Of a DNA stretch of 44,429 nt, positions 1 to 44,429 are shown piece after piece (the first letter of the stretch is position 1; each line of letters begins with the position of its first letter). The DNA lies in IMG/VR virus record IMGVR_UViG_3300028612_001997, positions 1-44,429 of that record, one strand, 5' to 3'. Position numbers and translations under genes: made by a program. Origin of the DNA: a virus. Under the pieces are notes generated by a model that saw only the letters and a program-made list of their open reading frames with translations, had not been told where the DNA came from and made no database searches.

Positions 1-388
1 AAGCCTGAATAACGCTTGACTTTTTAGCACTGCCAGCCTGGACAGGGTTTTCCACACTATCTGTGGATAACCCTGTTTACAACCACTAGAAAACGTCCCG
101 CAATCGCCATGAACAGTGACCCAGCCTTAAATTGATCATTTTTTAACCTAACGTAAGACACTGATTTTAAACAAATTAAGCTAAACAGCTGATTTTTTGC
201 GTCATATTTATGTGGCTGTGCACAACCCCTTTCACAAAGATGCAAAAGTGGACAAGTCAAGCACAATATTGACAAAAAACGCGTGAAATAGACGCAAGTT
301 CTAAATGGCGGGAATGCAAAAAGAGCAAGTGAGGAAACTCATTGCTATTTGCTAATCAGAATATTTTGAGGAAGCAGACAAAACGAGG
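1..388. other. Intergenic region upstream of the tRNAs, no gene seen
   Basis: No convincing coding region is visible in this AT-richer stretch. One perfect DnaA-box match (TGTGGATAA, 62-70) and a one-mismatch copy in the other orientation (TTTTCCACA, about 49-57) sit close together near the left edge. A single pair is too little to call an origin, and the neighbouring genes are not those of a gammaproteobacterial oriC. No clear hairpin plus U-run terminator follows the tRNA-Glu on the minus strand. Confidence 0.5.
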
Positions 389-464
389 TGGCGTCCCATA
401 AGGGGTTCGAACCCTTGTTACCGCCGTGAAAGGGCGGTGTCCTAGACCACTAGACGAATGGGAC
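389..464 (-). tRNA. tRNA-Glu (anticodon TTC), CCA encoded
   Basis: The minus strand folds into a full cloverleaf. The 7-bp acceptor stem GTCCCAT/ATGGGAC is perfect, the anticodon arm is CCGCC-CTTTCAC-GGCGG with anticodon TTC, and the T arm contains GGTTCGAACC. The 3' CCA is encoded at 389-391. It follows tRNA-Ala on the same strand with a 50-bp gap, and the pair is probably one transcript from the promoter at 613-641. Confidence 0.97.
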
Positions 465-514
465 GTATCTGACCTGAAAAGCCTTCGACAGTGCACTATC
501 AGCTTAACTGATAT

Positions 515-590
515 TGGTGGAGCCTAGCGGGATCGAACCGCTGACCTCAACACTGCCAGTGTTGCGCTCTCCCAGCTGAGCTAAGGCCCC
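515..590 (-). tRNA. tRNA-Ala (anticodon GGC), CCA encoded
   Basis: The minus strand forms a cloverleaf. The acceptor stem is GGGGCCT/AGGCTCC with one G-U pair, the anticodon arm is CAACA-CTGGCAG-TGTTG giving anticodon GGC, and the T arm contains GGTTCGATCC. The CCA end is encoded at 515-517. It is the promoter-proximal tRNA of a two-tRNA unit placed just downstream of gltX. Confidence 0.97.
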
Positions 591-612
591 ACATGTCTTG
601 AAGACGGAGCGT

Positions 613-641
613 ATACTACTGATTCGCCTGATCTTCGTCAA
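613..641 (-). promoter_or_regulatory. Sigma-70 promoter of the tRNA-Ala/tRNA-Glu unit
   Basis: On the minus strand a -35 TTGACG (641-636) and a -10 TAGTAT (618-613) are separated by 17 bp. A GC-rich stretch follows the -10, as is usual for stable-RNA promoters. Transcription would begin about 15 bp before tRNA-Ala. Confidence 0.75.
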
Positions 642-721
642 GCCTGTTTATCGAAGAAAACGCCGCGCTCTCACGCTAAGATCGCGCGGCGCTCTTCTCA
701 ATCACCAGTGACGATGATTAT

Positions 722-868
722 TTACAGATCGCGGTACTCTTTTTCAAACCGCTTCGCCTGCTTTTTGGACACGCCACCCAATACGGCAATCGCATGGCGA
801 AGCCGTGCACGCGTCACGTCAGAGCCAAGAATAGCCATCGCATCCATCACCGAGGTGCTTGAGGTGCC
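722..868 (-). pseudogene. gltX: Out-of-frame 3' end of gltX (C-terminal 48 codons)
   Basis: This frame encodes the conserved GltX C terminus, starting [15 protein letters not shown] and ending KEYRDL before a TAA stop at 724-722. It is displaced from the main reading frame. In related enzymes a stretch of roughly six residues ending in AITG lies at the junction, and here it is missing. The hexamer GGCACC sits exactly at the junction (868-863 on the minus strand). A deletion of about 19 or 22 bp between two GGCACC copies would explain both the loss and the frameshift. A sequencing or assembly error is the main alternative. Confidence 0.8.
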
Positions 869-2172
869 AGGAAGGCCTTCATTTTTAGCTCAAAGTACTC
901 TGCCAGACTTTTGACTTCCTCCAGCAACGCTTCTTTATGCCAAGCAGAGACGCCTTCAAAGCGCCATACCAGGAACTGCAGCAGCTTCACTAGCTCTTCG
1001 TTGTCCAGCTTCACGCTGTCAAAATCATCTTTAGTGATTGTGGGCAAGCCAGAGAAAAAGTGGCCCGCCAGCGGAACAACCTGGGAGAGCGTTTCTACCC
1101 GAGGGCGGACTTGCGGCAAAATCTGCTTCACGTAGGCATCATTGAACGCCCACTCACGCAGCGCCTGCAGCAGTGCGTCGTCGTCCAAGTCTTCACGGAT
1201 ATAAACACCGTTCAACCACGTCAATTTCTCTAGGTCGAACACGGGCCCGCCGAGTGAGACACGCTGAATATCAAATTCTGCCATCATCTCTGACAAGCTG
1301 AATTTTTCACGCTCATCAGGCATCGACCAACCCATACGGCCCAGGTAATTGGTCACGGCCTGGGGTAAAAAGCCCATGCGGCGATAGTAATTGATCGACG
1401 TTGGGTTTTTACGCTTGGAGAGCTTGGACTTATCCGGGTTACGCAGCAGCGGCATATGGCAAAGCTGCGGCATTTCCCAACCAAAGTACTCATACAGCAG
1501 TTGATGCTTCGGCGCGGAATTGATCCACTCTTCACCACGCAGCACGTGGGTAATGCCCATTAAATGATCGTCCACCACGTTAGCTAAGTGGTACGTAGGC
1601 ATACCATCTGATTTCATCAGAATCTGAGCATCAACCTGCGCCCAATCCACTTCAATCGTACCGCGCAGCATATCGCTAACCACGCACACGCCTTCGCTGG
1701 GCACGTTCATACGAATCACATAGGGCCAGCTTTCCTGCTCACGACGTGATTGCTCTTCTGCGTCCAGGGCTAAATCAGTTGGCTTCAATGCCAAATGCAG
1801 GCCTGCCTCTTTGCGTGACTCGCGCAGCTCATCAAGCTCTTCGCTGGTGCGGTAACACTTAAAGGCATGCCCGGCGTCTAGCAACTGCTGGGCATACTTC
1901 GCATAAATATCGCCCCTCTCGCTTTGCCGATACGGCCCGTGGGGACCACCTACATCCGGGCCTTCATCCCACTCAAGCCCCAACCAACGCAATGAGTCGA
2001 GAATCATCTGCTCTGACTCAGGAGTGGAGCGTACTTGATCGGTGTCTTCAATACGCAAAATGAACTGACCGCCGTGCTGGCGAGCAAAGCAGAGATTAAA
2101 CAGTGCAATATAGGCCGTGCCTACATGAGGGTCTCCAGTAGGAGAAGGCGCGATACGAGTACGTACGGTCAT
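847..2172 (-). CDS. gltX: Glutamate--tRNA ligase, frameshifted before its C terminus
   Basis: This is a class I aminoacyl-tRNA synthetase that charges tRNA-Glu in the cytoplasm. The HIGH-type motif region [12 protein letters not shown] lies at residues 8-19 and the KMSKS-equivalent KLSKRK in the middle of the protein. The Rossmann catalytic domain and most of the anticodon-binding domain are present. The ATG at 2172 is preferred over a TTG one codon upstream, because AAGGGA lies 7-10 bp before the ATG. The frame ends after 441 residues, and the last four (QAPR) are not GltX-like. The family is about 490 residues long and the missing end is found in another frame at 722-868. If real, this would remove the last anticodon-binding helices of an enzyme that is normally essential. 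It shares its locus with tRNA-Glu. Confidence 0.93.
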
Positions 2173-2459
2173 CAACAGTTCCCTTTAGCAGTTAAGCGTG
2201 GCGCCATTATACGCACCCTAAGAACAACCAACAGCATTGGAAAGGGAACGAGTTTGACTTAAAAGCGTCTGATCGAAAGCTCTCAGAACATAGATAGGAA
2301 GATGCGCGTTAAAGCACAATCGCTTAGTATGGTGTAGTACCTATGATTCGTGTTCATAAATGAGAATGGGTTGCACCTTTCTCTGCATGATCAGAGCGCC
2401 GTCTTAACGGGCGGAAGTACATTCAACGAGCTGATTTAGCTCATCGATAGGAAAATGAA

Positions 2460-2984
2460 ATGGAATCGCTAGGCTCACGTATCAAGCAACTGCGGCTTAG
2501 GGCCAAGCTCAACAAAGCTGCCCTTGCTCGTAAAGTTGGCGTGTCAGATGTCACCATTTCTTACTGGGAGTCCGGGGCGATCAAACAGATCGGCCACGAG
2601 CGCTTAGTGGCGCTCGCCGATGCCCTTGATTGCTCGCTGGCGACCCTTTTGGAAGGTGACAGTGCGCCTCAACTGTTGACCCTGACCCATACTGGTCCCC
2701 TCCCCTGGGAACAGGTTCAGGCAACGACCATTACCGTACCGCATCATCTGCCGTTGAAGATTGACTGGAAAGCACCTTGCGTGATGGCCACCCCTGGCAA
2801 AGAAACGGATTTTTCACCAGTAGCCTCTGGTGATTTGCTGTTGCTTGGCCCAACGCATGTGTTTCATAAAGCAGGCCACTATCTCATCCAGCGTGATGGC
2901 CGATTTGTCATTGAGCACTTCTCCAAAGCGCCCACTGACACCTCGATTCATGCGGTGTTGTTAGCACACTGGTGTCCTGCCTAA
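2460..2984 (+). CDS. XRE-family helix-turn-helix regulator
   Basis: The protein has 174 residues. Residues 5-62 form a Cro/CI-type helix-turn-helix, with the recognition part around KAALARKVGVSDVTISYWE. The C-terminal half (about 90-174) resembles the sensor fold of LexA/S24-type phage repressors but shows no Ser-Lys dyad, so autocleavage is unlikely. It lies outside the attL core, so it belongs to the host or to an older phage relic. The ATG follows GATAGGAAAATGAA with AGGA as ribosome site. Its target is unknown; no clear operator palindrome is seen in the 284 bp upstream. Confidence 0.8.
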   Translation: MESLGSRIKQLRLRAKLNKAALARKVGVSDVTISYWESGAIKQIGHERLVALADALDCSLATLLEGDSAPQLLTLTHTGPLPWEQVQATTITVPHHLPLKIDWKAPCVMATPGKETDFSPVASGDLLLLGPTHVFHKAGHYLIQRDGRFVIEHFSKAPTDTSIHAVLLAHWCPA

Positions 2985-3003
2985 AGCATCTACCTCCCCA
3001 TCC

Positions 3004-3582
3004 CTACTTGTCCTCAATAACGTCCACCTGGTCGCGGGTCCGTCTTGGTTCACTGCCTACCAAGAAACGGCGCGAGTAGGTGGCTACCTGCCCTAACCCA
3101 TGGCGGGACTGGCTGATGAGCTCTCCCGCCAAGTATTCACCCTGGGTACCAATGCGCGCCTGCACGCTTTCTGGCTGAACGGCAGCCTCACCTAACTGCA
3201 CGGTGACAAGATAATTGCCATCCGGTAAGCCACTGCCAGAGCCTAGTGGGCCAGCTTCAAATTTACCATTCACCACACGTGTACGCTCTTGCCAGCGTAC
3301 GCGGCTAATTTCTCGCTCTACCACTACTTGTAGCTGGGCATCATTTGGCAGATTGGTTTCGCCTTCCACCATCAAACGCCGGTCTGGACGTAAAAAAGCA
3401 GCGGTTGAAATCATTACATTGAGCGGCTCAACCTGTTGTGCAGGCGGCTCAGGTTCAGAAGCACGCTCTTCGGCCACTGAGTGTGGCTGGTGTTGTGCGA
3501 CCTCTTCCTCAGGCCCACTACAGCCGTACAACAGCAGGGTACCCACTAGCGCCACGCCAACATAACCTAGCGTTTTCCCCAT
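3004..3582 (-). CDS. Predicted lipoprotein, unknown function
   Basis: The 192-residue product begins with a basic start and a hydrophobic stretch that ends in the lipobox LLYGC (Cys 21), followed by an acidic, proline-rich linker to about residue 50. The remainder looks like a beta-rich domain with an Ig-like flavour (NVMISTAAFLRPDRR, then DGNYLVTVQLG). This suggests a periplasmic domain held to a membrane. GAGGAG stands just before the ATG. It is convergent with the XRE gene, with no obvious terminator between them. I do not recognise the family. Confidence 0.8.
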   Translation of the reverse strand: MGKTLGYVGVALVGTLLLYGCSGPEEEVAQHQPHSVAEERASEPEPPAQQVEPLNVMISTAAFLRPDRRLMVEGETNLPNDAQLQVVVEREISRVRWQERTRVVNGKFEAGPLGSGSGLPDGNYLVTVQLGEAAVQPESVQARIGTQGEYLAGELISQSRHGLGQVATYSRRFLVGSEPRRTRDQVDVIEDK

Positions 3583-3976
3583 AATGACTCCTCATCTTCT
3601 GTAATAGGCGTAATGCTGCCTCTCTCGGGCTCTCACCATACCGCTTTTGACCACAAAATACGCAAAGTGATGCAGGGGTTTATAAGAGCTGATGAGGGCT
3701 GCGCGATAATTGAGACAGACCCCTCACCCCTTCTTAGAGACGCCATGCCTCTCCAAGGGGTCCACAGTGTTAGGACCTCAACGGTCGTACAGAGATAGCT
3801 TAGCTTTGTACTGTTCATAGCTTCTTGCGTACAATCGCACGTCAACGATGCCCCTTCGAATACATAGCCATGGTGCACCACCGCTTTTCGCTACACGGCA
3901 AGAAACTTGCTATTGGTACATTAGTGGTACATAGAGCATGACTTATAGATAGCATCTTATGATGCAAGTGATTGAT
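3583..3976. other. Intergenic region upstream of the dusA stub; old dusA promoter region
   Basis: No gene is supported here. A plausible promoter toward dusA is TTGTAC (about 3807) with TACAAT (about 3831). A copy of a short repeat that also flanks the prophage ends lies at 3913-3930 (TTGGTACATTAGTGGTAC), in inverted orientation relative to the phage-side copies. Confidence 0.45.
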
Positions 3977-4039
3977 ATGAAGAAACAAAGCCCAGCAGAC
4001 ATGGCACGCCGATTCTCCGTCGCCCCTATGATGGATTAG
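3977..4039 (+). pseudogene. dusA: dusA 5' stub cut off by prophage insertion
   Basis: This 20-codon fragment reads MKKQSPADMARRFSVAPMMD and then TAG. The final residues FSVAPMMD are the conserved start of DusA and are identical to codons 24-31 of the intact gene at 42032. The stop is created by the first phage bases after the attachment core (GATTAG here, GATTGG in the intact gene). It is the separated original 5' end of the host gene. Confidence 0.92.
4013..4037. other. attL core of the dusA-integrated prophage
   Basis: These 25 bp are identical to 42101-42125 and lie in the 5' part of dusA, covering codons for SVAPMMD. The sequence diverges on both sides of the shared block, which defines the left junction of the prophage. 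dusA is a known insertion target of tyrosine-recombinase elements. Confidence 0.93.
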
Positions 4040-4077
4040 ACCGAACCCCCGCCGTTAAGCCTCCCGTTCAGAACAAG

Positions 4078-4096
4078 TACCAAATTTGTGCCAACA
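4078..4096 (+). repeat. Candidate integrase arm site, left
   Basis: GTACCAAATTTGTGCCAAC lies 41 bp inside attL. It matches 15 of 19 positions of GTACCAGAAATGTACCAAC at 41969-41987, in the same orientation. In the excised circle the two would flank the core, as arm-type integrase sites do. The assignment is inference from position and similarity. Confidence 0.4.
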
Positions 4097-4194
4097 AAAT
4101 AGCGCTTTTGCTCTATTCGCCTATTGCTTACAGATATGCGTGTGACGCGTGTGCGTGCGCATCATGCGTGAAGGCTACACCAGAATGTTTGGGG

Positions 4195-4497
4195 GGCTCG
4201 GAAAAAGGTAATAAAGGTAACCAATCTCAGAAATATGACCTAAGCCATTGAAAATAATTAAATTAAAACAGGCGTTCAAAAGGTAATAAAAAGGTGATCA
4301 ATAGGTAACCACATTACCTTTTAAAAAGGTGAATTGAGCATTTTATAAAACCTATTAATATCAATAACTTAAACAAAGATTACCTTTTGCATCACCTTTT
4401 ATTACCTTTTAGAGGTAATCTATAAGTCATTTAAAATCAGTTAGTTAGGATCAAAAAAGAGCCTGATCACCTAGATTACCTTTTCCCGACACCCCCC
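4195..4497. repeat. Iteron cluster with nested dyad symmetry (candidate origin or centromere-like site)
   Basis: About eleven copies of AAAAGGTRAT or close variants lie here in both orientations. Rightward copies start near 4202, 4213, 4278, 4288, 4301 and 4323. Leftward copies lie at 4313-4322, 4379-4388, 4391-4400, 4401-4410 and 4475-4484. The outer arms begin and end with a run of six G or six C followed by a CGG/CCG-like block. The inner arms (4278-4310 and 4379-4420) are inverted copies of one another. The centre (4333-4378) is very AT-rich. No coding region crosses it. It resembles an iteron origin such as P4 ori/crr, but could be a partition site or integrase/excisionase arms. Confidence 0.7.
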
Positions 4498-4820
4498 ATG
4501 CTTCTTAGAACTCCACCTCATGGCTGTGTCACTCCACCTGCTGTGTGAAGAAATTCGCATGATTCCGCATGAAAATAGGCGTATGAAATTTGGCTGTAAG
4601 CCCTAGTGACGGCGCGGCTTAGCGGCATGTGCATGGGTGCATAAAAACACACAGGTTTAGCGCGCAGGCGGGGCGGGGAGTCGATGGCGCGCCAGGGGGT
4701 GCGGGCGGCTTGATTGACAGCTGGGGGCGGTGCCGCTAGTCTTAGCCCCAAGAGTGTAGTAGCTTGATGACTGCCGGATCTCCGCGCCCGATAGACGTGG
4801 TTTTTTTATGCCTGCTTTTT
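4498..4820. other. Non-coding stretch between the iterons and the antirepressor leader
   Basis: No credible gene is seen. The base composition changes abruptly from very AT-rich (iterons) to GC-rich around 4660-4740. A short CTGGGTAACCCAG palindrome at 4821-4833, followed by a T run at 4838-4842, closes the stretch and could be a weak terminator or attenuator before the C4-like RNA. Confidence 0.4.
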
Positions 4821-4843
4821 CTGGGTAACCCAGCCAGTTTTTA

Positions 4844-4923
4844 TGGCCGGGAGGGTGACGGATACAATACCCGCAAGGGGAAGAAGTCACACCGTGCAGT
4901 CACGGCTACTAACCTCCCGGCCA
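4844..4923 (+). ncRNA. C4-like antisense RNA upstream of the antirepressor genes
   Basis: The segment is closed by an 11-bp perfect stem, TGGCCGGGAGG (4844-4854) with CCTCCCGGCCA (4913-4923). Inside are a stem GTGAC/GTCAC (4855-4859, 4886-4890), a CCC-GCAA-GGG hairpin (4870-4879) and a CCGTG-CAGT-CACGG hairpin (4892-4105 region, ending 4905). This multi-hairpin junction just before an antirepressor operon matches the layout of the C4 RNA of P1/P7 and many prophages, which blocks translation of the ant operon in the lysogen. The fold is seen; the family assignment is from memory of that architecture. Confidence 0.6.
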
Positions 4924-4965
4924 CCTCATTCGTGGTGGTCAACCGTTTAGTAGCGGAGACTGTTT

Positions 4966-5724
4966 ATGTCAGCCCACATCATTCCTTTCCAGTTCGATAC
5001 CCAAGAAGTCCGCACGCTGTTGATTGACGAACAGCCGTGGTTTTTTGCCATGGATGTATGCGCTGCGCTGGATCTGCGTGACACCAACAAAGCGCTGATC
5101 GGGTTGGACGACGACGAGAAACGTAAACACGAACAGTATTCGGGTTCGGGTAGAAAACCCATACTAATCAATGAGTCTGGTCTGTATTCCCTGATACTAC
5201 GCAGCCGTAAAACCGAGGCACGCCGGTTCAAGAAGTGGGTGACCGCCGAGGTGCTGCCCGCTATCCGCAAGTATGGCTACTACGATATTTCTTCGACCAC
5301 TATCGGTACCGATGGCCTGCATATCCTGCATGAATTGATTGGCAAAAAGCTCAAACGTTTGCCGAGCGCCCAACAGCGCCAAGCGCGTTCCCAGCTATGG
5401 GGATTGGTACACACACGCTTCAACGTGCCCAGGGCCGAACTGATCCCAGCCGATGAGTTAAACAACGCCTGCAACTTTATTGCCGCCTGTGCCCCACATC
5501 CCGCCATACCCACCGCCAGCCCGCTGGACAGCAGCGACTGCACCAACCTGTATGCCCTGTGCCACCATATGCAGGCGTTGCGGCAGCTTGACCGCCAGTA
5601 CCATCTTTACGAGGCGCTTAGCCAGCTAGGTTCCCCGGCAGGCAAAGCGATGTACAGCCACATGGTAGACGGTGCCGCGATTGCGGGCCGCTACCTTGAG
5701 CGCCTACAGCAGCAAGTCCACTAA
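4966..5724 (+). CDS. BRO-N/P22AR-type phage antirepressor
   Basis: The product has 252 residues. The N-terminal BRO domain (about 8-105) contains WFFAMDVCAALDLRDTNKAL and the typical end RRFKKWVTAEVLPAIRKYG. The C-terminal part (about 118-250) resembles the P22AR antirepressor domain. Such proteins bind or bypass the prophage repressor to start the lytic cycle. GCGGAG lies upstream of the ATG. The gene follows the C4-like RNA by about 40 bp and is followed after 25 bp by an AntA-type gene, so both probably form one operon under antisense-RNA control. Confidence 0.9.
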   Translation: MSAHIIPFQFDTQEVRTLLIDEQPWFFAMDVCAALDLRDTNKALIGLDDDEKRKHEQYSGSGRKPILINESGLYSLILRSRKTEARRFKKWVTAEVLPAIRKYGYYDISSTTIGTDGLHILHELIGKKLKRLPSAQQRQARSQLWGLVHTRFNVPRAELIPADELNNACNFIAACAPHPAIPTASPLDSSDCTNLYALCHHMQALRQLDRQYHLYEALSQLGSPAGKAMYSHMVDGAAIAGRYLERLQQQVH

Positions 5725-5749
5725 TCGATTGTTAGCAAAGGAGAAACCC

Positions 5750-6394
5750 ATGAACGATATGATGATTCCGGTGTTTCAGTCGGAGGAGGCGCTGCTGTGC
5801 AACGCCCGTGACCTGCATGAGTTTTTGGAAGTAGGCAGGCGATTCACGACTTGGATTCAAGAGCGAATCGAACAGTATGGATTTGAAGAAGGATTAGATT
5901 TCCTAGTCTTAGAAATGGTGCCTGGAAAAGGCCACAAAACCTCCTCCCAAAATGGGGAAGCCCTGAAATCAATCACTTACGCTGAAAACTTCGGCCAGCA
6001 GGGTCGTATTGAGTACCACCTGACGATTGGAATGGCCAAAGAACTGGCGATGATCGAAAACAACGCCATGGGCCGCAAGGTGCGGCGCTACTTTATCCAG
6101 CGTGAACGGCAAGCCGTGGCGCTGTTAAAGCAGCAGGCGACTGAGGTGCAGCCACTGGAACAGGTGCGGAAGCGCATCAAGGACACGCCGAAGTTCCGCT
6201 ACCTGCTCATTTTGCAGGAACAAAGCCGCACCCTAGCGCGGGAGCTTGCCAGGAACGAAGACCCACGGGAGCGGTTCAACCTGCACTGCGCTCTGCGGCA
6301 GGTGAATGATGCGATTGGCCTGCCCACTGAACCATTAGAGGTGTGGAACGCCACACACCTCCCACCGGCACCGCCACAGATTGCTTCCACCTAA
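5750..6394 (+). CDS. AntA-type antirepressor, copy 1
   Basis: This 214-residue protein has an AntA/AntB domain (about 5-110) with CNARDLHEFLEVGRRFTTWI and the shared segment YHLTIGMAKELAMIENNAMG, then a helical C-terminal region. It is likely an antirepressor or early regulator. The ATG at 5750 is chosen because AAAGGAG stands 7 bp before it; the frame is open further upstream only through overlap with the BRO gene. It is a clear paralogue of the protein at 39906-40607: most of both halves align, but the linker at about residues 50-85 differs. A strong terminator follows. Confidence 0.88.
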   Translation: MNDMMIPVFQSEEALLCNARDLHEFLEVGRRFTTWIQERIEQYGFEEGLDFLVLEMVPGKGHKTSSQNGEALKSITYAENFGQQGRIEYHLTIGMAKELAMIENNAMGRKVRRYFIQRERQAVALLKQQATEVQPLEQVRKRIKDTPKFRYLLILQEQSRTLARELARNEDPRERFNLHCALRQVNDAIGLPTEPLEVWNATHLPPAPPQIAST

Positions 6395-6400
6395 CGAAAG

Positions 6401-6425
6401 CGCCGCCCCATTGGGCGGCGTTTTT
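6401..6425 (+). terminator. Rho-independent terminator of the antirepressor operon
   Basis: A perfect 8-bp stem CGCCGCCC/GGGCGGCG with a CATT loop is followed by five T. It lies between the antirepressor operon and the convergent portal gene and may work in both directions. Confidence 0.9.
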
Positions 6426-6439
6426 GGTTGGATGTGTGG

Positions 6440-7510
6440 TTAATGAATCGGGGCAGCGGGTGGCTCGCTAGCAGAAGCCAACGAATACTCCCGAAACCGA
6501 ATCACCTCCTCCCCCAGCACGTCGTTAATCTCACTGAACACCGCCTGCACAGGCTCAAGCTCGTTGGTGACGAACACCTTGGCGGCTTTCTCCACGTCGC
6601 CAAACCCACCGGTGTTGTTGGGAATAATACCCATCAGCTGCGGCGGAATGCGGTGGCCGGCGAGCTGATCATCGCGGGTGATGTTCTTGATCGCGGCGAA
6701 GTCGTCCTTGGCGGCCACCTCGCTGATCGGGATGATCTGGATGCCGTCTTTTTTGCCGTTGGGGCTGTACAGGAACAGGTTGCGGAAGTTGCCCACGCCC
6801 TTCGACTCTTTCAGCGCGGTGCGCATGGCGTCGATGTCCTCCTGGTTGTGGGCCGGGTCAGAAACGTACATCACGAACCCCGCGTGAGAGCCGTTCAGGT
6901 AGTACTTGCGCCGGAACAGCGTGGCGTTCTCGTTCAGGAAAATCGACTGCAGCGCGCCCAGGTAATCCGGCACGCCGTACACCTCCTGGTTAATATCCGG
7001 CTCCAACAGGTGGATGATGCTGCCCTCATCGAACTCGCTACGCTCTGACCAGTTGGGCACCCAGAAATAACGTTTGAGATCCGCCCCACGGCGAACGTAT
7101 TTCGCCCGCGCAGGCTTCAAGGCCAGCAACCTCCCCAAGCGGCCGAAGATCTGCTCCAGGTAGCAGTTGCCAAACACCAGGTAGTCGGTGGCCAGCGCGC
7201 TAAACGCCTGGCGGCTGAGTAGCGGGTGAGGAATGAATGAGCGCACCAGGATATTGCGCTTCACCTGAATGGCCGAGCCGTGGTGCGCCGTGGCCCGGTA
7301 AGTCTGGGCCAGCGCGGGAAAATCCACCGGCGGCTCGTACCACTCATTGCCCAGCATCCAGCAGCCGGTATAGAAAAAATCATAACCATCAATTACCGGC
7401 GTCGGCTCGCCGAAGCTGAACGCCTCCGCTTTGGCAGGCGCGGCCGTGGTCTCGGTGTCTGTCACGTAAGCGGGCACGCGCACCCGTGGCTTTGCTGCCG
7501 CGTCGCTCAT
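6440..7510 (-). CDS. Q: Phage portal protein, P2 gpQ family
   Basis: The 356-residue protein fits the P2-type (PBSX) portal family, which forms the dodecameric DNA entry ring of the capsid. Family-typical parts are YTGCWMLGNEWYEPPVDF near residue 47, the LLSRQAFSALATDYLVFGN segment, and HRIPPQLMGIIPNN near the C terminus. The length matches P2 gpQ. The start ATG overlaps the end of the terminase gene as ATGA, so the two are translationally coupled in one leftward unit, as in P2. Confidence 0.97.
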   Translation of the reverse strand: MSDAAAKPRVRVPAYVTDTETTAAPAKAEAFSFGEPTPVIDGYDFFYTGCWMLGNEWYEPPVDFPALAQTYRATAHHGSAIQVKRNILVRSFIPHPLLSRQAFSALATDYLVFGNCYLEQIFGRLGRLLALKPARAKYVRRGADLKRYFWVPNWSERSEFDEGSIIHLLEPDINQEVYGVPDYLGALQSIFLNENATLFRRKYYLNGSHAGFVMYVSDPAHNQEDIDAMRTALKESKGVGNFRNLFLYSPNGKKDGIQIIPISEVAAKDDFAAIKNITRDDQLAGHRIPPQLMGIIPNNTGGFGDVEKAAKVFVTNELEPVQAVFSEINDVLGEEVIRFREYSLASASEPPAAPIH

Positions 7511-9285
7511 CCGTACATCTCCATTAGGGAACGGCCCGTGCCATGGTCGGCGGGGCCATCAAGAGGCTCATTGTGTAAGGCGTGCATGGTCGCCCACGCC
7601 AGGTCAGCGTGGCCGGTTTGGTTGTTGCGCCCTGCGGTGTAGGTCATCTGACGTCCGGAGGCGGTCAGCTCCCGGCGGATCGCCATAAACGACTGGGCGA
7701 GATCCACCCAGCCAGCGTCAAATTCAAGCCGCCCTTTATTGATGATCTGCTGCGCCTGCATCACCAGGCGCGACTTCATTTCAGGCGTATAGCGGTAGCG
7801 GGTCACGGTGGGGAAAAACTTCGCCACCAGCTGGGCCACGGCTTCACCGAGGCCCGAGGTATCGATGCCGATAAAGGTCACGTTATAGCGGTGGGTTACG
7901 CTGCGGATAAACTCTGACTGGGCCTCATAGTCGCGGCCCTTCAAGCGGTGGCGCTCCAGAATGCGGTGCTTACTTTCGGAGGTTTTTGACGGTGCGACCA
8001 CGACCAGACCCGCCCCATCGCCGTCTTCACCATCACCGGCCGGATCGTAACCAATCCACACCGGATGCTCGCCATACGGCCGAGGCGCGAAGGGTTTCAG
8101 ATCCCGCCAGGCATCCCAGCTATCCACCATGCAGCGCTGCATCATCGCCAGTGGGAAAGCGCTTTGCGTATCGTCCACGAACTCGCACATCAGCAGGTTC
8201 GCAAACTCGTCATCCGAGTACTCCAGGCGCAGCTGGTCGATGTCGAACAGATCACAGCCCCCGGCAATCGCATCCTCGATGGTCACGATCTGCCGCCACT
8301 GCCCATCCGGCCCCCGCGCCCCGTTTTTCAGCGCCGCGTGGCTCACGTCCATCTTCACCCGGTCGGCTTTCTTCTGGCGTTTGTTGAACCGGTCACCAGT
8401 CCAGAACGGGTACGCCTCATGGGCCACTGAAGAAGGCGTGCTGAAGTAGGTCTGCTTCCACTTCTTGTGCATGGCCATGCCCGACGTCACCTTGCGGAAC
8501 GTCTCGAAGCCATGAATCCAGAAGTATTCATCCAGGTAGGTATCGCCGTGGTAGCCCTGGGCGGTTTTGGCGTTGGTACCCAGAAAATGCAGCTCCGCGC
8601 CGTTGGCGAGAATGATCGGGTCGCCCTTGAGCTCCACCCCAGTCACCTCCTTCACGAACTGCACGATGTAGTGGCGGAAGATATGCGCCTGGGCCTTACT
8701 CGCGCTCATAAAGATCTTGTTCTTGCCGGTCTCCATGGCATCGGCAATCGCCTCCCGGGCGAAGTACCACGTCGCACCGATCTGGCGGCTTTTGAGCAGG
8801 TTTCGAATGCGCTCGTGCTGCCCTGCCCGGTACCAGCCGCGCTGATAATCGAACAGCGAGGCCTCGAACGCCTCGACAATCTGAATCACCCCCTCATCGC
8901 CCACATCGTTACGGGCGGGCTTCTTCTTCGGCCCCTCGTTGCGGCGCTCGATGTTGGGGTTCAGGTCGGCTTCCTTCCCGCTGCCCTGGTACTTATGCAC
9001 CCGGGCTAGCCGCTCAATCTGGCGGCCCAGCAGGTCGATCTCCTTAAAATCCTTGCCCTCTTTCTGCTCCTTCCAAATCAGCTGCACCAGGCGCGCTTCC
9101 AGCGCCCCTTCGACCCGCTGCGTGGGCGTGGCCTCGTCCCAGGCGTCGCGTTTCTTCCACGAATCTAAGGTGGCCCGTGGCAAATCCAGGAACTCGGCAA
9201 TGCGCGCAATCCGCCACCCCATCCAATAGAGATGGCGGGCGGAAAGTCGGTGCTGGTCGTCGTCGATTGGGGCTTGGGCTGTCAT
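7507..9285 (-). CDS. P: Terminase large (ATPase) subunit, P2 gpP family
   Basis: The 592-residue protein is the packaging motor subunit. The N terminus (about 10-60) is a helix-turn-helix (WRIARIAEFLDLPRATLDSW). The ATPase part carries the SRQIGATW Walker-A-like motif, and the C-terminal part contains IGYDPAGDGEDGDGAGLV, the start of the RNase H-type nuclease domain. P2 gpP has 590 residues, which supports the ATG at 9285 over longer upstream options; those would run into the divergent control region containing the late activator site. It is co-transcribed with the portal gene. Confidence 0.96.
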   Translation of the reverse strand: MTAQAPIDDDQHRLSARHLYWMGWRIARIAEFLDLPRATLDSWKKRDAWDEATPTQRVEGALEARLVQLIWKEQKEGKDFKEIDLLGRQIERLARVHKYQGSGKEADLNPNIERRNEGPKKKPARNDVGDEGVIQIVEAFEASLFDYQRGWYRAGQHERIRNLLKSRQIGATWYFAREAIADAMETGKNKIFMSASKAQAHIFRHYIVQFVKEVTGVELKGDPIILANGAELHFLGTNAKTAQGYHGDTYLDEYFWIHGFETFRKVTSGMAMHKKWKQTYFSTPSSVAHEAYPFWTGDRFNKRQKKADRVKMDVSHAALKNGARGPDGQWRQIVTIEDAIAGGCDLFDIDQLRLEYSDDEFANLLMCEFVDDTQSAFPLAMMQRCMVDSWDAWRDLKPFAPRPYGEHPVWIGYDPAGDGEDGDGAGLVVVAPSKTSESKHRILERHRLKGRDYEAQSEFIRSVTHRYNVTFIGIDTSGLGEAVAQLVAKFFPTVTRYRYTPEMKSRLVMQAQQIINKGRLEFDAGWVDLAQSFMAIRRELTASGRQMTYTAGRNNQTGHADLAWATMHALHNEPLDGPADHGTGRSLMEMYG

Positions 9286-9331
9286 GCCGCCAGCGTACCC
9301 GCGCAGGCACAGCCACGATTGCCCCGCCCGA

Positions 9332-9351
9332 TGTAAGTAACACCACTTACA
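9332..9351. promoter_or_regulatory. Late activator (Ogr-type) site between P and O
   Basis: TGTAAGTAACACCACTTACA is an imperfect palindrome TGTAA-N10-TTACA. Its centre is about 56 bp from the P start and 90 bp from the O start, so it may serve both divergent operons. It shares CCACTTACACCCA with the site at 21657-21676. In P2 the Ogr protein binds dyads of the TGT-N12-ACA type near -55 of late promoters; the spacing here is two bases longer. Confidence 0.65.
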
Positions 9352-9431
9352 CCCAGCCATCATTGAGCCAAGGCCCCACTGCGGGGAACCTGACCGCAGC
9401 CAAACGCCCACCCACTCACCGAGGCCCGACC

Positions 9432-10238
9432 ATGCCCTGGCACCGTATCGCAAAAGAAGGCGCAACCACCGATGGCCGCACCATCAGCGCCGAATGGCTC
9501 ACCCAAATGGCCGCCAACTTCGACCCCGCCAAGTACGGCTGCCGGGTCAATATGGAACACATCAAAGGCCTGCTGCCGGAAGGCCCCTTCAAAGCCTACG
9601 GCGACGTGACCGCGCTCAAAACCGAGGCAGACGACGACGGCAAGCTCGGCCTTTATGCCGAGATCGACCCCACCGACGAACTCAAGGCCATGGTCGAAAA
9701 ACGCCAGAAGGTTTACACCTCCATGGAGATCGACCTCGACTTTGCCGACACCGGCGAAGCCTACCTGGTCGGGCTGGCGGTCACCGATTCCCCCGCCTCG
9801 CTCGGAACTTCCATGCTCAAGTTCAGCGCTTCTGAGGGCAAAAACTCCCCGCTGGCCGCCCGTAAACATCGCCCGGAAAACCTCTTCTCCGAAGCGCTAG
9901 AAACCGACCTCTCCTTTAGCGATGAACCGCAAGGCCCTTCGCTGGCCGAGCGCGTCAAAGCGCTGTTCAAAAAGCAGGATGCGAAAAGCGCCGCCGGTTT
10001 CGAAGCCTTCCGCAGCGAGCTGGAAGAGACCCTCGGCCTGTTCGTGGAGAAACACCAAGCACTCAGCGACGCCCTGAAAAAACGCCCCACGCAAGCCGCC
10101 TTCAACGAGCTAAAAAGCGCCCACGAGACCCTGAAAGAAGAGTTCGACGCGCTCTACACCCAGCTCGACAGCACCCCCAACCGCCCGGCCCGCACGCCCG
10201 CCACCGGCGGCGACACCGACATCGAAACCGACTGCTAA
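9432..10238 (+). CDS. O: Capsid scaffolding protein/protease, P2 gpO family
   Basis: The 268-residue protein guides procapsid assembly and cleaves capsid proteins. The N-terminal protease domain shows Asp 14, His 43 (VNMEH) and Ser 97 (YTSME), which line up in order with the catalytic triad reported for P2 gpO (D19, H48, S107). A charged helical scaffolding region (about 180-250) follows. The ATG at 9432 follows GAGG. The frame is open upstream, but that part overlaps the late promoter region and is not protein-like. Confidence 0.95.
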   Translation: MPWHRIAKEGATTDGRTISAEWLTQMAANFDPAKYGCRVNMEHIKGLLPEGPFKAYGDVTALKTEADDDGKLGLYAEIDPTDELKAMVEKRQKVYTSMEIDLDFADTGEAYLVGLAVTDSPASLGTSMLKFSASEGKNSPLAARKHRPENLFSEALETDLSFSDEPQGPSLAERVKALFKKQDAKSAAGFEAFRSELEETLGLFVEKHQALSDALKKRPTQAAFNELKSAHETLKEEFDALYTQLDSTPNRPARTPATGGDTDIETDC

Positions 10239-10247
10239 GAGACGCCC

Positions 10248-11306
10248 ATGCGCAACGATACCCGCAAGCACTTCAACAACTTCGCCGCCCAGGTGGCGAA
10301 GCTCAATGGCGTCCCCGACGCCACCCAAAAATTCGCCGTCGACCCCACCATTCAGCAGCGGCTGGAGAAGCGCATTCAGGAATCCAGCGACTTCCTCTCG
10401 CGCATCAACATGGTCGGCGTCGATGAGCTGAAAGGCGAAAAGCTCGCCCTCGGCGTTACCGGCCCCATCGCCGCCCGCACCAACGTCGCTAATCAGGATC
10501 GCAAAACCCGCGACCTCACCACGCTGGATGCCCAGGGCTACGAGTGCCGAATGACCGAGTTCGACACCCACCTGGGTTACGCCAAGCTGGATGCCTGGGC
10601 CAAGTTCCCCAACTTCCAGGCCATGGTGCGCGATGTCATCGTTCGCCAGCAGGCGCTGGACCGCATGATGATCGGCTTCAACGGCACCTCCGCCGCCGCG
10701 CAAACCGACCCGGTCGCCAACCCGTACCTGGAAGACGTCAACATCGGCTGGCTGCAGCACTACCGCACCCAGGCTCCCCAGCGAGTGATGAAAGACGGCA
10801 AAACCAACGGCAAGATCCTAATCGACCACACGGCCACAACAGACGCCGAGGGTAAAAAAACAGGCATCGTCGGTGACTACGCTACCCTCGACGCGCTCGT
10901 CCAAGACGTGGTCAACAGCCTGATTGACCCCTGGTTCCGTCGCCTGCCCGGTCTAGTGGTCATCCTCGGCCGCAACCTGATGTCGGATAAGTACTTCCCG
11001 CTGCTCAACCAGCTACCGCCCAGCGAGCAGCTCGCCGCCGATCTGGTCATCAGCCAGAAGCGCATCGGCGGGCTGCAAGGCATGGATGTGCCCTTCTTCC
11101 CCGATAACGCGCTGATGGTCACCACCCTGGATAACCTCTCGGTCTACTGGCAGAACGGCGCCCGCCGCCGCTTCGTTACCGAGAACCCCAAGCGTAACCG
11201 CATCGAAAACTACGAATCCTCCAACGACGCCTACGTGGTGGAAGACTTCGGCGCGGGCTGCCTGGTGGAAAACATCGAACTCTCTGAAAAAGCCATCAAC
11301 GGTTAA
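10248..11306 (+). CDS. N: Major capsid protein, P2 gpN family
   Basis: The 352-residue protein has the P2 HK97-fold capsid signature: an N terminus RKHFNNFAAQVAKLNGV, then VDPTIQQRLEKRIQESSDFL and the conserved AKLDAWAKFPNF segment. It forms the shell. The gene starts 9 bp after O with AAGAGA as a ribosome site, and a small-terminase gene follows after 9 bp. Length and order match P2. Confidence 0.97.
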   Translation: MRNDTRKHFNNFAAQVAKLNGVPDATQKFAVDPTIQQRLEKRIQESSDFLSRINMVGVDELKGEKLALGVTGPIAARTNVANQDRKTRDLTTLDAQGYECRMTEFDTHLGYAKLDAWAKFPNFQAMVRDVIVRQQALDRMMIGFNGTSAAAQTDPVANPYLEDVNIGWLQHYRTQAPQRVMKDGKTNGKILIDHTATTDAEGKKTGIVGDYATLDALVQDVVNSLIDPWFRRLPGLVVILGRNLMSDKYFPLLNQLPPSEQLAADLVISQKRIGGLQGMDVPFFPDNALMVTTLDNLSVYWQNGARRRFVTENPKRNRIENYESSNDAYVVEDFGAGCLVENIELSEKAING

Positions 11307-11315
11307 GGAGACACG

Positions 11316-11996
11316 ATGACCAGCCCAGCCCGCCGCCACTTTGAACGCGTCAGCGCGGCACTCGCCGCCGCTGACGCGGGAGAAGCCCCCATGCAAGGCG
11401 AAGCGTATGAGCTGATGCAAGCCGCGCTGTTTGAAGACTATCGCCTGCTCAAATCCACCCAATCCATGGAGCGCAAAGCCGAGATCAAGCGCGAGATCCT
11501 GCCCAAATACGCCGAGTACGTCTCCGGCGTGCTGGAAGCGGGCCAGGGCGCACAAGATGACGTGCTGATGCGCGTCATGCTCTGGCGCATCGATGCCGGA
11601 GACCTCGCCGGGGCCATCGCCATCGCCAAGTACGCCACCAAGCACGGCCTGACCCCGCCGGATCAATTCGAGCGCGGCACCCCCGCCATCATCGCCGAAG
11701 AGGTCGCCGACCAGGCACTGAAGCAGCTGGAGGAAGAAGGCGTAGATACCACCGCCCTGCTCGTGCACCTGGTGGATGTCGAAGCCCTCACCCGGGATGC
11801 GGATATGCACGATCAGATCCGCGCCAAGCTGCACAAAGCATTGGGCTACGCCTGCCGAGCCACCGGCCAGCTAGACGACGCCCAGCACCACCTGGAACGT
11901 GCCCTCGCGCTCAACGACCGCATTGGCGTGAAGAAAGATCTCGAACGCCTGGAACGTGAACGCAAACAGAACGCTGCCGCTGTGCCCACGGGCTAG
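11316..11996 (+). CDS. M: Terminase small (endonuclease) subunit, P2 gpM family
   Basis: The 226-residue protein matches the P2 gpM family that recognises and cuts cos DNA with gpP. The characteristic stretch PKYAEYVSGVLEAGQGAQDDVLMRVMLWRIDAGD is near the middle of the N-terminal half, followed by helical repeats. AAGGAG precedes the ATG. It sits directly after N, as in P2. Confidence 0.94.
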   Translation: MTSPARRHFERVSAALAAADAGEAPMQGEAYELMQAALFEDYRLLKSTQSMERKAEIKREILPKYAEYVSGVLEAGQGAQDDVLMRVMLWRIDAGDLAGAIAIAKYATKHGLTPPDQFERGTPAIIAEEVADQALKQLEEEGVDTTALLVHLVDVEALTRDADMHDQIRAKLHKALGYACRATGQLDDAQHHLERALALNDRIGVKKDLERLERERKQNAAAVPTG

Positions 11997-12106
11997 CGGC
12001 CAACCGAGTCGACCGCCGACGTCAGGGGGCGCGACGTAAGAGCCAGGCGTTTTAACGCCCATGCTCGAACGCCGCCCACCCCCTTCTTATTCAAGTGAGG
12101 GAACCA

Positions 12107-12592
12107 ATGAGCAGCTTTATCTCGGCAGGCACACCCAAAAGCGACACCACCGAGCAGCCGCTCGACAGCCCGCTCGAAAACAACGGTTTCTGGCCGGACA
12201 TCCAGCCCAGCGATTTTCGCGCCACCCACCGGCTGGACAGCACCATCACCCAGCCGCGCATCGAAAGCGCCCTGAAGGCCGCCATGATCACGGTCAACCG
12301 CGTGCTGCGCCACTGGCAGCAGGCCAAGGTCGAAGCGGGCTACCCCACCATGGCCTCGCTGCCCATTCCCGTGTGGCAATCGCCGGAAGTGTTCAACGTG
12401 CTCTACCTGCGCGCCGTGTACTCCACCGCCCACGCCAGCCTGCTGGAGCACTACGCCGATTATGACGCCACGAACAGCGCTCGGGAGCGCGGCGAACAGC
12501 TCCAGGCCCCTGCCGATGGCTACCGCCGCGACGCCGCCTGGGCGATCAGCGAAATCGAAGGGCGGCCACACAGCACGGTCGAGCTGATATGA
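12107..12592 (+). CDS. L: Head completion protein, P2 gpL family
   Basis: The 161-residue protein matches gpL, which caps filled heads. Recognisable parts are NNGFWPDIQPSDFRATHRLD and the C-terminal RRDAAWAISEIEGRPHSTVELI-type end. The ATG at 12107 is preceded by GAGGGAACCA; an ATG four codons upstream lacks a ribosome site. A 110-bp gap after M holds only a small GGCGTT/AACGCC hairpin. Confidence 0.94.
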   Translation: MSSFISAGTPKSDTTEQPLDSPLENNGFWPDIQPSDFRATHRLDSTITQPRIESALKAAMITVNRVLRHWQQAKVEAGYPTMASLPIPVWQSPEVFNVLYLRAVYSTAHASLLEHYADYDATNSARERGEQLQAPADGYRRDAAWAISEIEGRPHSTVELI

Positions 12593-12813
12593 ACCGCTCT
12601 CCATCCACCACCGTGCGCGCCCAGCAGCACGACACCCTGGATGCTATTTGCTACCGCGTCTACGGCACCACCCGAGGCGTCACCGAGCAGGTGCTAGCCG
12701 CCAACCCCGGGCTGGCAGAACAGGGGCCGGTGCTGCCCCACGGCACCCCCGTCATGCTGCCCGAGCAGCCCGCCGCCGCCCCACGCGCCCCCACGGTCAA
12801 CCTGTGGGACTAA
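12589..12813 (+). CDS. X: Tail protein X, P2 gpX family
   Basis: This 74-residue protein has a LysM-like fold (QHDTLDAICYRVYG, then VLAANPGLAEQGPVLPHGTPVMLP), as in gpX of P2, a small tail component of unclear role. The start overlaps the stop of L by 4 bp (ATGA). Confidence 0.93.
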   Translation: MNRSPSTTVRAQQHDTLDAICYRVYGTTRGVTEQVLAANPGLAEQGPVLPHGTPVMLPEQPAAAPRAPTVNLWD

Positions 12814-12853
12814 CCCCGCCTGCGCCCTTCGCCAGGCCACCTTCGAGGCCCGA

Positions 12854-13057
12854 ATGAGCCACCACTTTGAAATCACCACCGAAAGCGCCAAAGCTGCGCC
12901 CCCGGCCATCGTCTCGCTGCTGCACGTGGGAGGCATGACGCCCGCCGATTGGGTCACGGTGCTAACGCTGCTCTACCTGGCGCTACAAATCGGGCTGCTG
13001 GTACCCCGCTACCTCACTCGTTTACGTGACTATTGGGAGAACCGCCGTGGGTCTTAA
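12854..13057 (+). CDS. Putative holin
   Basis: The 67-residue protein has one clear hydrophobic segment (about 34-54, WVTVLTLLYLALQIGLLVPRY) and a basic C-terminal tail. It is placed directly before the endolysin and overlaps it by 11 bp, the usual place for a holin. It would collect in the inner membrane and trigger lysis, here probably by releasing a SAR endolysin. The role is mainly inferred from position and size. Confidence 0.7.
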   Translation: MSHHFEITTESAKAAPPAIVSLLHVGGMTPADWVTVLTLLYLALQIGLLVPRYLTRLRDYWENRRGS

Positions 13058-13544
13058 AACCAAGCTCGGCGTCAGCCTGGCCGCCGGGGCCATCAGCATC
13101 GCCACCGCCGTCGTCTCCTACTACGAAGGCTACAAGCCCAGCGCCTACCGCGACCCCGTGGGCATTCCCACCATCTGCTACGGCCACACCGCCACGGCAC
13201 GCATGGGGCAAACCCTCAGCCAGGCCGAATGCACCGCCCTGCTGCAGCAGGATCTCGGCCACGCCTTCGCGGTGGTGGATCGCCGCGCCCAGGTCGAACT
13301 GCCGCCCGCCACCCGCGCCGCACTGGCCTCGTTCGTGTACAACGTGGGGGAAGGCAACTTCGCCCGCTCCACGCTGCTGCGCAAACTCAACCAGGGCGAC
13401 CTGCGCGCCGCCTGCCACGAGCTCAGCCGCTGGGTCTACGCCGGAGGGCGAAAACTCAACGGCCTGGTGAACCGCCGTGCCACCGAACAGGAAATCTGCC
13501 TGGCCGGGCTCGACACACCCATCCACCAGGAGCCCACCCCATGA
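13047..13544 (+). CDS. SAR-type endolysin (T4-type lysozyme)
   Basis: The 165-residue protein has an N-terminal weakly hydrophobic segment rich in Ala, Gly and Ser (about 8-27), typical of a signal-arrest-release anchor. It is followed at once by the lysozyme triad Glu-x8-Asp-x5-Thr (YYEG, YRDP, PTICYGH). It cleaves the glycan strands of peptidoglycan after release into the periplasm. The GTG at 13047 is chosen because GGGAG stands 7 bp before it; the start overlaps the holin end. Confidence 0.9.
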   Translation: MGLKTKLGVSLAAGAISIATAVVSYYEGYKPSAYRDPVGIPTICYGHTATARMGQTLSQAECTALLQQDLGHAFAVVDRRAQVELPPATRAALASFVYNVGEGNFARSTLLRKLNQGDLRAACHELSRWVYAGGRKLNGLVNRRATEQEICLAGLDTPIHQEPTP

Positions 13545-13963
13545 CACGCCTGCTCGCCGCCCTCTCCATTCTGGTGCTCGTGCTGCTGGTCACCTGGGCG
13601 CTGTGGCAGCGCACCCACGCCGCCGAAGCCCGCGCCGAGCTCGCCGAACAGCAGCTTGCCCAATCACAGCAGCGGGAAGCAGAAAGCAAAGTGGTCATCG
13701 ATGCGCTCTGGGAAAACGCCATGCGCCTAGAGAGCCAGCGCCGTGCCCTCGCTCAGCAGCAGGCCACACTCACCCGCACGGCGGCCAACCGTCTTGCCAC
13801 CATTGAGGAACTACACCGTGAAAATGCACAACTTCGCGCTTGGGCTGGCTCTCGCCTGCCTGATGCTGTTATCCGGATGCGCCGCCGCCCCGCCGTCACC
13901 GGTGCCGACGCTTATTATCAATCAGTGCGCGACCCCCAGCCCCTGCACGCTCCCCGCGAGTAA
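13541..13963 (+). CDS. Rz-like inner-membrane spanin (LysB)
   Basis: The 140-residue protein has an N-terminal transmembrane helix (about 3-22) and a long periplasmic coiled coil rich in Gln, Glu and Ala (about 28-115). It overlaps the endolysin stop by ATGA and has AGGAG upstream. With the lipoprotein encoded inside it, it forms a spanin that fuses inner and outer membranes at the end of lysis. Confidence 0.87.
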   Translation: MTRLLAALSILVLVLLVTWALWQRTHAAEARAELAEQQLAQSQQREAESKVVIDALWENAMRLESQRRALAQQQATLTRTAANRLATIEELHRENAQLRAWAGSRLPDAVIRMRRRPAVTGADAYYQSVRDPQPLHAPRE

Positions 13964-14108
13964 TCCCGAAACCAACGGCGAACTCGACCTGCAGCTAGAA
14001 CGCACCGAAGCCGCCTGGGCACAGTGCGCCGCCGAGGTCGATGCCATCATCGCCTGCCAAGAGGCCAACCATGCAGAAGCTCCACCTGCTACGCGCTCAC
14101 CTGATTAA
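13818..14108 (+). CDS. Rz1-like outer-membrane lipoprotein spanin (LysC)
   Basis: This 96-residue lipoprotein starts inside the Rz gene in another frame and runs past its end. It has a hydrophobic signal and the lipobox LLSGC (about residue 21), then a proline-rich stretch AAPPSPVP. The GTG at 13818 follows GAGG; an ATG two codons later is an alternative. The nested arrangement is typical of P2 LysB/LysC and lambda Rz/Rz1. Confidence 0.85.
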   Translation: MKMHNFALGLALACLMLLSGCAAAPPSPVPTLIINQCATPSPCTLPASNPETNGELDLQLERTEAAWAQCAAEVDAIIACQEANHAEAPPATRSPD

Positions 14109-14565
14109 CGCGGTACCCGCCCTGGCGAAAGACCCCGAACGGCTGCTCACCTTCGTGGAAGAGGGCAGCATCGCCTTTCGCCGTGGCCCCAACCTCACCC
14201 ACGAATACCAGTTCACCGCCCAGCTCGTGCTCACCGACTTCAGCGCGAACCTAGACACCATCATCGTGCCGCTGCTGCAGTGGCTGGCCGAGTACCAGCC
14301 CGACGCCGACCCCGCTGAAGCCATCCGCTTCGAAGCCGAGATCCTCAGCCACCAATCGGTGGATGTCGCCCTGCGGGTAACGCTCAGCGAACGGGTGCTC
14401 GCCAAGGTGGAATGCGCGACCGGGCACATCAAGGTCGACCGCGCCCTGCCACGATTCGAGACCACCGGCTGCCCGGATACCCGCTGGCAGCTACTGATCC
14501 GAGACAGCGAGGCCCAGGCGGAGTACACCCTGGTAGCCGAATGGGACGGCCCGCATGGCGGATAA
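14071..14565 (+). CDS. R: Tail completion protein, P2 gpR family
   Basis: The 164-residue protein matches gpR (KLHLLRAHLINAVPALAKDPERLLTFVEEGSI, then the LVLTDFSANLDTIIVPLLQWL segment). It acts with gpS in finishing the tail and joining it to the head. The ATG at 14071 follows GAGGCCAACC and lies inside the end of Rz1. Confidence 0.94.
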   Translation: MQKLHLLRAHLINAVPALAKDPERLLTFVEEGSIAFRRGPNLTHEYQFTAQLVLTDFSANLDTIIVPLLQWLAEYQPDADPAEAIRFEAEILSHQSVDVALRVTLSERVLAKVECATGHIKVDRALPRFETTGCPDTRWQLLIRDSEAQAEYTLVAEWDGPHGG

Positions 14566-15013
14566 TATGGAAGCGTTAGAAGAGTGGGTCGGCCCGCTGC
14601 TCGCCAAGCTGGACGACCAACAGCGCCGCGCCCTGGCCCGCAACGTGGCGCGGGATCTTCGCCGCCGCCAGCGCGAACGCATCCGCGCCCAAACCAACCC
14701 GGATGGAACACCCTACGCCCCGCGCAAAGAACAGCGCCTGCGCGCCCAGCAAGGCAGCATTAAACGGCGCGCCATGTTCAGCAAACTCTCCACCGCTAAA
14801 TGGCTCAAGGCCACTACCCAGGGCGACACCGCCGTGGTGGGTTTCTTCGGCAGCGTCGCCCGCATCGCCGCCACCCACCAGCGCGGCCTCAAAGATCGCG
14901 TCACCCGAGACGGCCCCCGCGTCGAGTACGCCCAGCGGGAGCTGCTCGGTTTCACCGCACTGGATCAAGAGCACATCATGGATTCAGTGCTTCATCATTT
15001 AAGCTCGGTATAA
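14555..15013 (+). CDS. S: Tail completion protein, P2 gpS family
   Basis: The 152-residue protein belongs to the virion morphogenesis family of P2 gpS. It is very basic in its N-terminal third (RRRQRERIRAQTNPDGTPYAPR) and ends with ALDQEHIMDSVLHHL. It overlaps R by 11 bp. In P2 gpS forms the tail terminator. Confidence 0.94.
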   Translation: MADNMEALEEWVGPLLAKLDDQQRRALARNVARDLRRRQRERIRAQTNPDGTPYAPRKEQRLRAQQGSIKRRAMFSKLSTAKWLKATTQGDTAVVGFFGSVARIAATHQRGLKDRVTRDGPRVEYAQRELLGFTALDQEHIMDSVLHHLSSV

Positions 15014-15022
15014 GTGGCTCGG

Positions 15023-15042
15023 TGTAAACAGCCCCATTAACA
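15023..15042 (+). promoter_or_regulatory. Late activator site before the baseplate operon
   Basis: TGTAAACAGCCCCATTAACA matches the sites at 9332 and 21657, with one changed position in the right half (TAACA for TTACA), and is followed by the same CCC. Its centre is 57 bp before the V start. This is where P2 has its V promoter. Confidence 0.6.
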
Positions 15043-15089
15043 CCCGCCGCCGCTTCGCCTTCGCCAAACGCCGCCGCAGGATAGCGGCT

Positions 15090-15641
15090 ATGAACATTCC
15101 CGAACTCCTCCGCCTGCTGCACAACCTGATCCGCCTCGGCACCATCGCCGAGGTGGACCACCGCGCTGCTCGCGTGCGCGTCAAAACCGGCGAGCTGCTC
15201 ACCGACTGGCTGCCTTGGCTGGAAGGCCGCGCCGGCACCACGCGGGATTGGGACCCGCCCACGAAAGGCGAGCAAGTCATCCTGTTTTCACCCGGCGGCG
15301 ACCCCGCCGCCGGGGTGGTGCTGTGTGGGCTGTGCTCCAACGCGCACCCCGCCCCGGCAGAGGTCGCCACGCTGTGGCGCAGAATCTTTCCCGATGAAGG
15401 GCTATTTGAGTACGACCACGCTAACAGTGTGCTGCGCATTCGCCTGCCCGGTGCTATCGAAATCAGCGCCCCCGGCGGCACCACCTGGCAAGGCAACATC
15501 CAGCACACCGGCGAGCTCAACCGGAAAGGCGGCTACCAGCAGCAAGGCGGCGGCCTGACTCACAACGGCAAAAACGTGGGGCACGACCACGCCCATAGCG
15601 GAGTACAAGGCGGGCCATCAAACACAGGGGCACCCGTCTAA
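15090..15641 (+). CDS. V: Baseplate spike protein, P2 gpV family
   Basis: The 183-residue protein forms the membrane-piercing spike at the tail tip. The N-terminal OB-like domain contains RVKTGELLTDWLPWLEGRAGTTRDW and GEQVILFSPGGDP. The C-terminal spike ends with a histidine-rich apex segment, GHDHAHSGVQGG, like the iron-binding tip of gpV. AGGATAG lies before the ATG. Confidence 0.95.
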   Translation: MNIPELLRLLHNLIRLGTIAEVDHRAARVRVKTGELLTDWLPWLEGRAGTTRDWDPPTKGEQVILFSPGGDPAAGVVLCGLCSNAHPAPAEVATLWRRIFPDEGLFEYDHANSVLRIRLPGAIEISAPGGTTWQGNIQHTGELNRKGGYQQQGGGLTHNGKNVGHDHAHSGVQGGPSNTGAPV

Positions 15642-15991
15642 TGTCCGGCATGAACGCACACACCGGCCGCGCCATGGATTCGCTGACCCATATCCAGCAA
15701 TCGGTGGCAGACATTCTTACCACGCCCATCGGCTCCCGGGTGATGCGCCGGGAGTACGGCTCGCTGCTGCCGGAGCTGATCGACCAACCCTTGAACGGCC
15801 CCACCGCCCTGCGTGCCTACGCCGCCACGGTAGTGGCCCTAATGAAGTGGGAACCGCGCATTCGCGTTCAGCAAGTCACCCGGCAAGTCTCCACCCAACG
15901 CCCCGGCCGGTTTGATCTGATCATCACCGCTCAGCGCGTGGATAACGGCGAACGCGTCAGCCTAGCAGTACCGCTCAGGGGGAACCTATGA
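15641..15991 (+). CDS. W: Baseplate wedge protein, P2 gpW family
   Basis: The 116-residue protein belongs to the gp25/gpW baseplate family. The conserved segment SVADILTTPIGSRVMRREYGSLLPELIDQP lies at about 25-55. The start shares one base with the stop of V (TAATG). An internal ATG three codons later is an alternative. Confidence 0.94.
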   Translation: MSGMNAHTGRAMDSLTHIQQSVADILTTPIGSRVMRREYGSLLPELIDQPLNGPTALRAYAATVVALMKWEPRIRVQQVTRQVSTQRPGRFDLIITAQRVDNGERVSLAVPLRGNL

Positions 15992-16884
15992 ACAGCCCTA
16001 TCGATCTTTCACGGCTGCCCGCCCCGGCGGTGATTGAGCCACTCGACTTCGAAACTATTCTCGCAGAGCTGACCACTGATCTGATCAGCCGAGACCCTGA
16101 GTTGGCTGACACTCTCAGCCTAGAAAGCGAGCCGCTCACCAAGCTATTAGAGGTAGCCGCCTACCGTGAGCTGTTGCTACGCCAACGCATCAACGAAGCC
16201 GCTAAGGCGGTGATGCTCGCCTACGCCCAAGATGAGGACCTCGAACACCTGGCAGCGCTGTTCGATGTCGAACGGCTGGAAATAGACCCCGGCGACCCAG
16301 AAACCACCCCGCCGGTAGCCCCTACGTTCGAAAAAAACGACGCCCTGCGCCGCCGCGTGCTGCTATCGCTAGATGGCCTCAGTACCGCCGGGCCAGAGCG
16401 CGCCTACGTGTACCACGCGCTGAGTGCCAGCGGCGATGTCAAAGACGCCGATGCCTTCAGCGAAGCCCCCGGCGAAGTCACCGTGGTGGTGCTGTCGCAA
16501 GTGGATAACGGCGAAGCACCGGCCGAGCTACTCAGTACCGTCAGCGCCGCCGTCAACGCTGCAGACACCCGCCCGCTGACCGATTACCCCACCGCTGTCA
16601 GCGCAGAGATTATCGGCTACGCCATCCGCGCGATTCTGCACATTTTGCCGGGGCCGGAAGCAACCGTGGTACGTGAAAACGCCCAGGCGGCAGCGGAAGC
16701 CTACACCCAGGAACAGCACCGCATTGGCGCGCAAGTCACGCTCTCCGGCGTGTATGCCGCGCTCCACCAACCCGGTGTGCAGCGGGTAGAGCTGCTCAGC
16801 CCCACCGCCACTATTAGCACCACTCGCAAACAAGCGCCCTACTGCGACGCCATCGAACTGGAAAGCGAGGTGGTCAATGGCTAA
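15988..16884 (+). CDS. J: Baseplate assembly protein, P2 gpJ family
   Basis: The 298-residue protein matches gpJ, at the edge of the baseplate. Family features are LSRLPAPAVIEPLDFETILAEL at the start, the VMLAYAQDEDLEHLAALFDVER segment, and a central GPERAYVYHALSA motif. It overlaps W by ATGA and I by 8 bp. Confidence 0.95.
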   Translation: MNSPIDLSRLPAPAVIEPLDFETILAELTTDLISRDPELADTLSLESEPLTKLLEVAAYRELLLRQRINEAAKAVMLAYAQDEDLEHLAALFDVERLEIDPGDPETTPPVAPTFEKNDALRRRVLLSLDGLSTAGPERAYVYHALSASGDVKDADAFSEAPGEVTVVVLSQVDNGEAPAELLSTVSAAVNAADTRPLTDYPTAVSAEIIGYAIRAILHILPGPEATVVRENAQAAAEAYTQEQHRIGAQVTLSGVYAALHQPGVQRVELLSPTATISTTRKQAPYCDAIELESEVVNG

Positions 16885-17563
16885 CCACCTGCTACCACCT
16901 AACGCCACCCCCCAAGAGCGCGCCGTCAGCGAAACGCTAAGCCGCACCGACGCTATCAGCGTGCCCATTCGCGAGCTATGGCGGCCGCAAGAATGCCCCG
17001 CCCGCCTGCTGCCCTGGCTGGCCTGGGCACTCTCGGTGGATGAGTGGGATGAGCAGTGGAGCGAGGCACAAAAGCGCAATGCGATTGATGCCTCGGTATA
17101 CCTGCACCGGCACAAAGGCACCCCGGCTGCGGTGCAGCGCGCGGTAGATCTCATATTTGAGGAAGCCGAAGTACAGGAGTGGTTTCACTACGGTGGCCAG
17201 CCCTTTCATTTTCGCGTAGTGAGCGAAGGCGCGTTCACCAGCGAACGCGACTACCAGCGCCTAATTCGCCTGATCGAATCCGCCAAGAACGCCCGTAGCT
17301 GGCTGGAATCCATTGTCATCCGTAGCCGGATTACCCAGGCAATCACCCTCGCCACCGCTACCGCACAAGGCGTGCATACCCGCATGGGGCCGCGCCCGGC
17401 AACACCCCGCAACGATCCCAGTGAATTCAACATCGGCTCCGCGCAGCACTGCGCTTCACACGTTCGCATTTCACCCTGGCAGCTACGCCTGGTGATGGGC
17501 GAAGCCGCTACCGCCCACACCACCGCCTATCACGAACACCGTCATATCACCGTAAGAGGTTAA
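16877..17563 (+). CDS. I: Tail protein, P2 gpI family
   Basis: The 228-residue protein matches the gpI baseplate family. Typical parts are RELWRPQECPARLLPWLAWALSVDEWDE and HKGTPAAVQRAVDLIF. gpI links the baseplate to the tail fibres. It overlaps J and is followed after 4 bp by the fibre gene. Confidence 0.95.
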   Translation: MANHLLPPNATPQERAVSETLSRTDAISVPIRELWRPQECPARLLPWLAWALSVDEWDEQWSEAQKRNAIDASVYLHRHKGTPAAVQRAVDLIFEEAEVQEWFHYGGQPFHFRVVSEGAFTSERDYQRLIRLIESAKNARSWLESIVIRSRITQAITLATATAQGVHTRMGPRPATPRNDPSEFNIGSAQHCASHVRISPWQLRLVMGEAATAHTTAYHEHRHITVRG

Positions 17564-17567
17564 AACG

Positions 17568-20024
17568 ATGGCCAACTTCCCCGGCTTAGTGCTCACCCAG
17601 GCAGGCCGCAATCTCCAAGCCAAAGCGCAGATCGGCGCGGCCCTCACTTTTACCCGCGTCGCCCTGGGTGACGGAACCAGTAACGCGCCGGATTCAATGG
17701 GTGCGCTCGATAATGAGCGGCTCTCGCTCAGCATCCAGGAGTTCGAGGTCGTCGGCGATGGCACTTCACGCATGCGCGTGATCATGACCAACGAAGCGCT
17801 GGAAAACGGCTTTTTCGTGCGTGAGCTAGGCGTCTTTGCCGAAGACCCGGATACCGGTGAAGAGCAGCTCTACAGCTACTCAAACGCTGGAGACCAGCCA
17901 GACTTCCTGCCTGCCGGAGGTGGCGCGACACTTGTCGAAAACGTCTTTGATCTCTACACCGTGGTGGGCAACGCGCAAAACGTCACCGCCAAGATCAACG
18001 ACTACATCACGATCGCCACAAAACAAGACATCGACACGATCCGGCCGCTGCTGATGCCGGAAGGCGGTACCACGCATCAACTGCCGCGTAAGCGCAGCAA
18101 CGCAGAGGGTGACGTCGAGTGGTACGACCCCGCCGAAGGCGTGAACATCGCGGTGGATTCGCTGGAAGAGCGCCGGGTGGCCGTGGCCGACCAGCGCACC
18201 TTCCGACTGGCCAAGGTGACCACCCGGGGCCTGGCGGTTTACCTCAACGGCCAGCGCCTGCCGCGTAGCGCATGGGAGCCTCTGGGCGAGACGCAAGTGC
18301 GCTTTGCTGAGGCGCTGAGCGTCGGCGACGAAGTGCTGTTCGTGCGCAACGAGGAGATCGGCGAGATGGAGGTGGCCCGGGTGTCGCTTTCAGGGCCTAA
18401 CCTGGTCTATCCCGACAGCAGCAACACCTTCACGATCACCGATTACGACTCGTTTGCCGAGTACACCGTCAACGCCAGCCGGGGCACCGTCAGCCGCAGC
18501 GGCGATACCATCACTCTGGATCTCGACGCGGCTGAGCCCAGCGGCTCGCTCGACCTCGACGTGACGCGAGACGGGGCAGGTGTTACCTATGCACTGGCCG
18601 TAGGTGAGCAGACCATCGCCACGCCGCAGATGACCAGCCCGGCAGAGGGAGACACCGGCGTATCGCTGCAACCCACGCTGCAGCTGACACCGTTCAAGAC
18701 GTACCCGTCAGGGGCTGACACGCAGCTCGATGCCGACTATCAGATCGCCACCGATCCGGATTTTCTCGACATCGTCTGGGAGTCCTTGGACGACACGGCC
18801 AACCTGACCGCGATCACGGTGGACACGGCGCTGCCGATCTACACCTTGCTCTATGGTCGTGGCCGCCAGGGTGGGCAAACGCTAGGGAAGTCAGAGTGGA
18901 CGCCGGTAGTGCAGTTCGAGACCACCAATACCGCTGCCCAGCCGGTCATCACCTCGCCGGCCGAAGGCGAGACTGATGTGGCCTTCAGCAACGGCCTGAA
19001 AATAACAGCCTCGGCCTTCAACTTCCCGGGGGGCGGCGATACCCATGTCGCATCTGACTGGGAGCTGCGTCACGCCGTCACCCAGGAGATGATCGCGAGC
19101 CGCACCAATGACGGCGCCAATCTCACCACCTGGACAGTCAGCGGCAATAGCATGCCTGCCCTGGAGGAACTGGAGGTTCGCACCCGTTATAAGGGGCAGG
19201 AGACGGGGTACACGCCATGGTCGGAGTGGTCGGGATTCACTACAGGCGAGCCGGTGGGCGAGGCCATTTTTACGACGGGTGGCGCTCACGATTGGACCGT
19301 GCCCGCCGATGCGACCAGTGTCTGCGTGGTGTGTATCGGAGCAGGTGGTTCGAGTCGCGCATATGGCAACTATGGCGCCGGTGGCGGCGGCTTGCGTTGG
19401 AAGAACAACATTCCCGTCACGCCTGGCGAGGTGCTGAGCGTTATTGTCGCCCCACCCGGCGCTCGAAGCACCAATGTTAGCGGCCAAAGCTCATCCTTTG
19501 CCGATGTGGTGACAGCCTATGGTGGCCTCTACGGTGGTGCGTCCGGAGGAGGCGAGGCCGCTGGAGGCAGCGGCGTGGGCGGTGATGGCGGAGGTAATGG
19601 TGGCCGTGGCATCAATGGGGGTGGCGGGGCTGCTGGCTACACCGGCAATGGCGGTAACGGTGCCGTTTATGCCCAAGATGGACAGGATGGTTATGGAGGT
19701 GGCGGCGGCGGCGGCGGTACCAATAGCTATACCACAGCCTCCGGTACTGGCGGCGGTGGCGGTGTTGGGATTAATGGAAAAGGCAGCAGCGGGGCGGGCG
19801 CTAGCAACTCAGGTTCTGGAGATTACAACTGGGGAGGAAAAGGGGGTAGCGGCGGTGGCAATGGCGGAGCGGGCTATGAATCCGGCAATGGTGGTAATGG
19901 CGGAAACTACGGCGGAGGTGGTGGCGGAGGCGGCCAAGGTGATTATGACGGCGGTGCCGGTGGCCAGGGCGCGGTGCGCATCATCTGGGGGCCGGGCCGC
20001 TCGTACCCGGATAACGCCGCATGA
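17568..20024 (+). CDS. H: Tail fibre protein, P2 gpH type, with glycine-rich tip
   Basis: The 818-residue protein recognises the host surface. Residues 1-150 form the P2-type fibre N terminus that docks to gpI (ANFPGLVLTQAGRNL). The middle has two Ig-like repeats of about 100 residues that each start with a TSPAEG(D/E)T motif (about 346 and 463). The last 250 residues are extremely glycine-rich, with many GGGG runs, and end in AVRIIWGPGRSYPDN, a common end of such fibres. A polyglycine-helix receptor-binding domain like that of S16 gp38 is a fair comparison. The glycine part is a likely variable host-range region. Confidence 0.9.
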   Translation: MANFPGLVLTQAGRNLQAKAQIGAALTFTRVALGDGTSNAPDSMGALDNERLSLSIQEFEVVGDGTSRMRVIMTNEALENGFFVRELGVFAEDPDTGEEQLYSYSNAGDQPDFLPAGGGATLVENVFDLYTVVGNAQNVTAKINDYITIATKQDIDTIRPLLMPEGGTTHQLPRKRSNAEGDVEWYDPAEGVNIAVDSLEERRVAVADQRTFRLAKVTTRGLAVYLNGQRLPRSAWEPLGETQVRFAEALSVGDEVLFVRNEEIGEMEVARVSLSGPNLVYPDSSNTFTITDYDSFAEYTVNASRGTVSRSGDTITLDLDAAEPSGSLDLDVTRDGAGVTYALAVGEQTIATPQMTSPAEGDTGVSLQPTLQLTPFKTYPSGADTQLDADYQIATDPDFLDIVWESLDDTANLTAITVDTALPIYTLLYGRGRQGGQTLGKSEWTPVVQFETTNTAAQPVITSPAEGETDVAFSNGLKITASAFNFPGGGDTHVASDWELRHAVTQEMIASRTNDGANLTTWTVSGNSMPALEELEVRTRYKGQETGYTPWSEWSGFTTGEPVGEAIFTTGGAHDWTVPADATSVCVVCIGAGGSSRAYGNYGAGGGGLRWKNNIPVTPGEVLSVIVAPPGARSTNVSGQSSSFADVVTAYGGLYGGASGGGEAAGGSGVGGDGGGNGGRGINGGGGAAGYTGNGGNGAVYAQDGQDGYGGGGGGGGTNSYTTASGTGGGGGVGINGKGSSGAGASNSGSGDYNWGGKGGSGGGNGGAGYESGNGGNGGNYGGGGGGGGQGDYDGGAGGQGAVRIIWGPGRSYPDNAA

Positions 20025-20215
20025 GCGAGTACAGCGTAAGTTACGCCACCCCGGCATCGCCGGGTGTGGCCCACGTCAGCGCCGGAGGAATCTTCGCGGC
20101 ACAGGCCGAGGCGACCACCGCCGTGCAGATACTCACAGGCCACCCCGTCGAGTCTATCACTATCACGGCCGTGCGTGACGCGCACGGCACCCTGCTATGG
20201 GAGCCCGAATCATGA
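20021..20215 (+). CDS. Small conserved-position protein after the tail fibre
   Basis: This 64-residue protein starts in an ATGA overlap with the fibre gene and overlaps the following assembly gene by 4 bp, so it lies within the fibre operon. It contains GIFAAQAEATTAVQILTG and a C-terminal GTLLWEP. No domain is recognised. It may assist fibre folding or attachment, which is inference from position. Confidence 0.65.
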   Translation: MSEYSVSYATPASPGVAHVSAGGIFAAQAEATTAVQILTGHPVESITITAVRDAHGTLLWEPES

Positions 20216-20763
20216 CCCGCTATGTTCGTATTGACGACGCCAACCAATGCGCCGAGATCATTAGCTTCGAGCCACACGGCCGCTTTCACCCTTCCATTCG
20301 CTGGCTGAAAGTGCCGGAAAACCTGGAAGGTTTGATCAACCATGACTACATCGCCAACGGCGAAAGCTTAGAACCACCCTCGCTCGACTACCTCCGCGAC
20401 CAGTTGAAAAGCGCTCTCGCGGCCCACCGTTTTGATATCGAAACCGGCGGCGTAACACTGCCTGACGGCTCACGCATCCTCACCGACCGCGAAAGCCAGG
20501 CGCAGCTTACCAGCGCCTTTCAAACGCTCACGCAGCCGTTTGTGGGAGAGATCGACTGGAAGGGGCCGGATGGCTGGGTCACGGTCACTGAGACCGAGCT
20601 ACGCCCCATCGCGCAAGCGGTGGCACAGCATGTGCAAAGCTGCTTCAAAGCCGAGCGGCAAGTTAGTGAGCTGATCGACACGGCGGCGGATGCCGAGGCG
20701 CTGTATGGGATAGATATTGCAGGGGCGTTTGAAGAGTCATTGGCTATTATAAACTCGGTTTAG
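20212..20763 (+). CDS. Tail fibre assembly protein (gpG-like)
   Basis: The 183-residue protein has a C-terminal domain like that of many fibre-assembly proteins (DUF4376-type): RDQLKSALAAHRFDIETGGVTLPDGSRILTDRESQAQL. It would be a chaperone for the trimeric fibre. The ATG at 20212 overlaps the previous stop. A terminator follows at 20771. Confidence 0.8.
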   Translation: MTRYVRIDDANQCAEIISFEPHGRFHPSIRWLKVPENLEGLINHDYIANGESLEPPSLDYLRDQLKSALAAHRFDIETGGVTLPDGSRILTDRESQAQLTSAFQTLTQPFVGEIDWKGPDGWVTVTETELRPIAQAVAQHVQSCFKAERQVSELIDTAADAEALYGIDIAGAFEESLAIINSV

Positions 20764-20770
20764 AGTATTA

Positions 20771-20797
20771 AGCCCGCTATAGCGCGGGCTGATTTTT
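20771..20797 (+). terminator. Terminator after the fibre operon
   Basis: AGCCCGC and GCGGGCT form a 7-bp stem followed by GATTTTT. It separates the rightward tail operon from the convergent membrane gene. Confidence 0.8.
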
Positions 20798-20830
20798 CGC
20801 CATAAACCTAAAAGATCTTTTTGAGACCAC

Positions 20831-21607
20831 CTACCTTGTCAGAATTTTTTGCGCTTCTTTCATAAATGACTCACAATCTCTTAATCCAAACTTAACTGAC
20901 TCTAACGCCTGTTGCACTCTCTCACTTGAAACCTGATGTTTGAAATGCATTCTCACTCTCAAAACATTCCTTTCATCAGCTGGCATTTGATCAATATTAT
21001 AACTAATTATGTAATAAAAATGCTTTGCATTAACAATTGAGCCAATACAATACCTAGCCAATTTCGAATCAAGCTTGTCTATAAATTGAGCAACCTCTGC
21101 ATCATTCTCAAGTAGAAACGCTGAGTAAAAGGCTGGATGCTTATGATAAACAGCTAAAAGATATTCAGGGTCAAAGTTTTCTAATGCATTAGGAGCCCTC
21201 CTAAACATATTAATTAAGTTTTCAAAGTGATGAATCAAATATACAGCTGCATTTTCTGACTCTTTAAGCTTATCTTCTCGGCTCTCTAACGAATAAGCTC
21301 TCTCCATTTCAAGAAGTTGTTCATTCTGACTTATCTGCTGATCTTGCTTTTCAATCAATGCATCCTGACTTTTTATAAGTGCTTGTTGCTGCCTTAGCGT
21401 GATAATAAAAGCCACAAGAGTGGCCACTACCGCAGCTACACCAACCGTACCGGATAGATATGTCGCAAAATCTGCCCACTTCCCTGTATCAGTGGAAATA
21501 GGCAGTTCTCTGAAATTCCATGCATAAGCACCTACCGCCACAACAGCGACTATCAAAACGGCAATAGCCAACGCCCAATAACTGTGCTTTTTAATCCACT
21601 TCAACAT
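20831..21607 (-). CDS. Two-TM membrane protein, putative phage abortive-infection/exclusion protein
   Basis: The 258-residue protein has two transmembrane helices (about 9-30 and 47-72), then a coiled coil (about 72-115, rich in Gln, Lys and Glu) and a helical cytoplasmic domain. This plan, including WADFATYLSGTVGVAAVVATL and LRQQQ, resembles proteins annotated as putative phage abortive infection protein (putAbiC). It is AT-rich, on the opposite strand, and sits between the fibre and sheath genes, the same place as the P2 fun(Z) gene that excludes T5. It is a typical lysogenic-conversion gene. The family link is from memory of its layout. Confidence 0.7.
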   Translation of the reverse strand: MLKWIKKHSYWALAIAVLIVAVVAVGAYAWNFRELPISTDTGKWADFATYLSGTVGVAAVVATLVAFIITLRQQQALIKSQDALIEKQDQQISQNEQLLEMERAYSLESREDKLKESENAAVYLIHHFENLINMFRRAPNALENFDPEYLLAVYHKHPAFYSAFLLENDAEVAQFIDKLDSKLARYCIGSIVNAKHFYYIISYNIDQMPADERNVLRVRMHFKHQVSSERVQQALESVKFGLRDCESFMKEAQKILTR

Positions 21608-21656
21608 CCCAACATTCCCTTAGCAGTCACTTTCCCGCACCTTACCACACCCACCA

Positions 21657-21676
21657 TGTAAACCACCCCACTTACA
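21657..21676 (+). promoter_or_regulatory. Late activator site before the sheath operon
   Basis: TGTAAACCACCCCACTTACA is a TGTAA-N10-TTACA palindrome with the same CCCA on its right as the site at 9332. Its centre is 107 bp before the sheath ATG. P2 has its F promoter here. Confidence 0.65.
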
Positions 21677-21773
21677 CCCACCACCGCTACCACCCTCCCC
21701 CCAGCCCCCGCACGATACCTGCGTGAATTCACCCTTTTCGTTACTCGAACAGTGAACCTGCGCAGGAGCCACC

Positions 21774-22958
21774 ATGGCACTCGATCAATACCACCACGGC
21801 GTGCGCGTTGCGGAAGTCAACGACGGCACGCGCACCATCCGCACCGTCTCCACCTCCGTTATTGGCGTGGTTTGCACCGCGCCGGATGCAGACGCCACCA
21901 CCTTCCCCCTCAACCAGCCCGCGCTGGTGACCAATGTGGATACCGCCATTGGCAAAGCGGGCACCCAAGGCACGCTGAAAGACACCCTCACCGCCATTGG
22001 TCAGCAGTCCAAGCCCATCATCGTTGTGGTGCGGGTAGAAGAAGGCATAGACGACGAAACCACCACCGCCAATGTGATTGGCACCACCACCGAGCTAGGC
22101 CAGCGCACCGGGCTGCAGGCGCTGCTCACCGCCAAGCAGAAGCTGGGCGTCACGCCGCGCATTATTGGTGTGCCTTACCTGGACACCCAGCCGGTGGCCA
22201 CCGCGATGGTCTCGGTGCTGCAGCAGTTGCGCGCTTTTGGCTACGTGTACGCCCACGGCTGCGAGACCACCAGCGATGTCATCGCCTACCGCGATGAGTT
22301 CGGTGCCCGCGAGCTGATGGTGCTCTGGCCCCAGTGGCAGGCGTTCGATACCGACGATGCGCAAACGCTGGATATCAGCCCCGTGGCCATCGCCCTGGGC
22401 CTGCGCGCCAAGCTCGACCAAACCGTGGGCTGGCACAAAACCCTGAGTAACGTGGCGGTGAACGGCGTCACCGGCATCAGCAAAGACGTGTTCTGGGATC
22501 TGCAAAGCCCCAACACCGATGCCGGGCTGCTCAACGCCGCCGATGTCACCACCCTGGTGAACCAGAACGGCTACCGCTTCTGGGGCTCGCGCACCTGCGC
22601 CGGGCCAGAAAGCCTGTTCCCCTTCGAGAACTACACCCGCACCGCCCAGATCCTCGCCGATACCGTGGCCGAAGCGCACCTGTGGGCGGTGGATCTCCCC
22701 CTGCACGCTTCATTAGCGCGAGACATCATCGAAGGCCTGAACGCCAAATTCCGCGAGCTGAAAACCCTGGGGCTGATTGTTGATGGCAGCGCCTGGCTAA
22801 ACGAAGAACTCAACACCCAAACCTCCCTCAAGGGCGGTAAGCTGCGCATCGACTACGACTACACGCCGGTACCGCCGCTGGAAGACCTCGGTTTCCAGCA
22901 GCGCATCACCGACTCCTACCTGGCCGACTTCGCCGAGCGCGTCGCGGCCACCGCCTGA
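21774..22958 (+). CDS. FI: Tail sheath protein, P2 gpFI family
   Basis: The 394-residue protein is the contractile sheath subunit. It begins DQYHHGVRVAEVNDG, a P2-sheath hallmark, contains the STSVIGVVCTAPDA segment, and has WGSRTCAGPESLFPFENYTRTAQILADT in the C-terminal half. Length matches P2 gpFI (396). GGAG precedes the ATG. Confidence 0.97.
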   Translation: MALDQYHHGVRVAEVNDGTRTIRTVSTSVIGVVCTAPDADATTFPLNQPALVTNVDTAIGKAGTQGTLKDTLTAIGQQSKPIIVVVRVEEGIDDETTTANVIGTTTELGQRTGLQALLTAKQKLGVTPRIIGVPYLDTQPVATAMVSVLQQLRAFGYVYAHGCETTSDVIAYRDEFGARELMVLWPQWQAFDTDDAQTLDISPVAIALGLRAKLDQTVGWHKTLSNVAVNGVTGISKDVFWDLQSPNTDAGLLNAADVTTLVNQNGYRFWGSRTCAGPESLFPFENYTRTAQILADTVAEAHLWAVDLPLHASLARDIIEGLNAKFRELKTLGLIVDGSAWLNEELNTQTSLKGGKLRIDYDYTPVPPLEDLGFQQRITDSYLADFAERVAATA

Positions 22959-22979
22959 TTGGATTAGCGAGAGACCCCC

Positions 22980-23492
22980 ATGGCACTCCCCAAAAAGCTT
23001 AAAGACCTCAACCTGTTCAGCAACGGCGAAAGCTGGCAGGGCATCGTTCAGTCGATCACCTTGCCCACCCTCACCCGCAAGATCGAAGAGTGGCGCGGTG
23101 GCGGCATGGATGGCGCGGTGGGTATCGATATGGGCCAAGACGGCCTGCTCACCGTGCAATGGACGGTAGGCGGGCTAGTGGAAAGCCTGTTCGACAACTT
23201 CGGCACCGCCCGCATCGATGCCGACATGCTGCGCATGACCGGCAGCTACGAGCGCGACGATATCGAGGACGCCTCCTCGGTCGAGGTGGTCATGCGCGGC
23301 CGCCACACCGAGATCGACATGGGCGATGCCCAAACCGGCGAGAACACCGAGCACCAGGTCACCAGCACGCTCAGCTACTACAAGCTCACCATCGACGGCA
23401 CCGAGAAAATCGAGATCGACCTGGTGAACGGCGTGTTCAAGGTCAACGGCGTCGACCGCCTCGCAGGCCGCCGCCAGCGCCTGGGTATTTAA
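22980..23492 (+). CDS. FII: Major tail tube protein, P2 gpFII family
   Basis: The 170-residue protein forms the tail tube. It starts ALPKKLKDLNLFSNGESWQG and contains LPTLTRKIEEWRGGGMDG, both typical of P2 gpFII. It follows the sheath by 21 bp with GCGAGAG as ribosome site. Confidence 0.97.
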   Translation: MALPKKLKDLNLFSNGESWQGIVQSITLPTLTRKIEEWRGGGMDGAVGIDMGQDGLLTVQWTVGGLVESLFDNFGTARIDADMLRMTGSYERDDIEDASSVEVVMRGRHTEIDMGDAQTGENTEHQVTSTLSYYKLTIDGTEKIEIDLVNGVFKVNGVDRLAGRRQRLGI

Positions 23493-23543
23493 AACAGGCA
23501 TCTAAGCCCCTTTTCCCCTTAACCCAACACCAGGAACACTCTC

Positions 23544-23852
23544 ATGACCAAAGCTGCCGTTACCCAAGCCATCGCTGCCACCATCACCCTGGATACCCCG
23601 CTCACCCGGGGCGAGACCGAAATCACCGAACTGCGCCTGCGCAAGCCCACCTCTGGCGAACTGCGCGGCGTCTCCCTGGCCGATGTGCTGCAGATGCAAA
23701 CCGACGCGCTGATCACCCTGATCCCGCGCCTCTCCAACCCCTCGCTCACCGCCACTGAGGTGCGCCAAATGGACCCGGCGGATCTCGTCCAGTGCGGCGG
23801 TGAAATCGCCGGTTTTTTGCTGACGAAGCGGGCCAAGGGCGAGAGCGAATAA
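23544..23852 (+). CDS. E: Tail assembly chaperone, P2 gpE family (zero-frame product)
   Basis: The 102-residue protein matches P2 gpE, which helps tape-measure and tube assembly. The pattern LTRGETEITELRLRKPTSGELRGVSLAD is characteristic. The slippery heptamer T TTT TTG lies near its end and allows a fusion with the downstream E' frame. Confidence 0.95.
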   Translation: MTKAAVTQAIAATITLDTPLTRGETEITELRLRKPTSGELRGVSLADVLQMQTDALITLIPRLSNPSLTATEVRQMDPADLVQCGGEIAGFLLTKRAKGESE

Positions 23853-24016
23853 ACCTCCCCAACCAGGTAGAAGACGCGATGGCGGATCTCGCCATCGTCT
23901 TCCACTGGACCCCGCAAGACTGCGCCGCCTTCACCCTGCGCGAACTCATGGCCTGGCGAGAACGAGCGCGCAAACGTAGCACCACCACAGACACCAGGAG
24001 CCAGCGTGGCCGGTAA
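23544..24016 (+). CDS. E': E+E' fusion by -1 ribosomal frameshift
   Basis: A -1 slip at T TTT TTG (23813-23819) places ribosomes in a frame open to 24016 without an intervening stop, giving about 157 residues. The extension ends with a conserved domain (DLAIVFHWTPQDCAAF, then ELMAWRERARKR) that otherwise has no good start; an internal ATG at 23879 lacks a ribosome site. The heptamer is the same as the one described for P2 E/E'. The frame overlaps the tape-measure start by 11 bp. Confidence 0.88.
23813..23819 (+). promoter_or_regulatory. Slippery heptamer for -1 frameshifting
   Basis: TTTTTTG is read as T TTT TTG in the E frame. It is the only such heptamer in the gene and sits about 33 bp before the E stop, so the shifted frame bypasses the stop. 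Confidence 0.85.
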
Positions 24017-26588
24017 CAACCTCAAGCTGCAGGTCATTTTAAACGCCGTGGATAGGGCCACCCGCCCGCTGCGGGCCATCGACCGTGCCAGCCAGGCCGC
24101 GTCCCAGGCCATGCGTGAAAACCGCGACCGCTTAAAGCAGCTGCAGGCCACGCAGAAGAACGTCAGCTCCTTTCGCACCCTCACCCGGCAATCCACGGAA
24201 ACCGCCACCGCCCTGCGGGAGCAGCAAGAGCGCATCCGCCGCCTCTCGCAGCAAATGCACACCCACCAGGGCGACACCGCCGCCCTGCGCGCCGAACGTC
24301 AAAAGGCCATTACCCAAGCGCGCAGGCTCAGCCAGCGGGTGGATGAAGAACGCCAGCAGCTCCAACGGCTGCGCAGCACCCTAAACGAAAACGGCGTCAG
24401 CACCGCCCACCTCTCCCGAGATCAACGGCGGCTTTCCAGCGAGATACAGCAGGCCAATACTGCCGTGGAAGAACAGCGACAGCGGCTCAAACGGCTGGCC
24501 GAACAGCAGCGCAACGCCGCCCAAGCACGCAGCCGCTACGACCGCGCCATGAGCCTGCGCAGCAGCATGGCCGGTACCGGCGCGGGCATGGTGGCCAGCG
24601 GCGGTGCCGCGCTGTACGCCGGGGCACGGCTGCTGGCTCCTGGTGTTGAATACGGGGAATCGATGTCGCGGGTGCAGGCGCTCACCCGCCTGGAGGAAGA
24701 CGACGAACGCCTTTCAGCCCTTCGCCAGCAAGCCCGGGAGCTAGGGGCCACCACCGCGTTTAGCGCCGGGCAATCCGCCGATGCCCAAGGCTACCTGGCC
24801 ATGGCAGGTTTCGACCCCGCCGCCATTCAAGCGGCCATGCCGGATATGCTCAACCTGGCACTGGCCAACCAAACGGATCTCGCCCGCACGGCGGATATCT
24901 CCTCCAACATCCTCTCCGGCTTTGGGTTAGATCCCGCCGAGATGGGCCGCGTGGGCGATGTGCTTACCGCCACCACCACACGGGCCAACGTCGATTTAGA
25001 GATGCTCGGCGAATCGATGAAGTACGTCGCCCCGCAAGCGCGGGCGATGAATATGTCGCTGGAACAGTCCGCCGCCATGGCCGGGCTGCTGGGCAACGTA
25101 GGTATTCAAGGCAGCCAGGCAGGCACCACCCTGCGCGCCATGGTCACCCGCTTGGCCGCCCCCACCGGGGCCGCCGCCGGTGCACTGGCCGACCTCGGCG
25201 TGAACGCCAAAGACGCCGAAGGCAACCTGCGCGACATCCCCCGCATTCTCACCGACGTAGCGAGAGCCACCGAAGCGATGGGCAACGCCGACCGCGCTGC
25301 CTACCTAAAAGACATCTTCGGCGAAGAACCCGGCGCTGGCATGGCGGAACTGATCGCCCAACAAGGCAGCGAAGGCATCGAGGCGTTTGTCGAGATCCTC
25401 TCCAACGCCGCCGGCGAAAACGCCCGTGTGGCAAAAACCATGGCCGACAACATCGGCGGCGACCTCAAATCGCTCAAATCGGCCTGGGATGAAGTGGGTA
25501 TCTCGATCACCGAAACCAACAACGGCGCGCTGCGCGGCCTGATTCAGAACGTCACTGCTATCACTCGCGGCATCGGCCGCTGGATCAATGAAAACCCCAA
25601 GCTGGCAGGCACCCTCGCCAAAGCCGCCGCCCTGGTGGCGGTGCTGGTGGCAGCGGGCGGCGCGCTTACGCTGATGCTCGCCTCCATTCTCGGCCCCTTC
25701 GCCATGGTGCACTTTGGCATGGCAATGCTCGGCCCGCAGGCGCTAATGGTGGGCAAAGCGCTTACCTGGTTAGGTGGGGTGATTCGCGCCGTGGGTATGC
25801 TGGCCGTCGCCAACCCCATTGGCGCAGCGGTGGCCGCCATTGCCGCCGCCGCGTACCTCATCTACCGCTACTGGGAACCCATCAAAGGCTTCTTCCAAGG
25901 CCTGTGGCAGCAGGTAAAAACTGCGTTTGGTGATGGGCTGGGGGCAGTCGCGCAGCTGCTGATGAACTGGTCGCCGTTGGGGATGTTGTACCGGGGCATC
26001 ACCACCGCACTTTCCGCGCTGGGCGTCGAGATCCCCGAGCAATTCCGCTCGCTGGGCAGCGCCATTGTGGATGGCCTGATGAGCGGGCTAACCGGCAAAT
26101 TGGCCGACCTACGCGACCGCGTGATGGGCATTGCCGGCAACGTGCGCAGCTGGTTTGCCGACGTGCTGGATATCAACAGCCCTTCCCGCGTGTTCACCCA
26201 GCTAGGCGGCTACACAGTAGACGGCCTAAACCAAGGGCTAGACGCCCAGCGGGACGAACCTGCCCGCCGCATTCAAGAGATCGCCCGCCGCGTGAGCCGC
26301 GCCGGAGCTGGACTGGCACTCGGGGCGGCCACCCTGCCCGCCGTGGCGATGCCCCACATCGAGCAGCAAGCGCCTATCCAGTTCGATAACCGGCCGCCGC
26401 TCACCGCTACCAGTACCCAAGCCAACGGCTTCACCATGGGCGATATCAACATCAACGTCACGCCTGCCCCCGGCATGAACGAACAGCAGCTCGCCCAGTA
26501 CGTGGCGCAGGAAGTACAGCGCGCCCTCACCAACGCCCAGCGCGACGCCCAGGCGCGGCAGCGTTCGTCACTGCGCGACCTCGACTAA
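24006..26588 (+). CDS. T: Tail tape-measure protein, P2 gpT family
   Basis: The 860-residue protein sets tail length. Residues 1-180 are a long basic coiled coil. The TP901-type core follows (about 210-420; ATTAFSAGQSADAQGYLAMAGFDP and NILSGFGLDP). Hydrophobic helices lie at about 535-620. The C-terminal region contains VLDINSPSRVFTQLGGYTVDGL, a common tape-measure motif. The GTG at 24006 follows AGGAG and overlaps the E' frame. Confidence 0.96.
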   Translation: MAGNNLKLQVILNAVDRATRPLRAIDRASQAASQAMRENRDRLKQLQATQKNVSSFRTLTRQSTETATALREQQERIRRLSQQMHTHQGDTAALRAERQKAITQARRLSQRVDEERQQLQRLRSTLNENGVSTAHLSRDQRRLSSEIQQANTAVEEQRQRLKRLAEQQRNAAQARSRYDRAMSLRSSMAGTGAGMVASGGAALYAGARLLAPGVEYGESMSRVQALTRLEEDDERLSALRQQARELGATTAFSAGQSADAQGYLAMAGFDPAAIQAAMPDMLNLALANQTDLARTADISSNILSGFGLDPAEMGRVGDVLTATTTRANVDLEMLGESMKYVAPQARAMNMSLEQSAAMAGLLGNVGIQGSQAGTTLRAMVTRLAAPTGAAAGALADLGVNAKDAEGNLRDIPRILTDVARATEAMGNADRAAYLKDIFGEEPGAGMAELIAQQGSEGIEAFVEILSNAAGENARVAKTMADNIGGDLKSLKSAWDEVGISITETNNGALRGLIQNVTAITRGIGRWINENPKLAGTLAKAAALVAVLVAAGGALTLMLASILGPFAMVHFGMAMLGPQALMVGKALTWLGGVIRAVGMLAVANPIGAAVAAIAAAAYLIYRYWEPIKGFFQGLWQQVKTAFGDGLGAVAQLLMNWSPLGMLYRGITTALSALGVEIPEQFRSLGSAIVDGLMSGLTGKLADLRDRVMGIAGNVRSWFADVLDINSPSRVFTQLGGYTVDGLNQGLDAQRDEPARRIQEIARRVSRAGAGLALGAATLPAVAMPHIEQQAPIQFDNRPPLTATSTQANGFTMGDININVTPAPGMNEQQLAQYVAQEVQRALTNAQRDAQARQRSSLRDLD

Positions 26589-26602
26589 CCGGAGAACTGA
26601 TC

Positions 26603-27046
26603 ATGTTAATGGCGTTAGGCATGTTCGTATTTGAGACCCGTAGCGTGCCCTACCAGGAATTAAAGCGCATCACCGAATGGCGGCACCCCAGCCAATCCCG
26701 CGTGGGGCAGCGGCCCGCTTACCAGTTTGCTGGCCCAGGGGCGGACACCATCACCCTAAGCGGCACCCTGCTGCCCACCTTCACCGGCGGCCGCTTTAGC
26801 CTGGATGAGATCCGCGAGATGGCCGACCAGGGCAACGCCTGGCCGCTGGTCGAAGGCACTGGCCGCCAGTACGGCTTATGGGTGGTCACCCGCGTGGAAG
26901 AAACCAGCACCCATTTTTTCCGCGACGGTGCCGCCGAAAAAATTGAGTTCAATCTCACACTCGAGCACGTCGATGATGAGCGCACCGACCTGATCGGCCG
27001 CTTGGTACTGCCCGCCATGGCGCGTTTGGCCGGGGGCTACGTATGA
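26603..27046 (+). CDS. U: Tail protein, P2 gpU family
   Basis: The 147-residue protein matches gpU: MLMALGMFVFETRSVPYQ at the start, then RPAYQFAGPGADTITLSGTL. It is a baseplate/tail-tip part. GGAG lies before the ATG. It overlaps D by ATGA. Confidence 0.96.
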   Translation: MLMALGMFVFETRSVPYQELKRITEWRHPSQSRVGQRPAYQFAGPGADTITLSGTLLPTFTGGRFSLDEIREMADQGNAWPLVEGTGRQYGLWVVTRVEETSTHFFRDGAAEKIEFNLTLEHVDDERTDLIGRLVLPAMARLAGGYV

Positions 27047-28029
27047 ACGCCTACCCCAAGCCCAGCTACCGCATCACCCTGGATGGCAGCGACATCACCC
27101 CGCGCATCAATGGCCGCCTGATCAGCCTCTCGCTGCGCGAGCAGCGCGGGCTGGCAGCCGACCAGCTGGATATCACCCTAGCCGACCACGACGGCCAGCT
27201 CGCCATTCCCCCACGCGGGGCCGAGCTGCAGGTGGCGTTTGGCTGGCAGGAGGAAGGGCTAGTGGATAAAGGCCGCTTTACGGTGGATGAAGTGCAGCAC
27301 ACCGGCACGCCGGATCAGCTCACCATCCGCGCCCGCTCGGCGGATATGCGCGGCCAGCTGCCCGGCAAGCGCACCCAGGGCTGGCACGATGTCACGCTGG
27401 GCGAGATCGTCACCACCATCGCAGGCCGCAACCGCCTGGAGCCAGTGGTGGCCGCCGCGCTCAACGGCATTCGTATTGGCCATATCGACCAAACCGACGA
27501 ATCCGACCTGAATTTTCTCACCCGCCTGGGCGAACGGTACGATGCCATTGCCGCCATCAAAGCCGGGCGCATGCTGTTCACCGTGGCAGGCCAAGGGCTA
27601 ACGGCCAGCGGCCGCGCCATGCCCGCCATCACCCTCACCCGCCGCGACGGCGACCAGCACCGCTACAGCGTGACCGACCGCGACGCCTACAGCGGCGTAA
27701 AAGCCTACTGGAACGACACGCGAGGCGCAGAGCGCCACACCGTACTGGCAGGCACGGAAGAGAACGCCAAACAGCTACGCCCCACCTACGCCACGGAAGA
27801 CGACGCCCTCGCCGCCGCCCGCGCCGAATGGCAACGCATCCAACGCGGTTTGGCAGAGTTTGAGCTAACGCTGGCACTAGGCCGCGCCGACCTGCTGCCC
27901 GAAACCCCGCTCAAGCTAACGGGCTTCAAGCCTCAGGTCGACGCCACGGCCTGGCTGGTGAGCGAGGTCACGCACTCGCTGAATGATGGGGGGTTGGGGA
28001 CGGTGGTTAGGTGTGAGGTGAAGGGTTAA
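27043..28029 (+). CDS. D: Tail hub/late control protein, P2 gpD family
   Basis: The 328-residue protein is the baseplate hub that holds the spike. Family features are PSYRITLDGSDITPRINGRLISLSL near the N terminus and the LNFLTRLGERYDAIAAIKAGRMLF segment. It ends the F operon, as in P2, where ogr usually follows; here cargo genes follow instead. Confidence 0.96.
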   Translation: MNAYPKPSYRITLDGSDITPRINGRLISLSLREQRGLAADQLDITLADHDGQLAIPPRGAELQVAFGWQEEGLVDKGRFTVDEVQHTGTPDQLTIRARSADMRGQLPGKRTQGWHDVTLGEIVTTIAGRNRLEPVVAAALNGIRIGHIDQTDESDLNFLTRLGERYDAIAAIKAGRMLFTVAGQGLTASGRAMPAITLTRRDGDQHRYSVTDRDAYSGVKAYWNDTRGAERHTVLAGTEENAKQLRPTYATEDDALAAARAEWQRIQRGLAEFELTLALGRADLLPETPLKLTGFKPQVDATAWLVSEVTHSLNDGGLGTVVRCEVKG

Positions 28030-28077
28030 GCAGGCCATTTCCATGGCATAATGCCCGCTGCGTTTTCAGGAGGTGTC

Positions 28078-28581
28078 ATGAGCATTATTTTTGGTAACCG
28101 AGAATTGATTGATGATACGACCCTTCCAGGCGCACAAGTTCAGCATTTCTCACTGGCGGGAACCGACTACGGCGCGCTATTCATTCCACGGTCAGCCTGG
28201 GATGAGGATACTGCGCTAAAGGTGAGCCTCGAGGTCGGCGTTGACCTTCCAACGGATGCGTACGAGATAAAATTCGATACCATCGAGAACCTGCTTGATG
28301 AAGAACCGGCTCATGGCTATCGCACTCGGCATCAACAAGGCTTGGCTCCGTATTCTTTAAAGGAACTGAACCTACTCGGCTCAGGTCTTTTAGAGTCTAT
28401 CAACCTGTTTGATCAAGATATGCATTGCTCGGGATACTATGGCTGTGCCGTTGATGACAATCCCCAGCTGTGCCACTATTACAAAAGGCTATATCGTCGC
28501 TACGGAGATTTCTTCGTTGCTAACGGTCTTATGCCTTATACCTCTGAAAGAGGAACATGCTATGCATTTCTACGCAAATGA
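28078..28581 (+). CDS. Unrecognised protein of the post-D moron, gene 1
   Basis: The 167-residue protein starts at ATG 28078, set by a perfect CAGGAGGT 5-6 bp upstream; a CATAAT box at 28047 may be its own -10. It contains LVGVDLPTDAYEIK-like acidic stretches, four cysteines in the C-terminal third (CSGYYGC, LCHYY, GTCYAF) and many aromatic residues. No known domain is visible. Gene 2 overlaps its 3' end by 20 bp. Position between the last tail gene and the lysogeny region suggests cargo such as a defence or fitness gene. That is inference only. Confidence 0.7.
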   Translation: MSIIFGNRELIDDTTLPGAQVQHFSLAGTDYGALFIPRSAWDEDTALKVSLEVGVDLPTDAYEIKFDTIENLLDEEPAHGYRTRHQQGLAPYSLKELNLLGSGLLESINLFDQDMHCSGYYGCAVDDNPQLCHYYKRLYRRYGDFFVANGLMPYTSERGTCYAFLRK

Positions 28582-28732
28582 TCACACTACACAGCAGCAG
28601 CGCAAATCGGCGACCATTCAAGCCGCCCGTAAACGCTATCTCGCCGCCAAGCGGCAAGGCACTGTTAAGGTCAGCCTGAGCGCTGAAGAAGCTCAGAAGC
28701 GTGCTCAAAAATCTGTTTTTCGTCTGTCTTAA
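28562..28732 (+). CDS. Small basic protein of the post-D moron, gene 2
   Basis: This 56-residue, strongly basic and Gln/Ala-rich protein (QQRKSATIQAARKRYLAAKRQG) starts inside the end of gene 1, after GAGGAAC. It looks helical and could bind nucleic acid or act as a partner of gene 1. A strong terminator follows directly. The family is not recognised. Confidence 0.6.
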   Translation: MHFYANDHTTQQQRKSATIQAARKRYLAAKRQGTVKVSLSAEEAQKRAQKSVFRLS

Positions 28733-28755
28733 ACTTTCGAATACCCAAAAATTAA

Positions 28756-28788
28756 CCCCCGGCCACTCCGCATGGCCGGGGGTTTTTA
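28756..28788 (+). terminator. Strong rho-independent terminator after the moron
   Basis: A perfect 10-bp stem CCCCCGGCCA/TGGCCGGGGG with a 7-base loop is followed by TTTTTATT. It ends the D-moron transcript and shields the downstream cargo. Confidence 0.93.
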
Positions 28789-28908
28789 TTGCTGCAATCT
28801 TCTGACGAAACAATCCTGCAACGCGTGCTTTTAGGCGACACCAATACTATGACAAATCAGCTCAGGCAATGATGTAAGCCATTGACCATAAAGCTTGTAA
28901 GCGATCTC

Positions 28909-29259
28909 CTACAACGCCCAACACCGCGCCTGCCTGACCACCACCCCACGAAACTGCGACGCCGTGATGAAGCACCCTTCTCCACCCGTGGGTGGCAACA
29001 GGCGGCAGCGGCTGCCCACGCGCTGGGTTTTGAATAACCGGTACTCGCCCTCTACCTCCGCCACCACCAGATCCGCATGGCCATACGAGCGCGCTTCGTC
29101 CACCACCAGCACGTCGCCTTCCATCCATGGCCCACCGGGGTGCGCCTCGTCGCTGATCTCCACCAGAAAACAGGTCGGCGGAAATTTTCGCCGATCCATC
29201 TCCGCTACCGCCGGGTGCTCCACACCCACCACGGCAGGCCCCAAGTAGGTCACTCGCAT
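28909..29259 (-). CDS. UmuD/LexA-fold protein lacking the catalytic serine
   Basis: The 116-residue protein has the UmuD-type fold: FLVEISDEAHPGG, then EGDVLVVDEARSYGHADLVVAEVEGEYRLFK. Aligned with UmuD, the catalytic Ser position is Ala (SDEAH against SGDSM), while the Lys (LFKTQ) remains, so autocleavage is not expected. The ATG at 29259 has AGGG about 8 bp upstream; a GTG at 29283 is an alternative. A perfect LexA box lies 72 bp before the start, in its promoter. It may act as a non-cleavable UmuD analogue that modulates translesion polymerase or RecA. Confidence 0.8.
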   Translation of the reverse strand: MRVTYLGPAVVGVEHPAVAEMDRRKFPPTCFLVEISDEAHPGGPWMEGDVLVVDEARSYGHADLVVAEVEGEYRLFKTQRVGSRCRLLPPTGGEGCFITASQFRGVVVRQARCWAL

Positions 29260-29304
29260 GTTGTTGCCCTGTGCTAGCTCCACATTTAGCGACGTGTCTA
29301 AGCA

Positions 29305-29333
29305 TTGACCGTCGCTTCCCTAATGCTTAATAC
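29305..29333 (+). promoter_or_regulatory. Sigma-70 promoter reading toward the methylase
   Basis: TTGACC (29305-29310), a 17-bp spacer and TAATAC (29328-29333) make a near-consensus rightward promoter. Its -10 and start region are covered by the LexA box. Facing it on the minus strand is TTGTTA (29358-29353) with CAGTAT (29335-29330), also 17 bp apart, for the UmuD-like gene. Confidence 0.7.
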
Positions 29334-29350
29334 TGTACAAGAAGACAGTA
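29331..29350. promoter_or_regulatory. LexA-binding site (SOS box)
   Basis: TACTGTACAAGAAGACAGTA fits the gammaproteobacterial LexA consensus CTGT-N8-ACAG with perfect six-base half-sites. It overlaps divergent promoters for the UmuD-like gene (minus) and for the UmuC remnant plus methylase (plus). Confidence 0.9.
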
Positions 29351-29391
29351 TTTAACAAGGGTTATGGAAGGGCACTTTCAGCCCATAGCTA

Positions 29392-29658
29392 ATGGCCACC
29401 ATGGACGCCCTGAACGAGAAAATGGGAAAAGGCACGGTACGCCTGGGCCTACCGGAAAAGAACGCCCCTTGGCACCTCCGCTGCGCGAACCGAAGCCCGC
29501 GCTATACGACGAATTGGGATGAGTTGATGGTGGCTTATACGGATGAGGGGGCGGCTAGGAAAGCTAAGACTAATGTCACGCCTGACAACAGTTCTCTACA
29601 ACCTCAAAATTGCTGCTCGATGTCGGGCAAAAAAACATATAGAATGGTGGCACGCTAG
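29392..29658 (+). pseudogene. UmuC C-terminal (DUF4113) remnant
   Basis: The first 45 codons encode the UmuC C-terminal tail: MATMDALNEKMGKGTVRLGL and then SPRYTTNWDELM, as in DUF4113. The polymerase catalytic domains are absent. The frame continues about 40 codons without homology and stops within the ribosome site of the methylase gene. It is either debris of a umuDC operon or a retained free-standing tail, which in full-length UmuC contacts other proteins. Confidence 0.8.
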
Positions 29659-29670
29659 GAGGAGTGTTTG

Positions 29671-30747
29671 ATGATTGAAGCAGTGGATTTGTTTTGTGGT
29701 GCGGGAGGTCTCACGGCTGGCTTACGCCAAGCAGGAATTACCGTTCGCGCTGGTTACGATATCGAAGAAAACTGCCGGTTTGCCTATGAGCATAACAATC
29801 ACGCTCAGTTTATAAACCAAGACGTTGGGGAGCTTACAGGTGACGACATCAATGACTGGTATCAAGAACCTGAAGCACTTCGCCTACTAGCAGGCTGTGC
29901 ACCCTGCCAGCCATTTTCTACTTATAATCAAGGCAAAGACACCACCAAAGACAAAAAGTGGCCATTACTCGGCGCTTTCGCACGGTTGATAAAAGAAGCT
30001 CAACCCGAGCTGGTCACCATGGAAAATGTCCCCTCGGTCACCAAGCACCAGATTTATCACGACTTCGTAGAATCTCTTAAAGACGAGGGATATTACGTCT
30101 GGGCGGATACCGTAAAGTGCATTGAGTACGGCTTACCTCAAAATCGCCGCCGGCATGTACTGCTAGCCTCCAAGTTAGGGCCGATCGAACTTATATTCGC
30201 GACCCATCCTGCCCCCGTTACTGTAAAAGATACCATTGGCGAATTAGAGCCAATAGCGGCCGGTGGCGAAAGCCCTAACGATCCCCTTCACCGGGCGGCT
30301 ACCCTATCGGAACTGAACATGCAGCGTATCAAGCATTCAGTGCCAGGCGGCACCTGGAAAGACTGGCCAGAGGAGCTAGTATCAGGGTGTCACACGAAGC
30401 CGAGTGGCAAAACGTATTCCAGCGTTTACGGACGCATGCGCTGGGAAGAACCAAGCCCTACCATGACGACGTTATGCTACGGCTTTGGAAACGGCAGGTT
30501 TGGCCACCCTGAGCAAGATCGGGCACTTAGTTTACGAGAAGCCGCCATGCTGCAATCGTTTCCAAAAGATTATTTCTTTGCACCTGACGATCAGCCCATT
30601 TTAATGAGACCAGTTGGCCGAATGATTGGCAATGCCGTTCCCGTCCGCTTGGGAGAAGTAATAGGGCTGAGCTTCACTCGACACCTTGAGGCTCTACGCC
30701 CATGGGAGGAAGACCGAATTCCTGCTGAAGAAGAGATTCTAGCTTAG
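29671..30747 (+). CDS. DNA (cytosine-5-)-methyltransferase
   Basis: The 358-residue enzyme transfers a methyl group from SAM to C5 of cytosine in its recognition sequence. All key motifs are present in order: DLFCGAGG (6-13), GCAPCQPFS with catalytic Cys 79, MENVP (117-121), QNRRR (157-161), and GNAVP near the C terminus. The variable target-recognition region lies at about 190-270. AGGAGG and an 8-bp gap fix the ATG at 29671. It is convergent with the GHKL/nuclease gene and is the likely protective partner. No terminator is seen between it and the LexA-box promoter. Confidence 0.95.
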   Translation: MIEAVDLFCGAGGLTAGLRQAGITVRAGYDIEENCRFAYEHNNHAQFINQDVGELTGDDINDWYQEPEALRLLAGCAPCQPFSTYNQGKDTTKDKKWPLLGAFARLIKEAQPELVTMENVPSVTKHQIYHDFVESLKDEGYYVWADTVKCIEYGLPQNRRRHVLLASKLGPIELIFATHPAPVTVKDTIGELEPIAAGGESPNDPLHRAATLSELNMQRIKHSVPGGTWKDWPEELVSGCHTKPSGKTYSSVYGRMRWEEPSPTMTTLCYGFGNGRFGHPEQDRALSLREAAMLQSFPKDYFFAPDDQPILMRPVGRMIGNAVPVRLGEVIGLSFTRHLEALRPWEEDRIPAEEEILA

Positions 30748-30769
30748 AAAAACCTCTGGCCTCGCACTC

Positions 30770-30898
30770 TCAAACGATCAGTACTCGCCATACCAACGCC
30801 CGCAAGGCTTCCACCTTGCGGGCGTCGTGTTTCACGTTGCGCTGAGACTTCGGTAGCCAAATTCCTAGCTTGTCTTTGGCGTAGATGTGAAAAGCCAT
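30770..30898 (-). CDS. Possible small protein downstream of the nuclease gene
   Basis: A 42-codon frame starts 7 bp after the nuclease stop and has AGGAAATAG before its ATG. It reads MAFHIYAKDKLGIWLPKSQR and continues to a hydrophobic end. The hairpin at 30796-30825 lies within it, so it may be only a chance reading of a terminator region, or a remnant of a gene cut by the cassette. Confidence 0.25.
   Translation of the reverse strand: MAFHIYAKDKLGIWLPKSQRNVKHDARKVEALRALVWRVLIV
30796..30833. terminator. Hairpin between convergent methylase and nuclease genes
   Basis: A perfect 12-bp stem ACGCCCGCAAGG/CCTTGCGGGCGT with a 6-base loop is followed on the plus strand by CGTGTTTC. The T run is weak, so termination strength is uncertain. 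Confidence 0.55.
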
Positions 30899-30905
30899 CT
30901 ATTTC

Positions 30906-33197
30906 CTAAAATCGATCAACTATTTCCTCGATTCGAGCAACTTTATTATCCTGCTGAAGGTACTCGCTATACCCATTAAGAGCTCCAGTAATTAGTTCAT
31001 GATAAGTTTTAATCTTAGAGCCGGGTGAAACAAAGTCCATCAAACTTTTCATCTTTTCAGGAGTTGCATCGGGAGGTCTACCCACAACGAAAACAACTTC
31101 TATATCAGGGTCAATTACATTAGATTGAAACAATATTTTTCTAAGCTTTCGAACATATTTCTCGCCCTGTTCAGCCAATTGCAAAGCTGGAGTGTTGACG
31201 CTAGCTCGCTTCAATTCAACAATTATATGCTTTCCAGCATAAGTTTTATAGGCAATATCGATTCTACCCTTGAGCTCTTCTGGTGTAAGCTTAGCATCAC
31301 CAAACCCGTCATTGTCTCTCAAGTTAGTTTCGATGACCTCACTTCCAGCTGCCCTTTCCCAAGCAGGATCAATTAACCACAAATGTTCGAAAAGCGATTC
31401 CTGAAGAATTTTTTCGCGTTTATCTTCATTAACATCATTATGAAAGGCTCGAATTATCGAAAGTCTGCCTTTCACTATATCCCTATATAATGAAGCTTCT
31501 AAGTCATCAATGGAACCAATCAAATTAAGCAAATTTTTAACATCGACTTCAGAAGTTTGAGAAAGCTGATGCGACATTCCTTGTAGCCGAAGCCTTTCGA
31601 AAGCCACGACACCTTGACGAAGCAAATCTTTCCTATCTTCTTTGTTATCGATATCCGCCTTGCTAATCAAAGTGACTACTTTCTCAGCTTCTTTTCGCAA
31701 ACCAGCATCCATCGTATTTAACCATTCAGTAACGGCAGGATGCTGATCCTTGAGTTTTTTCGTCTTATACTTTTCTCTCCATTTGTTCCACTGCGGCTCT
31801 ATATCTTTATTGAGAACGCTTTTTAGATATATGAGCAACTGTTGTACTCTTGGGTCGTCTTCGATCAACCGTTGTCGATCACTAGTGGCTACGTCGTCGT
31901 CCCCTTCATCAAGAAAGTCAACTTCGATTTGGCCAGTTATATAGTGTGTAAAATGCTTGGCATCACTGACTTCTTTAAGTATATTTTCATGAATCAATCG
32001 TCCCCTGGATAGCACGACGATCCCGTTGAGATTGCCAGAAGGAAGCTTTAGATCCGTAGGTAAATTCGCAGTCCCAACCCATCCCTTTATTTCCCAATCC
32101 GTATCCCAACCTTCTAAACGGCTCTTGACACTCGAGTGTTCTAAAATATTGGTTCTACCATCATGAAATTTTGACGTCGCACCGATATTCCATAAGAACT
32201 CTACTACTTTCAAATCACCTCGGTCCGTCGAAGTTACCTCGTTTCCGTTGACAAAAACCTTGAAATCCAAAGACCCGATAACGGAGAAGCGCCTGGCTAG
32301 ATGCTGGGGAAGATGGTGTTTGGTAGTAGATAACCTAGCCTTTTTAAGCCCACTCAATTTAATAATAGTACCTTTGTCAATTTCGACATTCTCTTCATTG
32401 AGTGGCAAAGGTTTGTATTGAGAATCTCTTTGGGCCATGCTACTGCGAATGTCCTCTACATTCATGACGCACCCATGTTTCTCACCATCTTTACAGGACT
32501 GAATTTCGATGATGTCCGCAATTGAGAACAAAGAAAGCTTTCCTAACCCCTTCCTCCCCATGACAAGTCTTTTTTTCTTCAGAGAACGCTGTAGTCGATT
32601 GTCAACGCCACGCCTTTTATAAGCAACAGTCAGATACTTATCGTTCATATCTGTCACACTCATACCGTGACCATCATCTTGAATCGTAATCTGATCATTA
32701 TCGACATCAAGATATATATGTACGTTTTCTGCATCCGCATCGTACGAGTTTGCTACGGCTTCCGTCAAAACGGCTGTAACGTTGCTATAAAGATTAATAC
32801 CAAGATGCTCAAGTGCATGAAGGCTTATACTTAGTTCGTACGGATTCGGATTGGAAATTAATTTTTCCACGAACTTCTCCCTATAATCACCAACAGATAT
32901 ATTATCTATTTTTTTAAAGTATGATCTAAAAGTATTAACTTGATATAAGTGGAAATTTCCTGAAATGACATCTGATATTAAAAAGCCTTCAAAAATAAAA
33001 GAGGTATATTCTTTCTTTTTATCGGCATCAACAGTCTCATATAAAACTTGAAAATCATGGGTAAAATCATCACTACCCCTTCTTTCAAGTAACAAAGTCT
33101 TATGTGGCGAAAATATTGATTTAACATAGTCCAGAAATTGATCTTCATTATAATTATATGAAGTATCTTTATTTTTTGTATTATTAACTTCAATCAT
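30906..33197 (-). CDS. GHKL-ATPase/PD-(D/E)XK protein, probable restriction enzyme
   Basis: The 763-residue protein has a GHKL ATPase domain: N-box LTEAVANSYDA (Glu 146, Asn 150), DDGHGM (174-179) and GRKGLGK (214-220). A long helical middle follows. The C terminus has a nuclease-like core: GRIDIAYK (Asp 647) and IIVELKRA (Glu 661, Lys 663), fitting PD-(D/E)XK. This layout recalls proteins annotated as BbrUII/HgiDII-family restriction enzymes, which pair with C5 methylases. The gene is much richer in A+T than the phage. Its ATG overlaps the repressor stop as ATGA, so it is probably co-transcribed with the repressor in the lysogen. Confidence 0.8.
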   Translation of the reverse strand: MIEVNNTKNKDTSYNYNEDQFLDYVKSIFSPHKTLLLERRGSDDFTHDFQVLYETVDADKKKEYTSFIFEGFLISDVISGNFHLYQVNTFRSYFKKIDNISVGDYREKFVEKLISNPNPYELSISLHALEHLGINLYSNVTAVLTEAVANSYDADAENVHIYLDVDNDQITIQDDGHGMSVTDMNDKYLTVAYKRRGVDNRLQRSLKKKRLVMGRKGLGKLSLFSIADIIEIQSCKDGEKHGCVMNVEDIRSSMAQRDSQYKPLPLNEENVEIDKGTIIKLSGLKKARLSTTKHHLPQHLARRFSVIGSLDFKVFVNGNEVTSTDRGDLKVVEFLWNIGATSKFHDGRTNILEHSSVKSRLEGWDTDWEIKGWVGTANLPTDLKLPSGNLNGIVVLSRGRLIHENILKEVSDAKHFTHYITGQIEVDFLDEGDDDVATSDRQRLIEDDPRVQQLLIYLKSVLNKDIEPQWNKWREKYKTKKLKDQHPAVTEWLNTMDAGLRKEAEKVVTLISKADIDNKEDRKDLLRQGVVAFERLRLQGMSHQLSQTSEVDVKNLLNLIGSIDDLEASLYRDIVKGRLSIIRAFHNDVNEDKREKILQESLFEHLWLIDPAWERAAGSEVIETNLRDNDGFGDAKLTPEELKGRIDIAYKTYAGKHIIVELKRASVNTPALQLAEQGEKYVRKLRKILFQSNVIDPDIEVVFVVGRPPDATPEKMKSLMDFVSPGSKIKTYHELITGALNGYSEYLQQDNKVARIEEIVDRF

Positions 33198-33859
33198 ACA
33201 ACCCGCCCAATGCGAATCTCACACCGCCCCAGAATCTCCACATCGTGCATATCCTGCGGCTTGATCATCTCCGGCTGGTAGTGGTCGTTATCACTAATCA
33301 AATACAACGCCCCGCCCGCCAAGCGCTGCACCCGCTTAATCCGCCGCTCGCCACTCACCAGCAGCAGAAAAACCCCTTCCTGCTTAGGGTCACGGTTGCT
33401 GCGATCCACCAGCACCCAGTCGCCATCGGCCAGAGTGCCGTCCATCGAATCGCCGCGCACTTTAATGCCCACCACCTGGGCAGGGTCTAGCCCCTGCTCG
33501 GCCAGCTCGCTGCTAGGAAAATGAAGGGTGGTTTTGATCGGCTCGCCTTCGAAGCTACGACCAGCGCCCGCAGCAGCTTCGATGTCGTACATCTTGATGG
33601 GTGAAAGCTCTGCCGATGGTTCACTTAACGCAACCCCTAGAGGTTGAGCAGTGGCAGTTCCTGAACGCTGGCCTTTGAGCACGTAAAAGACATCTACGCC
33701 TTCATCAGAAACGGCGGAAAGGTAGGAAGAATCAGGGCTGCTGGCACCTTTTTCATATTTGATCTGGGTGGTTTTTCCTACACCCCCAATCTGCGCAAGG
33801 GCCGTTTGGCTCAACCCAATCCGCTCACGTTCTTCTCTCAGACGTTCGCCAATGCTCAT
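33194..33859 (-). CDS. Prophage repressor, CI/LexA type (HTH + S24 peptidase)
   Basis: The 221-residue protein has an XRE helix-turn-helix (about 4-60; LSQTALAQIGGVGKTTQIKYE) and a C-terminal S24 domain. The cleavage site is EAAAGAG (Ala-Gly), the catalytic Ser lies in RGDSMDGTL and the Lys in RRIKRVQ. It should be inactivated by RecA-stimulated self-cleavage after DNA damage. P2 itself has a different, non-cleavable C repressor. Operators lie at 33853-33901. The downstream nuclease gene overlaps its stop codon. Confidence 0.92.
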   Translation of the reverse strand: MSIGERLREERERIGLSQTALAQIGGVGKTTQIKYEKGASSPDSSYLSAVSDEGVDVFYVLKGQRSGTATAQPLGVALSEPSAELSPIKMYDIEAAAGAGRSFEGEPIKTTLHFPSSELAEQGLDPAQVVGIKVRGDSMDGTLADGDWVLVDRSNRDPKQEGVFLLLVSGERRIKRVQRLAGGALYLISDNDHYQPEMIKPQDMHDVEILGRCEIRIGRVV

Positions 33860-33870
33860 TTTTATGAACC
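33853..33870. promoter_or_regulatory. Repressor operator O1
   Basis: TGCTCATTTTTATGAACC is an imperfect copy of O2 that overlaps the repressor start codon, so binding would block the repressor's own expression. Confidence 0.65.
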
Positions 33871-33877
33871 ACCCTTA

Positions 33878-33908
33878 TTGACAGGTTCATTTTTGTGAAC
33901 CATTCTAT
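33878..33908 (+). promoter_or_regulatory. Early rightward promoter with operator O2 in its spacer
   Basis: TTGACA (33878-33883) is followed by the perfect palindrome GGTTCATTTTTGTGAACC (33884-33901) and a poor -10 (CATTCT or TTCTAT). Repressor bound to the palindrome would shut the early promoter. Confidence 0.7.
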
Positions 33909-33930
33909 TCATGTCTTTCACTTCGATACA

Positions 33931-33956
33931 CATAGCAAAGGGAGCCACTGCCATGG
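33931..33956 (+). repeat. Direct repeat, left copy
   Basis: This 26-bp segment matches 34443-34468 at 24 of 26 positions, including the ribosome site and the ATGG start. The two copies flank a gene on the opposite strand. Confidence 0.8.
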
Positions 33957-33976
33957 CCGCACCTGCTAAGCGACGC

Positions 33977-34423
33977 TCAACTGAACTCAGAGAAAGCCCC
34001 CATCGGCTTATCGTCCATGAACTCAGAGCCGCAGCTGTTACACCTCAAATAAATGTTGGGAGAACGAGCTTTCTCGACCGGCTGGAGTATCGAAAGCTCG
34101 CGCTTATGGAAGCAGTGTGCGCAAAACTCCATGCCCTGCTCCATGTCCGCTTCGAATTCCTGTCCGGGACGAACATGAACTACCCAAGCCCCGCTCGGTT
34201 TCTGCTTACGCGTGTAGTGCTTCCGCTCAACATCAAACTGCTCGTAATCAGCAATCGTTTGCTTAAGCGCAGCATTCTCCTGAATCAGCGCCGTCTCGCG
34301 TATTTGCGCGTCCACCACTTCCCGCTGCAATTCAGAAAGCCGCTTGGCTCCTTCTCCGCCGTCTTCGATGAACTCCCAAAGTCCTTGGGTACGCCGGAGC
34401 AGGTCACCCACGTTCGTCGCCAT
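33977..34423 (-). CDS. Coiled-coil zinc-ribbon protein, unknown function
   Basis: The 148-residue protein has a coiled coil (about 25-65; SELQREVVDAQIRETALIQENAALKQ) and a C-terminal zinc-ribbon pattern with CAHC and CNSC about 28 residues apart. GGGAG lies 9 bp before the ATG. It points toward the repressor and lies between two 26-bp direct repeats, as if it had been inserted at the start of the early operon. The opposite strand is also open but gives no protein-like pattern. Confidence 0.65.
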   Translation of the reverse strand: MATNVGDLLRRTQGLWEFIEDGGEGAKRLSELQREVVDAQIRETALIQENAALKQTIADYEQFDVERKHYTRKQKPSGAWVVHVRPGQEFEADMEQGMEFCAHCFHKRELSILQPVEKARSPNIYLRCNSCGSEFMDDKPMGAFSEFS

Positions 34424-34442
34424 AACGCTAACTCCCTTAATT

Positions 34443-34468
34443 CATAGCAAAGGAAACCACTGCCATGG
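34443..34468 (+). repeat. Direct repeat, right copy
   Basis: See 33931-33956. This copy carries the start codon of the gene at 34465. Confidence 0.8.
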
Positions 34469-34791
34469 TCACCATCATTGCCACGATCATCTTGCCGCCT
34501 TCCCCCACCGTGCTATTTCGCGGGGTGGAAGTGAATCTGGACCGCTGTTCGCCACGTACCCGCCGCACCATTGAAACGGCGCTGCGCCAGGGCACAGAGA
34601 AGCCTAACCCGCTGGCCGATCTCGAAGCGCTGGAAGAGCGCACCACCGCCCAGGCGGTGAGCCAGCTCGCTGCCACGATGCTGGCCCAGAACGCGCCGTT
34701 TGAGCAGGTGGAAGACGCCCTGTGCGAACTGCGCACCCACATGGATGAGCACTTCCTGCAGCGCAAGCTGGTGCGCTTGTACGAGCGCTGA
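34465..34791 (+). CDS. Early-region protein, unknown function
   Basis: The 108-residue, mostly helical protein begins with a short hydrophobic stretch (TIIATIILPPSPTVLF) and ends in a charged helix (DEHFLQRKLVRLYER). AAAGGAAACC precedes the ATG. It is the first rightward gene after the operators, where cro/cox genes usually lie, but I see no clear helix-turn-helix in it. Confidence 0.7.
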   Translation: MVTIIATIILPPSPTVLFRGVEVNLDRCSPRTRRTIETALRQGTEKPNPLADLEALEERTTAQAVSQLAATMLAQNAPFEQVEDALCELRTHMDEHFLQRKLVRLYER

Positions 34792-34846
34792 TGCGCTGCG
34801 GATTAAGTCTTTCACTCTCTAACACATCGTTCGGGAAGCCTAACCC

Positions 34847-35053
34847 ATGACCACGCCCAACGCTATTGCCCCAAAGCCAATTTATGCCCCCAAGGGCTGC
34901 AACTGCCCAATCATGGCCCACGTGACCGAAGACGAACGGGAAGAACTCAAGCGCATCGCCGAGCTGGAAATGCGCACCCTCTCGGCCACGGCGCGCATGC
35001 TCATGCTGCGCGGCATCGCCGAATACGACCAAGACACGCTGAATGCCGAATGA
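34847..35053 (+). CDS. Small putative DNA-binding protein
   Basis: The 68-residue protein contains HVTEDEREELKRIAELEMRT and a following helix (SATARMLMLRGIAEY), a ribbon-helix-helix-like pattern. It ends 25 bp before another small gene of similar type. A regulatory role is likely but inferred. Confidence 0.65.
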   Translation: MTTPNAIAPKPIYAPKGCNCPIMAHVTEDEREELKRIAELEMRTLSATARMLMLRGIAEYDQDTLNAE

Positions 35054-35078
35054 CCCTGCCTGCATAAGGATGTTTGCC

Positions 35079-35282
35079 ATGTACCAGGACCCCAAACGTG
35101 TGCGCACCCGCTACGCCGCTCTCAATTTGGATCAGTACGAGGCCCGACTGATCGATGCGCTGGTGGATTACACCGGCATCGAGCGGGCATCGCTGCTGCG
35201 CCAACTGGTGCTGAAAGAAGCCCTAGAGACGCTGGGCGTTGCGGATCTCTCACTTAGCACTGTGCCCCAGCAGGCGTCGTAA
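35079..35282 (+). CDS. Small ribbon-helix-helix-like protein
   Basis: The 67-residue protein starts at ATG 35079 after ATAAGGATG. RYAALNLDQYEARLIDALVD and ERASLLRQLVLKEALE look like the strand and two helices of a ribbon-helix-helix protein. It is part of the early operon. Confidence 0.65.
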   Translation: MYQDPKRVRTRYAALNLDQYEARLIDALVDYTGIERASLLRQLVLKEALETLGVADLSLSTVPQQAS

Positions 35283-35320
35283 AGGCAGGGCTTTTTGAGG
35301 CCCTCAAGGAGCATTGAGGT

Positions 35321-35521
35321 ATGGCTGACCAACCGGCACGCGGCGAACGCCTTCCGCTGAACGACCAGCTAGAGGCCGCGCTGCAGCAGGTGTGTGAACA
35401 GCAGGATTTAACCAGCCTGGACGACGCCGCCGAATGGCTACTGAGGCGGCGGCTACGCAAAGGCACCCAAGGGCTCACCGGCCGCGGCCGCGCCCTTTAT
35501 CCGGTAGGGAGAAACCATTGA
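35321..35521 (+). CDS. Small early protein
   Basis: This 66-residue basic protein has NDQLEAALQQVCEQQDLTSLDDAAEWLLRRRLRKG, again like a small two-helix DNA-binding protein. Its stop overlaps the ogr start by one base (TGATG), so the two are probably coupled. Confidence 0.65.
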   Translation: MADQPARGERLPLNDQLEAALQQVCEQQDLTSLDDAAEWLLRRRLRKGTQGLTGRGRALYPVGRNH

Positions 35522-35805
35522 TGTCGACCGCTTCCAAGCACCGTATGCCCTGCCCCCACTGCGGCCACAACATGCGGGTCCGCAACAGCCAGGGGCTAAC
35601 GCCGGTGTACCGCGAAGGGGTAGTGGAGTGCCGCAACGTGGAGTGCGGCTTTCGAGGCAAGGCGGGGTTTCAGGTGCTGCACACCCTAACCCCGAGCGAT
35701 ATCCCCAACGCCCGGGTGGATCTGCCGTTCGCGCCTCGCCTGATCCAGCAGATGCAATTGGACATCACCCGCCCAGCCGCCAACGACGAACGTTATGAGG
35801 GTTAA
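35521..35805 (+). CDS. ogr: Ogr/Delta-type late transcription activator
   Basis: The 94-residue protein carries the Ogr zinc finger Cys11-x2-Cys14-x22-Cys37-x4-Cys42, the same spacing as P2 Ogr (Cys4, 7, 30, 35). The segment ECRNVECG matches the QNVNC part of Ogr. It should bind the TGTAA-N10-TTACA sites and contact the RNA polymerase alpha subunit to turn on late genes. In P2 ogr follows D; here it lies in the early operon. The ATG at 35521 follows GGGAG. Confidence 0.85.
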   Translation: MSTASKHRMPCPHCGHNMRVRNSQGLTPVYREGVVECRNVECGFRGKAGFQVLHTLTPSDIPNARVDLPFAPRLIQQMQLDITRPAANDERYEG

Positions 35806-35853
35806 GACGATGCAGAGAGCTGCCCATCACCCAAGGCCACCACGGCCACCACG

Positions 35854-35919
35854 CCCCTTTCGGCCTGTGTGTTATGCCCGGCCGAAAGGGGGCACTCACG
35901 GCCCCGCCGGTGCCGTGAG
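35854..35919 (+). promoter_or_regulatory. Two leader hairpins between ogr and the primase gene
   Basis: A perfect 12-bp stem CCCCTTTCGGCC/GGCCGAAAGGGG (35854-35891) is followed by CTCACGGC/GCCGTGAG (35895-35919). No T run follows, so they may be processing or attenuation structures in the leader of the primase mRNA. Confidence 0.5.
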
Positions 35920-35967
35920 CTAACCCCCAAGCCCAGCCCCATCCATTTGTTAAATAAGGAGGCGAGC

Positions 35968-38634
35968 GTGAATTCATCGCTGCGCCAGGACATTGTTGCG
36001 CGCTTAATCAGCGATTTTGAGGCGATTGAGCGCGGCCCCTACCTGCAACGGGTGCGCTGCCCGGAGTGCGGTAAGCGCGAGGCGTACATCAACGCCGAAG
36101 CGCCGTGGATGCTGAAATGCGGGCGGGAAAACAACTGTGGCGCGCAAATCCACATCAAAGCGCTGTTCCCGGATCTGTTCCGTTCCTGGAGCGAGCGCTA
36201 CAGCCCGAAAGCGAACGAAAAGCCCACCTCCACCACGCCGGTGGCCGATGGCTACCTGCGCGATGGCCGGGGCTTCGAGCTTTCGCGCATTCAGGGCTGG
36301 TACACCCAAGAGAGCTACTGGAAGCCGGAGATCGGCGGTACCGCCACCGTGCGCTTCGCCCTACCCGGCGGCGCTTACTGGGAGCGCCTGCTGGATAACC
36401 CGGAGCGCTTCGGCAAACAGAAAGCCAATTTCGTTGGCCGCTACAAAGGCCAGTGGTGGTGCCCGCCTGCTCTCACCGCAGCGGATCTGGTCGCCGCTGA
36501 GGAAGTATGGATTGTAGAGGGCATCTTCGATGCGATCGCCCTTTACCACCACGGCATCGCGGCCGTTTCCGCCATGAGCTGCGTCAACTACCCAGATGAG
36601 GCGTTGAACGCCCTTTCCAATGCCGCGCACCAAGCGGGCACCTGCCGCCCTGCGTTGGTGTGGGCGCTGGATAACAACCGCGCTGGCCATAACGCCACCC
36701 ATAAGCACGTGAAGCGCGCCCGGGCGGCGGGCTGGGAGTGCCATGCGGCGCAGATCCCCCACGGTGGCCACGATTGGAACGATGCCCACCAGCGCGGCGA
36801 GCTGACCGAACGCCACCAGGAAACCTACCGCTACCACGGCGACCTGCTGTTGGCCCCCACGGCCATGGCGAAGGCGCTACTGATGTACAAGCGCCGTGAA
36901 CAGCGGGAGTTCTGGTTCGAGTTCAAACGCCAGCTGTGGTGGTGGAAGCTGGACATGGACGCCTTCGACCGCGCCCTGCGCGCCGATGGGCTGGACGGCG
37001 AAGACCAGCGGCAGATCGACCCCGCCCTGCGCGATGCGGCGCTGGAGCAATCCGGCAGCGTGAAGCGCATCTGCACCTGTTTCCCCACAGCGCTGTACTA
37101 CCAGGCCAACGCGGTGACCGATGAGAGCTGGTACTACTACCGCGTGGAGTTTCCCGACGGCCGCCCGCCGATCAAGAACACCTTTAGCGGCGGCCAGCTG
37201 GCCTCCGCCTCTGAATACAAGAAGCGCCTGCTGGGCATTGCGCCGGGTGCCGTGTGGACGGGTACCAGCCAACAGCTCGATAGCCTGCTGCAGGACCAGA
37301 TCGGCAACATCAAAACCGTCGAGACCATCGACTTCATCGGCTACAGCAAGGAGCACGGCGCCTATGTGTTCGGCGACCTGGCCGTGGCCGGTGGCAAGGT
37401 GGTGCCGATCAACAGCGAGGACTTTTTCGAGCTCGGCCCCCGCCGCCAGTTGAAAACCCTGAGCCAATCCGTGGCGCTGCACATCAACCCCGACCGCAAG
37501 GCGTTCAGCACCGAATGGACGCAGCAGCTCTTGGGCGCGTTTGGCTCCCGGGGCGTAGTGGCTCTGGCTTACTGGATGGGCAGCCTGCTGGCCGAGCAGA
37601 TCCGCGCCGAGATGGGCAGCTTCCCGTTTTTGGAAATCGTGGGTGAAGCGGGCGCGGGTAAATCCACGCTGATCGAGTTCCTCTGGAAGCTGTGCGGCCG
37701 CCGCGACTATGAGGGCTTCGACCCCAGCAAGGCCACCATGCCCGCCCGCAGCCGTAACTTTGCCCAGGTGAGCAACCTGCCGGTGGTGCTGATCGAATCC
37801 GACCGCGAGCAGGAAGGCGGTGCCAAGCAGAAGCAGTTCGATTGGGATGAGCTGAAAACCGCCTTTAACGGCCGCTCGATCCGCGCCCGTGGCGTGAAGA
37901 ACAGCGGCAACGACACCTACGAGCCGCCCTTCCGCGGCAGCATCGTAATCAGCCAGAACGCCCCGGTGCAGGCGGGCGAGGCGATTCAAACCCGTATTTG
38001 CCACCTGCATTTCACCCGGGAAGGCCAGAACAAAACCACCAAAGCGCTGGCTGAGGCGCTGGAACGCACCGAGCTGGAGCACGTCAGCCAGTTCGCCCTG
38101 GCCGTCGCCCAGCGGGAAGCCGCGCTGCTGGCCACCATCACCCAACGCGCCCGCCACTACGCCGACCGCTTGGCCGACGACCCGGATATCAAGGTGCTGC
38201 GCATCGCCAAGTGCCACGGCCAGTTAATGGCGTTGGTGGAGTGCCTGGGGCCGGAGGGCTTGGGGCTGTTCGACCAGCAAACCATCGATATGGCCAACGG
38301 CATGGTGGAGCAGATGGCCCGCGAGCGGCAGCAATCCATTAACGCCGACCACCCGATGGTGGCCGAGTTTTGGGAAGCCTTCGACTACATCGAAGGCCTG
38401 CGCGATGAGCCGCAGCTCAATCACTACGGCAAGGGCAGCGAGCACATCGCCGTAAACCTCAAGGACTTCGAGCGCACCTGCGCCGAGTACAAGCTGCGCA
38501 CCCCCGAACTGCGCGAGCTGAAGCGCTATTTGAAGACCAGCAAGACCCGCAAGTTTATCGATTCCAACCGCACCGTGAACTCCCGCGTCCGCCTCAACGG
38601 CGGCAGCGTGAAGTGCTGGGTGTTTCAAGCATGA
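35968..38634 (+). CDS. Toprim primase-helicase (P4 alpha-like replication protein)
   Basis: The 888-residue protein has an N-terminal zinc finger (CPEC at 31-34, CGRENNCG), a toprim domain (IVEGIFDAIAL with Glu 184, then ALDNNRAG), and a C-terminal helicase with Walker A GEAGAGKS (559-566) and Walker B-like VVLIESD. It would prime and unwind phage DNA. It stands where P2 has the rolling-circle nickase gene A, which is absent here. AAGGAGG and a 5-bp gap set the GTG start at 35968. The iteron region at 4195-4497 could be its origin. Confidence 0.88.
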   Translation: MNSSLRQDIVARLISDFEAIERGPYLQRVRCPECGKREAYINAEAPWMLKCGRENNCGAQIHIKALFPDLFRSWSERYSPKANEKPTSTTPVADGYLRDGRGFELSRIQGWYTQESYWKPEIGGTATVRFALPGGAYWERLLDNPERFGKQKANFVGRYKGQWWCPPALTAADLVAAEEVWIVEGIFDAIALYHHGIAAVSAMSCVNYPDEALNALSNAAHQAGTCRPALVWALDNNRAGHNATHKHVKRARAAGWECHAAQIPHGGHDWNDAHQRGELTERHQETYRYHGDLLLAPTAMAKALLMYKRREQREFWFEFKRQLWWWKLDMDAFDRALRADGLDGEDQRQIDPALRDAALEQSGSVKRICTCFPTALYYQANAVTDESWYYYRVEFPDGRPPIKNTFSGGQLASASEYKKRLLGIAPGAVWTGTSQQLDSLLQDQIGNIKTVETIDFIGYSKEHGAYVFGDLAVAGGKVVPINSEDFFELGPRRQLKTLSQSVALHINPDRKAFSTEWTQQLLGAFGSRGVVALAYWMGSLLAEQIRAEMGSFPFLEIVGEAGAGKSTLIEFLWKLCGRRDYEGFDPSKATMPARSRNFAQVSNLPVVLIESDREQEGGAKQKQFDWDELKTAFNGRSIRARGVKNSGNDTYEPPFRGSIVISQNAPVQAGEAIQTRICHLHFTREGQNKTTKALAEALERTELEHVSQFALAVAQREAALLATITQRARHYADRLADDPDIKVLRIAKCHGQLMALVECLGPEGLGLFDQQTIDMANGMVEQMARERQQSINADHPMVAEFWEAFDYIEGLRDEPQLNHYGKGSEHIAVNLKDFERTCAEYKLRTPELRELKRYLKTSKTRKFIDSNRTVNSRVRLNGGSVKCWVFQA

Positions 38635-38645
38635 AGGAGCCTGTG

Positions 38646-39044
38646 ATGACCACTCAATCAAGTATGCCCCTGGTGGTTCAGCGTATTCGTGAACGCAACC
38701 GCCAGGCGTTGGAAGCCATGATTGCCGCCGAAGATGAAGCCGATCAAAAGCGCCAAACGCTCGACCTAAAGGGCCCAGATGCCTGGAGTCGCCTCGCCGT
38801 CGTGGCCCAGAAAGAAAGCGGCCAAAGCCACCACTGCCGGCGCATTCTGCTTTCCGCTTACAACAGTTACGCCTGGCCGCTGGATCTCACCCGCCTGCGG
38901 GTGCTGGATCGCGACCTGCAGCAAGCCGCACTCACCATTATCGAGTGGAGCCTCTACGCCAGTGATGAGCTGCACGAATACACGCCTGATGGAAACAGGC
39001 TAATGCAGCGCTTTGCCGCCATCGAGCAAGAGAAGGAGCAGTAA
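38646..39044 (+). CDS. Small helical phage protein (DUF7673-like)
   Basis: The 132-residue protein contains LKGPDAWSRLAVVAQKESGQSHHCRRILLSAYN, a pattern seen in small phage and plasmid proteins of unknown function. The ATG at 38646 is preferred because AAGGAG lies 6 bp before it; an ATG at 38631 overlaps the primase stop. It probably acts in early functions. Confidence 0.7.
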   Translation: MTTQSSMPLVVQRIRERNRQALEAMIAAEDEADQKRQTLDLKGPDAWSRLAVVAQKESGQSHHCRRILLSAYNSYAWPLDLTRLRVLDRDLQQAALTIIEWSLYASDELHEYTPDGNRLMQRFAAIEQEKEQ

Positions 39045-39046
39045 CC

Positions 39047-39262
39047 ATGGCCGACAACGCCGACATCGCCGCCGATCTGATGGAGCGCCGCATGCAAGCC
39101 GCCCTCAGCAGCCGCCTTTCCCTGCACATTCCCAACCCGGACCCGGAGTGCGAAGACTGCGGCCACGAGATCCCCCAAGCCCGCCGCGATGCCCTGCCCT
39201 GGGTGGCCACGTGCATTGAGTGCCAAAGCATCCGCGAACAACGGGGGCGCTATGGCCGCTAA
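39047..39262 (+). CDS. TraR/DksA-type zinc-finger protein
   Basis: The 71-residue protein has a helical N terminus and the C4 finger Cys35-x2-Cys38-x17-Cys56-x2-Cys59 (CEDCGHEIPQARRDALPW). Short TraR-type proteins bind RNA polymerase in its secondary channel and change promoter choice without ppGpp. Similar genes occur in P2-like phages. Confidence 0.88.
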   Translation: MADNADIAADLMERRMQAALSSRLSLHIPNPDPECEDCGHEIPQARRDALPWVATCIECQSIREQRGRYGR

Positions 39263-39545
39263 CGGTACCAAGGGCGGCACGCTTGCCCGGCAAGCCGCCA
39301 TGCTGTGCCAGGACGCGCAGTTTCAGCTCTACCTCGACCGCCGCCGACGCGCCAAGCACGGCATGACCGAGAGCCAACTGCCCGACGGCACCCACAACAC
39401 CGAAGACGCCCGCGACTGGCTCTGCGCCGCCTGCCAGATCCAAAGCCGGGCGGAGCTGGATCACCACGTTACCGCGGCGGCCACGTTCCGCCGCATTCGC
39501 CAACGCTTTCAGATGTGGAAGCAGCGCCCAGGGAGAGAACAATGA
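39252..39545 (+). CDS. Phage protein of unknown function
   Basis: The 97-residue protein is basic in its first part (YLDRRRRAKHG) and contains WLCAACQIQSRAELDHH, which may hold a metal. It overlaps both neighbours (11 bp with the TraR-like gene and ATGA with the PrtN-like gene), so it is translated from the same mRNA. Confidence 0.65.
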   Translation: MAANGTKGGTLARQAAMLCQDAQFQLYLDRRRRAKHGMTESQLPDGTHNTEDARDWLCAACQIQSRAELDHHVTAAATFRRIRQRFQMWKQRPGREQ

Positions 39546-39799
39546 ACACCTACTTTGGCTTGATGGCGGAGTTCAACGGCCGCACCGAGCTACCGCTGGA
39601 GGAAGTCGCCCCGCGCTTCTTCGGCATCAGCCCTCGCACCGCCGCTTTCCGCGCCGGAGCCCAAGCCCTGCCGGTACCGGCGTACCGTGCGGGGGATTCA
39701 CAAAAAAGCCCGTGGCTGGTGAGCGCGATCGACCTGGCGCAGTACATCGACAAGAAACGGGCCGAGGCGAGGGAACAGTGGAAGCTAGCGAATGATTGA
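39542..39799 (+). CDS. PrtN-family regulator (pyocin activator-like)
   Basis: The 85-residue protein matches the PrtN family: MNTYFGLMAEFNG at the start, LPLEEVAPRFFGI, then ALPVPAYRAGDSQKSPWLV and DLAQYIDKKRAEA. In Pseudomonas PrtN activates pyocin genes. In prophages such genes often lie near the integrase and may act as regulator or excisionase-like factor. Its position in the early operon close to attR supports either. Confidence 0.8.
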   Translation: MNTYFGLMAEFNGRTELPLEEVAPRFFGISPRTAAFRAGAQALPVPAYRAGDSQKSPWLVSAIDLAQYIDKKRAEAREQWKLAND

Positions 39800-39905
39800 G
39801 GGTCGCACCGGCTAAACCTGTAGCCGGCTGGCCTTTACCTCTGCCCCGCCTGCCTGCACCATTTCCTTAATTTCTCTTCACCCGCATCGCCCTATGGAGC
39901 CAACC

Positions 39906-40607
39906 ATGGACCAGAGCCTTATCCCCGTATTCCAAGCCAATAATCAGCAGCTGCTTTGCAACGCTCGTGACCTGCATACCTTCTTGGAAGTGGGGCGCGA
40001 TTTTTCGACATGGATCAAAGATCGCATCGAGCAATACGGATTCATTGAGGCTGAGGATTACATCACTGTACAAAATTTGAGCTCCCCAAATTCGGGGAGC
40101 TCAAAAACTGTTGTTTTTGATTCGCCCAATTTGGAGAACCAAACATCTTCAGACTTTGCTCCCCAAAACGGGGGAGCAAAAAATCGAGACACACGTGGTG
40201 GTCACAATCGGGTCGAGTACCATCTCACCATAGGCATGGCCAAAGAGCTGGCCATGATCGAAAACAACGCCATGGGCCGCCGGGTGCGCCGCTACTTCAT
40301 CCAGCGCGAACGCCAGGCTATCGAGCTGCTGCAACAGCAGGCGGACAGTGTGCGACCATTGGAAGAGGTACGCGCAGAGATCGGCGATACCCCCAAGTTT
40401 CGCTATCTGATGATTTTGCAGGAGCAAAGCCGTTCCTGTGCGCGCCAGTTAGACCAAGCGCAGGGGCCACATGAGCGTTACACCCTGCACTGCCAGCTAC
40501 GCCAGATTAACAATGTACTGGGCATTCCCACTCAGCCGCTCATGGCACACGATGATGCGGATAAGCTTTCCCACAACGCCTCGTCTACACATCAACTGGA
40601 GCACTGA
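39906..40607 (+). CDS. AntA-type antirepressor, copy 2, with palindrome-bearing linker
   Basis: The 233-residue protein is a paralogue of the one at 5750-6394. The AntA domain (CNARDLHTFLEVGRDFSTWI) and the later part (YHLTIGMAKELAMIENNAMG) are nearly the same, and 27 bp around 40254 are identical to 6050-6080. The linker (about 55-97) is unlike copy 1 and is encoded by two perfect hairpins with a CTCCCC/GGGGAG core. GGAG 6 bp upstream fixes the ATG at 39906. No C4-like RNA precedes this copy. Confidence 0.87.
   Translation: MDQSLIPVFQANNQQLLCNARDLHTFLEVGRDFSTWIKDRIEQYGFIEAEDYITVQNLSSPNSGSSKTVVFDSPNLENQTSSDFAPQNGGAKNRDTRGGHNRVEYHLTIGMAKELAMIENNAMGRRVRRYFIQRERQAIELLQQQADSVRPLEEVRAEIGDTPKFRYLMILQEQSRSCARQLDQAQGPHERYTLHCQLRQINNVLGIPTQPLMAHDDADKLSHNASSTHQLEH
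40076..40105 (+). repeat. Palindrome 1 inside the antirepressor linker
   Basis: A 12-bp perfect stem, TTTGAGCTCCCC/GGGGAGCTCAAA, encloses AAATTC. It is translated in frame as part of SSPNSGSSK. Confidence 0.8.
40155..40180 (+). repeat. Palindrome 2 inside the antirepressor linker
   Basis: A 10-bp perfect stem, TTTGCTCCCC/GGGGAGCAAA, encloses AAAACG. It encodes FAPQNGGAK. A decayed relative (CGCCCAATTTGGAG) lies between the two palindromes and a weaker one (CTCCCAAAATGGGGAAG) in copy 1 near 5945. Confidence 0.8.
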
Positions 40608-40608
40608 A

Positions 40609-40824
40609 GTGAATAGCATCATCGAGAGAACCCTGGAGACAGCCAGCAAACGCGCGCTCTCCCCTATCGAACTTGAACGGCTGGCTGGTTGCATACGCGC
40701 CTTGGAAAGCAACCAAATGCCGCCAGAAGATGTATTGGTCAGGCGCATCAAGGAGTTGGAAAACCAGTTGACCGACTGCCGCGCTCGAGTGAAAAAGTGC
40801 GAGCGCAATGGCTTCCCTGACTAA
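40609..40824 (+). CDS. Small helical protein after the second antirepressor
   Basis: The 71-residue protein starts with GTG 40609, directly after the antirepressor stop, and contains LSPIELERLAGCIRALESN and a C-terminal coiled coil (RRIKELENQLTDCRARVKKCE). Function is unknown. It ends the rightward early operon. Confidence 0.6.
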   Translation: MNSIIERTLETASKRALSPIELERLAGCIRALESNQMPPEDVLVRRIKELENQLTDCRARVKKCERNGFPD

Positions 40825-40828
40825 GTAT

Positions 40829-40850
40829 GCCGCCTCTCGGGGCGGCTTTA
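40829..40850 (+). terminator. Probable terminator of the early operon
   Basis: GCCGCC/GGCGGC with loop TCTCGG is followed by TTTA. It lies between the early operon and the convergent integrase gene. Confidence 0.6.
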
Positions 40851-40875
40851 GCCGCATCAATATAACGGTATAAGA

Positions 40876-41931
40876 CTAGCGCAACTGCAGTTTTTCCGGC
40901 CTCAAGTGCGTATACCGCTTCAACACATCCCAGCTCTCGTGGAGCGTGAACTGCTGCACCTCCACGATCTCATAGCCCGCCTCGAACAGCCGCGACGTCG
41001 CTTCATGGCGTAGGTCGTGAAAGTGCAGATCCTCAATCCCTTTGGCGGCTGTCGCAGCCCGAAAGCGAGTGCCAATCGATTTAGCACTGAAGGGGAAAAT
41101 ACGCGGCTCGCCTTTCGCTCTTGGCTGCCGCTGAATGATGGCCATCGCTTCGTGGGTGAGCTTGAAGCGCTTATGGTTGCCCCACTTTTGGCGTGGGTGC
41201 TTGGCGTCACGCACCCAGCAGGTCATGGCCGTTTCATCCAGGTCATCCCAAGTAAGCCGGGTGATTTCCTCCTGGCGACGTGAAGAGGCGATGGCGAAGT
41301 CCATGATGTCTTCCATTGGAATGATCGCGCTCGGCCGGATCTTCTGCGAGCGCTGGAAGTAAGCTCGGAGCTGCTCGATCTCCTTCAACGTCGGCCGTCG
41401 ATCGCGAGATGCTGGGCGAGATATTAGCCCTTTGCTACGCAGCAATAGCTTGGCCGACTCGAACTCGTTCAGATCCACCGGCATACGCCAGGCAGCCACC
41501 GCTGTTTTTAAGATGATGCCCAGCCAGGTGATATCTTGCGCCGTCGTGGATGGCTTTACCCCGCTACGGCGCCGCATCTGTGCATGATCGATGATCTGCT
41601 CGCTGCTGAGCTCGGTGATTTTCACCCGAGCAATGGGGAAGCGCCGAAGCTGCTCGATAGTGGCCCGCTTACTGCGGCCTGCCCCATCAGCAAACTCATG
41701 CAGGTAGCGCTCGATCGCATCGTGCAAAATCACGCCTTTCCACTTAGCGGTCAGCACACCACCTGGGGCTGCCAGCTCCAGCTCCCGGCGCTTCGCCCAC
41801 TCCTCAGCCATTGCCTTTCTAGGGAATGTTTTCGACTCTGAGTAGTCAGGTTGCCCACGGCGGGCAATGCGAATTTGCACCAGATATGAGAAACTGCCGT
41901 CCTTCTTACGGCGCTTGCGAATCGTTGCCAT
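40876..41931 (-). CDS. int: Tyrosine-recombinase integrase
   Basis: The 351-residue enzyme inserts and excises the prophage at dusA. It has an N-terminal arm-binding region (RKRRKKDGSFSYLVQIR), a SAM-like core-binding domain (about 65-165) and the catalytic domain with Arg 218, His 305-x2-Arg 308, His 331 and the nucleophile Tyr 340 (KRYTHL). The ATG at 41931 follows GAGGGG; a longer upstream start would run into candidate arm sites. The gene ends facing inward and starts 170 bp from the attR core. Confidence 0.94.
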   Translation of the reverse strand: MATIRKRRKKDGSFSYLVQIRIARRGQPDYSESKTFPRKAMAEEWAKRRELELAAPGGVLTAKWKGVILHDAIERYLHEFADGAGRSKRATIEQLRRFPIARVKITELSSEQIIDHAQMRRRSGVKPSTTAQDITWLGIILKTAVAAWRMPVDLNEFESAKLLLRSKGLISRPASRDRRPTLKEIEQLRAYFQRSQKIRPSAIIPMEDIMDFAIASSRRQEEITRLTWDDLDETAMTCWVRDAKHPRQKWGNHKRFKLTHEAMAIIQRQPRAKGEPRIFPFSAKSIGTRFRAATAAKGIEDLHFHDLRHEATSRLFEAGYEIVEVQQFTLHESWDVLKRYTHLRPEKLQLR

Positions 41932-41944
41932 ACTTGCCCCTCGA

Positions 41945-41987
41945 TGTACCAAATTCAAAGCGGCTCAAGTACCAGAAATGTACCAAC
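41945..41987 (+). repeat. Candidate integrase arm sites, right
   Basis: TGTACCAAATT (41945-41955) and GTACCAGAAATGTACCAAC (41969-41987) match the left arm-like site at 4078-4096 in the same orientation. They lie between int and attR. Confidence 0.4.
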
Positions 41988-42031
41988 GAACCATGTAAAA
42001 CGCCGCTTAACCACTGTAAATATGAACAGTT

Positions 42032-43108
42032 ATGAATGATACCACAAACGCGCAAACCCGCATGAAGTCTGGCACCGCACGCCCGGAGCTGGATAGAACT
42101 TTCTCCGTCGCCCCTATGATGGATTGGACGACCCGAGATTACCGTGCCTTCGCACGCACGTTAACCAAGCGGGCGCTGCTATATACCGAGATGGTGACCA
42201 CCGGTGCGGTGCTGCACGGCTCTCCCCGGGAGCGCTTTTTGGGCTATAGCGAGGTGGAGCATCCGATTGCTTTGCAGTTGGGGGGCAGCGATGCGGGTGA
42301 GCTGGCGGAGTGCGCAGCGATTGCGCAGGCGTGGGGCTATGATGAGGTCAACTTAAACGTTGGCTGCCCCAGCGACCGGGTGCAGAACAATATGATTGGC
42401 GCGTGCCTGATGGGCCATCCCGAAAAAGTGGCGGCGGCGGTGAAGGCCATGCAGGCGGCGGTGTCGATTCCGGTCACGGTGAAGTGCCGTATTGGTATTG
42501 ATGACCAGGATGAAGACGCGGATTTAGCGCGGTTTATTGATATTGTGGCCTCAGCAGGCTGTGAAGTATTTACCGTGCACGCCCGAAAGGCGTGGCTTCA
42601 GGGGCTATCGCCGAAAGAGAATCGCGATATTCCGCCGCTGAATTACCCAAGAGTGCACCGGCTAAAGCAGAGCCATCCTGAGCTGCATATTGGTATCAAC
42701 GGCGGGATTAAAACCCTGGCGGAGTGCCAAGCGCAACTTGAGCAGGTGGATAGCGTGATGGTGGGTCGTGAGGCGTACCAAAATCCGTGGTTATTGGCAG
42801 GCGTGGATGAGCAGCTCTTTGGCGAGCCGGGCCCGGTGCGTACACGCTTGGAAGCGGCCACGGCGTTTCGCCCATACATTCAGCAGCGGTTGGATGAAGG
42901 TGCCAAGCTGAACCATATCACTCGCCACTTGCTGGGGCTTTTTCAGGGCTGCCCTGGCGGGCGTCGGTTCCGTCGTCATCTCTCGGAGCACGCACATAAA
43001 GAGGGTGCAGGCTTACCCTTGTTTGATGACGCGCTCGGCTTGGTTCGTGAGCCTGAGTTCGAAGCGGAGCCTCTCGACGAGCAAACAAACCGCCAGCCCG
43101 TGACCTAA
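42032..43108 (+). CDS. dusA: tRNA-dihydrouridine(20/20a) synthase, with phage-supplied 5' end
   Basis: The 358-residue flavoenzyme reduces uridines 20/20a of tRNA. Key parts are FSVAPMMDWTTRDYRAFARTLT at the FMN-binding start, NVGCPSDRVQ with the catalytic Cys, and the VHARKAWLQGLSPKENR segment. The attR core covers codons 24-31, so the first 23 codons and all upstream sequence come from the phage. A second in-frame ATG at 42062 begins MKSGT and lies at nearly the same distance from the core as the original host ATG. Neither has a clear ribosome site. Confidence 0.95.
   Translation: MNDTTNAQTRMKSGTARPELDRTFSVAPMMDWTTRDYRAFARTLTKRALLYTEMVTTGAVLHGSPRERFLGYSEVEHPIALQLGGSDAGELAECAAIAQAWGYDEVNLNVGCPSDRVQNNMIGACLMGHPEKVAAAVKAMQAAVSIPVTVKCRIGIDDQDEDADLARFIDIVASAGCEVFTVHARKAWLQGLSPKENRDIPPLNYPRVHRLKQSHPELHIGINGGIKTLAECQAQLEQVDSVMVGREAYQNPWLLAGVDEQLFGEPGPVRTRLEAATAFRPYIQQRLDEGAKLNHITRHLLGLFQGCPGGRRFRRHLSEHAHKEGAGLPLFDDALGLVREPEFEAEPLDEQTNRQPVT
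42101..42125. other. attR core
   Basis: These 25 bp are identical to attL at 4013-4037 and lie inside dusA. To the right the host reading frame continues; to the left are the integrase and its candidate arm sites. Confidence 0.93.
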
Positions 43109-43130
43109 CGACCAACAGGCTGGCGGTTTA
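43090..43130 (+). terminator. Possible dusA terminator
   Basis: CCGCCAGCC (43090-43098) pairs with GGCTGGCGG (43118-43126), followed by TTTA. The stem begins within the last codons of dusA. Confidence 0.5.
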
Positions 43131-43133
43131 ACG

Positions 43134-43168
43134 AACGCCCAGCGATTTTATCGTTGGGCGTTTTCTTT
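43134..43168. terminator. Bidirectional terminator between dusA and the catalase gene
   Basis: AACGCCCAGCGA and TCGTTGGGCGTT form a 12-bp stem with one G-T pair and loop TTTTA, followed by TTCTTTT. It separates convergent genes. Confidence 0.85.
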
Positions 43169-43175
43169 TGGGAGG

Positions 43176-44429
43176 CTACTGCGCGCGAACGCCTTGCTCA
43201 ATACGCTCGCCTACTTCTTGATCGATGTTGCGCCAATACTCAAACGCGCGCTCCAACACCGGCTCGGTGACGCCACCGGAAAGGTGCCCCACCACGTTGG
43301 AAACCAACCGGTCACGCTGGGCATCGTCCATCACCTCACGCACCAGGGTGTGCGCTTGGCTCCAGTCGTCGTCATCTTTGCGCAGCGTGTACGCGGTGCG
43401 TACGAATTGCCCATCCGTCGACCACACCGCATCTTCCGGGTAGCGCTGCCCATCTGCCTTGGGGCCGCCTTTGCTATTGGGCGTGTACACCGGGTCGGTA
43501 GAGTGACGAATGCGCATCGCGCCGCCCTGGGTATAGCTATGCACGGGGCTCTTGGGCGTATTAACCGGAATATGCTTGTAGTTCACCCCTAACCGCGCAC
43601 GGTGGGCATCGGCGTAGGAAATAGAACGAGCCAAGAGCATTTTATCCGGCGACAGCCCGGTGCCGGGCACCATGTTGTTGGGTTCGAACGCGGCCTGCTC
43701 GATTTCGCTATGGAAATCGGTAGGGTTACGGTCGAGCGTCAGTTTACCCACTTCGATCAAGGGGTAATCTTTGTGTGACCACACCTTGGTCAGATCGAAG
43801 GGATTAACGCGGTAGGTCTTGGCATCCTCAAACGGCATGATCTGCATGTGCAGCGTCCAGGTGGGGTAATCCCCGCGCTTGATCGCCTCAAACAGGTCGC
43901 GGCGGTGGTAATCCGCATCGCTGCCGGCCATCTGGTCAGCCTGTTCCTGGGTCATGCACTTGATACCTTGATCGGTTTTAAAGTGATACTTCACCCAAAA
44001 CCGCTCGCCTTCTGCGTTTACCCACATATAGGTATGGCTGGAGTAGCCGTTCATGTGCCGCCAGGTGGCGGGAACGCCGCGGTCGCCCATAAGCCAAGCC
44101 ACTTGGTGAGCAGATTCAGGCACCAGCGTCCAAAAATCCCACTGCATGTCGTGGTCGCGCAAGCCATTATCGGCGCGACGCTTTTGGGAATGGATAAAGT
44201 GCTGGAACTTCATTGGGTCGCGAACAAAGAACACGGGGGTGTTGTTACCCACCATGTCGAAGTTACCTTCTTCGGTGTAGAACTTGATCGAGAAGCCGCG
44301 CGGATCGCGCCATGTATCCGGGCTACCGCTCTCCCCTGCTACAGTGGAAAAGCGAATGAGGACATCGGTCTTCGCGCCTGGCTGCAGAAATTTTGCTTTG
44401 GTGTATTGGCTAACGTCTTGAGTGATTTC
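43176..44429 (-). CDS. Catalase (heme, clade 3 type), 5' end outside the window
   Basis: The visible 417 codons cover the core of a monofunctional heme catalase that converts hydrogen peroxide to water and oxygen. The frame is open to the window edge and includes [39 protein letters not shown] and the C-terminal side [29 protein letters not shown], where Tyr of SYADAHR is the proximal heme ligand. The N-terminal start and distal His lie beyond the right edge. It is convergent with dusA. Confidence 0.95.

Follow-up and report, generated by a model that had tools for sequence, protein, structure and literature searches.

Genes and control elements of the locus

We analysed the viral sequence IMG/VR IMGVR_UViG_3300028612_001997 over positions 1-44,429, and refer to the whole of these 44,429 nt as the window. 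The host element is a P2-like, dusA-integrated prophage of the Halomonas type with a restriction-modification (RM) pair, M and R, in its cargo bay. A near relative, vB_BpuM-ZY1 (L028), is inducible by mitomycin C (PMC11448403). The features of the locus are, in window coordinates:

28909..29283, minus strand: UmuD-like gene with a GTG start at 29283 and a conserved ATG at 29259 (phrog_811, E 3.5e-8; PF00717, E 0.0012, below cut-off)
29305..29336, plus strand: weak sigma-70-like promoter TTGACC-N18-AATACT, overlapping the LexA box (score 9/12)
29331..29350, no strand: LexA box TACTGTACAAGAAGACAGTA, between the divergent UmuD-like gene and umuC, in the same place in siblings
29389..29568, plus strand: umuC remnant, C-terminal DUF4113 tail (PF13438, E 6.2e-20; ORF 29392-29658)
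29605..29670, plus strand: conserved block 5' of methylases of this class, putative own promoter/operator and ribosome site
29671..30747, plus strand: M, C5-cytosine DNA methyltransferase, 358 aa (PF00145, E 1.1e-50)
30796..30825, plus strand: 12-bp hairpin between convergent M and R, likely terminator (z -3.0), on the 3' side of M
30906..33197, minus strand: R, BbrUII/HgiDII-type restriction enzyme (paraMORC3: GHKL + nuclease), 763 aa (NF050001; phrog_6203, E 8e-189)
33194..33859, minus strand: prophage repressor, HTH and S24 self-cleaving domain (PF01381; PF00717; phrog_4, E 1e-40)

The coordinates and strands place M (plus) and R (minus) in convergent orientation on opposite strands, as stated in an initial annotation of this DNA that had read the methylase gene as facing a nuclease gene coupled to the repressor. 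The exact LexA core CTGTN8ACAG at 29333-29348 is one of two in the window, against 0.34 expected, and since siblings have it at the same place with respect to the divergent gene, it is not a chance occurrence. The perfect LexA box reported earlier is therefore upheld. The promoter was described more generously, as near-consensus: sequences matching TTGACC/AATACT as well as this one does, with its score of 9 out of 12, occur at chance density in the window (9 found, 7.5 expected), and conservation is the better evidence.

Two neighbours of the box had gone unnoticed. The UmuD-like gene on its other side (28909-29283, minus strand) encodes a protein of the S24 fold from which the catalytic Ser is missing in all 15 aligned relatives, and ORF 29392-29658 carries the C-terminal remnant of umuC, which shares 93% identity with residues 375-434 of the L027 UmuC. 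Siblings with an intact umuC keep the LexA box at a fixed place and use it as the umuD/umuC promoter, so we rejected its recruitment for the RM system. By this comparison the box is the phage's ancestral divergent umuD/umuC promoter, from which umuC has been deleted down to its tail. Because the umuC-less layout is common to three siblings (L002, L015 and L025), this loss is old and not fresh decay.

No intrinsic terminator, the type sought, was found on the plus strand between the LexA box and M, in agreement with the initial annotation, and the same holds, from the LexA promoter or umuC up to M, for all 19 methylase bays. That annotation had set its model against a terminator or a separate promoter ahead of M; no intrinsic terminator was found, but a conserved upstream block belonging to M itself is present. 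M is 82, 82 and 78% identical to the M of three other Halomonadaceae loci, and block 29605-29670 is kept in L009, L048 and L054, whose sequences diverge further upstream. Since M has this conserved block of its own, its expression cannot depend on SOS alone, and the unstressed lysogen must make it too. To judge from the block, LexA cannot be the only control of M, and read-through from the LexA promoter may be minor. The stretch between the LexA box and M shows neither an Rfam match nor an unusual fold, and a structured RNA there was rejected on these grounds.

The repressor and the restriction enzyme

The initial annotation had credited the repressor with a complete self-cleavage set. Its domains are HTH_3 (PF01381) and Peptidase_S24 (PF00717), and the motifs AAAGAG (Ala-Gly), RGDSMDG (Ser) and RRIKRV (Lys), read by eye, complete that set. 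The gene ends in GTA TGA, and R begins at the ATG inside it, which confirms the ATGA overlap described before on the minus strand. The first cargo gene starts a median of 66 nt behind the repressor in 82 bays. Membership of R, or of another effector, in the repressor operon is supported by position: the same strand and, here, the ATGA overlap.

R matches NF050001 (NCBIfam BbrUII/HgiDII) at 738 bits against a cut-off of 550, over residues 120-762 only. A domain search found the GHKL domain (PF13589, E 2e-18), and the sequence shows the motifs DDGHG, GRKGLGK and IVELKR, most of them conserved in an alignment. Together with the nuclease part of NF050001, these domain results bear out the GHKL plus PD-(D/E)XK architecture first assigned to R. 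The C5 methylase partner (PF00145) adjoins R in convergent orientation. Because R passes the NF050001 cut-off, its predicted target is GTCGAC, with C5 methylation, a specificity drawn from the family alone; the window contains 7 GTCGAC sites. Residues 1-119 of R are an additional AT-rich N-terminal stretch (27% GC) for which a search found no relatives. An alternative GTG start lies at codon 110, accompanied by a ribosome-site-like AGGGAG. By our own estimate the chance of 109 open codons at 27% GC is about 7e-5, and since this stretch is open beyond chance, the long form of R, including the N-terminal stretch, is probably coding. A start at codon 110 or 120 with a spurious overlap is therefore not favoured, although the search gave no relatives of the stretch.

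Recurrence of the split layout

We surveyed 83 distinct Halomonadaceae cargo bays, counting non-methylase cargo of at least 200 aa. Methylase genes faced the SOS (plus) side in 19 cases and the minus side in 1, whereas the other cargo faced the repressor (minus) side in 124 cases and the plus side in 26 (Fisher p 6e-12). The split layout, with the methylase on the SOS strand and its partners on the repressor strand, was found in 13 distinct bays, which hold three methylase families (two C5, one D12) and effectors of several kinds: HgiDII type, HEPN+GmrSD_N, ParB-like with a 326-aa protein, and DndB/DGQHR. An effector was present in every methylase bay. The exceptions are L173, where M and then an R-like gene follow the repressor in tandem, and six bays in which the SOS strand carries M as well as its partner (L004, L006, L032, L119, L137 and L143).

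Outside this phage group, a scan of viral contigs for R with one sequence gave no matches, while an alignment-based scan succeeded. Homologues of M and R pair repeatedly, in plasmids and a coliphage, which agrees with the earlier statement that C5 methylases pair with such GHKL proteins. Among distinct viral HgiDII-type pairs, a repressor-like gene lies upstream of R in 9 of 18 convergent pairs, with none detected in the other 9, against 1 of 37 tandem pairs (p 6e-5). The tail gene gpD or umuC lies upstream of M in 8 of the 18 and in none of the 37 (p 4e-5). In L219, an unrelated phage, the order LexA box, umuD, umuC, 64 nt, M stands opposite HTH repressor, 123 nt, R; by gene order this is an independent repeat of the whole layout, with M in an intact umuDC operon. 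On the R tree the arrangement changes 7 times or more. Related viruses have come to this split on many occasions. Both the bay survey and the viral R survey reject the view of the locus as an isolated oddity.

The HgiDII-type pairs examined in non-phage records and genomes are mostly tandem; a Deinococcus pair is convergent outside prophages. The D12/DGQHR pair is tandem in plasmids of Acinetobacter and Roseateles, and the HEPN/GmrSD sets are convergent in Roseomonas and Klebsiella plasmids and tandem in Phaeobacter. Convergence is thus partly intrinsic to HEPN/GmrSD systems. That it was merely inherited with the cassette is partly true for these and, in the records examined, not for HgiDII-type or D12 sets.

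Proposed control and comparison with known systems

The reading we favour, which the sequence makes rather probable, is that of a complete HgiDII/BbrUII-type type II RM system with R tied to the repressor and M fed by its own promoter and by LexA read-through, so that the phage would be protected on induction. R, as the first gene behind the repressor and translationally coupled to it by ATGA, would be made whenever the repressor is made. The basal promoter of M would keep the lysogen methylated, and transcription running on from the LexA-repressed promoter of umuD/umuC type, 320 bp upstream, would also feed M. The lysogen would thus produce the nuclease, and SOS or lytic growth would add further methylase: after DNA damage M would rise, cleavage of the repressor would alter and then end the repressor-R transcript, and the replicating phage genome would be modified while R falls. 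Cutting of an under-methylated site by R would give an SOS signal that raises M, a negative feedback. We infer the LexA effect on M, the fall of R on induction, the protection of induced phage DNA and the benefit to the phage. Of the split control proposed in the initial annotation, the wiring is supported by position and recurrence; corrections concern the LexA box, which is not RM-specific, and M, which is not driven by SOS alone. More tentatively, and as something that may well not hold, temperate phages in general would place the destructive part of a methylation-guarded defence in the repressor operon and the cognate methylase on the SOS or lytic strand, the switch setting the R:M ratio and damage by R acting through LexA/RecA to bring M up and R down.

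The layout could instead be a positional by-product, in which M is driven from its own promoter only, LexA read-through is irrelevant, R is near the repressor as this is where cargo lands, and the arrangement reflects cassette arrival or avoidance of an antisense clash. The conserved block directly 5' of M in relatives is in line with this, as are the convergent pairs outside prophages (Deinococcus; Roseomonas and Klebsiella) and several bays in which umuC is wholly lost and M is kept (L019, L054). We nevertheless consider it unlikely: orientation is biased by gene kind (19:1 against 26:124), the non-phage HgiDII-type pairs and the D12/DGQHR sets elsewhere are mostly or wholly tandem in the records examined, and L219 independently has M in an intact umuDC operon.

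Improbable, in our judgement, is that the main role of M is anti-restriction in the lytic phase, as a phage moron, and that R is an independent defence gene, the two forming no functional pair. A lysogen with an intact R and no cognate methylation should die, each methylase bay has an effector, and the homologues of M and R pair time and again. In favour of this reading are the other effectors (HEPN+GmrSD) that accompany M of the same class in L009 and L054, the greater similarity of M to those M (78-82%) than to the M of paired HgiDII systems, and the expression of methylases by other temperate phages on induction (PMC12707154). Decay of the locus, with the umuC deletion as erosion and the RM pair non-functional or unregulated, would account for the umuC tail and the unusual 119-aa AT-rich extension of R; we regard it as very improbable, given that the reading frames of M, R and the repressor are long and intact and retain their motifs, and that the umuC-less layout is shared by siblings.

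The way in which mobile RM systems avoid host killing, and prophages that carry them avoid cutting their own replicating genome, is usually explained by dedicated timing devices such as C proteins, antisense RNA or gene order. If the proposed control holds, the phage's own decision circuit could time the RM system, avoiding both the killing of a new host and the cutting of the replicating prophage genome, and the SOS response could act as feedback from cutting to protection. The recurrence of the layout with unrelated methylases, effectors and phages makes the idea testable by comparison. It also supplies a rule for searches: in prophage cargo, guard and weapon can be told apart in part by the strand that they occupy relative to the repressor.

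HgiDII/BbrUII type II systems target GTCGAC, and M.HgiDII is a 5mC methylase (PMC5867850). The present pair resembles them in an R that passes the NF050001 cut-off and an M that belongs with the C5 methylases usual as partners of such enzymes, and differs in its convergent, separate transcription units and in the 119 extra N-terminal residues of R. The paraMORC3 family, which joins a GHKL ATPase to an E-D-ExK nuclease domain in RM contexts (PMC2292703), shares with our locus this fusion adjoining a cytosine methylase; a place in a repressor operon or opposite a LexA promoter is not described there. The ParaMORC3/Dcm pair of Escherichia phage PhiR44_1 (PV340563) is likewise prophage-borne, convergent and of the same families, but there R follows the late gene Q rather than a repressor and M follows the early lytic gene A, with no LexA/umuC element seen at M. 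From umuDC SOS operons and their phage versions the locus retains the LexA box and the UmuD-like and UmuC genes, whereas here UmuD-like and umuC are divergent, the UmuD-like protein is without the catalytic Ser and M has taken the place of umuC. Our literature search found no LexA-controlled RM methylase, and the parts consulted of PMC3874152 and PMC12707154 describe none. C-protein and antisense-timed control solves the same problem, having M before and above R; here, in contrast, the phage repressor and LexA would set the timing in place of a dedicated regulator.

The restriction-modification pair and its prophage

The window, an IMG/VR virus record 44,429 bases long, is a P2-like prophage. 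Halomonas phage vB_HboP_4908 and phage vB_BpuM-ZY1 are near relatives of it, and the second of these is reported to be inducible with mitomycin C (PMC11448403).

Features of the window
26603-28029, last tail genes, gpU and gpD
28909-29283, minus, UmuD-like gene (phrog_811 match)
29331-29350, LexA box, TACTGTACAAGAAGACAGTA
29605-29670, conserved block of ~65 bp just 5' of M
29671-30747, plus, C5 methylase gene (M)
30796-30825, 12-bp hairpin closing M
30906-33197, minus, restriction enzyme gene (R)
33194-33859, minus, repressor gene
40876-41958, minus, integrase gene, adjoining a dusA-like host gene identified from sequence

The initial annotation had described a GHKL and nuclease gene that overlaps the repressor by ATGA on the minus strand and converges with a C5 methylase, and each of these points was borne out. 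R scored 738 bits against a curated BbrUII/HgiDII cut-off of 550, and the GHKL-nuclease family that contains it has been named paraMORC3 (PMC2292703). By analogy with HgiDII, whose target in the literature is GTCGAC (PMC5867850), the window system is predicted to have the same specificity. Residues 1-119 of R (32841-33197, minus) form an extension of 27% GC for which neither viral contigs nor 275 genomes of Halomonadaceae gave a relative; the body of conserved length begins at about residue 117.

The vB_BpuM-ZY1 genome (OR820920.1, 'Bacillus phage vB_BpuM-ZY1') is >90% identical to Halomonas-type prophages across most of this region, and the reported host, Bacillus pumilus, deserves checking on these grounds. 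A second exact LexA core (42014-42029) lies 56 nt 5' of the integrase start, beside dusA, and in L027, another locus with a UmuD-like gene, a core (17365-17380) also lies just 5' of the integrase; SOS control may extend to integration and excision.

Control of the methylase

The LexA box is present as claimed, and a search for plus-strand intrinsic terminators between it and M found none, in agreement with the initial annotation. The hexamers of the promoter called near-consensus there are ordinary. On the side away from M the box is flanked by the UmuD-like gene, and the plus-strand ORF between the box and M is a umuC tail (DUF4113). Because siblings with intact umuC carry the box in the same position, between the divergent UmuD-like gene and umuC, the LexA promoter is an old phage element, and M now occupies the former place of umuC. 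The catalytic Ser is absent from the UmuD-like product in 15 of 15 aligned relatives, and the protein is probably UmuD'-like and unable to cleave itself. The S24-like core is invariant across the window and these relatives, and the gene is divergent from umuC, not tandem with it.

The block just 5' of M is common to L009, L048 and L054 (comparison loci), and all sequence further upstream differs among these and the window. The proposal of a LexA-controlled methylase thus holds for position, behind the LexA promoter, and fails for sole control, since M has its own conserved upstream block. M has to be produced even in an unstressed lysogen, and SOS control is therefore at most an added layer.

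We infer the following dynamics. During lysogeny R is most likely made along with the repressor, and M would come from a basal promoter, boosted by the LexA promoter upon damage. On induction M would rise and R synthesis would stop, so that replicating phage DNA would become modified. In a newly entered cell M would come first, with R having to wait for the repressor, and breaks made by R would raise SOS and with it M, a negative feedback.

In L027 the UmuD-like gene is followed on its own strand by an Eco29kI-type R and a C5 methylase (4493-6345), and in L036 a similar methylase lies to the left of the UmuD-like gene, likewise downstream on its strand; these genes may form a second restriction-modification slot on the opposite arm of the same LexA promoter.

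Methylase orientation across cargo bays

A survey of viral contigs and of genomes of Halomonadaceae yielded 130 loci with a UmuD-like gene; the repressor was reached in 105, giving 83 distinct bays, the cargo regions between the LexA promoter side (plus, SOS strand) and the repressor side (minus). Because the median gap from the repressor to the first minus-strand gene is 66 nt, bay cargo probably shares the repressor transcript. Of 20 methylases, 19 lay on the SOS strand; only 26 of the 150 remaining genes with a product of 200 aa or more did so (Fisher p 6e-12), some of these 150 being false ORFs since no gene finder was used. With methylase families instead of bays as the unit, 6 of 7 have the SOS orientation (p 2e-4 versus the background rate); the rule, though strong, has exceptions. 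An effector accompanies every methylase in a bay, and the split arrangement of the window, with the methylase on the SOS strand and its partner on the repressor strand, recurs in twelve others (13 in all).

Arrangement of methylase and partner genes in surveyed loci
Split, HEPN_MAE_28990 and GmrSD_N effectors: L009, L054
Split, ParB-like (PD-Lambda-5_A-like) protein and 326-aa partner: L003, L011, L019, L025, L026, L034
Split, D12 methylases and DndB/DGQHR-like proteins: L010, L058, L059, L066
Both on SOS strand, NgoMIV type: L006, L032, L119
Both on SOS strand, further bays: L004, L137, L143
HgiDII-type outside this phage group, tandem M-R: L030, L076, L082, L083, L084, L085/L206, L086, L184
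HgiDII-type, convergent: L080 (Deinococcus)

Both genes lie on the SOS strand in six bays, and in one (L173) the repressor strand carries the repressor, a C5 methylase and a GHKL R-like gene, in that order and in tandem. The three NgoMIV-type bays have a degraded LexA box, ending in CCAT/ACAT, and a good box is retained in L137 and L143; on this mixed evidence SOS-driven R may have been selected against in the NgoMIV-type bays.

Origin of convergence and comparison with other viruses

Convergence might be inherited with the cassette. Among the cases examined on plasmids and chromosomes outside this phage group, HgiDII-type pairs are mostly tandem M-R, and plasmids of Acinetobacter and Roseateles have D12/DGQHR sets with the genes in tandem. 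Of the HEPN/GmrSD sets, those on two plasmids are convergent, and those on a third plasmid and on chromosomes of Halomonadaceae are tandem, so that for these sets the layout is in part intrinsic. A chromosomal Halomonadaceae fragment (L199, 2509-6110) is also convergent, with a paraMORC-type R 88 nt after a truncated S24 repressor end, a Vsr gene, and an M 69% identical to that of the window; because the repressor end directly precedes the R-like gene, the fragment is apparently what is left of a prophage that had this split.

A scan of viral sequences with the R alignment gave 80 loci, 45 tandem M-R and 26 convergent. After removal of near-copies, a repressor-like gene lay 5' of R on the same strand in 9 of 18 convergent versus 1 of 37 tandem loci (p 6e-5), and late tail gene D or umuC lay 5' of M in 8 of 18 versus 0 of 37 (p 4e-5). 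Some of these repressor-like genes showed an HTH domain alone; those of L228 and L235 have HTH and S24, 53 and 27 nt before R. L219 carries a LexA box, umuD (Ser present), umuC and, after 64 nt, M, with an HTH repressor, 123 nt and R opposite. In a quick tree of R the arrangement switched at least seven times and the window was not sister to L219, whose layout is an independent repeat of the window's plan. In PhiR44_1, M follows the early lytic gene A, but R follows Q, not the repressor.
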